Assembly (NCBI RefSeq): GCF_024055725.1
Contig: NZ_JAMXMX010000021.1
Location: 62,001 to 126,000 of the forward strand
DNA length: 64,000 nucleotides
From: Actinoallomurus spadix
GTDB taxonomy: Bacteria; Actinomycetota; Actinomycetes; Streptosporangiales; Streptosporangiaceae
Direction of reading: 5' to 3'
In this document: positions 1 through 64,000 of the stretch, piece after piece
Layout of the letters: every line of letters begins with the position of its first letter
Position numbering within the stretch: the first letter of the stretch is position 1
Program-made: the position numbers and the translations under genes
Notes under the pieces: model-generated
What the model saw: only the letters and a program-made list of their open reading frames with translations
Databases searched by the model: none
Told to the model about the DNA's origin: nothing

Positions 1-334
1 CCTTGACGGCGGCCTGGAAGACCTCCTGCTTGTCGGGCTTGGGCTCGGCGACCTTCAGCGTGCCCTCCGCGCCCGGCTCGCCCTTGAACTTCTGCCAGTC
101 GCCGGTGATCTTCAGGATCGACAGGACCGGCTCGGTCGGCTGGGCGCCAACACCCAGCCAGTACTGCACCCGCTCGGAGTTGACCTCGATGAGCGAGGGC
201 TCCTCCTTCGGGTGGTACTTGCCGATCTCCTCGATCGCGCGCCCGTCACGCTTGGTGCGGGAGTCGGCGACGACGATCCGGTAGTACGGAGCCCGGATCT
301 TCCCCAGACGCTTGAGCTTGATCTTGACTGCCAC
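1..334 (-). CDS. rpsP: 30S ribosomal protein S16 (partial, C-terminus off the window)
   Basis: Ribosomal protein S16, which binds 16S rRNA and helps assemble the 30S body. Read leftward from a GTG at 332-334, the protein begins [20 protein letters not shown] and continues with VVADSR and [13 protein letters not shown], all S16 hallmarks. A GGAGA Shine-Dalgarno lies at 346-350 on the complement. The frame stays open to base 1, so about 111 residues are visible and the end is missing. In actinobacteria rpsP normally heads an operon with a KH-domain protein, rimM and trmD, which would lie to the left of this window. The Lys/Arg-rich start and lack of competing frames make the call secure. Confidence 0.97.
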
Positions 335-466
335 GGGTGTGGTGTTCTCCAGATTCGAAATGGACGAGTGGATCAGCCCCGGGTGGGGACCGGAACCGCC
401 GCTCGGATGGACACCGGTGCGCGCAGGTGAGAGAGGGCCCCGCACGGTCCGGTTTTCCAGCCTGCC

Positions 467-497
467 ATTCTGCCAGACGATGACGGGGAAGTGGCAA
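467..497 (-). promoter_or_regulatory. possible rpsP promoter in the 300-base gap 335-634
   Basis: On the complement, a TTGCCA (492-497) and a CAGAAT (467-472) could serve as -35 and -10 for rpsP. The 19-base spacing is longer than ideal, so this is tentative. The rest of the gap between rpsP and the divergent aldehyde dehydrogenase shows no coding signal. Confidence 0.3.
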
Positions 498-634
498 TTG
501 ATCAGCGCGCCGCGCGTCACGGTCGGCGATCGGCCGATGACGGGCGTGTGGGCCCACCACGTGGGCGGCTCACAAAAGAGGGTACGCGACGATGGAGCCG
601 GCGACCTTTTCGCGATGAAAGTGAGCTTCAGCCG

Positions 635-2236
635 ATGACCGTACCTGACACGACGTCCGTTCTGACCGGGGATCAGCTGATCGGCACGCGGGACGTACCC
701 GGGGCCGGGGAGGAGTTCCACGCCGTCGATCCGCGGACCGGCGAGCGCCTCGATCCGGTGTACCGCTTCGGCGTGGCGGCCGACGTCGAGCGTGCCGCCA
801 CGCTGGCGTGGGACGCCTTCGGCACGTACCGGAACACCGATCAGGAGACCCGCGCCGCGTTCCTGGAGGGAATCGCGGACCGGATCGACGCGCTGGGCGC
901 GGAGCTGATCGGCCGGGTCACCGCCGAGACCGGCATTCCGGAGGGCCGTGTCACGGGCGAGCTGGCGCGGACCACGAACCAGTTGCGGCTGTTCGCGCGG
1001 GTCGTGCGGGACGGCGGCTGGCTGGGCGCCCGCGTCGACCCGGCCGTTCCCGGCCGCGTCCCGTTGCCCCGGCCGGACCTGCGGCAGCGGCGTATTCCGC
1101 TGGGCCCGGTGGCGGTGTTCGCGGCGAGCAACTTCCCGCTGGCCTTCTCCGTCGCCGGGGGTGACACGGCGTCGGCGCTGGCCGCGGGCGCCCCGGTGGT
1201 CGTCAAGGCGCATCCGGCGCACCCGGGCACGTCGGAGCTGGTCGGCCGGGCGATCCGGGCCGCGGTCGCCGCGCACGGGCTGCCCGAGGGGACCTTCTCG
1301 CTGCTGCACGGCGGACGTGAGCTCGGCGTGGCGCTGGTGACCGACCCGCGGATCCGGGCCGTCGGCTTCACCGGCTCCCGCCAGGGCGGCCTGGCACTGG
1401 TGGCGGCCGCGGCGGCGCGTCCCGTGCCGATCCCGGTGTACGCCGAGATGTCCAGCGTGAACCCGGTGTTCCTGCTGCCCGGCGCGCTGCGGGAGCGGGC
1501 GGAGGAGCTCGGCCGCGCGTACGTCGCCTCCCTGTCCACCGGAACCGGCCAGCTGTGCACCAGCCCCGGACTGGTGTTCGCGATGGAGGGCGACGGGCTC
1601 GACGCGTTCGTCGAGTCGGCGACCGCGGCGCTCGCGGGCACGGCGGCGGCGCCGATGCTGAGCGCCGGCATCCGGCAGGCGTACGACGAGGGGGTCCGGC
1701 GGCTGGCGGGCACGGACGCGGTGACCGAGGTGGCGCGCGGCGGTGACGACACGACGATCGCCTGCGCCGGGCGTGCCGCGCTGTTCGTCACGGACGGGGA
1801 CGCCTTCCTGGCCGACCGCTCGCTGCAGGACGAGGTGTTCGGCGCCGCGTCGATCGTCGTACGGGTACGGGACCACGCGCAGCTCCTGGAGATCGCCCAG
1901 GCGGTCGAGGGGCAGCTCACCGCGACCGTTCACGCGACGCCGGAGGATCACGCGCGGGCCGCCGAACTGCTGCCGCTGCTCGAGCTGATCGCCGGGCGGG
2001 TGATCTTCAACGGCTGGCCGACGGGTGTGGAGGTCGGGCACGCCGTCGTGCACGGCGGGCCGTTCCCCGCCACCTCCGCGCCGGCCACCACGTCGGTCGG
2101 GACGCGGGCGATCGAACGCTTCCTGCGTCCCGTCAGCTACCAGGACGCGCCCGCGGAGCTCCTGCCCGCCGAACTGCGCGACGGGAACCCGCTGGGCATC
2201 TGGCGGCGCGTCGACGGCGAGCTCGGCCGCGACTGA
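635..2236 (+). CDS. aldehyde dehydrogenase (NADP+), alpha-ketoglutaric semialdehyde / 2,5-dioxovalerate type
   Basis: A 533-residue aldehyde dehydrogenase that oxidises an aldehyde to its acid. The best match from memory is the alpha-ketoglutaric semialdehyde dehydrogenase subgroup, used in sugar-acid and hydroxyproline breakdown. Seen: the nucleotide-binding stretch [20 protein letters not shown], the catalytic-Glu region [11 protein letters not shown] and the nucleophile region [11 protein letters not shown]. The C-terminal part is the usual oligomerisation region. The ATG at 635 is chosen because the longer frame from 491 adds about 48 low-complexity Arg/Gly residues that do not look like this family; the ribosome site before 635 is weak. 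No sugar-acid genes sit beside it, so the physiological substrate is inferred. It lies between rpsP and ffh, where streptomycetes usually lack such a gene. Confidence 0.88.
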
Positions 2237-2253
2237 CGGCCCCTCCCGCGCGA

Positions 2254-2293
2254 AGGCGTGCGGCCCTCCGGGGTTCCGGTGGACCGCACGCCT
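2254..2293. terminator. bidirectional hairpin terminator between aldehyde dehydrogenase and ffh
   Basis: Arms AGGCGTGCGG (2254-2263) and CCGCACGCCT (2284-2293) form a perfect 10-bp stem with a 20-base loop, placed between two convergent stop codons. Confidence 0.65.
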
Positions 2294-2314
2294 CCTTCCG
2301 GCCGACGCGGCGGG

Positions 2315-3868
2315 TTACTTCTTTTTGCCCTGAAGCTTCGACAGGTCCGGCATCTGGAAACCGGGGGGCAGCTGACCCGGCAGCCCGCCGCCGAGGCCCG
2401 GCGGGAGGCCCTGCGGCGCGCCGTCGGCATGCTGCGTCTTCTTGCCCGCCGCCTCCTGGGCGCGCTTGCGCGGGTCTCCGCTGCGCTGCTTGCCCTTGCC
2501 CTTGCCCTTCTTAGCGGCCGCCTTGGCCTGCTTGCGCCGGGTGCCCGGCATGCCGGGGATGCCCATGCCGCCGGCCACCTGGCGCATCATCTTCTGCGCG
2601 TCGAAGAAGCGGGTGACGAGGTTGTTGACCTCGGTGACGCTGACGCCGGAGCCGCGCGCGATGCGCGCCCGCCGCGAACCGTTGATGATCTTGGGGTTCT
2701 GCCGCTCCTCGGGCGTCATCGAGTTGATGATGCCGCCGATCCGGTCGAGGTCGCGGTCGTCGATCTGGTCGATCTGCTGCCGCATCTGCCCCATGCCCGG
2801 CATCATGCCGAGGAGGTTCTTGATCGGGCCGAGCTTGCGGATCATCTGCATCTGCTCGAGGAAGTCCTCGAGGCTGAAGTCCTCCCCCGAAGCGAACTTC
2901 GAGGTCATCTTCTCGGCCTGCTCGGCGTCGAACGCCTTCTCGGCCTGCTCGATCAGGGTGAGGATGTCACCCATGTCGAGGATCCGGCCCGCCATGCGGT
3001 CCGGGTGGAAGATGTCGAAGTCCTCGAGCTTCTCGCCCGTGGAGGCGAACATGATCGGCCGGCCGGTGATGTGCCGGACCGACAGGGCCGCGCCACCGCG
3101 GGCGTCGCCGTCGAGCTTCGTGAGCACCACGCCGTCGAAGCCGACGCCGTCGAGGAACGCCTGCGCGGTGACCACGGCGTCCTGACCGATCATCGCGTCG
3201 ACGACGAACAGGATCTCGTCGGGGCCGACCGCGTCGCGGATGTCGGCCGCCTGGCGCATCATGTCCTCGTCGATGCCGAGGCGGCCGGCGGTGTCGATGA
3301 TCACGACGTCGTGCTGGGCGTGCCGGGCGTGCTCGATCGACTGGCGGGCGACCTCGACCGGGTCGCCGACGCCGTTGCCGGGCTCGGGGGCGTACACCGC
3401 GGTGCCCGCGCGCTCGCCGAGCACCTGCAGCTGCTGGACGGCGTTGGGCCGCTGGAGGTCGGCGGCGACGAGCAGCGGCGCGTGCCCCTCGCTCTTGAGC
3501 CAGCGCGCGAGCTTGCCGGCGAGGGTGGTCTTACCGGAACCCTGCAGACCCGCGAGCATGATCACGGTCGGCGGGGTCTTGGCGAACCGCACGCGGCGCG
3601 TCTCGCCACCGAGGATGTTGATGAGCTCCTCGTTGACGATCTTGACGACCTGCTGAGCGGGGTTCAGCGCCTGCGAGACCTCCGAGCCGCGGGCCCGCTC
3701 TTTGATCTGCGCGATGAAGTCCTTGACGACGGGCAGCGCCACGTCGGCCTCGAGCAGGGCCACGCGGATCTCGCGCGCGGTCGCGTTGATGTCGGCCTCG
3801 GACAGCTTGCCCTTGCTGCGCAGCGAGGAGAAGACCGTAGTCAGCCGGTCGGAAAGCGTCTCGAACAC
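2315..3868 (-). CDS. ffh: signal recognition particle protein Ffh
   Basis: The SRP54 GTPase binds signal sequences of nascent membrane and exported proteins together with 4.5S RNA and delivers ribosomes to FtsY. Seen in order: helical N domain (about residues 1-90), G domain with the P-loop GLQGSGKTT near residue 107, DTAGR and TKLDGDARGG, then a Met-rich M domain (MQMIRKLGPIKNLLGMMPGM) with a basic RRKQAKAAAKKGKGKGK stretch. At 517 residues it is the usual actinobacterial length, with a Gly/Pro/Gln-rich tail. The ATG at 3868 precedes MFETLSDRL, a typical Ffh start. Its receptor ftsY is at 21750-22919. The gene stands alone between two convergent or divergent accessory genes. Confidence 0.98.
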   Translation of the reverse strand: MFETLSDRLTTVFSSLRSKGKLSEADINATAREIRVALLEADVALPVVKDFIAQIKERARGSEVSQALNPAQQVVKIVNEELINILGGETRRVRFAKTPPTVIMLAGLQGSGKTTLAGKLARWLKSEGHAPLLVAADLQRPNAVQQLQVLGERAGTAVYAPEPGNGVGDPVEVARQSIEHARHAQHDVVIIDTAGRLGIDEDMMRQAADIRDAVGPDEILFVVDAMIGQDAVVTAQAFLDGVGFDGVVLTKLDGDARGGAALSVRHITGRPIMFASTGEKLEDFDIFHPDRMAGRILDMGDILTLIEQAEKAFDAEQAEKMTSKFASGEDFSLEDFLEQMQMIRKLGPIKNLLGMMPGMGQMRQQIDQIDDRDLDRIGGIINSMTPEERQNPKIINGSRRARIARGSGVSVTEVNNLVTRFFDAQKMMRQVAGGMGIPGMPGTRRKQAKAAAKKGKGKGKQRSGDPRKRAQEAAGKKTQHADGAPQGLPPGLGGGLPGQLPPGFQMPDLSKLQGKKK

Positions 3869-4108
3869 GTGTCTGGACCAGTCCTAGGGTGCTTCGGGGA
3901 TCGACCCTCAACACTATCCGCTCGGCGGCCTCCGGGTACCGACCGCCACAGATCACTGTGACACGGCGCCCGCGGTCTCACCAGAGGCCGCGTGCGGCCC
4001 GCCGGGCCGCCCCCGGGAGTGTGATCGGCCACATCGCGGAATGCCGCCCCAGCCAACGCACTTGGCCCAAATAGGTGAACAAACCCGTTTAAGGGGGAGG
4101 AAGTCCGC

Positions 4109-5764
4109 ATGGACTCGCAGGTGGAGGCCGCCCGGCTCCTGGTGCGCTGCCTGGAGGCGGAGGGCGTCGAGTACGTCTTCGGCATCCCGGGTGAGGAGAA
4201 CATCCACTTCGTCGACGCTCTGAACGAATCCTCGATCCGTTACGTCCTCGTACGCCACGAGCAGGGCGCCGCTTTCATGGCGGAGATGTACGGGCGGCTG
4301 ACCGGCCGTCCGGGCGTCGCGTCGGCGACGCTCGGTCCGGGCGCGATCAACCTGCAGCTCGGGGTCGCCGACGCGACCACGAACAGCACTCCGGTCGTCG
4401 CGATCTCCGCGCAGGTCGGCCTGGACCGCATCTACAAGGAGTCGCACCAGATCATCGACCTCGTCTCGCTGTTCCGGCCGATCACCAAGTGGGCCGACAT
4501 GGCGCCGACGCCGGAGGCCCTGCCGGAGATGGTGCGCAAGGCGTTCAAGGTGGCGCAGACGGAGCGGCCCGGCGCGGTCTACCTGGCGATCCCCGAGGAC
4601 GTCGAGTCGGCCGAGGTCGACCCGTCCCTCAAGCCGCTGCCGATCAACATCGTGCGCCCGGAGGAGCCCTCGGCCTCCCAGGTGGCCCGCGCCGCCGACG
4701 TCATCGCGATGTCCCGGCAGCCGATCATCCTGGCCGGCCACGGCGCGACCCGGAACCGCGCGAGCCACGAGCTGGTCCGCATGTCCGAGCGGCTGGGGAT
4801 CCCGGTGGCGACGACGTTCAACGGCAAGGGCGTCTTCCCCGACGACCACGACCACGCGCTGGGCGCGGTCGGCTTCATGCGCCACGACTACGTGAACTTC
4901 GGCTTCGACGAGGCCGACGTGCTGATCTGCGTCGGGTACGAGCTTCAGGAGTTCGACCCGGTCAAGATCAACCCGCACGCCGACAAGAAGATCATCCACA
5001 TTCACCGGTTCCCGGCCGAGGTCGACGACCACTACCCCGTCACGGTCGGCATCCAGGGCGACATCCGCAACTCCCTGCGCGCGCTCACCGACGCCGTACG
5101 CCGCCGCTTCGACGCCCGGGGCACCGGCGAGAAGATCCGGCGGATGCTCCACGAGGAGCTCGAACGCGGCCGCCACGAGGACCGGTTCCCGATGTCGCCG
5201 CGCCGGATCGTCACCGACATCCGCGAGGCGATGGGCCGCAAGGACATCGTCCTGGCCGACACCGGCGCCGTGAAGATGTGGATGGCGCGGATGTACCCGA
5301 CGTACGAGCCCAACACGCTGCTCGTCTCCAACGGCCTGTCGTCGATGGGCTTCGCGGTGCCGGGCGCGCTCGCGGCCAAGCTCGCCTACCCGAACCGGCA
5401 CGTGCTGGCCGCGACCGGTGACGGGGCGTTCCTGATGAACTCCCAGGAGCTGGAGACGGCGGTCCGCGAGAAGCTTCCGATCACCGTGCTGATCTGGGAG
5501 GACCGGGCGTACGGGCTGATCGAGTGGAAGATGGACCTGGAGATGGGTCACGACTCGAACGTGGAGTTCGGCAACCCGGACTTCGTGAAGTACGCCGAGA
5601 GCTTCGGGGCCCGCGGCTACCGCGTCGAGTCGGCGGACGCCCTCCTGCCGACGCTGCGCCAGGCCCTGGAGGAGGACACCGTCTCGGTGATCACCGTGCC
5701 GGTCGACTACTCGGAGAACCTCCGCCTCACGTCCAAGCTCGGCGAGCTCACCGACCCCTTCTAA
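4109..5764 (+). CDS. alsS: thiamine-diphosphate acetolactate synthase, catabolic AlsS-like
   Basis: Condenses two pyruvates to 2-acetolactate. Seen: an N-terminal ThDP domain with the catalytic Glu in RHEQGAAFMAEMYGRLTG, a central domain, and a C-terminal ThDP motif starting GDGAFLMNSQELETAV and ending WEDRAYG. That ending, and PVDYSEN near the C-terminus, resemble Bacillus AlsS (WND..., PVDYSDN) more than anabolic IlvB (NNxxxG). Length is 551 residues. A strong GGGGGAGG ribosome site lies about 7-14 bases before the ATG at 4109. No small regulatory subunit and no acetolactate decarboxylase are adjacent, so an acetoin-forming or other carboligase role is inferred. Another ThDP carboligase such as glyoxylate carboligase is less likely. 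Confidence 0.8.
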   Translation: MDSQVEAARLLVRCLEAEGVEYVFGIPGEENIHFVDALNESSIRYVLVRHEQGAAFMAEMYGRLTGRPGVASATLGPGAINLQLGVADATTNSTPVVAISAQVGLDRIYKESHQIIDLVSLFRPITKWADMAPTPEALPEMVRKAFKVAQTERPGAVYLAIPEDVESAEVDPSLKPLPINIVRPEEPSASQVARAADVIAMSRQPIILAGHGATRNRASHELVRMSERLGIPVATTFNGKGVFPDDHDHALGAVGFMRHDYVNFGFDEADVLICVGYELQEFDPVKINPHADKKIIHIHRFPAEVDDHYPVTVGIQGDIRNSLRALTDAVRRRFDARGTGEKIRRMLHEELERGRHEDRFPMSPRRIVTDIREAMGRKDIVLADTGAVKMWMARMYPTYEPNTLLVSNGLSSMGFAVPGALAAKLAYPNRHVLAATGDGAFLMNSQELETAVREKLPITVLIWEDRAYGLIEWKMDLEMGHDSNVEFGNPDFVKYAESFGARGYRVESADALLPTLRQALEEDTVSVITVPVDYSENLRLTSKLGELTDPF

Positions 5765-5805
5765 GACACCGCCCGCTTCTGCGACAAAGACCGCTTCTGA
5801 GACAC

Positions 5806-5839
5806 CGCCGCCGGGGAGGGCCCGCCCTCCCCGGCGGCG
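5806..5839. terminator. perfect 15-bp hairpin terminator between alsS-like gene and exported protein gene
   Basis: CGCCGCCGGGGAGGG (5806-5820) pairs perfectly with CCCTCCCCGGCGGCG (5825-5839) around a CCCG loop. It sits between convergent genes and can serve both. Confidence 0.8.
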
Positions 5840-5843
5840 CGCC

Positions 5844-7265
5844 TCAGCGGGCGGAGGTCACGGCGTCGTACAGGACGGCGGTCGGGTGGTCCGGGGTGAG
5901 CGTCGCGGGCGCGGGGCCGGAGACGAACGAGGCACCGGGCAGGTCGTTCCGGCCGAGGAAGAACGCCCGGTTGATCGCCTGCACCTTGATGGTCGCGCCG
6001 GTGTCCTTCGCCGTGGCGGGCACCCGGATGCCGACGATCTCGGCCACGTCCGACGGCGTCGTCCCGGGCGGAAGCTGCACCGTCGTCGCCGCGGGCAGGT
6101 CCCGGTTGATGGACCGGTCGGGGAACAGGTGGTCCGAGCGGTACAGGGTCGAGTCGCCCTTGAGCCGTACGCCGATGGACAGCCCGACCCAGTCGGTGCC
6201 GTTCGGCGGGTCGAGGGTCTGCTTGCGGACCACGAGGTACAGGTAGTCGCGCGGGTCGGCGATCAGGGTCTGTGAGGTCGTCGGCGGGTCCGCCGCGACG
6301 CGCCCCTCCCGGCGCGCCTCCGCCGCCGCCACCCAGTACGTCCACGGGTTGCGGTCCATGATCTGCTCACGGGCCTCCGTGGTCGCGTCGAGCGTCTGCG
6401 CGGTGGACAGCGAGAACCGCATCGGGTCGTCGACCTTGTCGCAGATGTTGTTGTTGAGCGTGCAGGTCTGCAGCAGCGGGTGATCACCCTCGTACGTGCC
6501 GGCGAACTGCTGCGTGACGTGGTTGGGCGCCTGGAAGACGGCGGTGCCGGGCACCCGCCGGCCCCGCGCGTCGACCTCGACCTGGTAGATCCACTCGATG
6601 TCGGTCGTCCGGCCCCAGCGCGCCATGAGCTGCGGGGTTGACGTCCCGCCGTCCTCGTTGCTCCAGATGTAGGAGTAGGTCAGCAGGCGGTGCCCCGGCG
6701 TCGAGGCGGGTACGTCCTCGTGCCAGGCGACCAGCGGCGTGTCCGTGGCGGCGTTCTGGAACGGCCCGGTCGAGCTGCCCCCGGTGCCGTCGCGGCCGTA
6801 CAGCACGGGCGCGTGCGCGAGGTCGGTGTACGCCGGCGACCCGGCCGCGACCGTGCGGAACGCCAGGCGGCTCACCCGTACGCTCCGGCCCGGCGACCGG
6901 TCTGCGGCCAGCCGTAGCCGCAGCGTGTGGCGGCCGGCCCGCAGCCGGCCGAGGGCGAACTCCCGGGTGATCGGGAAGTCGGCGGGGACCACGTCGTCCG
7001 TGGCGTACCGGCCGTCGACGTACAGGGACAGGACGGCCGACTCACGGCCCTTGACGGCCCAGGACACGCCCGGAGCCGCCGCGGTGACGGCGGCGAGCAC
7101 CTCACCGTCGTGACCGGTCCGGAAGGTGATCGTGCGGTCGTGACCGCGGTCGACGGCCGTGACGCCGGCCGGCGTCACGGCCGCCCTGGCGGGGGCCACG
7201 ACGGCTCCGGCGAGGGTGAGGGTGAGGACCGGCACGGCCACACGAGTGAGCGGAACGTTGGGCAC
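5844..7265 (-). CDS. exported protein of unknown function, 473 residues
   Basis: I do not recognise a family. The start is GTG at 7263-7265 because an exact AGGAGG lies 5 bases upstream (complement 7271-7276); an ATG 20 codons earlier lacks this. The first about 28 residues form a Sec signal peptide (basic start, VAVPVLTLTLAGAVVA core, PARA cleavage site). The mature part has a beta-rich region with alternating hydrophobic/Arg runs (GRHTLRLRLAADRSPGRSVR), as in carbohydrate-binding modules, then a Trp/Tyr-rich central region (TYSYIWSNEDGG, RWGRTTDIEWIYQVEV) with one likely disulfide pair in TCTLNNNICDK. An extracellular carbohydrate-related role is only a guess. A 27-base palindrome covers the ribosome site, suggesting tight control. 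Confidence 0.7.
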   Translation of the reverse strand: MPNVPLTRVAVPVLTLTLAGAVVAPARAAVTPAGVTAVDRGHDRTITFRTGHDGEVLAAVTAAAPGVSWAVKGRESAVLSLYVDGRYATDDVVPADFPITREFALGRLRAGRHTLRLRLAADRSPGRSVRVSRLAFRTVAAGSPAYTDLAHAPVLYGRDGTGGSSTGPFQNAATDTPLVAWHEDVPASTPGHRLLTYSYIWSNEDGGTSTPQLMARWGRTTDIEWIYQVEVDARGRRVPGTAVFQAPNHVTQQFAGTYEGDHPLLQTCTLNNNICDKVDDPMRFSLSTAQTLDATTEAREQIMDRNPWTYWVAAAEARREGRVAADPPTTSQTLIADPRDYLYLVVRKQTLDPPNGTDWVGLSIGVRLKGDSTLYRSDHLFPDRSINRDLPAATTVQLPPGTTPSDVAEIVGIRVPATAKDTGATIKVQAINRAFFLGRNDLPGASFVSGPAPATLTPDHPTAVLYDAVTSAR

Positions 7266-7271
7266 GCAGAC

Positions 7272-7298
7272 CTCCTGGGGATCTTCGATCCCCAGGAG
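7272..7298 (-). promoter_or_regulatory. 27-base perfect palindrome covering the ribosome-binding site of the exported protein gene
   Basis: CTCCTGGGGATC (7272-7283) and GATCCCCAGGAG (7287-7298) are perfect 12-base complements around a 3-base loop. The AGGAGG of the gene at 5844-7265 lies in one arm. In RNA this would hide the ribosome site. In DNA it could be an operator at the transcription start, because a promoter overlaps its outer edge. Confidence 0.6.
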
Positions 7299-7325
7299 CC
7301 TCACCCGGACCGCGGGCACCGTCAA
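7297..7325 (-). promoter_or_regulatory. predicted sigma-70-type promoter of the exported protein gene
   Basis: On the complement, TTGACG (7320-7325), exactly 17 bases, then GAGGCT (7297-7302). Transcription would start near 7290, inside the palindrome at 7272-7298. Confidence 0.5.
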
Positions 7326-7536
7326 TGGCCCGCACGGCCAGTTCGGTCGATCTTCACCCAGTGGTCAACGGCACTGCCGACGGCCATCGGGGACGTGGCG
7401 ATCAGCCGATCCCGCGCGGCTGCGGGAGCGGCCGATTCCTTTTCGTGGTGGACGGGATCTACATGGTGGGAGGCGCGACCCGCGACGGGCCGGTCGGTCT
7501 CTCCCCTGGACACCGAGAAGAGAAGGCCGATCGCCG

Positions 7537-8529
7537 ATGAGCGTTCCCGCGACCATGCGCGCACTGCAGCAGACCTCCCTCAGTGGCCCGCAGGACATGC
7601 GCCTGATCACCGACGCGCCGGTGCCGAGCCCCGGCGCGGACGAGGTCCTGATCCGCGTCGCCGCCGCCGGGGTCAACTTCGCCGACGTCTCGAAGGCCCA
7701 CGGCACGTTCGCGGGCGGCCCTCAGCCGCCGTACCTGGCGGGTTTCGAGGCCGCCGGTGAGGTCGTCGCGGTGGGCGCGGCGGTGACCGGTCCGCGACCC
7801 GGAGCCCGCGTCGTCGGCGTCGGAACCGGCGCTTTCGCCGAGTACATGGTCCTGCCCGCGGCCGCGGCGGTGCCGGTGCCCGCGGGCTGGACGGAGCAGC
7901 AGGCGCTGGGTCTGGTCGTGAACTGGCCCACCGCGCTGGCCGCGCTCAGGCCGCTGGGCGGTGTCGCCGCCGGGCAGGTCGTGCTGATCCACGCCGCGGC
8001 GGGCGCGACCGGCCAGGCCGCGGTGAGAATGGCCAAGCACTACGGTGCGACGGTCATCGCCACCGCCTCACCGGGCAAGCACGAGACAGTGCTCGCACTG
8101 GGGGCCGACCACGTCCTGGACTCCCGCGGCGGCGACCTCGCCGCCGCGGTGATGGAGCTGACCGGCGATTCCGGCGCCGATCTGGTTCTGGAGTCGGCCG
8201 GCGGCGCCACCTTCGAGGTCAGCCTGGCCGCGGCCAAGCGGGTCACCGGCCGGGTCGTCGTCTACGGCGTGGCGGGCGGCGAGGCCCCGGTCACCAACTG
8301 GGAGTTGGTGTACAGGCACCAGGTCCACATCTCCGGCCTCAACATCGGCGTGCTGATCCAGGCCGCACCGCAGATCTTCGGCGAGCTGATGGGTGAGCTG
8401 TCCGAGCTGATCGCGGCCGGCGTGCTCACCCCCGGCCTGCCGACCGTCTACGAACTGGCCGACGGCCCGAAGGCGCTGACGGAGCTGGAGGCCAGGGCCA
8501 CCGTCGGCAAATTGGCCCTGCTGCCCTGA
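7537..8529 (+). CDS. zinc-independent quinone oxidoreductase / medium-chain reductase
   Basis: A 330-residue medium-chain dehydrogenase/reductase that probably uses NADPH to reduce quinones or activated enones in the cytosol. Seen: an N-terminal GroES-like half (AAGVNFADVSKAHG, typical of the QOR branch, without the zinc-binding Cys/His of alcohol dehydrogenases) and a Rossmann half with HAAAGATGQAAVRMAKHYGA. The ATG at 7537 follows GAGAAGAGAAGG and starts at the expected family length; upstream in-frame codons would add an improbable extension. The gene stands between a divergent exported protein and a downstream ECF sigma factor, with no operon partner overlapping it. The substrate cannot be read from sequence. 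Confidence 0.88.
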   Translation: MSVPATMRALQQTSLSGPQDMRLITDAPVPSPGADEVLIRVAAAGVNFADVSKAHGTFAGGPQPPYLAGFEAAGEVVAVGAAVTGPRPGARVVGVGTGAFAEYMVLPAAAAVPVPAGWTEQQALGLVVNWPTALAALRPLGGVAAGQVVLIHAAAGATGQAAVRMAKHYGATVIATASPGKHETVLALGADHVLDSRGGDLAAAVMELTGDSGADLVLESAGGATFEVSLAAAKRVTGRVVVYGVAGGEAPVTNWELVYRHQVHISGLNIGVLIQAAPQIFGELMGELSELIAAGVLTPGLPTVYELADGPKALTELEARATVGKLALLP

Positions 8530-8645
8530 AACATGGACACCGCTTGTGCGAGACGACTCCGCGTCGTCGATTGTGGCCGAGGTGGGGCCTGGTGTCGCCG
8601 GCAGGTGGACCACGCCCGAAGGTGCCACGGGACTAGGCTCCCGGC

Positions 8646-9641
8646 GTGACCTCGGATCTGCGGGCGGCACCGGATCACGACCGGTTCACCGCCGAGACGG
8701 AGCGGTTCCGCCGGGAGCTGCTGGCGCACTGCTACCGCATGGTCGGCTCGGCGCACGACGCCGAGGACCTGGTGCAGGAGAGCTACCTGCGGGCGTGGCG
8801 GTCCTACTCCGGATTCGAGGGCCGGGCATCGATCCGGTCCTGGCTCTACAAGATCGCCACCAACGTCTGCCTGAAGGCGTTGCAGCCGCGTCCGATCCGG
8901 GTGCTGCCCTCAGGTCTGGCAGGCCCGTACGACGGACCCGACCGGTCGCCGAGTCCCATCGCGCCGGGCGAGGTCTCGTGGCTGGAACCGCTGCCGGACG
9001 CATGGATCGCCCCGCCCGCCGACGATCCGGCCGCGGTGGTGATCGAACGCGAATCGCTGCGGCTGGCGCTCATCGCCGGCCTGCAGCACCTGCCCGCCCG
9101 CCAGCGCGCGATCCTCATCCTGCGCGAGGTGCTGGCGTTCTCGGCGGCCGAAACCGCGGAGATCCTCGACACCACCACGGCGGCGGTCAAGAGCGGTCTG
9201 CAGCGCGCCCGTGCCCGGCTGGACGAGTTGGAACCACGGCCCGAGGAACTGCTCGAACCGACCGACCAACGGGCACGCGCGCTCCTCGACGGCTACATCG
9301 CGGCCTTCGAACGCTCCGATCCCCGCCTGCTGGAACAGGTGCTGCGCACGGACGCCACGCTGGAGGCGACGCCGTTCCGCGAATGGCAGGCCGGCCGGGC
9401 GAGGTGCGTCCACCTGCTCGAGGCGTACGTGCTGGGCGCACCGGGCGACTGGCGGATGGTCCCCACCACGGCCAACGGCCAGCCCGCCGCCGTCGTGTAC
9501 CACCGGGATGCGGACGGCGCGCTCCGGGCCGACGGCGCCGTCGTGCTGGCCCCCACCGCCACCGGCGTCTCCCGCGTGGTCAAATTCCATGATCCCGCGC
9601 TGGCCGCGACGTTCGGCCTCCCGGACGTGCTCGCGCGCTGA
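8646..9641 (+). CDS. ECF sigma factor with C-terminal SnoaL-like domain
   Basis: RNA polymerase sigma factor of the extracytoplasmic-function class, 331 residues. Seen: region 2 (HCYRMVGSAHDAEDLVQESY, then IRSWLYKIATNVCLKAL), region 4 (LPARQRAILILREVLAFSAA, then AVKSGLQRAR) and, from about residue 205, an NTF2/SnoaL-like domain (LLDGYIAAFERSDPRLLEQV). This layout matches the SigG/SigX5 group (TIGR02960), in which the extra domain is thought to replace a separate anti-sigma factor. Consistent with that, no anti-sigma gene is adjacent: glnD converges on it from the right. The start is GTG at 8646. The signal and regulon are unknown. Confidence 0.9.
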   Translation: MTSDLRAAPDHDRFTAETERFRRELLAHCYRMVGSAHDAEDLVQESYLRAWRSYSGFEGRASIRSWLYKIATNVCLKALQPRPIRVLPSGLAGPYDGPDRSPSPIAPGEVSWLEPLPDAWIAPPADDPAAVVIERESLRLALIAGLQHLPARQRAILILREVLAFSAAETAEILDTTTAAVKSGLQRARARLDELEPRPEELLEPTDQRARALLDGYIAAFERSDPRLLEQVLRTDATLEATPFREWQAGRARCVHLLEAYVLGAPGDWRMVPTTANGQPAAVVYHRDADGALRADGAVVLAPTATGVSRVVKFHDPALAATFGLPDVLAR

Positions 9642-9675
9642 CCCGCGGACCCGGCCCCTGTCCGTCCGCCATCGC

Positions 9676-12108
9676 TCACCGGATCACTTCGAGGACGGCC
9701 TCGCGGATCGTCTCCCGCAGGACACGGTCGGCGAGCGGGCGCCCCTCGCCGTCCACGACGTAGAAGACGTCGACGGCCTCCGCGCCGAGCGTCTCCACCC
9801 GGGCGGCGCGCACCTGCACGCCGCAGGAGCCGAGGGCGTGCCCGATGCGCCACAGCAGGCCGGGCCGGTCGTGGGCGCGCACCTCCATGACGGTCGCGGT
9901 GTCGGAGGCGTCGTCGAGGAGGATGACGCGCGGCGGGGGCACCGGGACGCCCTTGCGGGGCCGGTACGACCGGGCGCGGCGCTCCAGCCGGGCCGCGACG
10001 TCGAGCCGCCCGGCGAGGACGCGCCGGAGGTCGGCCTCCAGCGCGGCGGGGTCGGGACCGGAGCCGTACTCGGGGACCGCGAGGAACTCGAGCACGGCCG
10101 TGTCCGCCTGATCGCCGCGCTCGCCCACCACGCCGGGCTCCGTACGGCCGCCTGACCGATCGGTCTCCCGGTGTCCGTCCACCTCACCGGCCTCCGTACG
10201 AGCGCCCGGCCGGGCGGGCTCCGCTCCGGCGGCCGTGGCCCAGGACGCCGTACGGGCTCCGCGGACGGCGAGGCGGTGCAGCGCGAGCACGCCGGCCGCC
10301 TGCCAGAGCAGACCGGGACGGTCGGGCGCCACCACCGTGATCCGGGACCCGGCGACCCGCACGGCGCCACCACCGTGGCGGGCGAGGGCCAGCTGTTCGG
10401 GGGCCGGGTCGGGTGCCACGGGTGGCGGCGCTCCGGCGAGCACGGCGGCGACGCGCCGGGCCAGCTCCGCGACCAGGCGGGCCTTCCACGCGCCCCAGGC
10501 CGCCGGCCCGGTCGCCTGGCCGTCCGCGACGGCGAGGGCGGCGAGCGTCTCGAGCACGACCGGGTCCCCGACGGCCTCGGCCACCGTCTCGATGGTGACG
10601 GGGTCGTCGAGGTCGCGGCGGGTCGCGGTCTCGGGCAGCAGGAGGTGGTGGCGGACGATGGACTCCAGCGCCCGTACGTCGGCGGCGTCGAAGCCGAGGC
10701 GCCGGCCGAGGTCGCGGGCCATGACCGCGCCGGTGCGGGAGTGGTCGCCGGGCCAGCCCTTGCCGATGTCGTGCAGCAGGGCGCCGACCAGCAGGAGGTC
10801 CGGCCGGGCCACGTCGCGGGTGTGGGCGGCCGCGCGGGCGGCCGTCTCGACGAGGTGCCGGTCCACGGTGTAGGTGTGCACGGGGTTGCGCTGCGGCCGG
10901 TTCCGGACGCGCTCCCAGTCGGGCAGGAGCCGGACGATCAGGCCGGCCTGGTCGAGCGCCTCCCACACCCCGACCGCGGGCGGCCCGGCCCCGAGGAGGG
11001 TCACCAGCGCGTCGCGGGCGTCCGGCGGCCACGGGTCGGGGAGCGGCCCCGTCTCTCTCGCCAGGCGCTCGACGGTCGCCGTGGCGAGCGGCAGGCCCGC
11101 CTGCGCGGCCGCGGCGGCGGCGCGGAGCACGAGCACGGGGTCCTTGCGTGCGTCGGCGCCCAGCGCGAGGACGACCTCGCCGTCCTGCTCGACGACGCCG
11201 TCGGCGAGCGGCCTGCGGACGGGACGGCCCGGCGGGGAGCAGAAGCGGGCCACCGTCCGCCAGACCTGGTCGGCGGCGTAGGTGATCGTGCGGGCGGCCT
11301 CGGCGACCGCGCGCAGGAGGGCGTGCGCGTCCAGGAGTCCCAGGGCGGCCGCCACGGCGTCCTGCTCCTGCAGGACGAGGCGGTCACCCCCACGACCCGT
11401 GTGCCGGTGCAGGGCGTGCCGGACGTCGAGCAGCAGGTCGTAGGCCGCCTTGACCGCGTCCGTGGGGCCGGGCGCCACCCAGGCCGCCGCGACCGCCTGG
11501 ATCGCGTGAACGTCGCGCAGCCCGCCGTGGGACTCCTTCAGGTCGGGTTCCAGCAGGAAGGCCAGCTCCCCGTAGCGGTCCCAGCGGGACCTGGCCATCT
11601 CGCGCAGCTCCGGGAGCCGCCGCCGGGCGTCCGCCCGCCAGTCCGCGAGCACCGTCTCACGCAGTTCCCGGGTGAGGACCGGGTCACCGGCGACGTGCCG
11701 GGCGGAGATCAGGCCGAGCGCGGCCTTCATGTCCTCCCGGGCGACGGCGCGCGCCTCCTCGGGGGTGCGCACCGAGTGGTCGAGCCGCAGGCCGGAGTCC
11801 CAGATCGGGTACCAGAGACGGTCGGCGAGCGCGGACACGTCGGGCCGGTCCCGGTGCAGGAGGACCAGGTCGAGGTCGCCGCCCGGGGTGAGTTCCTCCC
11901 GCCCGTGGCTGCCGACGGCGACCAGGGCGACGCCGGACTCGGCGCCGAGCAGCCGGGCCAGTTCGCGGTCCAGGTCGCGGGCGCGCTCGGCCCGTGCCGC
12001 CCCGAGCACGGCACGGGCCTCGGCGGTCGCCGGCGGCCCGGGGAGGGCACGGCCCGGCAGGGCGACCCCGCCCGCCGGGCCGTGCGCCTCCCCGATCACG
12101 TCCGCCAC
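9676..12108 (-). CDS. glnD: GlnD, PII protein (uridylyl/adenylyl)transferase and removing enzyme
   Basis: Bifunctional nitrogen sensor, 810 residues, that modifies and demodifies PII according to glutamine. Seen: nucleotidyltransferase domain with VGSHGREELTPGGDLDLVLL (about residues 60-85), a central helical domain, an HD domain with GALLHDIGKGWPGDHS, and two C-terminal ACT-type segments (VVAPDRPGLLWQAAG and RAHDRPGLLWRIGH). In Streptomyces the enzyme adenylylates rather than uridylylates PII; which applies here cannot be told from sequence. The start lies two bases after the glnK stop, so it is the last gene of amtB-glnK-glnD. A low-complexity Ala/Gly/Arg insert between the ACT domains (about residues 640-690) is unusual in length. 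Confidence 0.95.
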   Translation of the reverse strand: MADVIGEAHGPAGGVALPGRALPGPPATAEARAVLGAARAERARDLDRELARLLGAESGVALVAVGSHGREELTPGGDLDLVLLHRDRPDVSALADRLWYPIWDSGLRLDHSVRTPEEARAVAREDMKAALGLISARHVAGDPVLTRELRETVLADWRADARRRLPELREMARSRWDRYGELAFLLEPDLKESHGGLRDVHAIQAVAAAWVAPGPTDAVKAAYDLLLDVRHALHRHTGRGGDRLVLQEQDAVAAALGLLDAHALLRAVAEAARTITYAADQVWRTVARFCSPPGRPVRRPLADGVVEQDGEVVLALGADARKDPVLVLRAAAAAAQAGLPLATATVERLARETGPLPDPWPPDARDALVTLLGAGPPAVGVWEALDQAGLIVRLLPDWERVRNRPQRNPVHTYTVDRHLVETAARAAAHTRDVARPDLLLVGALLHDIGKGWPGDHSRTGAVMARDLGRRLGFDAADVRALESIVRHHLLLPETATRRDLDDPVTIETVAEAVGDPVVLETLAALAVADGQATGPAAWGAWKARLVAELARRVAAVLAGAPPPVAPDPAPEQLALARHGGGAVRVAGSRITVVAPDRPGLLWQAAGVLALHRLAVRGARTASWATAAGAEPARPGARTEAGEVDGHRETDRSGGRTEPGVVGERGDQADTAVLEFLAVPEYGSGPDPAALEADLRRVLAGRLDVAARLERRARSYRPRKGVPVPPPRVILLDDASDTATVMEVRAHDRPGLLWRIGHALGSCGVQVRAARVETLGAEAVDVFYVVDGEGRPLADRVLRETIREAVLEVIR

Positions 12109-12110
12109 GC

Positions 12111-13879
<1,769 letters not shown>

Positions 13880-13934
13880 GCGGTCGTCCCTTCGGTGAGG
13901 TGGTCGATACTGCTCTGGAGCTTCGAGCAGCGCG

Positions 13935-14009
13935 GTTTCACCGACGGGGCATGAGTGTTTCGGCGGTGTGAAACCCTGCGAGCCGGTGTTTCAGGTGTGT
14001 TTCGGTTTC
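13935..14009 (-). promoter_or_regulatory. GlnR-like half-site cluster upstream of amtB
   Basis: Six GTTTC/GAAAC half-sites occur at 13935, 13957, 13970 (inverted), 13988, 13999 and 14005, several about 11 bases apart. Actinobacterial GlnR recognises paired GTnAC/GAAAC elements with this kind of spacing before amtB. This covers the middle of the 329-base gap 13880-14208; the rest of that gap, before the STAND-LuxR gene, shows no gene. Confidence 0.6.
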
Positions 14010-14208
14010 CTCACTTAATATGACCAAAAATCGGTACGCCCCGTGGCTCGCGAGTCCATTCCGTCACTCCGGTCCCCGCGGCACCGCGTCCCGGCCCGTG
14101 GGACCGGGCCCGAAGGTCACCCCACGGGGACGGCGCACGTACGCTGTGACCTGGACCGTCATTCCGGAGCGACGGGTGTCGCGCCGGTCTCGGTCCCGAG
14201 GCGAGAAC

Positions 14209-16581
14209 ATGACGGGGGCATCCGAGACCACCCGGCCCGGACAGATTCACGGCGTCCCGGCCGAGGTGACGAGTTTCGTCGGGCGTCGGCACGAGGTGGC
14301 CGAGGTCAGACGGCTCCTGTCGATCTCCCGACTCGTCACGCTGTGCGGCGTCGGCGGAGTCGGCAAGACCCGCCTGGCCGCCCGCGTGGGCACGCTGGTC
14401 CACCGGGCGTTCCCCGACGGCGTGTGGCTGGTCGAACTCGCCGCGCTGAACGATCCCGGCCTGCTGGTCCCGGCGGTGTGCGAGGCCCTGCGAATCCCCG
14501 ATCGTTCGGTCCGTCCGCCGCTGCGGATGCTGATCGACCACCTGGAGGACGCGCAGGCCCTGCTCATCCTGGACAACTGCGAGCACCTGGTGGGCGAGTG
14601 CGCGGTCCTGGCCGAGGCGCTGCTGCGCTCCTGCCCCGGCCTGCGGATCCTGGCCACCAGCCGCCAGTCCCTCGGCATCGCCGGCGAGCAGACCCTGTTC
14701 GTCCCCAGCCTGCCGGTGACCGGTCACGCGGTCGCCGGCTCCCACTCCATCGTCGTCGGTGACGCCGTACGGCTGTTCGCCGAGCGCGCCGAAGCCGTCG
14801 TCCCCGGCTTCACCCTCACCGAGGACAACCGCGAGACCGTCGAACGCATCTGCCGCCGCCTCGACGGCCTGCCGCTGGCCATCGAACTGGCCGCCGTACG
14901 CCTGCGCGCCCTGTCGGTCCACCAGCTCCTCGCCCGCCTCGACGACCGCTTCCGCCTCCTCACCTGCGGATCCCGCACCGACCTCCCCCGCCACCAGACC
15001 CTCAGCGCCCTCATCGGCTGGAGCTACGGCCTGTGCACCGCACCCGAACGCCTCCTCTGGCAACGCGCCTCGGTCTTCTCCGGCGGCCTGGACCTCGAAG
15101 CCGCCGAAACCGTCTGCGCCGGCGACGGCATCGCCCGCGAGGACATCCTCGAACTCGTCATCGGACTCGTCGACAAATCCGTCCTCCTCCGCGAAGAACA
15201 CTCCGGCACCGTCCGCTACCGCCTCCTGGAGACCATCCGCCAATACGGCCACGAACGCCTCACCGCCTCCGGCGACCAGCCCCGCGTCCAACGACGCCAC
15301 CGCGACCACTACCGCGACCTCACCGCCCGCGCCGAACACGAATGGTTCGGCCCCGCCCAGATCGCCTGGTTCGACCGGCTGCGCACCGAACACCCCAACC
15401 TGCGCACCGCCCTGGAGTACTCCCTCGGCACGCCGGGCGAGAGCTCCGCCGGCCTGAGGATGGCCTCCGACCTGCTGTTCTACTGGATCGCGGCCGATCT
15501 CCTCAACGAGGGACGGCGATGGCTCGAGAAGCTGCTCGACACCGGCACCGACACCGGTGACTCCGCTCCGGCCGCCCGCGCCGCCGCCCTGTGCGTGCAC
15601 GCCCGGCTGGCCGTCCTCCAGGGCGACCTCGCGGCCGCCCGGCCGATGCTCCGGGAGAGCCGGGCCCTCGCACGTGACCAGCCGGTCGTCCTCGCCCAGT
15701 GCGAGTACGTCACGGGCCTCGCCGCGCTGATCAGGTCCGACCTGCACGGAGCCGTGGCCGTCCTGGAGGACGCGCTGACGCGCCACCGCGCGCTGTCGCA
15801 CGAGAAGGGTGTCGCCAACTCGTCGATGTACCTCGCCACGGCGTACTCCCTGCTCGGCCGTTCCGAGGAGGCCATCGCCCTGTTCGACGAGTGCCTGCGG
15901 CTCTGCGAGTCGAGGCAGGACCACTGGTTCCGCTCCTACGCGTTGTCCGTCTACGGGATCGAAATCTGGCGGCGGGGCGACCTCAAGCGCGCGACGGAGC
16001 TGGAGCAGCGCGCCATCCGCCTCAAGCAGCCGTTCGACGACCGTCTCGGCATGGCGCTGTGCGTGGAGGTCCTGGCCTGGATCGCCGCCGACGAGGGCGA
16101 CCCGGAGCGCGCCGCCCGCCTCCTGGGAGCGTTCCGGGAGATCCGGCGCGCGGTGGGCGGCCCCCCGTACGCGTACCTCGCCGGGTACCGCGAGCAGTAC
16201 GCGACGGCGATACGGGACCGCCTCACCGCCACCAGATTCGACGCGCTCTTCCAGGAGGGGGCCGGTCTCTCGCCGGCGGAGACGACGGCGTACGCGCTCA
16301 GGGAGGCCGAGGCCGAGACCGCGCCGGGCGCTCCCGCCGGGCGCGCCCTGTCGCCGCTGACGCGCCGGGAGACGGAGGTCGCCCGGCTGGTGGCGAAGGG
16401 GATGAGCAACAAGGAGATCGCCGCCGCACTCGTCGTCGCCCAGCGCACCGCGGAAGGTCACGTGGAGCGCATCCTGCGCAAACTCGGCTTCAGCTCCCGC
16501 GCGCAGATCGCCGCGTGGGTCGCGGAGCTCAACGAGGAGGCGCCCGGCTCCGAGCCCGGAGGCGCCCAGGGCCGCCGGTGA
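14209..16581 (+). CDS. STAND-type ATPase transcription regulator with C-terminal LuxR HTH
   Basis: A 790-residue regulator. Seen: an NB-ARC-like ATPase with Walker A GVGGVGKT (residues 47-54), Walker B LLILDNCEHL, sensor ILATSRQSLG and the GLPLAIELAA motif; a long helical TPR-like middle; and a C-terminal LuxR DNA-binding domain (LSPLTRRETEVARLVAKGMS, then NKEIAAALVVAQRT). Such proteins oligomerise on ATP when a ligand or partner binds the repeats, then activate transcription. The ATG at 14209 begins shortly before the conserved TSFVGRRHEV; an upstream in-frame ATG at 14020 adds 63 Arg/Pro-rich residues unlike this family. A paralogue without the HTH lies at 19623-21701. The input signal is unknown. 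Confidence 0.9.
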   Translation: MTGASETTRPGQIHGVPAEVTSFVGRRHEVAEVRRLLSISRLVTLCGVGGVGKTRLAARVGTLVHRAFPDGVWLVELAALNDPGLLVPAVCEALRIPDRSVRPPLRMLIDHLEDAQALLILDNCEHLVGECAVLAEALLRSCPGLRILATSRQSLGIAGEQTLFVPSLPVTGHAVAGSHSIVVGDAVRLFAERAEAVVPGFTLTEDNRETVERICRRLDGLPLAIELAAVRLRALSVHQLLARLDDRFRLLTCGSRTDLPRHQTLSALIGWSYGLCTAPERLLWQRASVFSGGLDLEAAETVCAGDGIAREDILELVIGLVDKSVLLREEHSGTVRYRLLETIRQYGHERLTASGDQPRVQRRHRDHYRDLTARAEHEWFGPAQIAWFDRLRTEHPNLRTALEYSLGTPGESSAGLRMASDLLFYWIAADLLNEGRRWLEKLLDTGTDTGDSAPAARAAALCVHARLAVLQGDLAAARPMLRESRALARDQPVVLAQCEYVTGLAALIRSDLHGAVAVLEDALTRHRALSHEKGVANSSMYLATAYSLLGRSEEAIALFDECLRLCESRQDHWFRSYALSVYGIEIWRRGDLKRATELEQRAIRLKQPFDDRLGMALCVEVLAWIAADEGDPERAARLLGAFREIRRAVGGPPYAYLAGYREQYATAIRDRLTATRFDALFQEGAGLSPAETTAYALREAEAETAPGAPAGRALSPLTRRETEVARLVAKGMSNKEIAAALVVAQRTAEGHVERILRKLGFSSRAQIAAWVAELNEEAPGSEPGGAQGRR

Positions 16582-16597
16582 TCCGGGCGGTCTCCGA

Positions 16598-17677
16598 TCA
16601 CCACCCGGCGGCGGAGACGGCCTGGAGGGCCGTGTGGCCGTCGCGGAGCAGGGCGACGGCCCGGGGGAAGTCCGTGAGCTGTTCGGCCAGCAGGTCCAGC
16701 GCCGGCGCGAGCGAGTGCGCGGGAACACCACGAGCGGCGAGGATGCCCGCGGTCCAGGTGATGAAGCGGGTGAACAGCCCGGCGTCGTCCAGGTACAGGG
16801 CGGCGCCAAGGAACTCGGTGACGTAGACGAGGTCCTCGGCGGTGTGCCGGCGCTGCCGGTCGTTGTAGCCGGCCATCGCCGGGAGGCGTTCCGGGAGCGC
16901 GGCGAGGACCGCCGTGGCGAGCCGGTGCGTGGTGCGGGTGACGAGGGTGTACTCCTGGTCGGCCAGGTGCGGCAGGTCGTTCAGGGGCTCGTGTGCGGGC
17001 GGCGGGACGTACGGCCGGGCGAGGATCTCCTCCAGGCGGACGGCCGCCGTACGGGCGTCGGGGGCCCAGGCGTCGGCGCCGAGCCGGTCGGCGTAGCGGC
17101 CACCGGGGCCGAACGCCGCCCCGCCGGCCATGACGGGGACACCCGCGGCCTGGGACGCGATGATCGCCGCGTGGGCGGCGGGCAGGCGGATGGGGATGGA
17201 GGACGACAGGGCCAGCGTGTCGGGGCGGGTGCGGTGCAGGTGATCGATCAGGTTGGGGACGGGCACGTGCGCGCCGAGGAAGTCCACCCACCGGCCTCGC
17301 AGCCGCAGCGTCTCCGCCAGCAGGCGGGCGGGCAGGGCGTGCCACTCCCCCTCGACGCACGCGACCGTGACCCGGCCCCGCCGCGGCCGCCGGGTCTCGT
17401 CGGGCCCGTGGTGGGCCAGGGCGGCGATGACGCGGTCGTTGATGGCCGTCGCGGTGTGCTCCTGGGTGACGCTGATCCGGTTGGCGGCCCACTCGGTACC
17501 CGCCTTCGCCTGGGCCGGCGCGATCACGTCGAGGAGGGCGGACTCGGCGTCCAGGCCCGCGTCCACCGCCGACAGCACGACGTCGGCGGCGGCGTACTCG
17601 TCGCCCTCGCGGACGGCGTCCCACAGCCGCGCGGACAGCGCCTGTGTGCGGACAGGGTCCGATTTCGAAGCGGTCAT
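16598..17677 (-). CDS. CarH/AerR-like B12-binding sensor without DNA-binding domain
   Basis: A 359-residue cobalamin-binding protein. Seen: a helical cap with the photoreceptor motif Wx9EH (W63, E73, H74), then a Rossmann B12 domain with ExHxxP (E111, H113), LALSSS near 157 and MAGGAAFG near 184, matching the DxHxxG...SxL...GG pattern except that the first Gly is Pro. In Thermus CarH the same Trp/Glu/His cap adenosylcobalamin and His177 is the lower ligand; the His that follows the Trp there is Ala64 here. No MerR helix-turn-helix is present. A C-terminal helical domain (about 225-359) may bind a partner. Its ATG overlaps the stop of the upstream SpoIIE phosphatase, so both are made together. 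Light or B12 sensing is inferred. Confidence 0.82.
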   Translation of the reverse strand: MTASKSDPVRTQALSARLWDAVREGDEYAAADVVLSAVDAGLDAESALLDVIAPAQAKAGTEWAANRISVTQEHTATAINDRVIAALAHHGPDETRRPRRGRVTVACVEGEWHALPARLLAETLRLRGRWVDFLGAHVPVPNLIDHLHRTRPDTLALSSSIPIRLPAAHAAIIASQAAGVPVMAGGAAFGPGGRYADRLGADAWAPDARTAAVRLEEILARPYVPPPAHEPLNDLPHLADQEYTLVTRTTHRLATAVLAALPERLPAMAGYNDRQRRHTAEDLVYVTEFLGAALYLDDAGLFTRFITWTAGILAARGVPAHSLAPALDLLAEQLTDFPRAVALLRDGHTALQAVSAAGW

Positions 17678-19365
17678 CGCCGGATCTCCTCATCGTTCGC
17701 GCGCCGCACCGCCGCCGTGGGGGAACCGGTGTGCGGTCCGCTGATCGCCACGACGGCCATGTCGTCGTGGTCCCGGTTCCCCGCCCATTCCGCCGCGAGC
17801 ATCTGCACCCGCTCCACCACGGCCTCGGCCGGCATCCCCCCGCATTCGGACAGCGCGTCCTTCAACCGCTCCTCACCGAACATGACGTCACCGAGCGGCC
17901 CGCCGCGCGCCTCGGTGATGCCGTCGGTGTACAGCACGCACGTCTCCCCGGGCCCCAGATCGACCCGGACGGTGGTCGCGTGGACGTCGGTCATGGCGCC
18001 GATCAGGGAACCGCGGGTGGGAGCCTCCTCGACGACGCCGCCGGAGCGCACGATCAACGGCGGTGGATGCCCCGCGCTGGTCAACCGCAACCGCACCCGG
18101 TCACCGTCCCGCACCGCGGACGCGAGCACCAGCGTGGCGAACCGGGTCGACTCCGTGGTGAGCAGTGCCGCGTTGAGCAGGGACAGCAGGCGGTAGTGGT
18201 CGCCCGCCACGGGCAGGAGCGCCCGCAGCATGTTCCGGATCTTGAAGGTGGTGACCGCCGCCTCCAGGCCCTTGCCGCACACGTCACCGAGGATCACGAG
18301 GGACTCGGCGCCCTCGTCCTCACCGGGATGCACGTCGTAGAAGTCACCGCCGATCAGCTCGCTGCGCACCGACGCGCGGTACCCACCGGCGATGTCCACA
18401 CGGTGGACGCGGTGCAACTGGGGCGGCAGCATCTCACGCGTGAGGATGGTCATCACCTCCGTCCGCTCGGCGTAGGCGCGGGCCGCCGACAGCGCCGCGC
18501 CCGCCCGCGCCGCGAACAACCGGGCGAAGACCTCGTCGTTCCGGCTGAACCCGGACTCGTCGCCACGGCGGAGCAGGATCAGCGCGCCCTCGGGGATGCC
18601 GTGCCCGGGCAGTGGGGTGACCACGACCGCGCCGACCGGCCCGTCGAACTCTTCCGGCACGGCCCACGAGGGCAACCCGCCAGGGTCGATCCAGCGGGAG
18701 GAAGTCGGCGGAAAACCCTGCAGCGCCTCGGTCAATCCGGGCACCTCGGCGGAGTCGTCCGGCACCGTACGGCGGTGGACCGTGCCACCGCGAAGGGCGA
18801 AGACCGCCGGCAGCCGCTGTCGTGAAGCCGCGGGCAGGATGACGACCGCGTCGGCCAGATGCTCGGCCGCCAGCCGCGCCGTGACCTCCAGGCACCGGTC
18901 GACGGTGAGCGCCGACAGCATGGCGTACGACTCGTCCGCGAGGAGTGCCGTGCGCCCTCGCTCCCTGGACAGAGCGATCTCCGCCTGCCGCCGGTCGGTG
19001 TCCTCGACCAGCCACCAGGCCGTGTCCCCGTCCGGTGTCCGGGTCGGAAGGGCGTCGAAGCTCCGTTCCCCCACCCGGCCCCACACCGGTTCGCCCTCGG
19101 CCCCGGACGCCGCCGCGGTGCGGTGCGCCTCCGCGAGCCACCCGGGCATCATCGCGCCGAGGCTCGCCCCCGGCTCCGCGCGCGGGAACAGCCGGGCGGC
19201 GGCCTCGTTGAGCTCGAGCACCCGGCCGCCGGCGTCGGCCACCACCACCGGGCACGGAGCGGCTTGCCACAGCGCGCCGGCGGCCCGCTCCTGGCCGGGC
19301 CGGTCCTTCGAAGGAACGCCGGTAACGTCCACGTGCCAGACCCGCGGTCTCGCGGGTCTTCCCAC
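17674..19365 (-). CDS. PAS-GAF SpoIIE-family PP2C serine phosphatase
   Basis: A 563-residue cytosolic phosphatase, of the kind that dephosphorylates STAS anti-anti-sigma proteins. Seen: an N-terminal PAS-like domain (PVVVADAGGRVLELNEAAAR, about 35-110), a GAF-like domain (about 140-310) and a C-terminal SpoIIE catalytic domain with metal-binding motifs IGGDFYDV, LGDVCGKGLEAAV, LYTDGITEARGG and DHDDMAVVAI; all key Asp are present, so it should be active. The start is GTG at 19365 just after GGAGAAG; a second GTG at 19332 is possible. The stop overlaps the ATG of the B12-binding gene (ATGA). No STAS protein, RsbW kinase or sigma factor is adjacent, so the target is unknown. Confidence 0.92.
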   Translation of the reverse strand: MGRPARPRVWHVDVTGVPSKDRPGQERAAGALWQAAPCPVVVADAGGRVLELNEAAARLFPRAEPGASLGAMMPGWLAEAHRTAAASGAEGEPVWGRVGERSFDALPTRTPDGDTAWWLVEDTDRRQAEIALSRERGRTALLADESYAMLSALTVDRCLEVTARLAAEHLADAVVILPAASRQRLPAVFALRGGTVHRRTVPDDSAEVPGLTEALQGFPPTSSRWIDPGGLPSWAVPEEFDGPVGAVVVTPLPGHGIPEGALILLRRGDESGFSRNDEVFARLFAARAGAALSAARAYAERTEVMTILTREMLPPQLHRVHRVDIAGGYRASVRSELIGGDFYDVHPGEDEGAESLVILGDVCGKGLEAAVTTFKIRNMLRALLPVAGDHYRLLSLLNAALLTTESTRFATLVLASAVRDGDRVRLRLTSAGHPPPLIVRSGGVVEEAPTRGSLIGAMTDVHATTVRVDLGPGETCVLYTDGITEARGGPLGDVMFGEERLKDALSECGGMPAEAVVERVQMLAAEWAGNRDHDDMAVVAISGPHTGSPTAAVRRANDEEIRR

Positions 19366-19622
19366 CTTCTCCCCCGGTCGGAACGGCGCCCTGGGACGAC
19401 CGTCCCCTCCTCGCGGCGTCGAGACCGCCTCTTTGCCACACTAGTGCCGCGTCAAGCGAGGCCGGTCCGTGCCCGTACGCGGGGCAAGGTCGCGGCCGCG
19501 CTCGGTGGTCACCCGGCGGCTTGCGGACGGGCCGGCGCGGCGCACGCTGCGTAGACTCGGGTTCGGGCCCCCGCTCGCGCACCGCGGCGCGGGCCGCGGG
19601 ACTCGGTGAAGAGGCTCACGAT

Positions 19623-21701
19623 ATGCCTGCTCAGGGCACGCTGACCAGGAACGGCCTGCATACCGACAATTCGAGTTTCGTAGGCCGTAGACGCGAGATG
19701 TCCGAGGTGAGACGGCTCCTCCCGCGGACACGTCTACTGACGCTGACGGGTGCCGGCGGTGTCGGCAAGACACGGCTCGCGCTCCGTGTCGCGCGGGCGG
19801 TGCGGAGCTGGTTCCCCGACGGAGTGCACGTCGTGGAACTCTCCACGCTGGAGGAGGGGCGGCTCCTCGTCCCGACCGTGGCCGCCGCCGTGGGAATCCG
19901 GGAGATGGATGGCCAGGCGATGCCGCTCCTCGTGGCCCGCCTCGCCGACAAGCGGATGCTGCTCCTGCTGGACGGCTGCGAACACCTCCTCGACTGCTGC
20001 ACCGATCTCGTGGACCGGCTGCTGCGCGGCGCCCCGCGCCTGCGGATCATGGCCACCAGCCGTCACCGGCTGGGCGTGCTCGGCGAGCACGTGCTGCCGA
20101 TCTCGTCCCTGCCGGTCGCCGACCGGCACGCTCCGGCCCGCGAGATCGCCCGGTGCGAGGCCGTACGCCTCTTCACCGACCGGGCCGGCATCGTGTGCCC
20201 GGGCTTCCGCGTCACCTCCGCCAACGCGCCCATCGTCGCCCGCATCTCCCAGCGCCTCGACGGCATCCCCCTGGCGATCGAGTTGGCCGCCGCCCGTCTG
20301 CGGGCCACCCCGCTCGACCGGCTCCTGGGCGAGCTCGACGACCGCTTCGCCGTTCTGACCGACGGCGACAGCGACGCGCCGCCGCGCCAGCAGACGCTTC
20401 GCGCCACGATCGACTGGAGCCACGGCCTGTGCTCCCCCGCCGAACGCCGGCTGTGGGCGCGCCTGGCGACCTTCCCCGGCGGAGCGGACCTCGACACCGC
20501 CGAGGAGGTCTGCCCCGGCGGGGAGATCGGCCGGGGGGAGATCTTCGACTTGATCGCCGGACTGGTGGACAAGTCGGTCCTCATCGCCGAACGTTTCCCG
20601 GCCGGCCTGCGGTACCGCATGCTGGACAGCATCCGCGCGTACGGCCGCGAGAGACTGACCGGCGCGGAGAAGGAGCGGCTGCGCGGGCGGTACTGCTCCC
20701 ACTACAGGTCGCTGGTCGCACGCTGCCGGATCGATCAGATGACTCCCGACCAGCTCGACCGGTTCCACGCGCTGCAGCTCGAGCTGCCGAATCTCCGCGC
20801 GGCGATGGAGACGTGTTATGGCCGGCCGGCCTCGGCGCCCGCCGGGTTGGAGGTCGCCTCGGCCCTGTGGAGCTTCTGGCTGCTGGCCGGGGCCCTCACC
20901 GAGGGACGGCACTGGCTGGAACGGGGCCTGCGGCTGGTTCCCGCGCCCGGTAGGGCGCGGCTCACCGCCTTGTGGGCCGACGCCCTGCTCGCCCTGCACC
21001 AGCGTGATCTTGCCGCGGCGGTCATCCGGATCGAGGAGTGCCGGGCGCTCGCCGGGGAGACGGGGGACGCCACGGCGGCGGCGTTCGCCACCATGGTCTC
21101 CGGCATCGCCGCGCTGGCGGCCGGGGACGATCGCCGCGGGCTCGCGCTCATGGAACAGGCCCGGCGCCGCCACTGGGAGGACGGGGATCTCAACGCCGTC
21201 GGGATCAACCTCTATCTCGCGTCGACGTTCTGCGTCGCCAAGGACCCGGACCTCGGGGCGGCTTTGGGCGAGGAGCTCGTCGCCCTGTGCGACGCGCGGG
21301 ACGCGCCGCTGTTCCGCGCGTACGCGTTGTTCGCGGTGGGGATCGCGGCGTGGAAACAGGGCGACTGGCGGCAGGCGGAGGCGATGATGCTGCAGGTGGC
21401 CGAGCCGTGGTCCGTCATCGAGGACCGCTGGGGGCTCGCCCAGTTCCTCGAGGTGCTGGCGTGGACGGCGAGCGCCGGCGGCGCCCAGGAGCGCGCGGCC
21501 CGCCTGCTCGGCGCGGCGGACCGGGTCTGGCATGAGCTGGGTTTCTCGCCGACCCAGCTGCCGTACCACGTCCGCTCGCACCAGCAGTGCGAGACGCACG
21601 CCCGTGAGGCGCTGGGCTCGCGGGCCTTCGCGCGGGAGTTCCGCGCCGGCACGCGGCTGGACCTGTCCGCCGCGGTCGCCGACGCCCTCAGCGGACGCTG
21701 A
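19623..21701 (+). CDS. STAND ATPase with TPR-like region, lacking a DNA-binding domain
   Basis: A 692-residue paralogue of the gene at 14209-16581. Seen: SSFVGRRREM at the start, Walker A GAGGVGKT (43-50), Walker B LLLLDGCEHLL, sensor IMATSRHRLG, GIPLAIELAA, then about 350 helical TPR-like residues. It ends DLSAAVADALSGR with a TGA, and no LuxR helix-turn-helix follows in any frame before ftsY. The ATG at 19623 comes after GTGAAGAGG; earlier in-frame codons give a low-quality extension. Either the DNA-binding domain was lost, or the protein acts by binding other proteins, perhaps its full-length paralogue. It lies divergent from the SpoIIE/B12 operon across 257 bases. Confidence 0.85.
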   Translation: MPAQGTLTRNGLHTDNSSFVGRRREMSEVRRLLPRTRLLTLTGAGGVGKTRLALRVARAVRSWFPDGVHVVELSTLEEGRLLVPTVAAAVGIREMDGQAMPLLVARLADKRMLLLLDGCEHLLDCCTDLVDRLLRGAPRLRIMATSRHRLGVLGEHVLPISSLPVADRHAPAREIARCEAVRLFTDRAGIVCPGFRVTSANAPIVARISQRLDGIPLAIELAAARLRATPLDRLLGELDDRFAVLTDGDSDAPPRQQTLRATIDWSHGLCSPAERRLWARLATFPGGADLDTAEEVCPGGEIGRGEIFDLIAGLVDKSVLIAERFPAGLRYRMLDSIRAYGRERLTGAEKERLRGRYCSHYRSLVARCRIDQMTPDQLDRFHALQLELPNLRAAMETCYGRPASAPAGLEVASALWSFWLLAGALTEGRHWLERGLRLVPAPGRARLTALWADALLALHQRDLAAAVIRIEECRALAGETGDATAAAFATMVSGIAALAAGDDRRGLALMEQARRRHWEDGDLNAVGINLYLASTFCVAKDPDLGAALGEELVALCDARDAPLFRAYALFAVGIAAWKQGDWRQAEAMMLQVAEPWSVIEDRWGLAQFLEVLAWTASAGGAQERAARLLGAADRVWHELGFSPTQLPYHVRSHQQCETHAREALGSRAFAREFRAGTRLDLSAAVADALSGR

Positions 21702-21749
21702 CCGGGCGGCCGGGATCCGATGGATCTCGGCCGCCGCGGTGGGCCGGTG

Positions 21750-22919
21750 TCAGCCGCCCAGGATGGCGTCGACGAAACCTTCGGGGTCGAAGGGCGCGAG
21801 GTCGTCGGGTCCCTCGCCGAGCCCGACGAGCTTGACCGGGACGCCCAGCTCTCGCTGCACCGCGATGACGATGCCGCCCTTGGCGGTGCCGTCGAGCTTG
21901 GTCAGCGCGATGCCGGTGACGTTGACGACCTCGGCGAACACCCGGGCCTGGCGCAGACCGTTCTGCCCGGTCGTCGCGTCCAGAACGAGGATCACCTCGT
22001 CGACCTCGGCCTGCTTCTCGACGACGCGCTTGACCTTGCCGAGCTCGTCCATCAGCCCGGTCTTGGTGTGCAGCCGGCCGGCGGTGTCGACGATGACGGT
22101 ATCGACGCGGTCCTCGATGCCCTTCTTGACCGCCTCGAACGCGACGCTCGCGGGATCGGCGCCCTCCTCCCGGCGCACCACCTCGGCGCCGACCCGGGAG
22201 CCCCAGGTCTGCAGCTGATCGGCGGCGGCCGCGCGGAACGTGTCGGCCGCGCCGAGGAGGACGGTGCGCCCGTCTCCGACGAGGACCCGTGCGAGCTTGC
22301 CGCAGGTGGTGGTCTTGCCGGTGCCGTTGACGCCGACGACCAGCATCACGGCGGGCTGGGCGCCGTGCGGCCGGGTGCGCAGGGAGCGGTCCCAGTCCTT
22401 GCCGATCTGGGCGAGGAGCTCGTCCTTCAGCAACCCGCGCACCTCGTCCGGGGTGCGGGTGCCGTAGACCTTCACCTTGGTCCGCAGGTCGTCGACGATC
22501 TGCCGGGCGGGCGCGACGCCGACGTCGGCCTGCACCAGGGTGTCCTCGATCTCGTCCCACGCGTCGTCATCGAGCGTGTCGCGGGACAGCAGGATGAGGA
22601 GGGTCTTGCCGAGGGCGTTCTGGGAGCGGGAGAGCCGTGCCCGCAGGCGGATGAGGCGACCGGCGGACGGCGGCGGGATCTCGATTGCGGGCGGTGCGGG
22701 CGGCGCCGGAGGCGCCTCGGGGGTCGGCGCGCGCGTGGGCGGCGCGACGGCCTCTTCTTCCTCGATGACGGCGGTGCCGCCGCGCGGCGCCTCCGGCGCC
22801 TTGGGCGCTTCCGGTGGCCGGGGCGGCGCAGCGGCGCCGCGCGCACCCCGGACCAGGAAGAACACGCCCGTCGCGACGGCGAGCACGACGATGGCGATGG
22901 CGAGAATGACGTATTCCAT
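21750..22919 (-). CDS. ftsY: signal recognition particle receptor FtsY
   Basis: SRP receptor GTPase, 389 residues, that docks Ffh-ribosome complexes at the membrane. Seen: an N-terminal membrane segment (YVILAIAIVVLAVATGVFFL, the single-helix anchor usual in actinobacteria), a Pro/Ala/Glu-rich linker (about 30-85), the N domain, and the G domain with GVNGTGKTTT, DTAGR and TKLDGTAKGG. The ATG at 22919 gives MEYVILAI, directly starting the anchor. In related genomes ftsY sits near smc; here a globin/DivIVA operon separates the two and the STAND ATPase gene converges on it from the left. Confidence 0.98.
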   Translation of the reverse strand: MEYVILAIAIVVLAVATGVFFLVRGARGAAAPPRPPEAPKAPEAPRGGTAVIEEEEAVAPPTRAPTPEAPPAPPAPPAIEIPPPSAGRLIRLRARLSRSQNALGKTLLILLSRDTLDDDAWDEIEDTLVQADVGVAPARQIVDDLRTKVKVYGTRTPDEVRGLLKDELLAQIGKDWDRSLRTRPHGAQPAVMLVVGVNGTGKTTTCGKLARVLVGDGRTVLLGAADTFRAAAADQLQTWGSRVGAEVVRREEGADPASVAFEAVKKGIEDRVDTVIVDTAGRLHTKTGLMDELGKVKRVVEKQAEVDEVILVLDATTGQNGLRQARVFAEVVNVTGIALTKLDGTAKGGIVIAVQRELGVPVKLVGLGEGPDDLAPFDPEGFVDAILGG

Positions 22920-23008
22920 AGCGTGTCCCAGTCTCGCAGAAGGTACGGGCTCCCCTCCCGTCCCTACCCGGTCACCGGCCGCCCGGCCACGTCGTCCTCA
23001 CGCGTGCT

Positions 23009-23111
23009 CGGGCGGAAGGCTCGGAGAAGGTCCGCCGGGGCGCCCCGGCGGACCGGGGCATTCGCCGACGTTCCCATCGGCGCCGGAAACATTCTCCGAG
23101 CATTCCGCCCG
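23009..23111. repeat. 103-base nested inverted-repeat element, possible structured RNA or branched terminator
   Basis: The outer stem pairs 23009-23028 with 23092-23111: 9 bp, one G/A mismatch, 10 bp. Inside are a perfect 26-base palindrome (23029-23054) and a 6-bp hairpin (23063-23068 with 23077-23082). Together they predict a three-way junction. It lies between the ftsY start and the stop of the DivIVA gene, both leftward, so it would be transcribed at the end of the globin operon and ahead of ftsY. Confidence 0.7.
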
Positions 23112-23131
23112 GCGGGGCGGGAGGCCCGCCG

Positions 23132-23779
23132 TCAGTCCATCCGCGGGAGCGCCGCCCGCGTGCCGGAGAGGGATTCGCGCTCGGAGGTCTCCCACTCCTC
23201 GACGTTGCGCAGCAGCGCCTCCAGGTAGCTGCGCAGGTGCGTGCGGTAGACGTCGCTGAAGGTCCGCAGGTAGGCGATCTCGCGTTCGAGCTCGCGGCGC
23301 TCGTCGCCGGACATCGGCTCGCTCGACGGGGCGATCTGCTCGGCGGCGTACGACGCCTGCCGGTGCGCCTCCTCCAGGACGAGGGTGGCGCGGGACCGCG
23401 CGTCGGCGAGGATCTCGTCCCGGCCGCGCCGGGCCTCCTCGGCGATCTCCCGGCTGTACCGCTGCGCGTCCGCGACGTACTGGTCCGCGGTCTGCTGGGC
23501 GTTCGACAGGATTCGAACGGCCTGGATGTGGGCGTCCTCCGGCTGGATCGCCGCGGCGTCGGGGCCGGCGCCGGCGATGCGCTCGCGCAGGCGGCCGACC
23601 TCGTTCTCCAGGTCCGCCTTCTCGTTGAGGACCCGGACCAGCTCCTGCTCGACCTGGCCCAGGAACGCTCTCACCTGGTCTTCGTCGAATCCCCGGCGGC
23701 CGAGCGGAGCGCGCTGGAAGTTGACCGCCTGCAGCTCAGCCGGGGTGATGCGCTGGGCGTGGATTTCGGGGGAGGTCAT
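23132..23779 (-). CDS. DivIVA-domain coiled-coil protein
   Basis: A 215-residue protein with a DivIVA-like N-terminus (ITPAELQAVNFQRAPLGRRG, then FDEDQVRAFLGQVEQEL) followed by a long coiled coil (about 45-200) rich in Ala, Glu, Arg and Gln. DivIVA proteins sit at curved membranes and poles and organise growth or division; shorter relatives in actinomycetes include SepIVA/Wag31-like and cellulose-binding-type proteins. The ATG at 23779 is 10 bases after the flavohemoglobin stop, so it is the third gene of an operon with two globins, an unexpected pairing. This is not the main Wag31, which is normally in the ftsZ region. A structural or polar-scaffold role is inferred. Confidence 0.85.
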   Translation of the reverse strand: MTSPEIHAQRITPAELQAVNFQRAPLGRRGFDEDQVRAFLGQVEQELVRVLNEKADLENEVGRLRERIAGAGPDAAAIQPEDAHIQAVRILSNAQQTADQYVADAQRYSREIAEEARRGRDEILADARSRATLVLEEAHRQASYAAEQIAPSSEPMSGDERRELEREIAYLRTFSDVYRTHLRSYLEALLRNVEEWETSERESLSGTRAALPRMD

Positions 23780-23789
23780 TCGTCTCCTC

Positions 23790-24902
23790 TTAAGCGTCCG
23801 CGTACTTGTCGATTCGGATGCGGTCGTGGCTCAGCCCGAGATTCAGGAGGCGATCGACGGTCGCGTCGGTCATCCCCGGCGAGCCGCAGACGTAGGCGTC
23901 GTGGTTCTGCCACATCCCGAACCGCCCGATGACGTCGGGCAGCGTGCCGTGCTCGGCCACCGCCCCGGGATCGTGGTCGGAGACCGCCGGGATCACGGTG
24001 AGCCACGGCGCTCCGGCCGCCCGCTTCTGCAGATCGTCCAGGTCGTAGAGCCCGTCCACGTACCGCGCGCCGAAGAACAGGTGGACGCGCGGCGGGCTGG
24101 GCAGCGCGCCGATCTGATCGAGGATCGCCTTGAGCGGCGCCAGGCCCGTGCTGCCGCCGATGAGCAGCACGTCACGTCCGGACCGCTCGTCGAAGGTCAT
24201 CGTGCCGACCGGCGCGCTGAGCTTGATCCAGTCGCCGACCCTCAGCGACCGGACGAGGACCGGGCTGACGGGGCCCCCGTCGATCAGCTGCACGTGGAAG
24301 TCCACGGTGTTGTCGGGCCGGGGGGCGTTGGCCATCGAGTAGGAGCGCCACATCCGCATCCGGGCCGGAACCTCGAGCGAGGCCGACTGGCCGGGCTGGT
24401 ACGCGAACGGCCGGTCGGGAAGGACCCGGAACACCGCCAGGTCGAAGCGCCGGCGCTCGTGCGCGACGATCTGGGCGTTCCACCAGGACGGGTTCACTGA
24501 GGAGTCCTGCTGGGCCGCGTCGAGCATGACCTTCGAGACCAGGTTGTAGGCATCGGTCCAGTCCCGCGCCAGTTCCTCGGTCCACGAGGATCCCGAGAAG
24601 TAGCGAAGGGTGGTGACGAGGCTCGCCCCGACTTCGGGATAGTGCAGGGCCTCCACTCCGAACTTGCGGTGATCCCGGCCGAGCTGTTGCACGAACGGAA
24701 CCAGGTTGTGCAGGTCGTCCACCTGGGACACGATGCGCCCGAGCGCGGACAGCAAGCGGTCGCGCTGGGTGCTCATGCCCACGGGGAACATGTCCCGTAG
24801 GCGCGGGTTGCGCAGGAAGAGATCGGAGTAGAAGAACAGCGCGACGGCGTCACCGTGCTGCGCCACCTGAGCGAAGTTGTCCTTCAGTCGTTGAGCATCC
24901 AC
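23790..24902 (-). CDS. flavohemoglobin-type globin/FAD/NAD reductase
   Basis: A 370-residue flavohemoprotein that probably converts nitric oxide plus oxygen to nitrate using NAD(P)H. Seen: globin domain (1-135) with Tyr25 (B10), Gln46 (E7) and proximal His78 in GRDHRKFGV; FAD domain with the RSYSMANAP flavin motif (about 192-200); NAD domain with VLLIGGSTGLAPLKAIL; C-terminus YVCGSPGMTD. It is somewhat shorter than Hmp (about 395). The N-terminus MDAQRLKDNFAQV nearly repeats that of the single-domain globin immediately upstream, suggesting tandem duplication of the globin part. Middle gene of globin-flavohemoglobin-DivIVA. Confidence 0.92.
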   Translation of the reverse strand: MDAQRLKDNFAQVAQHGDAVALFFYSDLFLRNPRLRDMFPVGMSTQRDRLLSALGRIVSQVDDLHNLVPFVQQLGRDHRKFGVEALHYPEVGASLVTTLRYFSGSSWTEELARDWTDAYNLVSKVMLDAAQQDSSVNPSWWNAQIVAHERRRFDLAVFRVLPDRPFAYQPGQSASLEVPARMRMWRSYSMANAPRPDNTVDFHVQLIDGGPVSPVLVRSLRVGDWIKLSAPVGTMTFDERSGRDVLLIGGSTGLAPLKAILDQIGALPSPPRVHLFFGARYVDGLYDLDDLQKRAAGAPWLTVIPAVSDHDPGAVAEHGTLPDVIGRFGMWQNHDAYVCGSPGMTDATVDRLLNLGLSHDRIRIDKYADA

Positions 24903-24941
24903 ACATTCTCCTGAAGCCGGGCGGGCCGTCGCCGCGGCGTT

Positions 24942-25343
24942 CTACTTCTGTTCAGCGGCCTTGATCATGACGTCGGAGACGACCCCGTACGCCTCGACCC
25001 AGTCCTTCTCCAGTTCGGGGGTCCAGTCGTCGCCGCTGAAGTACTTCAGCGTCGCGACGAGGCTGGCGCCGACCTCGGGGTAGTGCTCGGGGTTGATGCC
25101 GAATCCGGCGTGCGCCCGGCCGAGCTCCTCCAGGTACGGGACGAGCCTCTCCGGGTCGTCCACCAGCGACACGATCTGGGTGAGCGCGCCCAGCAGGACC
25201 TCCTGCTGCCGCCTCATCGAGGCCGGGAACAGGGGGCGGTAGTGGGGGTTGCGCTCGAACAGGTCCGCGTAGAAGTACTCGGCCACGTCCATGCCGTGCC
25301 CGCCGACCTGGGCGAAGTTGTCCTTGAGACGTTGAGGGTCCAC
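24942..25343 (-). CDS. single-domain globin
   Basis: A 133-residue haem globin of the flavohemoglobin-like class. Seen: Tyr25 (B10) in YFYADLFERNP, a Gln at 46-47 (E7 area) and proximal His78 in GRAHAGFGI. The GTG at 25341-25343 is used because GGAAAGG precedes it and VDPQRLKDNFAQV aligns with the first residues of the neighbouring flavohemoglobin; an ATG further upstream adds 48 residues that do not look like globin. Without its own reductase it might bind oxygen or nitric oxide and be re-reduced by the reductase encoded 39 bases downstream. The AT-richer region before it (25390-25460) should hold the operon promoter. Confidence 0.88.
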   Translation of the reverse strand: MDPQRLKDNFAQVGGHGMDVAEYFYADLFERNPHYRPLFPASMRRQQEVLLGALTQIVSLVDDPERLVPYLEELGRAHAGFGINPEHYPEVGASLVATLKYFSGDDWTPELEKDWVEAYGVVSDVMIKAAEQK

Positions 25344-25453
25344 AGTGACCTTTCCGAGGGTGTCAGTCGTGCCGTGAGGGACGGCGGTGACTCTAGCGAA
25401 GCCAAGCGCGATTCGGGACACGATGGTACAAAACATGCAAATTGATTGCCGTA

Positions 25454-25477
25454 CCGGCCTTGTGACGACAAGACCGG
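25454..25477. promoter_or_regulatory. inverted repeat upstream of the globin operon
   Basis: CCGG, one base, CTTGT, four bases, ACAAG, one base, CCGG: a 24-base near-perfect dyad beside an AT-rich stretch about 110 bases before the globin GTG. It could be an operator for a nitric-oxide or redox regulator. No such regulator is adjacent, and a weak terminator for another transcript is also possible. Confidence 0.4.
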
Positions 25478-25609
25478 AGAATCCCACCTTAGGCCGGATC
25501 CACGGGCCGGTCAGGACGGTTCAGGCATCGATCGACTCGTTTCACCGGGGCGGGACAGGGGTTGCTGGACCGGTCCACCCGGCCGTCTGAGGGGTGTTCC
25601 CGACCTTCG

Positions 25610-28600
25610 TCAGGCCGGTTCGGGCTCCCGGAGGCGCTGGCTCACCACCTGGGTCACACCGTCGCCGCGCATGCTCACGCCGTACAGGGCGTCCGCGCCC
25701 TCCATCGTGCGCTTCTGGTGGGTGATCACGATCAGCTGCGACGACTCGCGGAGTTCCTCGAAGATGCCGAGCAGCCGCTGCGTGTTGGTGTCGTCCAGGG
25801 CGGCCTCGACCTCATCGAGGACGTAGAACGGCGACGGCCGCGCCTTGAAGATCGAAGCGAGGAACGCGATCGCGACGAGCGAGCGCTCCCCGCCGGACAG
25901 CAGGGACAGCCGCTTGACCTTCTTGCCCGGCGGCCGCGCCTCCACCTCGACGCCGGTCGTCAGCAGATCCTCGGGGTCGGTCAGCGACAGCCGCCCCTCC
26001 CCGCCCGGGAAGAGCCGCGAGAACACACCCTCGAACTCCCGCGCGACGTCCTCGTAGGCCGACGCGAACACCTGCTGCACGCGGTCGTCGACCTCCTTGA
26101 CGACGGTGAGCAGGTCCCGGCGGGTCTTCTTCAGGTCCTCCAGCTGTGAGGTCAAGAACGCGTGCCGCTCCTCCAGCGCCGCGAACTCCTCCAGCGCGAG
26201 GGGGTTGACCTTGCCGAGCTGGGTCAGCTGACGCTCGGCCTGCTTCGCGCGCTTCTCCTGCCTGGCCCGGTCGTACGGCTCGGGCGCGGCGTCCTCCGGG
26301 GCGTCCGGGGCCGGGGGTACCGGCTGCTCGGGACCGTACTCGGCGACGAGCACGTCCACCTCCAGCCCGAACTCCTCCATCGCCCGCTCCTCGAGCTGCT
26401 GGAGGCGCAGTCGCTGCTCGGCCCGCGCGACCTCGCTGCCGTGCGCGACGTTGACGAGCTTCTCGTGCTCGCCGGTGAGCTCCCGCACGCGGGTGCGCAC
26501 GGCCTTCAGCTCCTCCTCGCGGGTGGTGCGGGCCTGCTCGTGGGTCTCGCGCTCGGCCACGGCCGCGGCGATCGAGACCTCGATGCCGGCCAGCGCCCGC
26601 TGGACGCCGGCGCCGACGGCCTGCGCCACCCGGGCGTCACGGGCGAGACGGCGGCGGCGCTCGGCGGCGCGGGCGCGTTCCTGGCGTTCCCGCTCGGCGG
26701 CCTGTTCGAGGGCGTCGGCCCGGCCCGCGATGGCCGAGACGCGCTCCTCGGCGGTACGGACGTTCAGCCGCGCCTCCATCTCGGCCGACCGCAGCTCCTG
26801 GCACCGGTCGTTCAGCTCGTCGCGGCGGGTGGTGTCCTCATCGTCGTCGTCGATCGGCTCCGCCTCGGCGATCTCCAGGCGCTCGCGCAGCTCCGCCGCG
26901 GCGGCCAGGTCCCGGTCGCGGGCCTCCTCCGCGGCGGTCAGCGACCGGGCCAGGCGCTCGGCCTCCTGCCGCGCGGCCTGCGCGGCGGCCTGCAGCCGGG
27001 CCACCTGCTTGGCCTCCTGAGCGGCCTCGGCGGCCGCCTCCCGCATCCGGGCGCGTACCTTGTCCAGGCCCGCCTGCGCGCGGTTCACGCCGCTCTGCGC
27101 CTCACCGACCGCCGCCTGGGCCGTCTCCAGCACGGTCTGAGCCCGCTGCTCGGCCGCGACGGCCTCCTCCAGGGCGACGGCGGTGCCCTCGGCCCTCGCC
27201 TCCGCGGCGGCGAGCCGCTCGGCGGCCTCGTCGCGGGCGGACCGCATCTGTAGCAGGCTCTGCCGCTTGCCGCCCCCGCCGATCGCCCAGTGCGCGCCGA
27301 GCAGGTCCCCGTCGCGGGTCACCGCGCGCAGCTCGGGCCGGGAGCGTACGAGCGCCGCCGCGGCGGGCAGGTCCTCGACGACCGCGACGCCCGCCAGCAG
27401 GTGGCGGATCGCGGCCCGCAGCGGCTCCGGGGCGGTGACCAGGTCGACGGCCCGGCGGGCGCCGTCCGGCAGGGCGGGCGGCTCGCGGTCGTCGTCGGGT
27501 CCGGCGCCGACGACGACACCGGCCTGCCCGGCGTCCTCGGCGCGCAGCACGGCCAGCGCGGCCTCGGCGGTGTCGAGCGAGGCGACGGCGACGGCCTCGG
27601 CGGCCGCGCCCAGCGCCGCCGCGACCGCGATCTCGGCGCCCGGCTCGACCGACAGCAGGGACGCCGTTGTACCGAGCACGCCGTCGAGGCCGGCGGCGAG
27701 CAGGACCTCCCCGCCGTCCGCCGCGCTGCCCATCGTCTGGTCCAGGGCCTCCACGCGGGCCTGCAGCGCGGTGACCTCCTTCTGCGCCGCCTGGTCGGCG
27801 CCGCGCGCGGCGCCGACGCGGTCCCGCGCCTCCGTCAGGAGCCGCCGGGGCTCCTCCACCGCCTCACGGGCCTGCTCGACGGCCTCCTTGGCCTGCTCCA
27901 GGACCTCCTGGGCGCGCTCGTGCTCGGCGGCCAGCTCCGGGTCCTCGGCGGTCTCGGTGTCCTGCGACTCGTACGCGGCCTGGGCCGCCGCCGCGCGCTC
28001 CCGCGCGTCCGTGACGGCCTCGGCCAGCCGGCCGATCTCCGCCTCCGTGGCCTGCACCTTGCTGCCCAGCGCCTCGACCCGGCCACGCAGCCGGGCCAGC
28101 CCCTCGCGGCGGTCCGCAGCGGCGCGGGCGGCGTCCTGCAGGCGGTACTCCTCCTGCTTCAGCGCGGCCTCGGCGGCGGCGCGCTGGTCGACGGCCTCGG
28201 CGAGGAGGTCCTGCGCCGCCTCGAGCCGGGCGCCGAGGATCTCCTCCTGCGCCCGGATCTCCGCCGCCTCCCGCTCCATGTCCTCCGGATCACGGCCGTG
28301 GCGCTCCTCCGCCTGAGCCTCCACCGCGTTGCGGTGACGCTCGGCGGCGAGCTCGCCGACACCGCGCAGGCGCTCGCGCAGCGACGACAGCTGGTACCAG
28401 GTGTCCTGCACGCGGGCGAGGACCGGCGCCTGCTCGGCCGCCTCGGCCTCCAGGACCGCCTCCCGCTGCTGTGCCTGGGCCAGCGCCTGCTCGACGGCCG
28501 TACGGCGCTCCCGGATCGTCGCCTCGTCGGCGGCCTCCTGCTCCAGCCTGGCCTTGAGGGTGACCAGGTCGTCGGCGAGGAGCCGCAGCCGCGCGTCGCG

Positions 28601-29290
28601 CAGCTCGGACTGGATGACCGCCGCCCGCCGGGCGATCTCCGCCTGCCGGCCCAGCGGCTTGAGCTGCCGGCGCAGCTCGGTCGTGAGGTCCTGCACGCGC
28701 GTCAGGTTGGCCTGCATCGCGTTGAGCTTGCGCAGGGCCTTCTCCTTGCGCTTACGGTGCTTCAGGACGCCCGCGGCCTCCTCGATCACCGCCCGCCGCC
28801 CCTCCGGGCCGGAGTGCAGGACCCGGTCGAGCTGGCCCTGGCCGATGATGACGTGCATCTCACGGCCGATACCGGAGTCGGACAGCAGCTCCTGGACGTC
28901 CAGCAGCCGGCAGGGGTCGCCGTTGATGGAGTACTCGCTCTGCCCCGACCGGAACATCAGCCGGCTGATCGTGACCTCGGTGTAGTCGATGGGCAGCGCG
29001 CCGTCGGAGTTGTCGATCGTCAGGACGACCTCGGCGCGGCCGAGTGGCGGACGCGAGGACGTGCCCGCGAAGATCACGTCCTCCATCTTCCCGCCGCGCA
29101 GCGACTTGGCGCCCTGCTCGCCCATCACCCAGGCGAGCGCGTCGACGACGTTGGACTTGCCCGAGCCGTTCGGGCCGACGACGCAGGTGATCCCCGGCTC
29201 GAGGCGCAGCGTGGTCGAGGACGCGAAGGACTTGAAACCCCGCAACGTGAGGCTCTTCAAGTACAAGCGCCCACCGATCCCTTCTGCCAT
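25610..29290 (-). CDS. smc: chromosome segregation protein SMC
   Basis: A 1226-residue SMC ATPase that dimerises and, with ScpAB, compacts and separates chromosomes. Seen: N-terminal ATPase lobe with GPNGSGKSN near residue 39; two long coiled coils rich in Ala/Glu/Gln/Arg (about 170-510 and 680-1020); a hinge around 520-670 (VLGTTASLLSVEPG); and the C-terminal lobe with signature LLSGGERSLVAIAFL and Walker B FYVLDEVEAALDDTN. The ATG at 29290 adds MAEGIGGR before LYLKSLTLRGFKSF; a TTG at the Leu is an alternative start. A terminator at 29462-29490 separates it from the small gene upstream. Confidence 0.98.
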   Translation of the reverse strand: MAEGIGGRLYLKSLTLRGFKSFASSTTLRLEPGITCVVGPNGSGKSNVVDALAWVMGEQGAKSLRGGKMEDVIFAGTSSRPPLGRAEVVLTIDNSDGALPIDYTEVTISRLMFRSGQSEYSINGDPCRLLDVQELLSDSGIGREMHVIIGQGQLDRVLHSGPEGRRAVIEEAAGVLKHRKRKEKALRKLNAMQANLTRVQDLTTELRRQLKPLGRQAEIARRAAVIQSELRDARLRLLADDLVTLKARLEQEAADEATIRERRTAVEQALAQAQQREAVLEAEAAEQAPVLARVQDTWYQLSSLRERLRGVGELAAERHRNAVEAQAEERHGRDPEDMEREAAEIRAQEEILGARLEAAQDLLAEAVDQRAAAEAALKQEEYRLQDAARAAADRREGLARLRGRVEALGSKVQATEAEIGRLAEAVTDARERAAAAQAAYESQDTETAEDPELAAEHERAQEVLEQAKEAVEQAREAVEEPRRLLTEARDRVGAARGADQAAQKEVTALQARVEALDQTMGSAADGGEVLLAAGLDGVLGTTASLLSVEPGAEIAVAAALGAAAEAVAVASLDTAEAALAVLRAEDAGQAGVVVGAGPDDDREPPALPDGARRAVDLVTAPEPLRAAIRHLLAGVAVVEDLPAAAALVRSRPELRAVTRDGDLLGAHWAIGGGGKRQSLLQMRSARDEAAERLAAAEARAEGTAVALEEAVAAEQRAQTVLETAQAAVGEAQSGVNRAQAGLDKVRARMREAAAEAAQEAKQVARLQAAAQAARQEAERLARSLTAAEEARDRDLAAAAELRERLEIAEAEPIDDDDEDTTRRDELNDRCQELRSAEMEARLNVRTAEERVSAIAGRADALEQAAERERQERARAAERRRRLARDARVAQAVGAGVQRALAGIEVSIAAAVAERETHEQARTTREEELKAVRTRVRELTGEHEKLVNVAHGSEVARAEQRLRLQQLEERAMEEFGLEVDVLVAEYGPEQPVPPAPDAPEDAAPEPYDRARQEKRAKQAERQLTQLGKVNPLALEEFAALEERHAFLTSQLEDLKKTRRDLLTVVKEVDDRVQQVFASAYEDVAREFEGVFSRLFPGGEGRLSLTDPEDLLTTGVEVEARPPGKKVKRLSLLSGGERSLVAIAFLASIFKARPSPFYVLDEVEAALDDTNTQRLLGIFEELRESSQLIVITHQKRTMEGADALYGVSMRGDGVTQVVSQRLREPEPA

Positions 29291-29461
29291 CGCCGGCGGG
29301 TGGATCGTCCCGCACCGGACGCCACGGACGCCCCCGCCGTCTCAGCACGATACCGGCCGACAGTCGCCGAAGCCGGGTATCCGACTCCCCCGATGTGTCA
29401 GGGCCGGGACGCCGCCCGGTCGGACACCCGTACCGCGAGAAAACACGTTTCGCGGCCAACA

Positions 29462-29490
29462 AAAAGGGACGTCTGGTCGACGTCCCTTTT
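29462..29490. terminator. strong intrinsic terminator with A/T tracts
   Basis: AAAAGGGACGTC (29462-29473) and GACGTCCCTTTT (29479-29490) form a perfect 12-bp stem with a 5-base loop; A- and T-runs on the two sides let it work in both directions. It follows the leftward 65-residue gene. Confidence 0.9.
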
Positions 29491-29507
29491 ACACGCTGGC
29501 GCTGACC

Positions 29508-29705
29508 TCAGGTCAGTGCCGGTTCGCGGTCCTTGGCAGCGAGCGCCATGACTTCGTTGTCAGCAACAGCGGCAAGCGCGTCGTTTTCGGACTGGAGCCG
29601 TACGAGCTCGGCCTCCAGGTCACGGACACGTTGCTGCAGGCGCCGCATCTCCGCAACCATGCGGGGGTCGGGACCGCCGACGTGGCCGAGTAGAGCCTTC
29701 GCCAT
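29508..29705 (-). CDS. small conserved coiled-coil protein, 65 residues
   Basis: A short acidic protein beginning MAKALLGHVGGPDPRMVAEM, followed by a predicted coiled coil (RLQQRVRDLEAELVRLQSEN). I recall near-identical small proteins in many actinomycetes, always without a known function. The ATG at 29703-29705 follows GGAGGACCCTTAATC, a clear ribosome site; the longer frame upstream runs through the promoter area. It is monocistronic, with its own terminator directly after the stop. The invariant GHVGGPDPR segment suggests a binding surface. A nucleoid or cell-division accessory role is speculative. Confidence 0.82.
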   Translation of the reverse strand: MAKALLGHVGGPDPRMVAEMRRLQQRVRDLEAELVRLQSENDALAAVADNEVMALAAKDREPALT

Positions 29706-29873
29706 GATTAAGGGTCCTCCACGCTGAGTGACCAGCAGGAATGGTCCGCGCACGAGAATCATCTTGAGGTGCGCGTAACAACTAGGGTCGCACCGGCCGG
29801 AGAGCCGGTCAAGACAGATGTCACAGACCCGTAACAACCTGTCCGTACAAGTTTAGCAGACCTCCCAGACCGA

Positions 29874-30152
29874 TCATCGTTCGACGAACCCGCGAAGGCC
29901 GCCGCGCGGCTCGGTCCAGCGCTCGGACACACCGGTGACCCGGCCCGGTGTCGTTCCGCCCCGGAGAAGGTCCAAAAGGTCGGCGCACGCCTTCCGCGGC
30001 CCCTCGGCGATCACTTCGACCCGCCCGTCGGCCAGGTTGCTCGCCGAGCCGGCCAGGCCCAGCTCCAGGGCACGGGAGCGCACCCACCACCGGAAGCCGA
30101 CACCCTGCACCCGCCCGCGTACCCAGGCCGTCAGCCGTACGTGCTCGTCCAT
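29874..30152 (-). CDS. acyP: acylphosphatase
   Basis: A 92-residue enzyme that hydrolyses acyl phosphates. Seen: the signature [17 protein letters not shown] with the catalytic Arg, then the Asn of [16 protein letters not shown]. The ATG at 30150-30152 ([10 protein letters not shown]) matches the normal family start; an ATG 8 codons earlier adds nothing recognisable. It lies between smc and mutM as in many actinobacterial genomes, but with a 51-base gap to mutM, so co-transcription is likely but not certain. Confidence 0.95.
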
Positions 30153-30203
30153 CCCCCGATCGTAGGGCGCGCCCAAGGGGAACCCGTGCCGCGCTCGCCG
30201 CGG

Positions 30204-31058
30204 TCAGGAGTGGGCGCGGCGGGGGCGGGGCTGGCAGGTGGGGCAGGTGAAGGAGGAGCGGTTCATGAAGGCGTCGCGGCGGATCGCGCTGCCGCACCTG
30301 GCGCACGGCTCGTCGCGCCGGCCGTAGACGTTGAGCGACCGCGAGAAGTAGCCGCTCTCGCCGTTCACGTTGACGTACAGGCTGTCGAAGGAGGTGCCGC
30401 CCGCCTCCAGGGCCGCGGTCATCACCTCGCGGACGCCCGTCAGCAGTCGGGTCACCTCCGCCCGCGTCAGCGTCTCGGTCGGCCGCGCCCAGTGCATCTT
30501 GGCGCGCCACAGCGCCTCGTCGGCGTAGATGTTGCCGACGCCGCTGATCAAAGACTGGTCGAGGAGCGCCCGCTTCACCCCGGTACGCCGGCGCCGCAGC
30601 GCCCGGTGGAAGGCCTCCTCGTCGAAGGCGTCCTCCAGCGGGTCCGGTGCGATGTGCGCGATCGGCTCCGGAATACCGTTCTCGGTGGCCGTGAGCATCA
30701 GGTGCCCGAAGGTGCGCTGGTCGATGAAGCGCAGGTCCGGTCCGCCGTCCGTGAAGGTGAACCGGGCGCGCAGGTGCTTCTCCGGCGGCCGGTCCGGATC
30801 ATCCACGATCAGCTGGCCGCTCATGCCGAGATGGACCAGCAGCGCCTCGTCGTCGCCGACCGGCAGCCAGAGGTACTTCCCGCGCCGCCGCGCCGCGGCG
30901 ATGGTCCGCCCGGTCATCCGCGCGGCCAGGTCCGCCGGGCCCTCGGTGTGGCGGCGCGCCGACCGCGGGTGCAGGACCTCGGCCGTCCGGACCGTACGGC
31001 CGACGGCCCAGCGCTCCACACCGCGCCGGACGACCTCGACCTCGGGCAGCTCGGGCAC
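30204..31058 (-). CDS. mutM: formamidopyrimidine-DNA glycosylase (Fpg/MutM)
   Basis: Base-excision repair glycosylase/AP lyase that removes 8-oxoguanine and ring-opened purines. Seen: the processed N-terminus [14 protein letters not shown] (catalytic Pro2, Glu3), the conserved Lys in RGKYLWLPV, the H2TH segment ([20 protein letters not shown]), and a C-terminal zinc finger CARCGSAI...CPTCQ. The 284-residue length is typical. GTG start at 31058; the rnc stop lies three bases upstream, so rnc-mutM are co-translated. The zinc finger is complete. Confidence 0.97.
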
Positions 31059-31061
31059 GCG

Positions 31062-31775
31062 TCAGTCCTGCGTGCCGGAGCGCTCGCGGATGGCCCGCCA
31101 GGCGGCCTCGGCCGCCTGCTGCTCGGCCTCCTTCTTGCTGCGCCCCTCGCCGCGGCCGTACTCCGTCCCGCCGACGACGACCACGGCGCGGAACGTCTTC
31201 TGGTGGTCCGGGCCGCTCTCCTCCACGTGGTACTCGGGCACGCCGAGCTCCTCCGTGGCGGTCAGCTCCTGCAGGGACGTCTTCCAGTCCAGGCCCGCGC
31301 CCAGGCTGGCCGAGCGGGTGATGAGCGGATCGAAGAGCCGGTGGACCAGCGCGTCGGCCGCCTCCAGGCCCAGGTCGAGGTAGACGGCCCCGATCAGCGC
31401 CTCGAGCGTGTCGGCCAGGATCGAGGACTTGTCGCGCCCCCCGGTGCCCTCCTCGCCGCGGCCGAGCCGGATGTAGGCGCCCAGGCCGAGCGCGCGCGCC
31501 ACGCCGGCGAGCGCCCGCATGTTGACCACCGCGGCCCGCAGCTTGGCCAGCTGGCCCTCGGGCAGGTCGGGGTGGTTACGGAACAGCGTGTCGGTGACGA
31601 TCAGGCCGAGCACCGAGTCGCCGAGGAACTCCAGCCGCTCGTTGGTCGGCAGGCCGCCGTTCTCGTAGGCGTAGGAACGGTGGGTGAGGGCGCGTTCGAG
31701 GAGTGCCGGGTCGGGGCCGACCCCGAGGGACTCCACCAGCGGACCGCGATCGGACGCCGAGTTGTCGGTCTTCAT
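31062..31775 (-). CDS. rnc: ribonuclease III
   Basis: Double-strand-specific endoribonuclease for rRNA and antisense processing, 237 residues. Seen: catalytic signature [17 protein letters not shown] (about 45-60), second acidic site [13 protein letters not shown], and the C-terminal dsRNA-binding domain ([20 protein letters not shown]). ATG at 31775. mutM follows after three bases; a stem-loop and 177 bases separate it from rpmF upstream, so rnc may have its own promoter in 31776-31919. In Streptomyces the homologue is AbsB, which affects antibiotic production. Confidence 0.97.
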
Positions 31776-31919
31776 ACGGCCCCCATGACGAGGACCATGG
31801 CGGGCAGGTAACTCACGGTGCTTCCTCCGAGGAAGGTTCCGCGAGGGCGAGGCGCACGCCGGATGTCTCCGGCGTCCGCCACGGCCTCGGGCGAGTCTTC
31901 ATCGCGAGACGAGACGAAC

Positions 31920-31942
31920 CGGGGGCGGCAGAGCCGCCCCCG
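31920..31942 (-). terminator. hairpin after rpmF
   Basis: CGGGGGCGGC (31920-31929) pairs perfectly with GCCGCCCCCG (31933-31942) around AGA, 10 bases past the rpmF stop. It lacks a U-run, as many actinobacterial terminators do. Confidence 0.65.
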
Positions 31943-31952
31943 TAGACGTCGC

Positions 31953-32129
31953 TCAGGCCACGTCGACGACCTGGCGGCGGTTGTAGGTGCCGCAGGTCGG
32001 GCACGCGGTGTGCGGCAGCTTCTCGTCGCGGCACTGCGGGCAACGCACGAGCGTCGGCGCCTGGGTCTTCCACTGCGAGCGACGGTGCCGCGTGTTGCTG
32101 CGCGACTTCTTACGCTTGGGAACGGCCAC
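31953..32129 (-). CDS. rpmF: 50S ribosomal protein L32, zinc-ribbon form
   Basis: A 58-residue basic ribosomal protein. Seen: AVPKRKKSRSNTRHRRSQW, then a CPQC...CPTC zinc ribbon. GTG at 32127-32129 follows GGAGGG; the Val after it begins the standard VPKRKKS start. It lies one base after the DUF177 gene stop, the usual DUF177-rpmF pair, and is followed by a hairpin. The four Cys are intact, so this is the zinc-dependent form. Confidence 0.97.
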   Translation of the reverse strand: MAVPKRKKSRSNTRHRRSQWKTQAPTLVRCPQCRDEKLPHTACPTCGTYNRRQVVDVA

Positions 32130-32130
32130 G

Positions 32131-32715
32131 TCAGCCCTCCTGGTCTTCTTGTCGTTGATCCAACATGCCCTGCAATGCCGCCCACCGGGGGTCGACGGCC
32201 TCATGGTGGTGGTCCGGCTCGGCGTCGGCCAGCCGCACCCCGCACTCCGAGCACAGGCCGGGACAGTCGTCCTGGCACAGCGGGGACAGCGGCAGCGCGA
32301 GCACCATCGCGTCCCTGACCACCGGCTCGAGATCGATGAGATCTCCCTCGAGACGGCGCTCGTCCTCCTCCGCGCTCTCGCCGGAGCGAGTGTCGGAGTA
32401 GACGTAGAGCTCCTGGAAGTCCACCTCGATCGACGAGGTGACCGGCTCCAGGCAGCGCGCGCACTCTCCCGTGAGAGGTGCCCGCGCCGTGCCCGAGACG
32501 AGCACGCCCTCCATCACCGCCTCGAGCCGGAAGTCCAGCTCGATGTCGGCGCCCTCGGTGACACCGACCATCTCGACGCCGAGATCCGCCGGAGCCGGCA
32601 CGGTCCTGGAGTCCTCGCGCATCGATCCCGGTCTGCGGCCCAGAGTGGTCGTGTCGATCACGAAGGGGGCTCGGGGATCGATGCGGGTCAGGTGTTTCCT
32701 GCTTCCGTGAGGCAT
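32131..32715 (-). CDS. DUF177 / YceD-family protein
   Basis: A 194-residue member of the YceD family, linked in bacteria and plants to 23S rRNA accumulation and large-subunit assembly. Seen: GTARAPLTGECARCLEPV with the CxxC pair, an acidic middle, and CQDDCPGLCSECGVRLADAE near the C-terminus, together a likely metal site. Directly upstream of rpmF with only one base between, the classic arrangement. ATG at 32715 (MPHGSRKHLTRIDPR); the first residues are not conserved, so a start a few codons later is possible. Confidence 0.9.
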   Translation of the reverse strand: MPHGSRKHLTRIDPRAPFVIDTTTLGRRPGSMREDSRTVPAPADLGVEMVGVTEGADIELDFRLEAVMEGVLVSGTARAPLTGECARCLEPVTSSIEVDFQELYVYSDTRSGESAEEDERRLEGDLIDLEPVVRDAMVLALPLSPLCQDDCPGLCSECGVRLADAEPDHHHEAVDPRWAALQGMLDQRQEDQEG

Positions 32716-32826
32716 GGCGCATCACCGCCGTCGTACAAGGTCGGTTGGCAAGGTTACCAACGCGCGGGCGTTCTCCCAACTCGGAGGGCCCCGTAGGCCC
32801 GTCGGGTCGGGGTTCTCAAGGTCTGC

Positions 32827-33306
32827 TCAGGGCTGCGAGAACCGGCGGATCAGACGCTGCTGAACCGGCTCCGGCACCAGCCCGGAGACGTCTCCACCGT
32901 ACTGCGCGATCTCCTTGACCAGGCTGGAGGACAGGAACGAGTACAGCGGGTTGGTGGCCATGAACATCGTCTCCACCCCGGCCAGCTGGTGGTTCATCTG
33001 GGCGATCTGAAGCTCGTAGTCGAAGTCGCTGACCGCCCGCAGGCCGCGCACGATCACGGGGATGTCCCGCTCGCGGCAGAAGTCGACGGTGAGCCCGTGG
33101 AACTTCTCGACGACGACGTTCCCGTACTGCTTCGTCACCTCGGCGATCATCTCCGCCCGTTCGTCGACGGTGAAGAGGCTCTTCTTGGAGATGTTGATGA
33201 GAACCGCGACGACGACCTCGTCGTACAGCCGCGACGCCCGGCTGATGATGTCGAGGTGGCCATTGGTGACGGGGTCGTACGAGCCCGGACAGACAACACG
33301 GCGCAC
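32827..33306 (-). CDS. coaD: phosphopantetheine adenylyltransferase (CoaD)
   Basis: Penultimate step of coenzyme A synthesis: 4'-phosphopantetheine plus ATP gives dephospho-CoA. Seen: [20 protein letters not shown] with the (T/H)xGH nucleotide motif, [19 protein letters not shown], and the C-terminal [20 protein letters not shown]. The GTG at 33304-33306 gives [12 protein letters not shown] at the expected start; the open frame continues far upstream through rsmD but with no relation to CoaD. Length 159. It follows rsmD, transcribed together across 29 bases. Confidence 0.97.
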
Positions 33307-33335
33307 GAGGTGAGCACCCTTCGCTGAGGAAGCGG

Positions 33336-33902
33336 TCAGTGACCTGCGGCGTGACCGTACCAAAGCGTCCCTTCCCCGTAACGACGGGCCCTGCTCTCCT
33401 CGAACCCGGCGGGCCAGCGCACCGGCTCGTCTCGGGTCGCGCGCTCGACCGCCACGAGGGCGTCCGGCGCGAGCCAGCCGTTGTCGCGCAGGTCCTCCAG
33501 CATCCGGGTGACCGCCTCGCCGGTCACGGCGTACGGCGGGTCCGCGAAGACGAGGTCGTACGGTTCCGGGGGCGGCTGCCGCAGCACCCGCTCGACGCGG
33601 TCGGTCACCAGTTCGGCCCCGGGCAGGCCGAGGGCGGCGATGTTCGCTTTGATCACCTTGGCCGCGCGCGGCGCCGACTCGACGAGCAGGACGTGGGCCG
33701 CGCCGCGTGACAGCGCCTCCAGCCCCACCGCGCCGGACCCGGCGAACAGGTCGGCCGCCCGCAGTCCGGTGAGGTCGCCGAGGAGCGAGTGGACGGTGGC
33801 GAACAGCCCCTCGCGGGCGCGGTCGCTGGTCGGCCGGGTGTCGCGGCCGGACGGCACGGAGATGCGCCGGCCGCCGGCCGTCCCTGCGATGAGTCGGGTC
33901 AC
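33336..33902 (-). CDS. rsmD: 16S rRNA (guanine966-N2)-methyltransferase RsmD
   Basis: Methylates G966 of 16S rRNA with S-adenosylmethionine. Seen: [18 protein letters not shown] at the start, [12 protein letters not shown], the SAM site [18 protein letters not shown] and the catalytic [11 protein letters not shown] at 33900-33902 follows GGGGGAGT. 188 residues, typical. Paired with coaD as usual. The open frame runs on upstream without conserved content, so the GTG is preferred. Confidence 0.95.
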
Positions 33903-33958
33903 TCCCCCAGTCTGCCGATCCGGCGCGCGGGACGCCGCTGGAGGGGCGGGTGCGGCCG

Positions 33959-34537
33959 TCAGCCGTCGAGGGCGACGGTCCCGCCGCTGAGGCGGTCCAC
34001 GACCGCGCCCAGATCCCGGGTGCCGATGAGGGCGCCGCGCAGGGCGTACGCGAACGTCGCCCCATCGAAGCGTTCGGCGGTCCGGCGCAGCCGCTCGGCG
34101 CGGCGGGGGTCTCCGCGCGTCAGGTCCTCCGGATCCGCCACGTCCACCAGCAGGTACGGCCGGGCACCCCTCTCCGCGACCCGCAGCCGCGTGACCCTGT
34201 CCCAGGGGACGAACACGTCGTAGCCGCGCCGCGCGAATCCGCGCAGGCGCACGCCCTCGGTGGTGAAGACGGGCGGGGTGCGCAACAGCCGGAACTCCGA
34301 GCGGGCGAGGAACGCCATCCCCACCGCGGAGGCGAGCAGGCCCAGCCCGAGAGCCGGGAAGATCACGAACACGGGACCGGCCGCGGCCTGCTCCGAGATC
34401 CGTCGCATCGCGAGCACCAGGTAGCCCACGAGGACGAGCACGAAGACGGCGCCGGCGCCCGAGACGGCGGCCAGGACGGCGATCAGGTAGGCGGGCGCGG
34501 CTGCGACGGGGACCGGGAAGTCGCGCTTCTGCTCCAC
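33959..34537 (-). CDS. membrane protein with PH-like C-terminal domain
   Basis: A 192-residue protein of unknown function. Seen: two predicted membrane helices ([20 protein letters not shown] to about 45, and [20 protein letters not shown], about 55-75), then a cytosolic beta-rich domain ([34 protein letters not shown]) typical of bacterial PH-like (bPH2/YdbS-type) folds. The ATG at 34537 begins [10 protein letters not shown] just before the first helix. It lies between rsmD and the HEAT gene, all leftward, with gaps of 56 and 82 bases. Membrane-stress or lipid-related roles are guesses. Confidence 0.75.
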
Positions 34538-34619
34538 TGCGGGAGCGTAACCAGAGACGGAAGATCGCGGCCACGACCTTCCCCGGCGCGTCGTGGCCGC
34601 GTGATCGACCGTGATGCGG

Positions 34620-35243
34620 TCAGGCCCGGGAGAGGGGGGTGGCCAGGGCCCAGCGGGCCTCGGCTCGGATGCCGGGGTCCGGGTCCTGCAGCGCGGCCGT
34701 CAGGGCCGACCGGGCGTAGTGACGGTCGGGCGCCCAGCGGGCCAGCGCCCGCACGGCCGCCAGGCGGACGGCCACGACCTCGTCGTCGAGCACACTGGTC
34801 AGCGGGCCGATCGCGGCCCGGGGGCCGAGCGTCCCGAGGGCGACGACGGCGCGTTCACGGATGGGCCAGGACGGGTCGGTCAGGGCGATCTCGCCGAGCT
34901 CGACGGCGGCCCTGAGCACGACGAGCCCGCGGATCGTCTCGGCGCGACCGGGATCCTCGCGGCGCAGGGCCCCGGCGTAGATGTCCCAGGCGGCGTCCCG
35001 CATCGCACGCACGAGTTCCGCCGCCACCGCGCGTACGTAGGAGTCGGCGCCGGTGTCGGCGGCCTGGACGAGCGCCCGCACGCCCTCCTCGCCGACCAGC
35101 ACCTCCTGCTCGTCGATGAGGGCACCGGCGGCGGCGCGGCGGACGCGGGCGTCCCGGTCGCCGAGTGCACGGGCGAGCCTGTTGCCGGCCTGTTCCGGCG
35201 TGCGCGGCGTCGGTGCGGGCAGCGGCAGGTCGATCACGGTCAT
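34620..35243 (-). CDS. HEAT-repeat protein
   Basis: A 207-residue all-helical scaffold. Seen: several 30-35-residue HEAT/armadillo units, for example RARALGDRDARVRRAAAGAL (approximate), SWPIRERAVVALGTLGPRAA, DDEVVAVRLAAVRALARWA and DPDPGIRAEARWALA. Such repeats bind other proteins or, in lyase-like relatives, tetrapyrroles. The ATG at 35241-35243 follows GGAGAACC; an upstream ATG 17 codons earlier lacks a ribosome site. No partner is obvious: recG lies 237 bases upstream in the same direction. The function is unassigned. Confidence 0.8.
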   Translation of the reverse strand: MTVIDLPLPAPTPRTPEQAGNRLARALGDRDARVRRAAAGALIDEQEVLVGEEGVRALVQAADTGADSYVRAVAAELVRAMRDAAWDIYAGALRREDPGRAETIRGLVVLRAAVELGEIALTDPSWPIRERAVVALGTLGPRAAIGPLTSVLDDEVVAVRLAAVRALARWAPDRHYARSALTAALQDPDPGIRAEARWALATPLSRA

Positions 35244-35433
35244 GTGGTTCTCCGGAGAGTCGTCTGATGGACGCCGCGACGCGTCGGCGGGCACGGCCTA
35301 CCGCGCGCCCGGCGCGGCCACGCGAGGCGCGGCCGGGGACGGGGACTCAGCTCCGGGGACACAGGGCGCTGGCCTGTCGCCGCAGGTCGACATGGAGCCG
35401 CACGATCAACGGAGCTCTCCGGTGCACCCTTCC

Positions 35434-35462
35434 AGCCTGAACCGCGTTCCCTGGTTTGTCAA
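35434..35462 (-). promoter_or_regulatory. possible promoter for the HEAT-repeat gene
   Basis: On the complement a perfect TTGACA (35457-35462), 17 bases, then CAGGCT (35434-35439). The -35 is strong, the -10 poor. It lies in the 236-base gap 35244-35479, which contains no other gene signal. Confidence 0.4.
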
Positions 35463-35479
35463 TCGGGATAGTATGGAAA

Positions 35480-37693
35480 TCAGGTCTTCTCGAGGTACTC
35501 GGCGCGCTCCTCGTCGATCAGGGCCGCCAGCTCCGCCGCGAGGGCCGGGTGGTCCACCAGCTCCGGGTCCCGGTCGACGAGCGCCCCGGCCTCGGCGCGG
35601 GCAGCCTTGATGATGTCCTCGTCGCGCAGCAGGGTCAGCAGCCGGAGGCTGGAGCGCCGCCCGGACTGGCTTTCGCCCAGGACGTCGCCCTCCCGGCGCT
35701 GCTCCAGGTCGAGCCGGGACAGCTCGAACCCGTCGAGGGTGGAGGCGACCGCGTCGAGGCGCTCGCGGGCCTTGGAACCCTCGTCCGCGTCCGTGACGAG
35801 CAGGCACAGCCCGGGATACCTGCCCCGGCCGACGCGGCCGCGCAGCTGGTGCAGCTGCGAGACCCCGAACCGGTCGGCGTCCAGGATCACCATCACCGTG
35901 GCGTTGGGCACGTCCACGCCGACCTCGATGACCGTCGTCGCGACGAGGACGTCGAGCTCCCCGGCGGCGAACCGCCGCATGACGGCGTCCTTGTCGTCCG
36001 GGTGGAGGCGGCCGTGCAGGACCCCGATCCGCAGGTCCCGCAGCGGTCCCCCGGAGAGCTTCGGGGCGACGTCGAGGACGGCCAGGGGCGGGCGGCGGCC
36101 CTCCGGCTCCTGGTCCTGCTCCCCGGCGACCGCGTCGACGACGTCGCCCACGTCGCCCTCATCGCCTTCCGCCTCGCCGATGCGGGGACAGACGACGTAC
36201 GCCTGCCGTCCCTCGGCGACCTCCTCGCGGATGCGCTCCCAGGCGCGGTTCCAGTACGCCCGGTTGGCCGTGGGGACGACGTGGGTCGCGATCGGCGACC
36301 GCCCGGCGGGCAGCTGGGTGAGCGAGGAGGTGTCCAGGTCGCCGTACACGGTCATGGCGACGGTGCGCGGGATCGGGGTGGCGGTCATGACGAGGACGTG
36401 CGGCCGGCCTCCGGCCGCCTTCTCCCGCAGCGCGTCGCGCTGCTCGACACCGAACCGGTGCTGCTCGTCGATGACGACGAGGCCCAGGTCGGCGAACTGG
36501 ACGTGCTCCTGCAGCAGCGCGTGAGTGCCGACGACGATGCCGGCCGCGCCCGAGGCGGCGTCCAGGAGGCCCGCACGCCGCGCCTTCGCTCCCTGGGAGC
36601 CGGTCAGCAGGGCCACGCGGGTGCCGTGCTCGGCCCCGCCGAGCCGGCCGGCCTCGGCGAGCGGTCCCAGCATGGCCACGATCGACCGGTGGTGCTGCTG
36701 GGCCAGAACCTCGGTGGGCGCGAGCAGCGCGGCCTGCCCACCGGCGTCGACGACCTGCAGCATCGCGCGCAGCCCGACGATCGTCTTGCCGGCGCCGACG
36801 TCGCCCTGCAGCAGGCGGTGCATGGGGTGCTCGCGGGCCAGGTCGGCGGCGATCTCCTCCCCCACGGCCCGCTGGCCCTCCGTCAGCTCGAACGGCAGCC
36901 GCCCGTCGAACTCGGCGAGCAGCCCGTCCTCGCGCGGCGGCCGGGGCGTGGCCCGCTGGGCGGAGGCGTCGAGACGGCGCCGGGCGAGGGCGGTCTGCAG
37001 GACGAACGCCTCGTCCCACTTGAGCCGTTTGCGCGCGCGGCCGGCCTCGGCCATGTCCGCGGGCCGGTGGATGCCGTGGTACGCCTCGGCGAGCCCGACC
37101 AGCCGGTGCCGCCGGCGTACGGCCTCCGGCAGGGCATCGGGGCCGACGTCGACGGTGTCGAGGGCCATCCGGACGCAGTCGCCGATCTGCCACGACGTCA
37201 GGCCCTTCGTGGCCGGATAGACGGGGATCAGCTCCTCGGCGAACTCCCGTGCCGCGTCGGCTCCCTCGCGGGAGTCGACCGCCTTGTACTCCGGGTGGAC
37301 GAGCTGCCGTTTGATCCCGTTGCCGCTCCGGTAGAAGGAGACCTTCCCGGCGAACAGGCCGCGCGTGCCCGGGGGCAGCTCCCGCTCGGGAACCCGCGCG
37401 CCGTTGCCGAAGAAGGTGAGGGTCAGCCGCCCGTGGCCGTCCGTCACGACGACCTCGAGGAGGTAGCCCGGCCGCCTGGTGATCTTGCGGCCCTGGACCT
37501 TCTCGACCTCCGCCATCACCGTGACGTACTCGCCCTCGGCCAGGCCGACGAGGTCCGTCAGCTCGCCGCGCTGGGCGTAGCGTCGCGGATAGTGGCGGAG
37601 CAGGTCGCCGGCCGTGTGCAGGTCGAGCGCGGCCAGCTTCTTGGCCGCCTTGGGACCCACCACCTTGACCAGCGGCGCGTCGAGAGTCGTCAC
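35480..37693 (-). CDS. recG: ATP-dependent DNA helicase RecG
   Basis: Remodels stalled replication forks and branch-migrates Holliday junctions. 737 residues. Seen: N-terminal wedge/OB region, Walker A LLQGDVGAGKTIVGL, DEQH-box VIDEQHRFGVEQRDAL, motif III MTATPIPRT, and C-terminal TTVIEVGVDVPNAT plus QLRGRVGRG. An acidic insert (EAEGDEGDVGDVVDAVAGEQ, about residues 500-520) is longer than in Escherichia coli RecG. The ATG at 37693 gives MTTLDAPLVKVVGPKAAKKL, the expected start. fakA is upstream in the same direction with a 96-base gap, a pair common in actinobacteria. Confidence 0.97.
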   Translation of the reverse strand: MTTLDAPLVKVVGPKAAKKLAALDLHTAGDLLRHYPRRYAQRGELTDLVGLAEGEYVTVMAEVEKVQGRKITRRPGYLLEVVVTDGHGRLTLTFFGNGARVPERELPPGTRGLFAGKVSFYRSGNGIKRQLVHPEYKAVDSREGADAAREFAEELIPVYPATKGLTSWQIGDCVRMALDTVDVGPDALPEAVRRRHRLVGLAEAYHGIHRPADMAEAGRARKRLKWDEAFVLQTALARRRLDASAQRATPRPPREDGLLAEFDGRLPFELTEGQRAVGEEIAADLAREHPMHRLLQGDVGAGKTIVGLRAMLQVVDAGGQAALLAPTEVLAQQHHRSIVAMLGPLAEAGRLGGAEHGTRVALLTGSQGAKARRAGLLDAASGAAGIVVGTHALLQEHVQFADLGLVVIDEQHRFGVEQRDALREKAAGGRPHVLVMTATPIPRTVAMTVYGDLDTSSLTQLPAGRSPIATHVVPTANRAYWNRAWERIREEVAEGRQAYVVCPRIGEAEGDEGDVGDVVDAVAGEQDQEPEGRRPPLAVLDVAPKLSGGPLRDLRIGVLHGRLHPDDKDAVMRRFAAGELDVLVATTVIEVGVDVPNATVMVILDADRFGVSQLHQLRGRVGRGRYPGLCLLVTDADEGSKARERLDAVASTLDGFELSRLDLEQRREGDVLGESQSGRRSSLRLLTLLRDEDIIKAARAEAGALVDRDPELVDHPALAAELAALIDEERAEYLEKT

Positions 37694-37789
37694 GGAACAC
37701 TCCTCTTACCAGCCGGGCTCCCTCTGTTCTACCGGCTCCGCCGGACAGGCCGCCGCGCGCCCGGCACCTGAGGGCGGTCCCGCAGGCGC

Positions 37790-39472
37790 CTACTCGACGC
37801 CGATGAGGAGGAGATGGCGGTTCTGCCCGCCGTGGTAGACGGCGACCTCGACGTCGGGCCGTACGGCGCGCAGGCGCTCGCGTACCCGGTCGGGGAGATC
37901 GCCCGGAGCGCCGTCACCGGCGATCAGCGTGACCAGTTCGCTCCCGGGGGACAGCATGCGGTCGAGGACGCTCGCCGCCAGGGCGTACGCGTCCGCGCCG
38001 ATGAGCGCGACGTCGCCGTCGACGAGGCCGAGGATGTCACCGGGCCGGCACATCCCAGCGCTCGTCACCGCCTCGCTCCGCGCGGTCTCGAGCCGGCCGG
38101 ACCGCGTCGCACCCGCCGCGCGCGTCATGGCGATCACATCGTCCTCGAAGCGGCGCAGCGCGTCGTGGACGGCGAGCGCCGCCAGGCTCTGCACCGACGC
38201 CGTCGCCGGCACGACCGCCGCGTGGACGCCGTCCTCCCGCGCCCGGCGGGCGGCGGCCTCGGCGACGGCCAGCACCGTGTCGTCGTCCGGCAGGACGACG
38301 ACCTCGCTCCCGGCCTCGACGATCGCCTCGGTCAGCTCGGCCAGGCCGGGCACGCGCCCGGAGGAACGGCGGACGACCCGGGCGCCGTGCTCCTCCAGCA
38401 GCGCGGCGAGGCCGTGCCCTGCCGTGACCGCGACGACGCCCCGGCCGGTGCGCCGGGCGGGGCGGTCCTCCGCCGCGTCCAGGTAGGTCACCCGGATCCG
38501 GTACGGGCGGCCGGCCCGCAGGCCGGCCTCGATGGCCGCGCCGGCGTCGTCGGTGTGGACATGGACGTTCCACAGCCGCGCGCCGCCGACCACGACGAGG
38601 GAGTCGCCGAGAGCGTCCAGCTCACCGCGCAGCCCGGCCACCGCGTCCTCGGAGGCGTCGAGGAGGTACATCACCTCGTACGCGCCGCCGCCCCCGGCCC
38701 GCGGCACGGCCTCCGGCGGGTGGTCCTGGCTGCGGCGCGGGATCTCGTACGTCTCGGGGTACTCCCCGCTGACCACGGCGGCGAGCGTCTCCAGGACGAC
38801 GCACAGCCCGGCCGCGCCGGCGTCGACGACGCCGCTGCGCGCGAGCACGTCGAGGTGGTCGGGGGTCCGCCGCAGCGCGACACGGGCCCGCTCGGCCGCC
38901 GCCCACGCGGTGGCGCCGGGATCCACGACGGGAACGGCGGCGGCGTCCACGCCGGCGTCGGCGGCGAGAATCACGATGGGGACGCCGGGGGGATCCAGGC
39001 CGGCATCGGCGGCGGGATTCGCGACGGGCGCGGCGGTGGGAGCGGGGGCCGGTGAGATCGCCTCGGCCGCCTCGCGCAGCACGCTCAGCATGGTTCCCTC
39101 GACCGGGTGGGCCACGGCGCGGTACGCGAGGTCGGCGGCGTTGCGCAGGGCCGCGTCCAGGCCGCCGCCTGTGCCCAGGACCTCGGCCATGCCGCGCAGC
39201 ATCTGGCTGAGGATCACTCCGGAGTTGCCGCGGGCGCCCACGAGGGCGCCTTCGGCGAGGGTCCGCCAGGCGTCCGCGGTGTCCGCGTCGCCGGGCAGCC
39301 CGTCGAGGCGTTCCGCCGCCGTGAGGAGGGTGAGATGGAGGTTGGTCCCGGTGTCGCCGTCGGGTACGGGGAAGACGTTGAGCGCGTCGATCCCGGCACG
39401 TGTCCGGCCGAGCGCGTCCGCCGCCAACCGGCACCAGCGTCGCACCGCCGCGGCGTCGAGAACCTCGCCCAC
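37790..39472 (-). CDS. fakA: DAK2-domain fatty acid kinase-like protein (FakA)
   Basis: A 560-residue member of the FakA/YloV family, which with FakB phosphorylates fatty acids for incorporation into lipids. Seen: N-terminal DhaL domain with NVFPVPDGDTGTN (metal-binding Asp near 38-40), ARGNSGVILSQMLRGMAE and GVVDAGAAGLCVVLE; middle and C-terminal domains as in YloV. A Pro/Ala/Asp-rich segment (about residues 150-195, with PVANPAADAG and VILAADAGVDA repeats) interrupts the DhaL domain, unlike most homologues. GTG at 39470-39472 follows GGGAGGTGGC. rpmB is divergent. No fakB is in the window. Confidence 0.85.
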   Translation of the reverse strand: MGEVLDAAAVRRWCRLAADALGRTRAGIDALNVFPVPDGDTGTNLHLTLLTAAERLDGLPGDADTADAWRTLAEGALVGARGNSGVILSQMLRGMAEVLGTGGGLDAALRNAADLAYRAVAHPVEGTMLSVLREAAEAISPAPAPTAAPVANPAADAGLDPPGVPIVILAADAGVDAAAVPVVDPGATAWAAAERARVALRRTPDHLDVLARSGVVDAGAAGLCVVLETLAAVVSGEYPETYEIPRRSQDHPPEAVPRAGGGGAYEVMYLLDASEDAVAGLRGELDALGDSLVVVGGARLWNVHVHTDDAGAAIEAGLRAGRPYRIRVTYLDAAEDRPARRTGRGVVAVTAGHGLAALLEEHGARVVRRSSGRVPGLAELTEAIVEAGSEVVVLPDDDTVLAVAEAAARRAREDGVHAAVVPATASVQSLAALAVHDALRRFEDDVIAMTRAAGATRSGRLETARSEAVTSAGMCRPGDILGLVDGDVALIGADAYALAASVLDRMLSPGSELVTLIAGDGAPGDLPDRVRERLRAVRPDVEVAVYHGGQNRHLLLIGVE

Positions 39473-39705
39473 GCCACCTCCCAGGCGAACAACTCTAGAC
39501 TCACGGGACAAAGGCCCGGTCTTCGCGCCGCGGTCGCACGGTGGCATCGGCTTCCTCGCGGGGGCGGGGCCGCACGTGAGCCGGTCGATTCGCGTCCGTG
39601 GACGGGTGTCGGCTAGTCTTGAGCCCTGGGTCCCGTCCGGGGACCCTTTTGACGAGCGCCCGAATCCCGGGCTTCCACCCTTCTGAACACTTTGGAGCGC
39701 ATCCC

Positions 39706-39903
39706 ATGGCTTCTGTCTGCGAAATCTGCGGCAAGGGGCCGGGGTTCGGCATGCGCGTCTCTCACTCGCACCGCCGCACCCCGCGCCGCTGGAACCCGAA
39801 CATCCAGCGGGTGCGAGCGGTCGTCGGCCGCACCACCAAGCGGATCAACGTCTGCACCTCGTGCATCAAGGCCGGTAAGGTCACCCGGCCCGTCGCACGC
39901 TGA
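39706..39903 (+). CDS. rpmB: 50S ribosomal protein L28
   Basis: Ribosomal protein L28, 65 residues. Seen: [34 protein letters not shown] and [13 protein letters not shown]. Both CxxC pairs are present, so this is the zinc-containing type; actinomycetes often also have a Cys-free copy made under zinc limitation. The ATG at 39706 follows TTTGGAGCG. It is divergent from fakA; a TAGTCT about 90 bases upstream could be its -10. A strong terminator follows. Confidence 0.97.
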
Positions 39904-39962
39904 CGCACCCCTTCAGAGCGCCGTAAGGCGCCCACAGGACCGTGCTCTCACCGGGCACGTCC

Positions 39963-39997
39963 GACGGCCGGTCCGTTCCACACACGGACCGGCCGTC
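39963..39997 (+). terminator. rpmB terminator
   Basis: GACGGCCGGTCCGT (39963-39976) pairs perfectly with ACGGACCGGCCGTC (39984-39997), followed by a short T-run (CTTTTCC). The remainder of the gap 39904-40208 shows no convincing gene. Confidence 0.9.
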
Positions 39998-40208
39998 GAC
40001 CTTTTCCCCGGCGGTCCCTTCGGGTGCCGCCGGTTCCCTTTCACCGGCGTCCTCGACGCGCATCGGCATGGCGTCGCTGCAGAAGGGCGACCTTGTGATC
40101 GACGCGAGGGTCTCTTCGGACGCCGTCCGCCCCCTCGCCGTCCCGTAGGTGGCACGGCCGGCGGGTACGGGCGGTGTGCAGGGGCCGGATCCGGGCATCA
40201 TGCGGCGC

Positions 40209-40700
40209 ATGAGAGTCGTGGCGCTGGCCGACACCCATGCTCCGCGGCGATGGCGGGGCTGCCCGCCGGCGGTGGCCGCGCATCTCCGGGACGCCGATCT
40301 CATCCTGCACGCCGGGGACGTCTGTGTGCCCTCGGTGCTCGACGAACTCGCCGCCTACGCCCCCGTACGCGCCGTGCGCGGCAACAATGACGGCACGGAC
40401 GTCGCGGCGTGGGGGGCGCCGGAGATCCTGGAGCTGGAACTCGCCGGGCTTCCGGTGGGGGTCATCCACGACAGCGGCCCCGCCAAGGGCAGGCTGCGCC
40501 GGATGCGCCGCCGGTTCCCGGAGGCGCGGCTGGTCGTCTTCGGCCACTCGCACATCCCGCTGGACGAGACCGGCGAGGGGCTGCGCATCTTCAATCCCGG
40601 CTCTCCGACCGACCGCCGGCGCCAGCCGCACGGCACGATCGGCCTGCTCGACATCGACGAGGGCCGTCTCCTCGACGCACGGATCGTCCCGGTGACCTGA
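40209..40700 (+). CDS. YfcE/MJ0936-type metallophosphoesterase
   Basis: A 163-residue phosphodiesterase of the small calcineurin-like class. Seen, in order: ADTHAP (DxH), LHAGDVC (GD), RGNNDG (GNxD), the His of VGVIHDSG, and FGHSHIP (GHxH), so the two-metal site is complete. ATG at 40209 (MRVVALADTHAP); a start three codons earlier is also possible, and neither has a strong ribosome site. Relatives hydrolyse phosphodiester model substrates; the physiological target is unknown. It stands alone between rpmB and two small exported protein genes. Confidence 0.9.
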   Translation: MRVVALADTHAPRRWRGCPPAVAAHLRDADLILHAGDVCVPSVLDELAAYAPVRAVRGNNDGTDVAAWGAPEILELELAGLPVGVIHDSGPAKGRLRRMRRRFPEARLVVFGHSHIPLDETGEGLRIFNPGSPTDRRRQPHGTIGLLDIDEGRLLDARIVPVT

Positions 40701-40759
40701 TCACGTCCCCGCGGCGACGCGAGTCCTCGGGGCGGCGCCGTCATGGACCGAAGGGCGGC

Positions 40760-40960
40760 TCACCACAAGGCGCCGCCGGCGCCCCAGGTGTCCCAGCAGT
40801 CTCCCCAGTTATCGCAGCCGTCTCCGCCGTGCCCGGCGGTGACGTGATGCGAAGCGGTGGTCGCGGGAGACGGCGCTCCGGCCGCGCCGGAGGCGAAGGC
40901 CATGGCTCCGGCGAGGGCCAGTCCCGCCAGGCCGGCCGCCGGTCTGTTCACTCTGCGCAT
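40760..40960 (-). CDS. small exported protein with HHVxxGH motif (A)
   Basis: A 66-residue protein of no known family. Seen: a signal peptide (MRRVNRPAAGLAGLALAGAM to about residue 29, AGA cleavage), then SHHVTAGH (residues 37-44) and a Cys/Trp/Gly/Asp-rich tail DGCDNWGDCWDTWGAGG. The ATG at 40958-40960 has an ideal AGGAGGTG upstream, which supports a real gene despite its size. It shares the TAxxHHVxxGH segment and a Trp-rich tail with the divergent gene at 41431-41721. Two Cys could form a disulfide or bind metal with the His. No processing enzymes are nearby. Confidence 0.75.
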   Translation of the reverse strand: MRRVNRPAAGLAGLALAGAMAFASGAAGAPSPATTASHHVTAGHGGDGCDNWGDCWDTWGAGGALW

Positions 40961-41430
40961 CGAGGACACCTCCTCTCGTCCTGTGTGACGCCGCGCCCTT
41001 CACGCGGCGACGCCCGGGAAATTAGTCGCTTTCGTGTAGTTCCCCCGGTTCCAACTGCACAACGTCCGCCCATCGGAATCAACTGGCGAAACGTTTGCGA
41101 GACGCTATTTGACCCGATCGGAGCCTTCTCCCGGCGCTCTTTAGGCAGGATCTCCGAGCTCTTGACGCACCGTGCCGTACCTGCGGATCCCCTGGTCACG
41201 CCGGTCGGCACCCACCCTCCGAGGCCGGCCCGGACCTCCGCCTCGGAGGACCGCTAAAGGCCGGGCTGCGCTTCCGCCAAGCACGAGTTAAATCGGGATT
41301 TTTAGCAGATTATGGGTTGTTTCCGGGCGTGATCCGAGATCGAGTGGAGTGTGGATAGCACGGCGTATCGGGTAATCGCCGAGAGCGTGCAACCTCCCCT
41401 ATCCGTCGATCGAGCGAAGAGGTGTTCTTC
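40961..41430. other. 470-base intergenic region between two divergent small exported protein genes
   Basis: No credible gene. It contains an AT-rich stretch (about 41283-41325), a stem-loop at 41216-41249, and on the complement a GGAAC near 41050 that could belong to an ECF-type promoter for gene A. Its length for two tiny genes suggests dense regulation. Confidence 0.5.
41216..41249. terminator. isolated stem-loop in the intergenic region
   Basis: CCTCCGAGG (41216-41224) and CCTCGGAGG (41241-41249) form a perfect 9-bp stem with a 16-base loop, far from any stop codon. Confidence 0.4.
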
Positions 41431-41721
41431 ATGAGGATCAGGAAGCGGATGGCCGTCGCCATCTCGGGAGCGGCCCTCGCGGGCGCCACGGCGCTCACTC
41501 TCGGTGCGGCCCCGGCCGCCGGGGCGCAGACCGTCACCGCCGCACCGCACCACGTCTCCAGCGGCCATGTCGCCGGCCAGGTCCGCGGCGACGGCTGGGG
41601 CTGGGGTGACGGCGGCTGGGGCTACCCGACCGGCTGGGGTTACTCGACCGGCTGGGGCTACCCCACCGGCTGGGGCTACGGCGGCTTCGGGTACCCGACC
41701 GGCTGGGGCTGCGGCTGCTGA
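41431..41721 (+). CDS. small exported Gly/Trp/Tyr-repeat protein with HHVxxGH motif (B)
   Basis: A 96-residue exported protein of unknown family. Seen: basic start MRIRKRMAV, hydrophobic core, AGA cleavage site near residue 32, then PHHVSSGH (39-46) and a tail of four (G)WGYxTG units ending in CGC (residues 58-96). The ATG at 41431 follows GAAGAGG. The motif, exported start and aromatic tail relate it to the gene at 40760-40960. Gly/Trp/Tyr repeats recall surface or matrix proteins. A role in the cell envelope, metal binding through His and Cys, or adhesion is speculative. A strong terminator follows. Confidence 0.75.
   Translation: MRIRKRMAVAISGAALAGATALTLGAAPAAGAQTVTAAPHHVSSGHVAGQVRGDGWGWGDGGWGYPTGWGYSTGWGYPTGWGYGGFGYPTGWGCGC
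41614..41709 (+). repeat. in-frame 18-base tandem repeats encoding GWGYPT units
   Basis: Units GWGYPT, GWGYST, GWGYPT, then GWGYGGF and GYPTGWG. The 18-base units are nearly identical (GGCTGGGGCTACCCGACC and variants), so copy number could change without breaking the frame. Confidence 0.75.
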
Positions 41722-41758
41722 CACCCGCCACCACCGAGACCAGAATGGGTCGCACCGG

Positions 41759-41787
41759 GGGGGTTCCGCGTGACGCGCGGAACCCCC
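41759..41787. terminator. bidirectional terminator between small exported protein B and thiD
   Basis: GGGGGTTCCGCG (41759-41770) and CGCGGAACCCCC (41776-41787): perfect 12-bp stem, 5-base loop, between convergent genes. Confidence 0.85.
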
Positions 41788-41799
41788 TTCACGTCCGCG

Positions 41800-42612
41800 T
41801 CAGGGGCGCGCGGCCGTCCGGGCGCGGTGGAACTCCCACCCGTGGTCGACCGGTCCGATCCCGCCGCCCAGCGGGAAGCCGTGCTCGATGGCGCCGGTGA
41901 CGTACTCCTTCGCCCGGCCGACCGCGGTCACGACGTCATCGCCGTGCGCGAGGTACGAGGCGATGGCCGACGCGAGCGTGCATCCGGTGCCGTGGGTGTG
42001 CGCGTTGTCGAGGCGCCGTCCCGGGAACCGGTGCTCCTCCACGCCGTCGAACAGCAGGTCGACGGGGGCGCCGGGAAGGTGACCGCCCTTGATCAGCACC
42101 CACCGCGGGCCCAGCTCCTTGACCGCCTCGGCGGCCCGGCGCAGCCCGTCCTCGTCCTCGACCTTGACGCCGGTGAGCTGCTCGACCTCCCAGAGGTTCG
42201 GGGTGACGACGGTCGCCAGCGGGAGCAGCGCGGACCGGACCGCGCCGACGGCGTCCGGCGCCAGCAGAGGGTCACCGTGCTTGGAGACCCCCACGGGGTC
42301 GACCACGAGCGGGGCGTCGACGCCGGTCAGCGCCTCGGCGACGGTCTCGACGAGCACGGACGAGGCGAGCATGCCGGTCTTGATCGCCTGCGCTCCGATG
42401 TCGGACAGGACCGAGTCGAGCTGGGCGCGTACGGCCTCGGGAGGGAGCTCCCAGTAGCCCTGGACGCCGAGGGAGTTCTGCGCGGTGACGGCGGCGATCA
42501 CGCTCATGCCGTGGGTTCCGAGGGCGAGCATCGTCTTGAGGTCGGCCTGGATGCCCGCGCCGCCTCCTGAGTCGGAGCCGGCGATCGTGAGGACCCGGGG
42601 CGGTGTGGTCAT
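41800..42612 (-). CDS. thiD: hydroxymethylpyrimidine (phosphate) kinase ThiD
   Basis: Phosphorylates HMP and HMP-phosphate to the pyrophosphate for thiamine synthesis. Seen: [20 protein letters not shown], the substrate region [23 protein letters not shown], and the anion hole [14 protein letters not shown] near the C-terminus. 270 residues. ATG at 42612. The CBM2-like gene ends 10 bases upstream and thiL is beyond it, all leftward, so thiL-CBM2-thiD may form one unit with two thiamine enzymes around an unrelated gene. Confidence 0.96.
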
Positions 42613-42622
42613 GCGGACAACT

Positions 42623-43237
42623 CTACGGTCGGCAGGACTTCCCGTTGAGCGTGCAGCCGGACGGCGCCGTTCCCGTCCCGGTGGCGGTGAACCGCACGGT
42701 CGCCGACCGGCCCGGGGCGATCCCGGGGCGCGCGGCCGGGTTGCGGACGACCAGCACGGTCCCGGTGCGGACGGCGGTGCCGCCCGTGACGCCGGTGATC
42801 CGCGCGTGGGCGTACCGCAGGACGAGCGTCCAGCCCCGGACCGCGGTGGCGCCGTGGTTCGCGATCGTCGCCTCGCCCTGGAAGCCGCGCACGGACGCGG
42901 AGGTGGTCCGGACGGTGACGGCGACGCCGGAGCGGGCCGTGCCGCGACTGACCCGGCCGCTCTGTGAGGCGTCGTTGCGGGCGGCGCGCCCGCCGGAGGA
43001 GTGCTCGGGCCCGCCGGAGACGGTGACGATCGGTGACGCGCCGCCGGACGGCGTGCCGCCCGCGAAGTTCAGTGAGATCTGCTGCGTGCTGACGGCGGAC
43101 ACGATCGCACCGATCGCCAGGACACCGGCGACCGTCGGCAGGAGCGGCACCTTGCCGAACCTCCGGTTCCGGCCTGGGCGGTCATCCTCCCGCTCCGCCC
43201 GCGGGCCGTCCTCCGGCTTCCTGGTGTGTCGTCCCAT
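42623..43237 (-). CDS. membrane-anchored CBM2-like domain protein
   Basis: A 204-residue protein. Seen: a charged cytosolic N-terminus (about 1-30), one membrane helix ([20 protein letters not shown]), a Gly/Ser linker, then a carbohydrate-binding module 2-like beta sandwich ([40 protein letters not shown], and the terminal disulfide CTLNGKSC). CBM2 modules bind cellulose or chitin through exposed Trp; only one is obvious here, so binding is uncertain. ATG at 43235-43237 follows GAGAGGGACGGG. It could present the module outside the cell as a receptor or wall ligand. Confidence 0.75.
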
Positions 43238-43318
43238 CCCGTCCCTCTCCGGTCTCGGGATGTATACCAAAAGCACACGACCCATGCCTACCAGACCGCC
43301 GATGCGAACTGCGACAAC

Positions 43319-44239
43319 TCACCGCTGCGGCGGACGGAAATGGTCCCATCCCCCGGCGCCGTGAGTTCGTCCGTCCACGACGACCTCGGCGGGCCCCTCG
43401 ACCACCCTCCCGATTGTCCGCCATTCGGCGGGCAGCGGCATCCGGTTCGGAAAGGTCGCCGCGAACGCGTGGTCGTCACCGCCCGTGAGGGCCAGGCGCA
43501 GCCCGTCCGGCACGGGCGGCAGCGGCACGGCCGCTCCGTCGATCTCGATCCGCACCCCCGCCGCCTCCGCGATGTGCCCGAGGTCCTGGACTAGTCCGTC
43601 GCTGACGTCGAGCATCGCGGTCGCCCCGAGGTCCCGGGCGCCCAGCGCGGCGGCGTACGGCGGCCGGGGGCGCCGGTGCGCGTCGATGAGGTCGGCCGGT
43701 TCCCGCCGTCCCGCCGACAGCAGTTCCACGCCCGCGGCGGCGTACCCGAGCCGGCCGGTCACCGCGACGACGTCACCGGGCCGGGCGCCGGACCTGGTGA
43801 TCGCGGGGCCGTCCAGTGCGCCGAGCGCGGTGACCCCGAGCACCACCGTCTCGGCGCGCACGATGTCGCCTCCGGCGACGGACGCGCCGACCTGCGCGCA
43901 CTCGTCCCGCAGCCCGTCGCACAGCGCGTCGACCCAGCCGATCTCCGTGTCGGGCGGGGCGCCGAATCCGAGGAGCAGGGCGGTGGGGCGGGCCCCCATC
44001 GCCACGACGTCCGCGAGGTTCTGCGCGGCGGCCTTGCGCCCGATGTCGTACGGCGGGGACCAGTCGCGGCGGAAGTGCCGTCCCTCGACGAGCAGGTCCG
44101 TCGTCGCGACGACACGTCCACCGGGTGCGCGCACCACGGCAGCGTCGTCGCCGGGCCCGAGTTCGACTTCGGGCCCCTGGCCCAGGCGTCCGGTGATTCG
44201 AGCGATCAGCCCGAACTCGCCGAGTTCCCCGATGCTGAT
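43319..44239 (-). CDS. thiL: thiamine-monophosphate kinase ThiL, apparent ATC start
   Basis: Makes thiamine diphosphate from the monophosphate. Seen: GELGEFGLIARITGRLG, the metal motif GPGDDAAVVRAPGG, TTDLLVEGRHFRRDW, AAQNLADVVAMGA, AGGDIVRAE and LDVSDGLVQDLGHIAEAAG. The conserved N-terminus extends upstream of any ATG, GTG or TTG in frame; the first GTG (44137) would remove the essential GDDAA. A perfect GGAGG (complement 44246-44250) lies 6 bases before an ATC at 44237-44239, so I place the start there (306 residues). ATC starts are rare; a sequencing error at that codon is the alternative. Confidence 0.85.
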   Translation of the reverse strand: MSIGELGEFGLIARITGRLGQGPEVELGPGDDAAVVRAPGGRVVATTDLLVEGRHFRRDWSPPYDIGRKAAAQNLADVVAMGARPTALLLGFGAPPDTEIGWVDALCDGLRDECAQVGASVAGGDIVRAETVVLGVTALGALDGPAITRSGARPGDVVAVTGRLGYAAAGVELLSAGRREPADLIDAHRRPRPPYAAALGARDLGATAMLDVSDGLVQDLGHIAEAAGVRIEIDGAAVPLPPVPDGLRLALTGGDDHAFAATFPNRMPLPAEWRTIGRVVEGPAEVVVDGRTHGAGGWDHFRPPQR

Positions 44240-44301
44240 GACCCACCTCCGATCAAGACACGGTACGGTTGCGGCTGATGGCCGTTTTAAGGGAGGACGT
44301 G

Positions 44302-44535
44302 ATGGTGCAGGCCTACATCCTCATCCAGACCGAGGTCGGCAAGGCGGCCGAGGTGGCCCGCACGATCTCCGGGATCACCGGGGTCACGCTCGCCGAGGAC
44401 GTCACCGGTCCGTACGACGTCATCGTCCGCGCCACCGCCAACAACGTGGACGAGCTGGGCAAGCTCGTCGTCGCCCAGATCCAGTCGGTCGAGGGGATCA
44501 CGCGCACCCTGACCTGCCCCATCGTCCACATTTGA
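44302..44535 (+). CDS. stand-alone Lrp/AsnC ligand-binding (RAM) domain protein
   Basis: A 77-residue protein made only of the RAM/ACT-like effector domain of Lrp-family regulators (MVQAYILIQTEVGKAAEVAR, then VTGPYDVIVRATANNVDELG), without the helix-turn-helix. Such proteins form rings and may bind amino acids or modulate full-length Lrp proteins. The ATG at 44302 follows GGGAGGACGTG. It is divergent from thiL with the two starts 62 bases apart, and just ahead of a DUF3515 lipoprotein gene, an arrangement I recall from other actinomycetes. Confidence 0.9.
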   Translation: MVQAYILIQTEVGKAAEVARTISGITGVTLAEDVTGPYDVIVRATANNVDELGKLVVAQIQSVEGITRTLTCPIVHI

Positions 44536-44540
44536 GCCCG

Positions 44541-45077
44541 TTGTCCGCACTGTCGCCAGTCTGCACCACCGGGCGCCCCCCGGCGGCGCGGGGCGGGGCG
44601 CCGGGGCGGCTCAGGCGGGCGGCGCCGGTCGTGGCGGTCGTTGCGGTGCTGTCGGTGATCGCGGCGGGGTGCGGGGCGAGTGACGTCGAGGTGCCGGTGC
44701 CCCGGCCGCCCGCGTCGGCGGTCTCGCTGTGCCGCGCCTTCCACGACCGTCTGCCACAGCGCCTGCACGGCCTGAAGCGCCGGTCGACCAGCCCGCGCTC
44801 CGCTCTCGTCACCGCGTGGGGATCACCGGCCGTCGTGGTGCGCTGCGGCGTCGTCCGTCCGGCGGGGCTGCACCCCACCTCCGAGCTGGCGGTGATCAAC
44901 GGGATCAACTGGCTGGCGGTGCCGCCGGACCACCCGGTCACGTTCACCGCCGTCGGCCGGCACGCGTACGTCGAGGTGACCGTGCCGCCGAAGTACACCC
45001 CGCCCGGCGACGTGCTGAACGAACTGACCGCGGCGATCAAGTCGACCATCCCCGCCAACTCCGACGCGACCCTGTGA
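44541..45077 (+). CDS. DUF3515-family lipoprotein
   Basis: About 178 residues. Seen: Arg-rich start, hydrophobic core VVAVVAVLSVIAAG and a lipobox-like AAGC, then a mature domain with two Cys (SLCRAFHDRLPQRLHGL, VVRCGVVRP), matching DUF3515, an actinobacterial envelope family of unknown function. The start is uncertain: a TTG at 44541, five bases after the upstream stop, gives a proper n-region; no ATG or GTG in frame leaves a complete signal peptide. Probably co-transcribed with the RAM-domain gene. Confidence 0.78.
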   Translation: MSALSPVCTTGRPPAARGGAPGRLRRAAPVVAVVAVLSVIAAGCGASDVEVPVPRPPASAVSLCRAFHDRLPQRLHGLKRRSTSPRSALVTAWGSPAVVVRCGVVRPAGLHPTSELAVINGINWLAVPPDHPVTFTAVGRHAYVEVTVPPKYTPPGDVLNELTAAIKSTIPANSDATL

Positions 45078-45093
45078 GGGCACCGGGCGCTCC

Positions 45094-45957
45094 CTAGTGG
45101 GTGAGGTGCCGCGCGGCCGCGACCAGCGCGGGCAGGGCGCCTCCGGCGTCACGCCGCCACAGCAGGACGACCTCGATCGGCGGCAGGGGTTCGAGGATCG
45201 GCCGGAACACCAGTCCCGCCGGTACCCTCGCCGTCTCCCGTACGCAGAGGGTGTAACCCTCCCCCGCCGCGACGAGAAGGGGGACCAGGTCGTGGCCAGC
45301 GGCCGCCGGGCCGAACCGCGGGTGCAGGCCGCGCCCGGCGAACTGGTCGACGAAGCGCGCCGCCTCGGCGGTCCGCGGCAGGATCAGTGGCTCATCGGCG
45401 AGGTCGGCCAGGGAGAGGGACGCGCGCGCGGCGAGCGCGTGGCCGCGCGGCAGCAGGGCGCGGACCGGGGCCCGGTGGACGACCAGGCGGGAGACGCCGT
45501 CCGTCGCGGGCACCGGCCGGTAGCCCAGCCCCGCCTGCACGTCCTCCGCGGCGATGCGCGCCACCTGCTCGGCGGTGCGCATCCGGGTCATCCGCACGCG
45601 CGCCCCGGGGGCGAGCCCGCGCAGACCGCCGAGGATCGCGCGTACGACGTCGGACAGCCCGTCGGCGACCGCGAGACGCAGCCCGCCGAGGTCGCCGTCC
45701 ACCGCCTCGGACACCGCCGCGAGCGCCTGGTCGAAGACGCCGAGGACCGACTCCGCGTGGGCTGCGAAGACCTCGCCGACCGGCGTCAGGCGCATGCCGC
45801 GCGCCGTGCGCTCGAACAGCGGCGCGCCGACCTCGCCCTCGACGATGCCGAGCTGCTGCGAGAGTGTCGGCTGCGCGATGCTCAGCAGCTGGGCCGCCCG
45901 GCGCACGCTCCCGGTCTGGGCGACGGCGAGGACGTAGCGCATCTGACGTACGTCCAC
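45094..45957 (-). CDS. LysR-family transcriptional regulator
   Basis: A 287-residue regulator. Seen: N-terminal winged HTH (MRYVLAVAQTGSVRRAAQLL, then SIAQPTLSQQLGIVEGEVG) and a two-lobed effector domain (LRLAVADGLSDVVRAIL onward). GTG at 45955-45957 directly follows GGAGGGAGG; an earlier start adds MPEGGR only. LysR proteins usually control a divergent gene; to the right lies a 76-base gap and then the convergent end of the GH65 gene, so no obvious divergent target exists. It may act elsewhere. Confidence 0.92.
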   Translation of the reverse strand: MDVRQMRYVLAVAQTGSVRRAAQLLSIAQPTLSQQLGIVEGEVGAPLFERTARGMRLTPVGEVFAAHAESVLGVFDQALAAVSEAVDGDLGGLRLAVADGLSDVVRAILGGLRGLAPGARVRMTRMRTAEQVARIAAEDVQAGLGYRPVPATDGVSRLVVHRAPVRALLPRGHALAARASLSLADLADEPLILPRTAEAARFVDQFAGRGLHPRFGPAAAGHDLVPLLVAAGEGYTLCVRETARVPAGLVFRPILEPLPPIEVVLLWRRDAGGALPALVAAARHLTH

Positions 45958-46033
45958 CCGACCTCCCTCCGGCACCCGTGGGGATGATCACACAGATCGC
46001 GCGCCTTCGCATCGGGAGGTCGCGCGCGGGTCC

Positions 46034-48385
46034 CTACCGGGTGGTCTTGTCGCGGCGGGCGGGCTCGCGGCCGGGCGGCTGCGGAGGGCTGGGCCGCGAC
46101 GGGAACGGCGGCACGGCGACCCGCACGGCGCCGCCGTCGAGCCGGACCGGCTCCCCGTAGTGGTCGATCTCCAGTGGGTCACCGCCCAGCAGCTCGTACA
46201 CCGTCGCGTCGTGGCCGATGGTGACCTTAAGGCGCCGGCCGCGGAACCGCATGCGGAACGCGAGCCGGGAGAGCCCGGGCGGCAGCCGTGGCGCGAAGGT
46301 CAGCCGCGTCGTGTACTGGCGCATCCCGCCGAGGCCGGCGACGAGCGCGGTCCACGTCCCGGCGAGGGAGGCGATGTGCAGGCCGTCGCGGGTGTTGTGC
46401 TCCAGGTCGCGCAGGTCCATCAGCGCGGCCTCGCCGATGTAGTCGTGGGCGAGTTCCAGATGCCCGGTCTCGGCCGCCATCACCGCCTGGGTACAGGCGG
46501 ACAGCGAGGAGTCGCGTACGGTCAGGCCCTCGTAGTAGACGAAGTCGCGGAGCTTCTCGTCATCGGTGAACGCGTCGCCGCGCAGGTGCAGGGCCAGCAC
46601 GAGGTCGGCCTGCTTGACGACCTGCTTGCGGTAGATGTCGAAGTACGGGTAGTGCAGCAGCAGCGGATAGTGGTCGGGCGGGGTGTCGTCGAAGTCCCAG
46701 CGCGCGTGGTGGGTGAAGCCCTCGCTCTGCGGATGCACCTCGAGCCGCTTGTCGTAGGGGATGACGATGGCGTTCGCGGCGTCCCGCCAGCTCGCGGTCT
46801 CCTCCTCGGTGACGCCCATGCGGCGCGCCTGCTCGGGGTACTCCTCGGCGAGGTCGGCGGCGGCCCGGAAGTTCCGCTGGGCCATGAGGTTCGTGTAGAC
46901 GTTGTTGTCCGCCAGGGCGCTGTACTCGTCGGGGCCGGTGACCCCGTCGATGCGGAATCTCCCCTTGGCGTTGTGGTGGCCGAGGCTGCGCCACAGGCGC
47001 GCGGTCTCCACGAGGATGTCGAGGCCGACGTCGCGGGTGAAGTCCTCGTCCGCCGTGGCGTCGGCGTAGCGGATGACGGCGTCGGCGATGTCGGCGTTGA
47101 TGTGGAACGCCGCCGTCCCGGCCGGCCAGTATCCGGAGCACTCCTGCCCGGCGATCGTCCGCCACGGGAACGCCGCGCCGCGCAGCCCGAGCTGTTCGGC
47201 CCGTTCCTTGGCCAGGTCGAGGGTCGCGTGCCGCCAGCGGAGCGCGTCGGCGGCGGCCTCCGGCCGGGTGTAGGTCAGCAGCGGGAGCACGAATGTCTCG
47301 GTGTCCCAGAATGTGTGACCGTCGTAGCCGGGGCCGGTGAGGCCCTTCGCGGGGATCGGGCGGCGCTCGGCGCGGGCGCCGGCCTGCAGGGTGTGGAAGA
47401 GGCCGAAGCGTACGGCCTGCTGGACCTCGGCGTCGCCCTCCACCTCGACGTCGGCGCCCGCCCAGAAGTCGTCGAGGAACTGGCGCTGTTCGCGGACGAG
47501 CCCGTCCCAGCCGGTCATCTTCGCCGCGGCGAGCGCGGCGATGACCTGGTCGTGCACGGCGGGCCGGGACCGCTGGCTGGACCAGCCGTAGGCGAGGTAC
47601 TTGACCAGGCACAGCCGCTGCCCCTGCTGGAGGCGGGTGGCGATCGTGTAGCGGCAGACGTCCTCGAAGTCGTCGGAGGTGATCGTGCACTCGGGGCCGT
47701 CGATCTCGTGGCCCATCGCCGCGGCGATCCGCAGCCCGCTGTGCCGGGTGCGGTGCACGAGGACGGCGGTGTCCTTGTCGGCCACCGACTCCTCGCCGAC
47801 CAGCGGGTTCTCCAGCCGCCCGGCGACCCTCGGGTCCTTGCCGAGGTCGGGCAGGGACTCGTTGGCGACCAGCTCGGACTGCACGACGATGCGGACGGGC
47901 CGGTTCACGGCCTCGACCTCGTAGCGGATCGCGGCGACGCCCCGCTGCACCAGGGACACCAGCCGCACCGTACGGACCCGGACCGAGTCCCCCGCCGGGG
48001 AGGTCCACTCGACGTTCCGCGTCAGCGTGCCGGCGCGGAAGTCCAGCGCCCGCTCGTGGGAGCGGAGTTCGCCGTAGCGGACGTCGAACGGCTCGTCCTC
48101 GACGAGCAGCCGGATCACCTTGCCGTTGGTGATGTTGATGACGGTCTGCCCGGACTCGGGGTAGCCGTAGCCGGCCTCGGCGTAGGGCAGCGGCCGCAGC
48201 TCGTACACCGAGTTCAGGTAGGTGCCGGGCAGGCCGTGCGGCTCGCCCTCCTCGAGGTTCCCGCGCAGGCCGATGTGGCCGTTGGACAGCGCGAACACCG
48301 ACTCGCTCTGCGCCAGGGTGTCCAGGTCCAGGCTCTGCTCGCGGACGCACCAGGGTTCGACCGCGTACGCGGCCTGCCGGATCAT
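46034..48385 (-). CDS. GH65 disaccharide phosphorylase (maltose/trehalose/kojibiose type)
   Basis: A 783-residue inverting phosphorylase that splits an alpha-glucosyl disaccharide with phosphate to beta-glucose 1-phosphate. Seen: N-terminal beta-sandwich (SNGHIGLRGNLEEGEPHGLP), the (alpha/alpha)6 barrel with GHTFWDTETFVLPLL, the catalytic-acid segment TGPDEYSALADNNVYTN, and the phosphate-site region YEGLTVRDSSLSACTQA. ATG at 48383-48385 overlaps the stop of the mutase gene (ATGA). The coupling to beta-phosphoglucomutase fits an inverting GH65 enzyme. Which disaccharide cannot be told. The C-terminal 40 residues are Pro/Arg-rich and dispensable-looking. Confidence 0.92.
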   Translation of the reverse strand: MIRQAAYAVEPWCVREQSLDLDTLAQSESVFALSNGHIGLRGNLEEGEPHGLPGTYLNSVYELRPLPYAEAGYGYPESGQTVINITNGKVIRLLVEDEPFDVRYGELRSHERALDFRAGTLTRNVEWTSPAGDSVRVRTVRLVSLVQRGVAAIRYEVEAVNRPVRIVVQSELVANESLPDLGKDPRVAGRLENPLVGEESVADKDTAVLVHRTRHSGLRIAAAMGHEIDGPECTITSDDFEDVCRYTIATRLQQGQRLCLVKYLAYGWSSQRSRPAVHDQVIAALAAAKMTGWDGLVREQRQFLDDFWAGADVEVEGDAEVQQAVRFGLFHTLQAGARAERRPIPAKGLTGPGYDGHTFWDTETFVLPLLTYTRPEAAADALRWRHATLDLAKERAEQLGLRGAAFPWRTIAGQECSGYWPAGTAAFHINADIADAVIRYADATADEDFTRDVGLDILVETARLWRSLGHHNAKGRFRIDGVTGPDEYSALADNNVYTNLMAQRNFRAAADLAEEYPEQARRMGVTEEETASWRDAANAIVIPYDKRLEVHPQSEGFTHHARWDFDDTPPDHYPLLLHYPYFDIYRKQVVKQADLVLALHLRGDAFTDDEKLRDFVYYEGLTVRDSSLSACTQAVMAAETGHLELAHDYIGEAALMDLRDLEHNTRDGLHIASLAGTWTALVAGLGGMRQYTTRLTFAPRLPPGLSRLAFRMRFRGRRLKVTIGHDATVYELLGGDPLEIDHYGEPVRLDGGAVRVAVPPFPSRPSPPQPPGREPARRDKTTR

Positions 48386-49134
48386 GCGCGCTTCCCTTCG
48401 CCGTCGCGGTCGAGGAGCTCCGAAAGGTCCCGTACGACGACGCTCGCGCCGTGTTCCCTCAGCGCCGCGCCCTGGCCGATCCGGTCGACGCCGACGACGC
48501 ATCCGAAGCCGCCCGCGCGCCCGGCCGCGACACCGGCCAGCGCGTCCTCGAAGACCACCGCCTGCGACGGGGGCGTGCCGAGCGCCTCGGCCCCGGCGAG
48601 GAACATGTCCGGCGCGGGCTTGCCCGCCAGGTTCCGTTCCTTGGCCGTCAGCCCGTCGATCCGCGCGTCGAACAGGTCCGCGATGCGGGCGGCGTCCAGG
48701 ACCTGGGCGGTGTTCGCGCTCGACGACACGACCGCGGTTGCCAGGCCCGCCGCGCGGGCGGCCCGTACGTAGTCCACCGAGCCGGGGTAGACGTCGACGC
48801 CGTCCTCGGCGAGCCTGCGCAGCACGATCTCGTTCTTCCGCCGGCCCAGCCCCTCGATCGTCGGGGCGCCGGGCGGGTCGTCCGGCGAGCCTTCGGGCAG
48901 TGTGATGCCGCGCGACTCCAGGAACGACCGGGTCCCGTCCTCCCGTCGCTTGCCGTCGACGTACTCGTCGTACTCCTTGACCTGGTCGAACGGCCGGAAC
49001 GACGGTCCCTCCCGTTCCCGGAGGAACTCGTCGAACATCTCCTTCCACGCCGCCGCGTGCACCGTCGCGGTGCGGGTCAGCACTCCGTCCATGTCGAACA
49101 GGCAGGCCGTGACCCCGTCCGGCAGTCCGAGCAT
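48382..49134 (-). CDS. pgmB: HAD-family beta-phosphoglucomutase
   Basis: Converts beta-glucose 1-phosphate to glucose 6-phosphate. Seen: CLFDMDGVLTRTATVHAAAW with the nucleophile Asp and the second Asp typical of HAD mutases, a helical cap, SSSANTAQVL (motif II), GKPAPDMFLAGAEALG (motif III) and FEDALAGVAAGRAGG (motif IV). 250 residues. ATG at 49132-49134 follows GGGGAGGAGACAC. It is the first gene of a two-gene unit with the GH65 phosphorylase, the usual pathway pair. Confidence 0.92.
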   Translation of the reverse strand: MLGLPDGVTACLFDMDGVLTRTATVHAAAWKEMFDEFLREREGPSFRPFDQVKEYDEYVDGKRREDGTRSFLESRGITLPEGSPDDPPGAPTIEGLGRRKNEIVLRRLAEDGVDVYPGSVDYVRAARAAGLATAVVSSSANTAQVLDAARIADLFDARIDGLTAKERNLAGKPAPDMFLAGAEALGTPPSQAVVFEDALAGVAAGRAGGFGCVVGVDRIGQGAALREHGASVVVRDLSELLDRDGEGKRA

Positions 49135-49206
49135 GTGTCTCCTCCCCGAGATCGCCGATGACACATGCCTACCCCACCGCATCGGGATAAGCGCCCCGAA
49201 TGCGGG

Positions 49207-49230
49207 CGGGGCGGCCCGGAGGCCGCCCCG
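49207..49230. terminator. hairpin after the alpha-galactosidase gene
   Basis: CGGGGCGGCC (49207-49216) pairs perfectly with GGCCGCCCCG (49221-49230) around CGGA, 28 bases past the leftward stop at 49258. Confidence 0.7.
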
Positions 49231-49257
49231 CGTGGTCGGGAACAGGGAGGGAACAGG

Positions 49258-51264
49258 TCAGGCGCAGGTGACCTTCGCGTCGGCCCAGTCGGCGTGGTCG
49301 CTGTCGACGCCGTTGCCGCCGTCGGTGACGATCAGCCGGACGAACTGCGCGCCGGAGACGTCCGCGGTCAGGTGCTTCGCCGGGTCGGCCGTCGTGAGCA
49401 GGCCGCTGTCGGCGACCTTGGTGCCGTCGGCCCAGATCTCGAAGGTGACCGAGCCGTTCTGCGTCTTCTCGTCGTCCACGCCGACGTCGGCGGACACCGC
49501 CGTGCAGCGCTTGGCGAGGTAGTACTCGACGGTGCTCGGGGCGTGCGCGCCCAGGCCCTTCTGGTACGTCACGCCGTTGATGGTGATCGGGTTGCCGTCG
49601 GTGGCCCCGGTCTCGCCGTTGCTGCGGTCCTTCTCGACCGGGCCCCAGCCGTTCGTGGAGCGCAGCCAGGTCTGGTCGCTGAGGTAGGAGGTGCCGGCCG
49701 GCGGCGCGGACAGCTTCTGCACCGTCACCTGGACGCTGCTCGTCAGGGTCTCGTCGGCGGTGCGGGCCTTGGCGGTCAGCGTGTACGTGCCGGAGGTGAC
49801 GTCGGCCGGGGGCCGTACCGTCCAGTTGGTGGTCAGCGACGTGCCGGTCGGCAGGGCCGGGCGGGTTCGCGCCGACGTGGCCTGGACCGTCCAGCCGTCG
49901 GGGCCGGTGAGCGTGGCGCGGACGCGCCGCGCGGGCCGGCGGCCGGCGTTGGCCACCGTGGTGGTCACCGTGGCGTCCTCACCGGGCTGGACGATGGGGA
50001 GCGCGCCCGGGTAGGCCACCGGCAGGCCGATGCCGAGGTCCACGGCCGGCGGGTACTCCGCCCAGGACCGGTCGGCCGCGACGCGGTACATCACGCTGCC
50101 GTGCGCCGGGACGGTCGCGGCGATGGCGCCGGCCGTCTCGTGGGTGGCGTGCGCCCACAGGTCGCGCACCGTGTAGGCCGCAGCGTCGGGCAGGCCGATC
50201 GCGCTCGCGGAGGTCGTGATCCGCTGCGGGGAGTCGGCCTCGTTGAACAGCACCACCGCGCGGTCGCCGTTGGCCAGCCGCTTGACGAACACGTCGCGGC
50301 CGCCGTCGGTGCTGATCGGTGCGCCCTGGATGCCGAGTTTGTCCTGATCGACGGCGATGACCTCCTTGTTCTGGAGGATCGACATCGTCGTCGCGGACGC
50401 CTTGCGCAGGTCGGTGCCGATCAGCAGCGGGGCCGCCATGACCGACCAGAGGCTGAAGTGCGAGCGGTACTCGGTGTCGGTCATGCCGCCGTTGCCGACC
50501 TCGAGCATGTCGGGATCGTTCCAGTGCCCCGGCCCGGCGTACTGGGACAGGACCATGTTCTGGTGGACGATCGACAGCATCGAGCTGTAACTGTCGGAGA
50601 TGTCGCCCGTGGTCCGCCACGAGTTGCCGACGTCCTTGCCCCACAGCCACGGCTGGTTGGAGCCCCACTCGCAGATGGAGTACAGGATCGGCCGCCCGGT
50701 GGCCTTCAGCGCGTCACCCATCTTGGTGTAGCGCTGGATCGCGTCGACACCCTGGTTGTTGCAGTTGTCGTACTTCAGGTAGTCGACGCCCCACGACGCC
50801 CACGTCCTGGCGTCCTGCTCTTCGTGCCCGAGCGCGCCGGGCATGTTGTTAGCGCAGGTGAGGGTGCCCGCGCTGCTGTAGATGCCGAGCTTGAGGCCCT
50901 TGGAGTGCACGTAGTCGGCGACCGCGCGGATCCCATTCGGGAACCGCGTCCTGTTGGGCACCAGGTCGCCGTTCGCGTCGCGGTTCTGCTCGGCCCAGCA
51001 GTCGTCGAGGTTGACGTACTCGTAGCCGGCGTCCTTCAGACCCGAGGACACGAACAGGTCGGCGATGCCCTTGACCATGCCCTCGTTGAAGTCCGCGCTG
51101 CATTGGGTGGCGTTCCAGTTGTTGAACCCCATCTGCGGGGTCAGGGCGAGGCCGTTGTCGAGGGCCGCCGCCGGCGCGGCGGAGGACAGGGCGAGTGCGA
51201 CGGCGGACGCGGCCCCCATCGTGAGGGCGGTGACGGCGGAGGCGAGGGAACGAACTGTGCGCAT
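49258..51264 (-). CDS. secreted GH27 alpha-galactosidase with NEW3 and NPCBM domains
   Basis: A 668-residue exported enzyme that removes alpha-galactosyl (possibly beta-L-arabinopyranosyl) groups. Seen: signal peptide (to about residue 35, PAAA), GH27 barrel beginning LTPQMGFNNWNATQCSADFN, nucleophile Asp166 in YLKYDNC, acid/base Asp250 in GHWNDPDMLEVG, a C-terminal beta domain, a NEW3-like segment (about 415-525, TTTVANAGRRPARRVRATL) and a terminal NPCBM module (YLSDQTWLRSTNGWGPVEKD, GLGAHAPSTVEYYL). ATG at 51264 follows GGAGATGATTC. Divergent from the DeoR regulator, which probably controls it. Confidence 0.95.
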   Translation of the reverse strand: MRTVRSLASAVTALTMGAASAVALALSSAAPAAALDNGLALTPQMGFNNWNATQCSADFNEGMVKGIADLFVSSGLKDAGYEYVNLDDCWAEQNRDANGDLVPNRTRFPNGIRAVADYVHSKGLKLGIYSSAGTLTCANNMPGALGHEEQDARTWASWGVDYLKYDNCNNQGVDAIQRYTKMGDALKATGRPILYSICEWGSNQPWLWGKDVGNSWRTTGDISDSYSSMLSIVHQNMVLSQYAGPGHWNDPDMLEVGNGGMTDTEYRSHFSLWSVMAAPLLIGTDLRKASATTMSILQNKEVIAVDQDKLGIQGAPISTDGGRDVFVKRLANGDRAVVLFNEADSPQRITTSASAIGLPDAAAYTVRDLWAHATHETAGAIAATVPAHGSVMYRVAADRSWAEYPPAVDLGIGLPVAYPGALPIVQPGEDATVTTTVANAGRRPARRVRATLTGPDGWTVQATSARTRPALPTGTSLTTNWTVRPPADVTSGTYTLTAKARTADETLTSSVQVTVQKLSAPPAGTSYLSDQTWLRSTNGWGPVEKDRSNGETGATDGNPITINGVTYQKGLGAHAPSTVEYYLAKRCTAVSADVGVDDEKTQNGSVTFEIWADGTKVADSGLLTTADPAKHLTADVSGAQFVRLIVTDGGNGVDSDHADWADAKVTCA

Positions 51265-51383
51265 GAATCATCTCCTCTGGCGGAATCGCGCACGGTGAGG
51301 CGGCCCGGCCTGTGAGTTCATGTTCGGCCGCGCCGCCCCGAGAGACCGGCGGAGGCACCGGTCGCCGCAATTCGTACCGCGGA

Positions 51384-51437
51384 TGAACACAAATCAACAA
51401 GATTCAAAATTATGGCCTGTCAGATAGTGTTGACACT
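51384..51437. promoter_or_regulatory. divergent regulatory region between alpha-galactosidase and DeoR genes
   Basis: An AT-rich stretch (51384-51414) is followed by the near-palindrome AGTGT-TG-ACACT (51426-51437), which overlaps a TTGACA -35-like hexamer (51430-51435) pointing at the DeoR gene. A regulator bound here could block both directions. Confidence 0.5.
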
Positions 51438-51494
51438 TGTCGGACAGCGACGAGGCTGCCTCTGGCGTCCCGGTCACGTGGTGGAGGGGGAACG

Positions 51495-52295
51495 ATGCTC
51501 GCCCAACAGCGGCAGCAGGCGATCCTTGAGCTGGTCCAGCAGCGCGGCGGCATTCGCGTGGCCGACCTCGTCCGGGAGTTCGGCGTCTCGGACATGACCA
51601 TCCGCCGCGACCTCGAGGTGCTGTCCGAGCGCGGCCTCGTCGCGAAGGTCCACGGCGGCGCGACGACCGTCGGCACCGCGTCCACCGAGGAGCCCGGCTT
51701 CGCGGCCAAGTCGGTGCGCCAGCGGCAGGAGAAGGAGGCGATCGCCCGGCGCGCCGCCCAGCTCGTACGCCCCGGTACGGCCATCGCCATGTCCGCCGGC
51801 ACCACCACGTGGACCCTCGCGCACCACCTGACGGACGTGCCCGACCTCACGGTGGTCACGAACTCGGTGCGGATCGCCGACGTGTTCCACCGCGCCGCCC
51901 GCGCGGATCAGACGATCGTCCTGACCGGCGGCATCCGCACGCCGTCGGACGCGCTCGTCGGCCCGGTCGCGGTCAGTGCCATCCGGTCGCTCAACGTGGA
52001 CCTGCTCCTGCTGGGCGTGCACGGCATGAGCACTCGCGCCGGATTCACCACGCCGAACCTCATGGAGGCCGAGACCGACCGGGCCATGGTGGCCGCGGCC
52101 CGCCGCCTCGCGGTCCTCGCCGACCACACCAAGTGGGGCACGGTCGGCCTGTCCACGATCGCGCGCCTCGGCGACGCCGACGTGCTCATCACCGACGCGG
52201 GCCTCGGCGACGACGCCGGCGCGGCCCTGTCCGAGACCGTGGGCGAACTGGTCATCGCCGAGCCCGAAGCCGTACGAGCCGGAGCCGACGCCTGA
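51495..52295 (+). CDS. DeoR/GlpR-family transcriptional regulator
   Basis: A 266-residue sugar-responsive repressor. Seen: N-terminal DeoR HTH (RQQAILELVQQRGGIRVADL, then VREFGVSDMTIRRDLEVLSE) and the sugar-phosphate-binding DeoRC domain (AMSAGTTTWTLAHHL, VTNSVRIAD, LTGGI, LLLGVHGMS, ADHTKWG). ATG at 51495 follows GTGGAGGGGGAACG. Divergent to alpha-galactosidase and near the GH65/mutase unit; family members usually sense a phosphorylated sugar, so galactose or glucose phosphates are plausible ligands. Confidence 0.93.
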   Translation: MLAQQRQQAILELVQQRGGIRVADLVREFGVSDMTIRRDLEVLSERGLVAKVHGGATTVGTASTEEPGFAAKSVRQRQEKEAIARRAAQLVRPGTAIAMSAGTTTWTLAHHLTDVPDLTVVTNSVRIADVFHRAARADQTIVLTGGIRTPSDALVGPVAVSAIRSLNVDLLLLGVHGMSTRAGFTTPNLMEAETDRAMVAAARRLAVLADHTKWGTVGLSTIARLGDADVLITDAGLGDDAGAALSETVGELVIAEPEAVRAGADA

Positions 52296-52524
52296 CGCGC
52301 CCGTCGCGCCGGGTAAGGCCTGAGGGGCTCGCCGTCACGGCGCGCGGAGGATAGATCATCCGATGCGCCTGCGCGCACGAGTCACCGGAGATCCCCGGAG
52401 ATTGGGTCACCGGCCCCTGCTCGGACGCCCCGGAAATGGGTCCCCCGTATCTATCGGCGGACGGCGAAGCGCTGCCAGGATCACCGATCGTCCCGCAATC
52501 AGGCTCGAGAGAAATGGGTACTGC

Positions 52525-52926
52525 ATGTCTCGGCTCGCGCGTACCGGCGCTCTGCTGGGGACCGGCGTGGCGCTCACCGCAGCACTCAGCGGTGTCGCTC
52601 ACGCAGCCCCCGCGCCCAAGATGAAGGCCGACTGCTATGTCCTGGTCTTCACGGCGAAGAACTACAAGGGCAGCGCCCGCTGCATCGTCTCGTCGACGAA
52701 GAAGCTGACCGGCAAGTGGAACGACAGCATCAGCTCGGTCAGCATCGACAAGGCCTGCACCGTGACGCTCTACCAGAACCCCTCCTACAAGGGTAAGTCC
52801 ACCGCCTGGAAGCGGACGAAGCCCGCGCCGGGGAACGGCTACTGGAATGTCCCCGACCTCAAGAAGTACAAGGTGGGCGACAACAAGACGAGCTCCATCA
52901 AGCGGGTCTGCGCCTTCAGCACCTGA
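52525..52926 (+). CDS. secreted beta/gamma-crystallin-fold protein
   Basis: A 133-residue exported protein. Seen: signal peptide MSRLARTGALLGTGVALTAA to about residue 27 (AHA cleavage), then two Greek-key motifs, each with a calcium-binding (N/D)(N/D)xx(S/T)S site: WNDSISSVSI and GDNKTSSIKR. Tyr/Lys/Trp-rich strands (YKGSARC, YQNPSYKGKSTAWKR) and four Cys suggest a stable extracellular fold. Streptomyces metalloproteinase inhibitor SMPI has this fold, so protease inhibition is one option. The ATG at 52525 is preferred over one at 52514, which is out of frame. Confidence 0.88.
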   Translation: MSRLARTGALLGTGVALTAALSGVAHAAPAPKMKADCYVLVFTAKNYKGSARCIVSSTKKLTGKWNDSISSVSIDKACTVTLYQNPSYKGKSTAWKRTKPAPGNGYWNVPDLKKYKVGDNKTSSIKRVCAFST

Positions 52927-52946
52927 CGCGGCGACCCGGTGTCCGT

Positions 52947-52971
52947 CCTCTGGACCCTCCCGGTCCAGGGG
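52947..52971 (+). terminator. stem-loop after the crystallin gene
   Basis: Core CTGGACC (52950-52956) and GGTCCAG (52962-52968), extended by three further pairs including one wobble. Located 20 bases past the stop. The rest of 52972-53109 shows no gene. Confidence 0.5.
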
Positions 52972-53109
52972 GTCGCGCACGTCCGTTGCGCTGCCGGGGC
53001 CGGGTGACCGGGTCCGTGCCGGTGCGAACAGGTCCGAGCGCCACCCGCAGGGACATAACGCACCAGATAGGGCAGGCCGGGCTCCACCGGTGGCATCTTG
53101 TTTCCGCAG

Positions 53110-53149
53110 CCGTCTCCTGAGGTGAGAATCCTCTCGCCTCAGGAGACGG
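53110..53149. repeat. 40-base hairpin at the broken end of an anti-sigma ATPase gene
   Basis: CCGTCTCCTGAGG (53110-53122) and CCTCAGGAGACGG (53137-53149) are perfect 13-base complements. Inside, GAGA pairs with TCTC around ATCC. It begins exactly where similarity of the leftward ATPase remnant ends, so it may be a terminator or the mark of an insertion or deletion. Confidence 0.65.
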
Positions 53150-53406
53150 GTGAACGTCCCGCCGGGACGCCCGGAGGCCGAGTGGCGGATGGCGTTGGTG
53201 GCCAACTCCCCCGTGATCCAGGCCGCGTTCGCGGCGAACGGCGCGTCGGCGAACAACTGGCTCACGAACGTACGGGCGGTGCCCACCTCGTCGGGCGTTC
53301 CGCCGAAACGGCGTTCCCACCGCAGCATTCCCGGCCGCCTCGCGGCCACCCGGCCACCGAACGGCCGCCACTTATCCGCCCGGTCGACGTCAGATCCCAC
53401 GATCAT
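53150..53406 (-). pseudogene. truncated RsbW-like anti-sigma ATPase (HATPase_c) remnant
   Basis: From ATG 53404-53406 the frame encodes RWERRFGGTPDEVGTARTFV and GELATNAIRHSAS, the N-terminal half of the small GHKL ATPases found in WhiJ-type loci, including the N-box ELxxNAxxH. After RPGGTFT similarity stops. The later G1/G2 boxes needed for ATP binding are not found in any leftward frame down to 52927, although the frame itself stays open. The ATG overlaps the stop of the small gene at 53403-53591. Expected length is about 140 residues; about 85 remain. Probably non-functional. Confidence 0.65.
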
Positions 53407-53591
53407 TGCGACCCATCCTTTCTTTCGTGCAGTTCGAGACTTTTGCGGGCGGCCGCCGGATAACGGCGTACGAGGCGGTCGAGAAGCGTGAGATCGACAG
53501 CGATCGACGTTCCCGTGGGTCCGAGCGCTTCAAGGACCTCCCGGAGCCGGTCGACGGACCGCTTGAGCTCATCCGGCGACGTCATGGCCAT
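53403..53591 (-). CDS. small helical protein next to the anti-sigma ATPase remnant
   Basis: About 62 residues (MAMTSPDELKRSVDRLREVL, then LDRLVRRYPAAARKSLELHE). Not recognised. It is mostly helical and charged. Its stop overlaps the ATG of the ATPase remnant (ATGA), which supports real translation as the first gene of that pair. Two in-frame ATGs, 53589-53591 and 53583-53585, are possible starts, with CTCCCCTCC just upstream and no clear ribosome site. Divergent from the XRE regulator. Confidence 0.5.
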   Translation of the reverse strand: MAMTSPDELKRSVDRLREVLEALGPTGTSIAVDLTLLDRLVRRYPAAARKSLELHERKDGSQ

Positions 53592-53780
53592 GGAGGGGAG
53601 TAGACGCGGATGTCCCCCGCAATTCTTCGACATCGCATGAGAATGCTCCTCCGTTCCCGATTTCTCTCCCAACGATGGCCGATGATGTTTACGCCGATAA
53701 CGGCCTTGGCGACAGGGCTCACGCACACAAGGAGCACCAGGAACGCGTGGAGCACCGTAAAATCCGGCGAAAGGGATGTC

Positions 53781-54557
53781 ATGGGTCGACAAACCAGCCC
53801 AACGCTCGTCACTCTCGGACGACTCGTACGCACTTACCGCGATGCGTCCGGAATACTGCAGAAGGATCTCGCCAACCGCCTCGGGTACTCCGACGGCTGG
53901 CTCAGCAACCTCGAGACCGGCCAGCTCCGCCCCCGCGGCGAACAGGTCGCCTCCATCGAGGAGACCCTCAGCCTCCCCCGCGGCGCCCTCATGGCGGTCT
54001 ACGACCAACTCGACAACGAGTGCCTACCGCTCTGGTTCCGCCCCTGGCTCGAAGAAGAGCAGCGAGCCTCGGTCGTCCGGTCGTTCGAGCTGGCCATCAT
54101 CCCCGGGCTACTGCAGACGGTCGGCTACGCGCGGGCACTCCTCCAAGACGACGAACCGGCGGTCGCCGCGCGAATCGACCGGCAGGCCATCCGGCAACGA
54201 GAAGTCCCACCGGCGATGTACTTCGTCATCGACGAAGCGGCGCTATATCAGGATCGCGGTGGCCCGAAGGTCATGCACGAGCAGCTCATGACCCTGGCCG
54301 ACATCGCCTCTCCCCGGCTCACGATCCAAGTTGTACGCTCGACGGCGAACCCCCGAAGCCTGGGAGCCTTCACCATCGCGACCGTCGACGGGAACGACGT
54401 GGCCTACGTGGAGACAGCCGTGAGAGGGATCGTCACGAGCGGCCGGGACGACCTGGCGGTCCTCTCAGAGGCGTGGGAGTCCATCAAGGCGAACGCCATG
54501 CCCCAGAACGAGTCGATCGAGTTCATTCGCAGAACAGCAGAGGAACGATGGACCTGA
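53781..54557 (+). CDS. WhiJ-like XRE-family regulator with DUF5753 domain
   Basis: A 258-residue regulator of the type clustered with DUF397 and anti-sigma ATPase genes in actinomycetes, involved in development and antibiotic control in Streptomyces. Seen: N-terminal HTH (LGRLVRTYRDASGILQKDLA, NRLGYSDGWLSNLETGQLRP) and a DUF5753 domain (FELAIIPGLLQTVGYARALL; VRSTANPRSLGAFTIATVDG; VAYVETAVRG). ATG at 53781 follows GAAAGGGATGTC. The gene looks complete. It overlaps the start of the short DUF397 gene by 10 bases. Confidence 0.92.
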   Translation: MGRQTSPTLVTLGRLVRTYRDASGILQKDLANRLGYSDGWLSNLETGQLRPRGEQVASIEETLSLPRGALMAVYDQLDNECLPLWFRPWLEEEQRASVVRSFELAIIPGLLQTVGYARALLQDDEPAVAARIDRQAIRQREVPPAMYFVIDEAALYQDRGGPKVMHEQLMTLADIASPRLTIQVVRSTANPRSLGAFTIATVDGNDVAYVETAVRGIVTSGRDDLAVLSEAWESIKANAMPQNESIEFIRRTAEERWT

Positions 54558-54643
54558 ACACCACCGACTGGCGCAAGTCGAGCCGCAGTGGGCAGAACGG
54601 CGGCAACTGCGTCGAGATCGCGACAATCGACCGAAGCGCGTAG
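54548..54643 (+). pseudogene. truncated DUF397 protein, 31 residues
   Basis: Begins MDLNTTDWRKSSRSGQNGGN and CVEIA, the exact DUF397 opening, then stops at TAG after DRSA. Normal members run to 55-75 residues with a VAVRDSKDP...F segment that is missing here and is not found in another frame before the terminator at 54659. The ATG sits inside the end of the XRE gene, the usual coupling. Probably decayed, though a minimal active form cannot be excluded. Confidence 0.7.
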
Positions 54644-54658
54644 CGCGTACCTCCGAGC

Positions 54659-54697
54659 ATCCCCCGTCCTTGAACACCGGAGCCAAGGGCGGGGGAT
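54659..54697. terminator. terminator between DUF397 remnant and hypothetical gene
   Basis: ATCCCCCGTCCTTG (54659-54672) pairs with CAAGGGCGGGGGAT (54684-54697), with one wobble pair and an 11-base loop. Located between convergent genes. Confidence 0.8.
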
Positions 54698-54700
54698 CGC

Positions 54701-55531
54701 CTATTCGGGCGCGACGGCGGCCAGGTGGTCGGCGATCGAGTCCGCGGTGACGGCGGCGCATCGGCACCAGTCGACGAGGCGGAGGTCGAACGAGCGCATG
54801 GCCTCGCGGAGGGCGCCGGCCACGTCTGCGAGCCGTTCCGGTGTCCCGGGCCGGCCGACGGCCACGCACAGGGTCGTGGCGAGGTCGCCCTCGGCGAGCC
54901 CATGGAGGACGAGTGGGCCGACGGCGAAGGCGAACGAGCCGGCGATGACCCCGGCGTTCCGGAATCCGACCCCGGTGTAGCGGTGGTCGGCCGGCGGGAG
55001 GATGCTCGACAGCCGCCGGAGGGACACCGGTCGCGGCAGCGGCCGGTCGGGCCCGGTCCGTACATGGATCGCCTCGAAGCCGTACAGCCGGCCGTGTTCG
55101 TCGCGGCGAGCGTGCTCGTCGTAGACGCGGCGTACCGCCAGCAGCTCGTCGGCGATCAGGGCGTCGAGCTCGGCGGAGATCAGCTCGACCTGACGCCAGT
55201 CGTCCTCGTGGATCTCGAACGCGTCCCCGTCGCGGGCCGGCCCGCCGAGCGGAGGCAGCCGCTCGCAGAGGGTCGGCAGCGAGTAGAGGATGCCGTCCGG
55301 GCGCACGGTTTCGACGCGGCGAAGGGTCAGCGTGAGCGCGCCGGTCGCCACGAACCGCGCGGCCGTCGGCGGCTCGGCCCGCTCCACCGCCCAGTCCTCG
55401 TCACCCAGGTGAAGGGTCGTCTCGACCTCGAACGTCTCCGGCAGCGCCTCCGCCGCCAGTTCACTGCGGCCGAGCTCCCGGCCGGTCTCCCCATCGACGA
55501 ACGTGACGCGCACCGTCTTCGCACCGGCCAT
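54701..55531 (-). CDS. hypothetical protein, 276 residues
   Basis: Not recognised. Seen: a beta-rich N-terminal half (KTVRVTFVDGETGRELGRSE, TTLHLGDEDWAVERAEP) that looks like a small barrel or FHA-like sandwich, an acidic middle, and a helical C-terminal half with GVGFRNAGVIAGSFAFAVGP and LVDWCRCAAVTADSIADHLA. No signal peptide or membrane segment. Start ATG at 55529-55531; the ribosome site is weak. It begins 11 bases after the TetR stop, so the two are probably one transcript and share the TetR-controlled promoter. Confidence 0.65.
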   Translation of the reverse strand: MAGAKTVRVTFVDGETGRELGRSELAAEALPETFEVETTLHLGDEDWAVERAEPPTAARFVATGALTLTLRRVETVRPDGILYSLPTLCERLPPLGGPARDGDAFEIHEDDWRQVELISAELDALIADELLAVRRVYDEHARRDEHGRLYGFEAIHVRTGPDRPLPRPVSLRRLSSILPPADHRYTGVGFRNAGVIAGSFAFAVGPLVLHGLAEGDLATTLCVAVGRPGTPERLADVAGALREAMRSFDLRLVDWCRCAAVTADSIADHLAAVAPE

Positions 55532-55542
55532 GGCGGGTGATC

Positions 55543-56211
55543 TTACGGGTGTCCGCCGCCCGGCGGGCGGACACCGACGAGTTTGGTGAGGAAGCGGTCG
55601 ACCTGGTCCTCCAGGGGCGGCCAGGGAAGGTCGGGCTCGTTCACGCGCATCGAGACGGTGCCGTGGACGGCCGCCCGGAGGTCGAGGGCCACCGCCGCGG
55701 CGTCGTCGGCCGGGGCGAGTCCCGCGTCCATGCAGCGCTGGACGGCGGCGGTGGTGCGCTCGGCGAGTTCGTCCTTGAACGCCAGGTGCGTGCGCCGGTT
55801 GAGGGTGCTCTCGTGGAGCACCTTGTAGAGACCGGCGTGCCGGCCGACCCACGCGCCGAGGAAGAGCAACCGGGCGCGCAGCCGGGCCACCGGGTCACCG
55901 GCGGCGGCCTCGGCCTCGTCGAGGCCGCGCATCAGGTCACGGTGGCAGCGCTCCAGCGCGGCGTAGACGAGCGCGTCACGGTCCTCGAAATGGATGTAGA
56001 CGGAGGTCGCGGCGATGCCGACCTCCCGGGCCACCGCCCGCAGGGACAGCGCCTCGTCGTCGGCGAGGTCGTCCAGCAGCCGGAGCGTGGCCGACACGAT
56101 CTCGTCGCGGAGGCGTTCGCCCTGCCCACGGGGGTTCCGGCCGCGCGGGCGCGCCTTGGGGGTGCTCGGTGTCTCCCCCGCCTCGCCGCGCGCAGCTGAG
56201 ATCTCGTCCAT
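55543..56211 (-). CDS. TetR-family transcriptional regulator
   Basis: A 222-residue repressor. Seen: an Arg/Pro-rich N-terminal tail (about 1-30), HTH (LRAVAREVGIAATSVYIHFE then DRDALVYAALERC), and a helical ligand domain of the TetR_C_33/WHG-like kind (GAWVGRHAGLYKVLHESTLN). ATG at 56211. A 26-base palindrome lies 12 bases upstream and overlaps its own TACAAT -10, so autorepression is likely. The divergent carboxymuconolactone-decarboxylase-like gene is the probable target. Confidence 0.92.
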   Translation of the reverse strand: MDEISAARGEAGETPSTPKARPRGRNPRGQGERLRDEIVSATLRLLDDLADDEALSLRAVAREVGIAATSVYIHFEDRDALVYAALERCHRDLMRGLDEAEAAAGDPVARLRARLLFLGAWVGRHAGLYKVLHESTLNRRTHLAFKDELAERTTAAVQRCMDAGLAPADDAAAVALDLRAAVHGTVSMRVNEPDLPWPPLEDQVDRFLTKLVGVRPPGGGHP

Positions 56212-56222
56212 AGATCGCCCAT

Positions 56223-56248
56223 TGTAGGAGGACGGCCGTCACGCTACA
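56223..56248. promoter_or_regulatory. predicted TetR operator between TetR and CMD genes
   Basis: TGTAG, 3 bases, GACGGCCGTC (itself a perfect palindrome), 3 bases, CTACA: symmetric about 56235/56236. It overlaps a TACAAT -10 (complement 56221-56226) for the TetR gene, leaving a very short leader. A second dyad GCTAC-AGTC-GTAGC follows at 56243-56256. Confidence 0.7.
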
Positions 56249-56287
56249 GTCGTAGCACTACAGCCGTTCACTTACCGAAGGAACCTC

Positions 56288-56983
56288 ATGCGCTTCCCAT
56301 CCGACCCGCAGCTGAAGGCCCTGGACCCGGTGTTCGCGGAGATGAGCGCCGCCACCGACCATCTGCTCTGGGACGAGAGTCCGGAGCTGTCGACGCGGGA
56401 GAAGATCCTGCTGTCCCTCGTCGCCGACGTGTGCGAGCAGACCCTCGGGCTGCCGTTCGAGACCCACGTCGCGATGGCGCGGGAGCACGGGCTGTCGGCC
56501 GACGACCTGCGGGAGCTGCTCCGCTTCATCGCGTACGACAGCGGATATCCGGCGGCGCTGGCCGCCCTCGCCCGCCTGACCGACATCGAGCGCGAGCAGG
56601 GCCTGACCGGCCCGGCCGGCCACCGCCACGACGTGAACGCCGACGGCGTGGAAAGCCCGATTCCCGCGCCGACCCGGCGGGCCGTCCGCAACCTCGACGC
56701 TCCGTTCGCCGGCTACATGGACCTGCAGTCGCGCATGCGGGCGGGCATGAGCCTGCTCAGCGTGCGCGAGCGCGCGTTCGCGACGATGACGGTCGACGTG
56801 CTGTACCAGACGCTCGACGAGAGCTTCCGCGTCCACGTCACTCGCGTCCTGAGCGCCGGCGCGACGCCCGACGAGGCCCGCGCCGTCGTACGTTTCTCCG
56901 CCCGGTTCGGCATGACCAAGGCCTGGCGCGCCCTCAGGGTCCTGGAGGCGCTGTTCACCGAGACCGGGACCGTGTTCGCCTGA
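56288..56983 (+). CDS. carboxymuconolactone decarboxylase-family protein
   Basis: A 231-residue protein with two CMD/AhpD-like halves (LSTREKILLSLVADVCEQTL and LSVRERAFATMTVDVLYQTL). The AhpD redox CxxC is absent: only one Cys is in the first half and none in the second, so a peroxidase role is unlikely. A decarboxylase or hydrolase-like activity, or none, is possible. ATG at 56288 follows GAAGGAACC. Divergent from TetR across 76 bases with a clear operator, so it is inducible by whatever TetR binds. Confidence 0.82.
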   Translation: MRFPSDPQLKALDPVFAEMSAATDHLLWDESPELSTREKILLSLVADVCEQTLGLPFETHVAMAREHGLSADDLRELLRFIAYDSGYPAALAALARLTDIEREQGLTGPAGHRHDVNADGVESPIPAPTRRAVRNLDAPFAGYMDLQSRMRAGMSLLSVRERAFATMTVDVLYQTLDESFRVHVTRVLSAGATPDEARAVVRFSARFGMTKAWRALRVLEALFTETGTVFA

Positions 56984-57115
56984 TCCACGCGGCGAGTGCG
57001 GCTCAGGCCGCCTCGCCGCGGTTCCCCCGGCGCCGGGCGGGCGTGCTCGTAAGCTGCATCACACCCTCCTGCGGGCCGGGCCCTGAGCCCCTCCCGACGA
57101 AAGCGCGGAGCGGAG

Positions 57116-57171
57116 TTGTGTCCAGTTGAATTTTCAACTAAACTGCGTCGCATCAGTCGTTGAAGATTCAA
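57116..57171 (+). promoter_or_regulatory. yceI promoter with MarR-like operators
   Basis: TTGTGT (57116-57121), 17 bases, TAAACT (57139-57144). The spacer is filled by the perfect palindrome AGTTGAATTTTCAACT (57124-57139). A second TTGAAGATTCAA dyad (57160-57171) lies downstream. TTGAA-N2-TTCAA dyads are typical MarR-family sites. Confidence 0.7.
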
Positions 57172-57185
57172 GCATGGGAGCCACC

Positions 57186-57737
57186 ATGAGCGTAACCGCC
57201 GCCGAGCTCGGCCTCACCGCGGGCACCTGGAACATCGACCCGAGCCACTCCGAGGTCACCTTCAGCATCCGTCACCTCATGTCCAAGGTGCGCGGCTCGT
57301 TCACCGAGTTCTCCGGTGCCATCGAGATCGCCGAGGACGTCGCGGCCTCCACCGCCACCGCCGAGATCCAGCTCAAGTCGATCGACACCCGCAACGCCGA
57401 CCGGGACAACCACGTCCGGTCCGCGGACATCCTCGACATCGAGAACCACCCCGCGATGACGTTCCAGACCAAGAGCGTCCGCGTCGAGGGTGACACGAAC
57501 CTGGTCGACGGCGAGCTCACGATCAAGGGCGTCTCCCAGCCGATCACCCTCGAGGTCGAGTTCAACGGCGTCGGCGAGGACCCGTGGGGCGGCACCCGCG
57601 CCGGCTTCACCGCCACCGGCTCCATCAACCGCAAGGACTACGGCATCGAGTTCAACGTGCCGCTGCCCGGCGGCCAGAAGGCCCTCCTCGGCGACAAGGT
57701 CGACATCCAGCTGGAGATCCAGGCCGTTCGCGCCTGA
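57186..57737 (+). CDS. YceI-family lipid-binding protein, cytoplasmic form
   Basis: A 183-residue lipocalin-like beta barrel that binds isoprenoid or amide lipids. Seen: GTWNIDPSHSEVTFSIRHLM, VRGSFTEFSG, DNHVRSADILDIENHPAMTF, the LTIKGVSQPITLEVEFNG segment and NRKDYGIEFNVPLPGG. No signal peptide. The ATG at 57186 has GGGAG six bases upstream, better than the ATG at 57174. Its promoter has a MarR-type palindrome exactly between -35 and -10, suggesting induction by phenolic or oxidative compounds. The cognate regulator is not adjacent. Confidence 0.95.
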   Translation: MSVTAAELGLTAGTWNIDPSHSEVTFSIRHLMSKVRGSFTEFSGAIEIAEDVAASTATAEIQLKSIDTRNADRDNHVRSADILDIENHPAMTFQTKSVRVEGDTNLVDGELTIKGVSQPITLEVEFNGVGEDPWGGTRAGFTATGSINRKDYGIEFNVPLPGGQKALLGDKVDIQLEIQAVRA

Positions 57738-57901
57738 GATCTTCACCCCGGTCGCCATGACGCACCATGGCGGAGAGCACCCGTGGCGACGCCCCGGGTG
57801 CTCTTCGTCATGTTGAGGCCGCCCGCAATCGGGTATCGCGGAACAGCAGAGGGCACATCCGCGTTGATCCGTTTGGGATTCGATGTGAGAGCGAGGTGGC
57901 C

Positions 57902-58858
57902 ATGGCGGCGACCACGAATGACGGCAGGCGCGTCAGGCGTCCGGGGCGGGCGGCCGACGGCGATCTGCTGGGGGCCTATCTCGACGAGATCGCCGCCACG
58001 CCGCTACTGAGCGCCGAAGAGGAGATCGAGCTCGCTCTGGCGATGGAGGCGGGGCTGCTGGCCCACAACCACCTCGACGAGGACACCGTGCCGGACGGCG
58101 CGACCCGTGAGGAGCTGGAGGAACTCGCGGCCCGCGGAGACTCCGCCAAGGACCGCTTCATCCTGGCCAATCTCCGTCTCGTCGTCAGCGTCGCCCGGCG
58201 GTACCCCACGGACGGCCTGAGCCTCCTCGACCTGATCCAGGAGGGCACGATCGGCCTGATCCGGGCCGTCGAGGGCTTCGACCCGCGGCGCGGTTTCAAG
58301 TTCTCCACCTACGCGACGTGGTGGATCCGGCAGGCCATCGGCCGGGCGCTGGCCAACTCGTCGAGGTCCGTACGCCTGCCGGGGGCCGTGCACACGGACG
58401 TCAACCGGCTGCGCAAGGCCCGCCGTGAGCTCGTGCTGCTGACCGGTTCGGAACCGACCAACGAGGAGCTGGCCGCCGAGCTGGACCTGCCGGTCGAGCG
58501 CATCGGCGAGCTGGACCAGTGGGACCGCACGCCGGCGAGCCTGGACGCGGTGGTCGGCGAGGACGAGGAGACCTCGCTCGGCGACCTGCTCGCGGACGAG
58601 ACCACGCCCTCGCCGGAGGACGAGGCCATGGCGAGCGTTCAGCTGGAGATCATCGACGACATGCTGGAGCGCCTGGAGCCGCGCGAGGCGACCGTGCTGC
58701 GGGCGCGGTTCGGCCTGGAGGACGGCACCGAGCACAGCAGGCGGGAGATCGCCAGCCGCCTCGGCGTGTCCGCCGAGCGGGTCCGGCAGATGGAGCTGGC
58801 CGCCCTGCGCCGCATGCGGGAGATGGCCCAGCGCATGGACGTCCCCCTCGCCGCGTAA
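57902..58858 (+). CDS. group 2 sigma-70 factor (HrdB/SigB-like)
   Basis: A 318-residue sigma factor. Seen: region 1.2 (DLLGAYLDEIAATPLLSAEE), region 2 (FILANLRLVVSVARRYPTDG, LSLLDLIQEGTIGLIRAVEG, FKFSTYATWWIRQAIGRAL), region 3 (RLRKARRELVLLTGSEPTNE) and region 4 (SRREIASRLGVSAERVRQME). It lacks the long acidic N-terminus of the principal sigma, so it is a non-essential group 2 type such as HrdA/C/D or SigB. ATG at 57902 follows GCGAGGTGGCC. It stands alone; a strong terminator follows. Confidence 0.95.
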   Translation: MAATTNDGRRVRRPGRAADGDLLGAYLDEIAATPLLSAEEEIELALAMEAGLLAHNHLDEDTVPDGATREELEELAARGDSAKDRFILANLRLVVSVARRYPTDGLSLLDLIQEGTIGLIRAVEGFDPRRGFKFSTYATWWIRQAIGRALANSSRSVRLPGAVHTDVNRLRKARRELVLLTGSEPTNEELAAELDLPVERIGELDQWDRTPASLDAVVGEDEETSLGDLLADETTPSPEDEAMASVQLEIIDDMLERLEPREATVLRARFGLEDGTEHSRREIASRLGVSAERVRQMELAALRRMREMAQRMDVPLAA

Positions 58859-58877
58859 CCCTCTGAGACGACGGCGA

Positions 58878-58910
58878 ACGGCCCGGTCCGCGAACAGCGG
58901 GCCGGGCCGT
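58878..58910. terminator. terminator between sigma factor and FAD monooxygenase
   Basis: ACGGCCCGGTCCGC (58878-58891) pairs with GCGGGCCGGGCCGT (58897-58910), 14 bp with one wobble and a GAACA loop; convergent genes. Confidence 0.85.
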
Positions 58911-58927
58911 CGTCTTCCGTCCCTTCG

Positions 58928-60124
58928 TCAGGGCGCGGCGGCGAAGTCGGGGAGGGTGAGCGCCGAGTACTCGGGGCGTTCCGCCTCGGTGGGGAGGGAG
59001 GTGCGCCCGCGCAGCGCGTCATTGCGCGCGGCCAGGGACTCCGGCGTGCTGGGGAAGAGCGCGGCGTCCCCCCCGGTGACGAGCGCCTGGTTCATCTCGA
59101 CGAACTTCCGGGTGGACCGCTCGTACGCGGCGAACGCCGCCGCGTGGTCGGGTTCGGTGGCCAGCGCGCCGGCGAGCATGTACGCGCCGACCAGCGCCAG
59201 GCTCGTGCCCTGCCCGGTGAGGAACGACGGCGCGTACGCGGCGTCCCCGACGAAGGCGACGCGTCCGGCCGACCACCGGGGCAGGTGAATCTGGCTGACG
59301 ACGTCGAAGAACAGGTCGTCGGCGGCGCGCATGGCCGCGACCAGGCGCGGAATCTCCCAGTGATCGCCGGCGAAGACGGACGCGACGAGGTCCCGCTGCG
59401 CGCCCGGGTCGCGGAAGGCGGCGAAGGGCGGCTCGGAGCGGGCGAAGGGCAGGAAGCCGAACAGCTCGTCGCCGTCGCCGACGGCGTAGAGCGCCGCGGC
59501 CCTGCCGGGGACGTTCCAGACGACGCCCTCATGGGAGAGCCCGAAATCGTTGGGCAGGGTGAAGCCGGCGAAGCAGTAGCCGAGGTAACGGTGGAACGGT
59601 TCCTCCGGGCCGAGGACGAGGCTTCTGGTGTTGGAGTGCAGGCCGTCGGCGCCGATGACGAGGTCGAAGCGACGCTGGACCCCGTTGTGGAACGTCACGT
59701 CCACTCCCCCCTCGTGGTCGTCGAGGGCGGCGATGGAGTCGTCGAAGATGAACTCGGTGTCGGCGCGGACGGCGTCGTACAGGGCGTCGGCGAGATCGCC
59801 GCGGCGCACCTCCAGGTCGCTGCTCTCGTTCCCGTCGGCCAGGGCCGCGGGCCGGAGCGAGGTGATCGGGCTACCGTCGGCATCCAGGAAGGTGATCTTC
59901 TGGGTGTCGACATGCGCCGCCCGCAACCGGGACAGTATTCCCATGCGCCGGACGACCTCGAGCGCGGTGCCTCGGATGTCGATGGGGTACCCGCCCCCGC
60001 GGAGTGCCGCCGCCTTCTCCACGACCGTGACGTCGAACCCGTACCGGCCGAGCCAGAAGGCCAGGGCCGGGCCGGCGATGCTGGCTCCGGAGATCAGGAC
60101 CGTGCCTCGCGTCGAGCCGCTCAT
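58928..60124 (-). CDS. FAD-dependent aromatic monooxygenase (PHBH/TetX-like)
   Basis: A 398-residue class A flavoprotein monooxygenase. Seen: dinucleotide motif VLISGASIAGPALAFWLGRY, EVRRGDLADALYDAVR (with the Arg that contacts FAD), the DG motif VIGADGLHSNTRSLVLG and the GD motif FVGDAAYAPSFLTGQGTSLA. ATG at 60122-60124 follows GAGAGGAGCAGAG. Relatives inactivate antibiotics (TetX) or hydroxylate phenols. It is divergent from a MarR regulator with shared operator half-sites, fitting inducible detoxification of an aromatic compound. The substrate is unknown. Confidence 0.9.
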   Translation of the reverse strand: MSGSTRGTVLISGASIAGPALAFWLGRYGFDVTVVEKAAALRGGGYPIDIRGTALEVVRRMGILSRLRAAHVDTQKITFLDADGSPITSLRPAALADGNESSDLEVRRGDLADALYDAVRADTEFIFDDSIAALDDHEGGVDVTFHNGVQRRFDLVIGADGLHSNTRSLVLGPEEPFHRYLGYCFAGFTLPNDFGLSHEGVVWNVPGRAAALYAVGDGDELFGFLPFARSEPPFAAFRDPGAQRDLVASVFAGDHWEIPRLVAAMRAADDLFFDVVSQIHLPRWSAGRVAFVGDAAYAPSFLTGQGTSLALVGAYMLAGALATEPDHAAAFAAYERSTRKFVEMNQALVTGGDAALFPSTPESLAARNDALRGRTSLPTEAERPEYSALTLPDFAAAP

Positions 60125-60168
60125 CTCTGCTCCTCTCGGCCGCGCGCCGGAACGGGCGACCAAATAGC

Positions 60169-60250
60169 TACCTTAGGTATCCTTTTGGATGGCGCAATGA
60201 ACCCCAGATCACCGCGCTACGCACAGAAACTATATACCTAACTTAGGTAT
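60169..60250. promoter_or_regulatory. paired MarR operators between monooxygenase and marR genes
   Basis: Site 1: TACCTTAGGTA (60169-60179, perfect palindrome). Site 2: ATACCTAA-C-TTAGGTAT (60234-60250, perfect). Both contain TTAGGTAT. Site 2 lies 14 bases before the marR ATG and site 1 44 bases before the monooxygenase ATG, so one protein can control both. Confidence 0.75.
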
Positions 60251-60264
60251 GCAAAGAAGGATCA

Positions 60265-60780
60265 ATGGAAGAGAAGGAACCCGCCGACGCCGGCGGTGCC
60301 GCCGACATCGATCTGCTGGAGGTGCTCCCGCGGCTGAACCAGCTCGGCCAGGTGATGCGCCGCAGCGGCCTGGTCGAGCGGGCCATGGAGCGGGTCGGCA
60401 TCGCCATCGACCGGCCGGGAATGACGATCCTGATGACCCTGCACATGGCCGACCGGCCGCTCCGCGTCGGAGAGATCGCCGAGCGCATGCAGGTCGTCGG
60501 GCCGCACGTCACCCGCCAGATGAACGTGCTGGAGCGCCGCGGGCTGGCCCGCCGGGTCACCGACCCGCAGGACCAGCGGGCACGCCTCATCGAGCTGACC
60601 CCCGACGGGGTGGCGGCGGCCGACCGCTACCTGAAGACCATCCTCGGCTGGTTCACCGGCGCCCTCGCCGACTGGTCCCCCGAGGACCGGCGGACCTTCG
60701 GCCGTCTCCTGGGCCGCTTCGCCGACGACCTCACCGGCCACCTGGCGGCGCTCGACGACCACGGGCCGCCGGCGTCCTGA
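60265..60780 (+). CDS. MarR-family transcriptional regulator
   Basis: A 171-residue winged-helix repressor. Seen: dimerisation helices at both ends and the wHTH (PLRVGEIAERMQVVGPHVTR, NVLERRGLARRVTDPQDQRA with the wing). ATG at 60265 follows AAGAAGG. The immediately upstream palindrome implies autorepression, and the divergent monooxygenase is the evident target. It ends in PPAS with TGA at 60780; the next gene starts 114 bases later. Confidence 0.94.
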   Translation: MEEKEPADAGGAADIDLLEVLPRLNQLGQVMRRSGLVERAMERVGIAIDRPGMTILMTLHMADRPLRVGEIAERMQVVGPHVTRQMNVLERRGLARRVTDPQDQRARLIELTPDGVAAADRYLKTILGWFTGALADWSPEDRRTFGRLLGRFADDLTGHLAALDDHGPPAS

Positions 60781-60894
60781 CAGGGGTGGTGCGGGAGACC
60801 GCCCAGGCGTGTGGCAGCGTGGAGATGCATCCCGTCGATCACTGGCGCGCGGTCCTTCGTCATGGGGCCGCGCAGCGTGGAAGGAGGACGCGTC

Positions 60895-61317
60895 ATGTCG
60901 AAGCCGCCGCTTCCCGAGGACGCGATCGCCATGTTGAAGAAGCCGAATCCCGCCGTCATCGCCACCGTGCGAGCCGACGGGCAGCCGGTCTCCACGGCCA
61001 CCTGGTACATCTGGGACGACGGCCGGGTCCTGATCAACATGGACGAGGGCCGCAAGCGGCTGGACCATCTCCGCAACGACGCCCGGGTCACGCTGACGGT
61101 CCTCGACTCCGATGACTGGTACACCCACGTGTCCCTCATCGGCCGCGTGACCGAGATGCGCGACGACACGGACCTGACCGACATCGACCGGCTGTCGGAG
61201 CAGTACACGGGCCGCCCGTATCCGCAGCGGGACCGCGGCCGGATCAGCGCCTGGATCGAGATCGACCGCTGGCACGGCTGGGGCGGTTTCCGCGACAGCG
61301 ACCAGCCGACCGGCTGA
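60895..61317 (+). CDS. PPOX-class F420- or flavin-dependent protein
   Basis: A 140-residue split-barrel protein of the pyridoxamine-phosphate-oxidase fold, as in actinobacterial F420-binding reductases. Seen: PNPAVIATVRADGQPVSTAT, WYIWDDGRVLINMDEGRKRL (cofactor-phosphate-binding Arg/Lys), THVSLIGRVTEM and a C-terminal WHGWGGFR. ATG at 60895 follows AAGGAGGACG, a strong ribosome site. It could be in the MarR regulon, but the 114-base gap leaves room for its own promoter. A biliverdin or quinone-type substrate is possible; the cofactor is inferred from the family. Confidence 0.88.
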   Translation: MSKPPLPEDAIAMLKKPNPAVIATVRADGQPVSTATWYIWDDGRVLINMDEGRKRLDHLRNDARVTLTVLDSDDWYTHVSLIGRVTEMRDDTDLTDIDRLSEQYTGRPYPQRDRGRISAWIEIDRWHGWGGFRDSDQPTG

Positions 61318-61363
61318 CGCGGCCGCCGGCCGGTCCCACCGGACCCGGGCCACGCGCAGGAGA

Positions 61364-61401
61364 CGCCGGGGGGAGCGGGAGACGAATCGCTCCCCCCGGC
61401 G
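61364..61401. terminator. terminator after the PPOX gene
   Basis: CGCCGGGGGGAGCG (61364-61377) pairs perfectly with CGCTCCCCCCGGCG (61388-61401) around a 10-base loop; convergent genes. Confidence 0.85.
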
Positions 61402-61475
61402 CCGGTGCCTCCTGACGGTATCCGAGCGCTATCCGCTAGGCACTCACCTCCTCCTTCGCGCGTCCGCGCGAGCCT

Positions 61476-62105
61476 TCAGGCGACGTCGGCGGTCAGGCCG
61501 GCGACGGTCGCGTCGAGAGAGCTGGTCGTCAGCGGCATGAGCACCGGCTCGGTGACCCGGAACCGCTCGACTCCCCGCTTGGTCAGATGCACCCGCAGGT
61601 CGATCCAGCCACCGGCGGTGCGGCAGCGGCCCCGCTCGGGGAAGTGCAGGTCCCCCACGGAGAGGCGGGCGCCTGGCACGTGCACGGGCAGCAGGATCTG
61701 CGACCGTGACGTGAGGGCCCGGCAGGAGGCCCGGTCCCGGTACGCCGCGACGTGGGCATACCCGGCCGTGGCCGGCGCGAGACGGCCGAGTGCCGCTCCG
61801 GCCGGATCGCCGTCGGGGTCCCGGAGCATCGCGTGCGACGGGGCGAGGCCGAGGACGCCCGGATGCGCGCCGGTCACCGAGCGGCCGTCCGTACGGCCGA
61901 TGCCGAGCACCTCGACCATGAGGAGGTCGCCGGGCTCCGCGCCGACCACCGCGACCGGGCCGCACAACAGCTCGCCGCCCTGACACCGCATCCGGACCGA
62001 ACCGCCGGCGATCAGCTCGGCGACGGGCGTGATCTCGGGATGCCAGCGATCGTGACCGGGCACGTCGTGCACGGTCGGGACCGGGGCGGCGGGCGTGAAC
62101 AGCAA
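61476..62105 (-). CDS. short acetamidase/formamidase-like protein
   Basis: A 209-residue protein resembling FmdA-type formamidases (about 400 residues) but only half as long. Seen: HDRWHPEITPVAELIAGGSV, GPVAVVGAEPGDLLMVEVL, HPGVLGLAPSHAML and LLPVHVPGARLSVGDLHFPE, all FmdA-like. The GGNxDxK segment of FmdA is absent (ALTSRSQ occupies that place), so catalysis is doubtful. The start is TTG at 62103-62105 after AGAAGGGA; no ATG or GTG matches the family start. Could be a reduced paralogue with a binding role or a gene in decay. Confidence 0.65.
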   Translation of the reverse strand: MLFTPAAPVPTVHDVPGHDRWHPEITPVAELIAGGSVRMRCQGGELLCGPVAVVGAEPGDLLMVEVLGIGRTDGRSVTGAHPGVLGLAPSHAMLRDPDGDPAGAALGRLAPATAGYAHVAAYRDRASCRALTSRSQILLPVHVPGARLSVGDLHFPERGRCRTAGGWIDLRVHLTKRGVERFRVTEPVLMPLTTSSLDATVAGLTADVA

Positions 62106-62416
62106 CGTTATGGTCCCTTCTCGCGCTGGCTCTCGAACACCTCAATCCTGCACTTGGTGCTGTTTCAGGGTGGTTTCGCCGCTCTTAAACCCCCGTCAAC
62201 TGACCTTCACCGGCGTGATCCGTACGCGGCTCCGCCGGGGGTGAAGGCTCGGCGGCGTACGGGCGTCATGGGCGATTCGCCACGAACTCAGGCGCATTAA
62301 CGATCAACAGGTGATATTTCGCCATCTGCGGCATTCGGCGACTCTCCGTGTGTCGGCTGCTCCGTACCCGACCAGTCCCCCGCCTGGCCGGAGCAGCGGG
62401 CAGAAGGAGCGAGCTC
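62106..62416. other. 311-base intergenic region between divergent genes
   Basis: No gene seen. It has a relatively AT-rich stretch (62285-62325) that probably holds the promoter of the HNH nuclease gene; no convincing -35/-10 pair or operator was found. Confidence 0.5.
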
Positions 62417-63049
62417 GTGAAGCGAGCCTTCGCCGCCGTCACCGGCACGCTGACGCTGGTGGCCGCGCTGACCGCCGTCACCGCCGGAACGGCGGACGCC
62501 ACCCCGCCCGGTATCCCCTCCGCGAGCACCGCGGCCTCCCGGCTGGCGACGCTCACCGTCGCCGCCGAGAGCCACCAGTCCACCTACGACCGATCCCTGT
62601 TCCCGCACTGGATCACCATCAGCGGGACCTGCAACACCCGCGAGGAGGTGCTCAAGCGGGACGGCACGAACGTCGTGACCGACTCGAGCTGCGCCGCCAC
62701 CTCCGGCCGGTGGTACAGCCCGTACGACGGGGCCACCTGGACCGCCGCGTCGGACGTCGACATCGACCACATGGTCCCGCTCTCCGAGGCCTGGCGGTCC
62801 GGCGCGTGGGCGTGGACGACCGCGCAGCGCCAGGCGTTCGCCAACGACCTGAACGAGCCACAGCTATGGGCCGTCACCGACAACGTCAACCAGGCCAAGG
62901 GCGACCAGGACCCCACCACCTGGAAGCCGTCCCTGACGTCTTTCTGGTGCACGTACGCGCGCGCCTGGATCCAGGTCAAGTGGTACTACAAGCTCACCCT
63001 GCAGAGCGCCGAGAAGACCGCGCTGACCAGCATGCTCAACACCTGCTGA
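62417..63049 (+). CDS. secreted HNH-family nuclease (DUF1524/GmrSD C-terminal type)
   Basis: A 210-residue exported nuclease-like protein. Seen: signal peptide (MKRAFAAVTGTLTLVAALTA to about residue 28, ADA cleavage), then the HNH core: DIDHMVPLSEAWRSGAWAWT (DH pair), NEPQLWAVTDNVNQAKGDQD (Asn) and PTTWKPS. Three or four Cys may form disulfides. GTG at 62417 follows AAGGAGCGAGCTC. Relatives are common in actinomycetes and may degrade extracellular DNA for nutrition or defence; activity is inferred from motifs. A perfect 19-bp terminator follows. Confidence 0.9.
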   Translation: MKRAFAAVTGTLTLVAALTAVTAGTADATPPGIPSASTAASRLATLTVAAESHQSTYDRSLFPHWITISGTCNTREEVLKRDGTNVVTDSSCAATSGRWYSPYDGATWTAASDVDIDHMVPLSEAWRSGAWAWTTAQRQAFANDLNEPQLWAVTDNVNQAKGDQDPTTWKPSLTSFWCTYARAWIQVKWYYKLTLQSAEKTALTSMLNTC

Positions 63050-63052
63050 GCC

Positions 63053-63097
63053 GGCGCTCGTACGGCCCCGGGCACACACCGGGGCCGTACGAGCGCC
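63053..63097. terminator. perfect 19-bp hairpin terminator after the nuclease gene
   Basis: 63053-63071 pairs with 63079-63097 without mismatch (arm GGCGCTCGTACGGCCCCGG) around a 7-base loop, starting three bases past the stop. Confidence 0.9.
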
Positions 63098-63194
63098 CTG
63101 TCGAAATCCTCTGGCTGACGCGAGCGGTTCGCAACCGCGTGACCTGCGTACGTATCGAGATGCTGCAGCCGGATTCCTCCGCGATCCTGGGCCT

Positions 63195-64000
63195 ATGACC
63201 GATCACCAGTCATCCGCCGCCCACCACCACGAACACGGGCACGGGCACGGGCACGGGCACGGGCACGTTGAATCGTCCGGGTGGTGGAGGAGAATCACCC
63301 ACCTGGTGCGGCCGCACTCCCATGAAGCGGCCGACAAGGTGGACACGGCGATGGAGTCCTCGGCCGAGGGAATGCGGGCGCTGTGCATCTCCCTCGCCGG
63401 GCTCGGCGTCACCACGGTGATCCAGGCGCTCGTCGTCGCCTTCTCCGGATCGGTCGCGCTGCTCGGCGACACGCTGCACAACGCCGCCGACGCGCTGACG
63501 GCGGTGCCGCTGGGAGTCGCGTTCTGGCTGGGCCGCCGCCCGCCGACCCGTCGCTACACCTACGGGTACGGGCGGGCCGAGGACCTGGCCGGTGTGCTGA
63601 TCGTCGCGACCATCGCGGCCTCCTCCATCGCCGCCGCCTACGCCGCCGTCCAGCGCCTGGCCCACCCGCAGGAAGTGTCGAATCTGTGGGCGGTCGCCGC
63701 CGCGGCCCTCGTCGGGTTCGCCGGCAATGAACTGGTCGCCCGCTACCGGATCCGCATCGGCCGCAGGATCGGCTCCGCCGCCCTGATCGCCGACGGATTG
63801 CACGCCCGCACCGACGGGTTCACCTCCCTGGCCGTGCTCCTCGGCGTGGCCGGAGCCGCGTCGGGCTGGCATCAGGCCGATCCGATCGTCGGCCTGCTCA
63901 TCACCATCGCGATCCTGGCCGTCCTGCGCCAAGCCGCCCGCGAGGTCTACCGCCGACTCATGGACGCCGTCGACCCCGCCCTGATCGACCACGCCGAGGC
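63195..64000 (+). CDS. cation diffusion facilitator metal exporter (partial, C-terminus off the window)
   Basis: Membrane exporter of zinc or related divalent metals, in exchange for protons. The frame from ATG 63195 is open to base 64000 (268 codons). Seen: a His-rich N-terminus (HHHEHGHGHGHGHGH) likely to bind metal, then membrane helices with the two HxxxD transport sites, GDTLHNAADALT and ADGLHARTDGFTSLAV, as in CzcD/ZitB/YiiP. About six helices are expected; five to six are visible, and the cytosolic C-terminal domain begins near DAVDPALIDHAEA before the edge. The His-Gly run is coded by CACGGG hexamer repeats. Confidence 0.93.
   Translation, partial: MTDHQSSAAHHHEHGHGHGHGHGHVESSGWWRRITHLVRPHSHEAADKVDTAMESSAEGMRALCISLAGLGVTTVIQALVVAFSGSVALLGDTLHNAADALTAVPLGVAFWLGRRPPTRRYTYGYGRAEDLAGVLIVATIAASSIAAAYAAVQRLAHPQEVSNLWAVAAAALVGFAGNELVARYRIRIGRRIGSAALIADGLHARTDGFTSLAVLLGVAGAASGWHQADPIVGLLITIAILAVLRQAAREVYRRLMDAVDPALIDHAE

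Follow-up and report, generated by a model that had tools for sequence, protein, structure and literature searches.

A probable two-gene light-signalling operon for a SpoIIE-type phosphatase and a predicted photocobilin between amtB and ftsY of Actinoallomurus spadix

The locus was analysed within a stretch of 64,000 nucleotides of the Actinoallomurus spadix genome (G000, 8.02 Mb; contig positions C13:62001-126000), which we call the window and whose numbering is used throughout. Four genes lie in the interval between amtB (12446-13879, minus strand) and ftsY (21750-22919, minus strand). These two border genes were assigned by synteny and by Pfam, the Pfam names agreeing with amtB (Ammonium_transp, E = 7.5e-130) and ftsY (SRP54 GTPase with SRP54_N domain). 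STAND1 (14209-16581, plus strand) encodes a STAND ATPase of 790 residues with Pfam matches to AAA_22, TPR and GerE. It is followed on the minus strand by the gene for a B12-binding protein of 359 residues (16598-17677; Pfam B12-binding_2 and B12-binding, with a predicted bilin-binding globin region at the C-terminus) and by that for a SpoIIE/PP2C-type serine phosphatase (17674-19365; Pfam SpoIIE, E = 2.5e-42). A divergent intergenic region (19366-19622), in part conserved with Actinoallomurus soli (G004), separates the phosphatase gene from STAND2 (19623-21701, plus strand), which encodes a STAND ATPase with AAA/NB-ARC-type Pfam matches only. The four genes and their positions, as proposed in the initial annotation of this DNA, could be confirmed by open reading frame coordinates, Pfam and NCBIfam.

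Pfam and NCBIfam also bore out the proposed LuxR tail of STAND1 and the lack of a DNA-binding domain in STAND2. The GerE domain of STAND1 occupies residues 716-770, and together with the STAND NTPase and the TPR region it makes the protein a LuxR-tailed STAND regulator, as in the AfsR/MalT kind. STAND2 differs from that kind by having no DNA-binding tail; neither an HTH family nor a TPR family was found in it by Pfam at E <= 0.01. A role of the STAND proteins in defence was rejected: with PADLOC, STAND2 had no match, and STAND1 had weak ones confined to its LuxR tail. Elsewhere in the window, a gene of flavohaemoglobin type (23790-24902, minus strand; Globin, FAD_binding_6, NAD_binding_1) lies beside a globin gene (24942-25487, minus strand).

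The phosphatase gene is the first gene of the pair and starts with a GTG at 19365; a GTG at 19317 is possible too. Five aspartates of the phosphatase (D341, D361, D481, D534, D535), which we take to be metal ligands, are invariant among 45 aligned sequences (that of the window and 44 from the related loci described below), and the aspartates of the SpoIIE domain are thus present. The PAS-GAF-SpoIIE architecture given in the initial annotation held for the SpoIIE domain. The PAS match is weak, its E value of 6.5e-4 not reaching the Pfam cut-off. GAF was detected in 23 of the 45 aligned phosphatases, the window's protein, which has a GAF-like region, not being among them. A SpoIIE/PPM domain behind a sensory N-terminal region is common to this protein and the SpoIIE/RsbU phosphatases of Bacillus subtilis (PMC11418112). 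The window's phosphatase differs from these in that a separate photoreceptor appears to be encoded next door.

The best PDB matches of the B12 protein are 8j2x and 8j2w, both SasPcob of Saccharothrix syringae (E about 1e-72, residues 17-353), followed by 8j2y (E = 2e-40). These structures are named photocobilins and hold adenosylcobalamin (AdoCbl) and biliverdin (PMC10979010). Besides SasPcob, an Acidimicrobiaceae photocobilin, AbDPcob, is described, and the window's protein has the same domain order and the same six contacts as these. The published key residues are Trp61, Glu71-His72, His108, Asp270 and Trp296 (PMC10979010). In the alignment to SasPcob, for which paper numbering equals PDB chain number plus 6 as a constant offset, all six cofactor contacts are kept as W63, E73, H74, H113, D282 and W308. 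The first four lie in the W-(x)-EH (W63, E73-H74) and E/DxH (E111-W-H113) motifs, which are tied to light-responsive B12 domains (PMC10979010, PMC11796333). The other two are the bilin-domain contacts (D282 to Asp270, W308 to Trp296), and the alignment reaches residue 353. Among the 45 aligned sequences, W63, E73, H74, H113 and W308 are invariant and D282 is conserved in at least 90%. The C-terminal region is therefore, by sequence, a globin-like bilin-binding one, and the protein qualifies as a photocobilin, for which AdoCbl and biliverdin binding and a response to light are predicted. Its nearest named relatives are two copies in A. soli (78 and 79% identity).

The initial annotation had called this protein CarH-like. 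Its B12-binding domains stand, and the label undersells the C-terminal third, whose counterpart in the alignment is the bilin-binding globin domain of photocobilins. CarH shares the B12-binding core with the W-EH and E/DxH motifs and the His ligand; the window's protein differs by having the globin region instead of a MerR domain. Membership of the CarH family was rejected, as Pfam finds the two B12-binding families only; the NCBIfam CarH score, 48.8 bits, is below the cut-off of 400. PDB chains titled 'probable transcriptional regulator', which we take to be CarH, match at E = 3e-5 to 3e-4 only. A vague 'B12 sensor' is thus replaced by a named type of photoreceptor.

To follow the pair through other genomes, related loci were gathered with the B12 protein alone as query, and the best 80 of 283 were kept. 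They carry the genus labels Streptomyces (45), Mycobacterium (10) and Actinomadura (5), the other 20 loci being spread over eleven further labels, and two genomes contribute two loci each (L008/L009 and L026/L077). A phosphatase like that of the window is encoded directly upstream on the same strand in all of the best 80 loci. In the window the stop codon of the phosphatase gene and the start codon of the photocobilin gene overlap by 4 nt (17674-17677, minus strand), which points to translational coupling; when the nearest photocobilin start is taken, 75 of the best 80 loci have this overlap as well. The five others are L069, where the 4-nt option is available too, L078, where a single open frame contains both matches, and L027, L047 and L057, which have other nearest starts. 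The coupling of phosphatase and B12 protein that the initial annotation had noted is thereby borne out. Among 296 genomes of the phylum that were drawn separately, 12 besides that of the window had a photocobilin match at E <= 1e-30. All seven loci of the same class in this draw have the phosphatase directly upstream and a gene for a STAS anti-anti-sigma protein next door; 120-base probes of these seven occur in none of the 80 loci. Seven loci from five genomes outside the class (33-40% identity) showed neither a phosphatase nor a STAS gene within roughly 1.5 kb on each side.

A STAS gene follows the photocobilin gene on the same strand in 66 of the best 80 of the 283 loci. The STAS profile was built from 28 of these 66, which leaves 38, together with the seven same-class loci drawn separately, as the independent part. 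One match (L073) is weak at 26.5 bits, and 19 of 20 third-gene members tested match Pfam STAS and STAS_2. An operon of SpoIIE phosphatase and photocobilin, in most cases with a STAS gene after it, recurs in various actinobacterial genera. With the STAS gene in the same operon, most relatives of the window's pair resemble the SpoIIE/RsbU modules; the window's operon is without STAS. No kinase or sigma-factor gene was identified as conserved beside the operon.

In most relatives the genes are arranged as SpoIIE-photocobilin-STAS, which agrees with a light-gated partner switch whose sensor, phosphatase and substrate come from one message. Phosphatases of the SpoIIE/RsbU class (PPM) dephosphorylate STAS proteins (PMC11418112). 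A photocobilin, when lit, changes its assembly and activates an enzyme domain in vitro, even as a separate protein (PMC10979010). We consider it fairly probable that 16598-19365 is a two-gene light-signalling operon with the phosphatase as the photocobilin's target and a STAS partner switch as output, the STAND genes probably being neighbours. The second gene would provide a standalone photocobilin holding AdoCbl and biliverdin, and the first a putative PAS-GAF-SpoIIE phosphatase as its direct target, presumably through physical contact. In the dark, the AdoCbl-loaded photocobilin would keep the phosphatase in one activity state. Light would break the Co-C bond and alter the assembly of the photocobilin, which would switch the phosphatase; the switched enzyme would then dephosphorylate a STAS anti-anti-sigma protein and so free a sigma factor. 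This STAS protein would be the product of the third gene in most relatives and presumably come from elsewhere in the genome in the window's case.

That a cobalamin or light signal acts through protein partners and not through a MerR domain, as the initial annotation had it, is probably correct by analogy with the in vitro behaviour of photocobilins (PMC10979010). It knew of no described system with this composition, but the SpoIIE link is one that has been described. SasPcob is likewise a standalone protein, and SpoIIE, STAS and PP2C partners have been predicted for it in Saccharothrix (PMC10979010), so both the photocobilins and these partners are already in print. For the three-gene operon SpoIIE-photocobilin-STAS we found no description in the literature searched; a photoglobin paper of 2022 may contain one. 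The operon suggests a natural partner for photocobilins of the standalone type, the function of which is called less clear in PMC10979010. With three co-encoded proteins, a light-gated partner switch in streptomycetes is a directly testable question.

The supply of the second chromophore was addressed with the heme oxygenase family PF01126. It was found in none of the eight genomes of the genus (G000 to G007), three of which carry a photocobilin (G000, G002 and G004); a control search detected it in 3 of 14 genomes. When nine photocobilin carriers were searched together, PF01126 was present in five (four genomes of genus g3, and G211) and not found in G045, G081, G002 and G004. The window's protein, known from its sequence, thus differs from the characterised photocobilins in belonging to a genus in which no PF01126 was found. 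The bilin may be made by another enzyme or taken up from the surroundings; alternatively, AdoCbl may be the only cofactor with which the protein works. SasPcob without biliverdin acts inversely, its dark form activating and its lit form inhibiting (PMC10979010). Given this and the lack of PF01126 matches in the genus, the sign of the light effect, which we infer, may differ here.

The same result could mean that the B12 protein reports cobalamin status instead of light, AdoCbl binding alone setting the activity of the phosphatase. With no heme oxygenase of PF01126 in the eight genomes the second chromophore may be missing, and AdoCbl binding lowered the activity of a fused enzyme relative to the apo form (PMC10979010). 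However, the W-EH and E/DxH light motifs are kept (PMC10979010, PMC11796333), as are the bilin contacts D282 and W308, for which a pure B12 sensor has no need, and we consider a cobalamin-status sensor rather unlikely.

Under the preferred reading as a light-signalling operon, a substrate has to be found for the phosphatase in the genus. A STAS gene is absent beside all four Actinoallomurus operons, namely that of the window, G004:C59 (L141, the same as L008), G004:C6 (L140, the same as L009) and G002:C19 (L139). The linked gene is also missing more widely, in 14 of the best 80 of 283 loci and in several genera: besides Actinoallomurus, in 3/3 loci of Amycolatopsis, 3/5 of Actinomadura, 1/1 of Spirillospora and 5/45 of Streptomyces. 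A phosphatase with an unlinked substrate is thus a recurrent state, and the substrate of the window's enzyme is probably encoded elsewhere in the genome. At least nine weaker relatives of the operon STAS family were seen there when 150 of 351 first-look candidates were scored. The best of them reaches 69 bits, whereas most operon members score 120-200 bits, on another model than the genome relatives, so that no clear unlinked STAS orthologue was seen. The window's genome also has 95 matches to PF13581, a family that contains anti-sigma kinases but also catches other ATPases.

With STAS absent at all four genus operons, one might instead see an orphan or decaying module here, a pair left without output. 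The operon proteins are only 77-78% identical to those of G004:C59, as against 97% for the flanking amtB and ftsY. But the pair shows no damage to its two reading frames, its 4-nt overlap, its conserved aspartates or any of the six cofactor residues, and linked STAS is lacking in the other genera just listed. Decay is therefore highly unlikely.

The initial annotation had joined the phosphatase/B12 pair and the two STAND ATPases into one signalling unit and had proposed a search of actinobacterial genomes for co-occurrence of the four families. Among the loci related to the pair, the linkage turned out not to be conserved. Full-length homologues of STAND1 and STAND2 occur near one of the best 80 of the 283 operons (L008), and a profile of the STAND NTPase region likewise finds L008 only; 64 of the 80 loci have about 10 kb on both sides, and 16 have less. 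A 45-bit match at L077 was rejected as a STAND relative, being a response regulator with a LuxR domain. Within the genus, the four-gene arrangement is present in two of eight genomes, that of the window included. G000 and G004 share the order amtB, STAND1, photocobilin, SpoIIE, STAND2, ftsY with the same orientation, and their operons are sisters in the tree (support 100/100), so that the arrangement probably arose once.

The interval has STAND genes of its own. A LuxR-STAND gene lies in the amtB-ftsY gap of seven of the eight genus genomes, in five of them without the operon: G001, G002 and G006 have a single gene, G007 has two in tandem, and G003 has one split over contig ends, its amtB-STAND-ftsY order being read across the contig break. 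Four of these five genomes showed no photocobilin match above 50 bits anywhere. In G005 there is no STAND gene in the gap, and about 215 bp separate amtB and ftsY. Homologues of STAND2 are found in G004 (86%) and on G003:C10 (59%), where the gene stands directly behind a LuxR-STAND gene in a genome with no photocobilin match. The operon may have been inserted into a tandem STAND pair. However, two clades are seen among the STAND genes of the gap, which makes replacement or differential loss an equally likely explanation. The assembly of G003 is interrupted within two LuxR-STAND genes, each time at the same internal stretch (about residues 58-330; contigs C10, C28, C38, C44), which suggests near-identical copies of this stretch.

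It is thus probable that STAND1 and STAND2 belong to the amtB-ftsY interval and are only neighbours, not members, of the light module; a conserved STAND link to such a module was not seen outside the genus. In favour of a single unit of pair and STAND ATPases are the shared order, orientation and sister operon in G004, and the missing STAS gene leaves an output open. The two other operons of the genus, which have no STAND1 or STAND2 orthologues, are also near STAND-class regulators. At G004:C6 an AAA_16-LuxR protein of 953 residues is encoded about 2.3 kb upstream of the phosphatase (L140:7184-10045, the same as L009:3177-6038), and at G002:C19 a BTAD-AAA_16 gene faces the photocobilin gene (L139:4944-7951), with TPR repeats in a second frame; the latter gene appears broken near 6290. 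Yet the STAND-class regulators within about 2.5 kb of the four genus operons represent three dissimilar subfamilies, an argument against a common mechanism. The rarity of STAND1 and STAND2 homologues near the best 80 operons and the five gaps with a LuxR-STAND gene and no operon also count against a single unit. We regard one unit as quite improbable.

Wider queries of LAL and BTAD type added two of the 80 loci with a STAND-class or BTAD gene, L009 from the same genus and L053 (BTAD), the latter giving a rate of 1/78 outside the genus operons. With a STAND-class regulator near all four genus operons, a functional link becomes slightly more likely. STAND and LuxR-tailed genes are plentiful in the genus, however: six of the eight genomes have 11-23 STAND2 matches and the other two 3 and 6, and there are 26-98 STAND1 matches in each, many of them LuxR tails alone. 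Proximity by chance is therefore possible. It is very doubtful that the output changed in this genus, with STAS lost and the pair acting on nearby STAND-class ATPases (STAND1 and STAND2 here, other subfamilies elsewhere). If it did, assembly of a STAND transcription regulator would be controlled by light or B12.

As to the origin of the light-signalling operon, trees of the phosphatase and of the concatenated proteins group the Actinoallomurus operons with those of streptomycetes, mycobacteria and Amycolatopsis and separate them from those of Actinomadura and Nonomuraea (supports 99-100). The photocobilin tree gives no clear answer on this placement. We take the grouping as a hint of horizontal transfer.

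In the upstream regions of 80 operons, namely the window's and those of 79 loci (L079 being excluded), patterns resembling SigB, sigma-70 and LitR sites were no more frequent than in shuffled sequence. A palindrome of the form TTGCC-n-GGCAA was not found in the window between 14001 and 22000. Upstream of the phosphatase gene in 22 of the best 80 loci, among them L016, L020, L022 and L085, the palindrome TTGCC-N4-GGCAA lies about 59-72 nt before the estimated start, with 0.1 occurrences expected from mononucleotide shuffling. A MarR-like gene is located downstream of the operon in 16 of the 80 loci (15 Streptomyces, 1 Streptantibioticus; one member was checked by Pfam). The palindrome is carried by 14 of these 16, and it is a candidate autoregulatory operator of the loci with a MarR-like gene.
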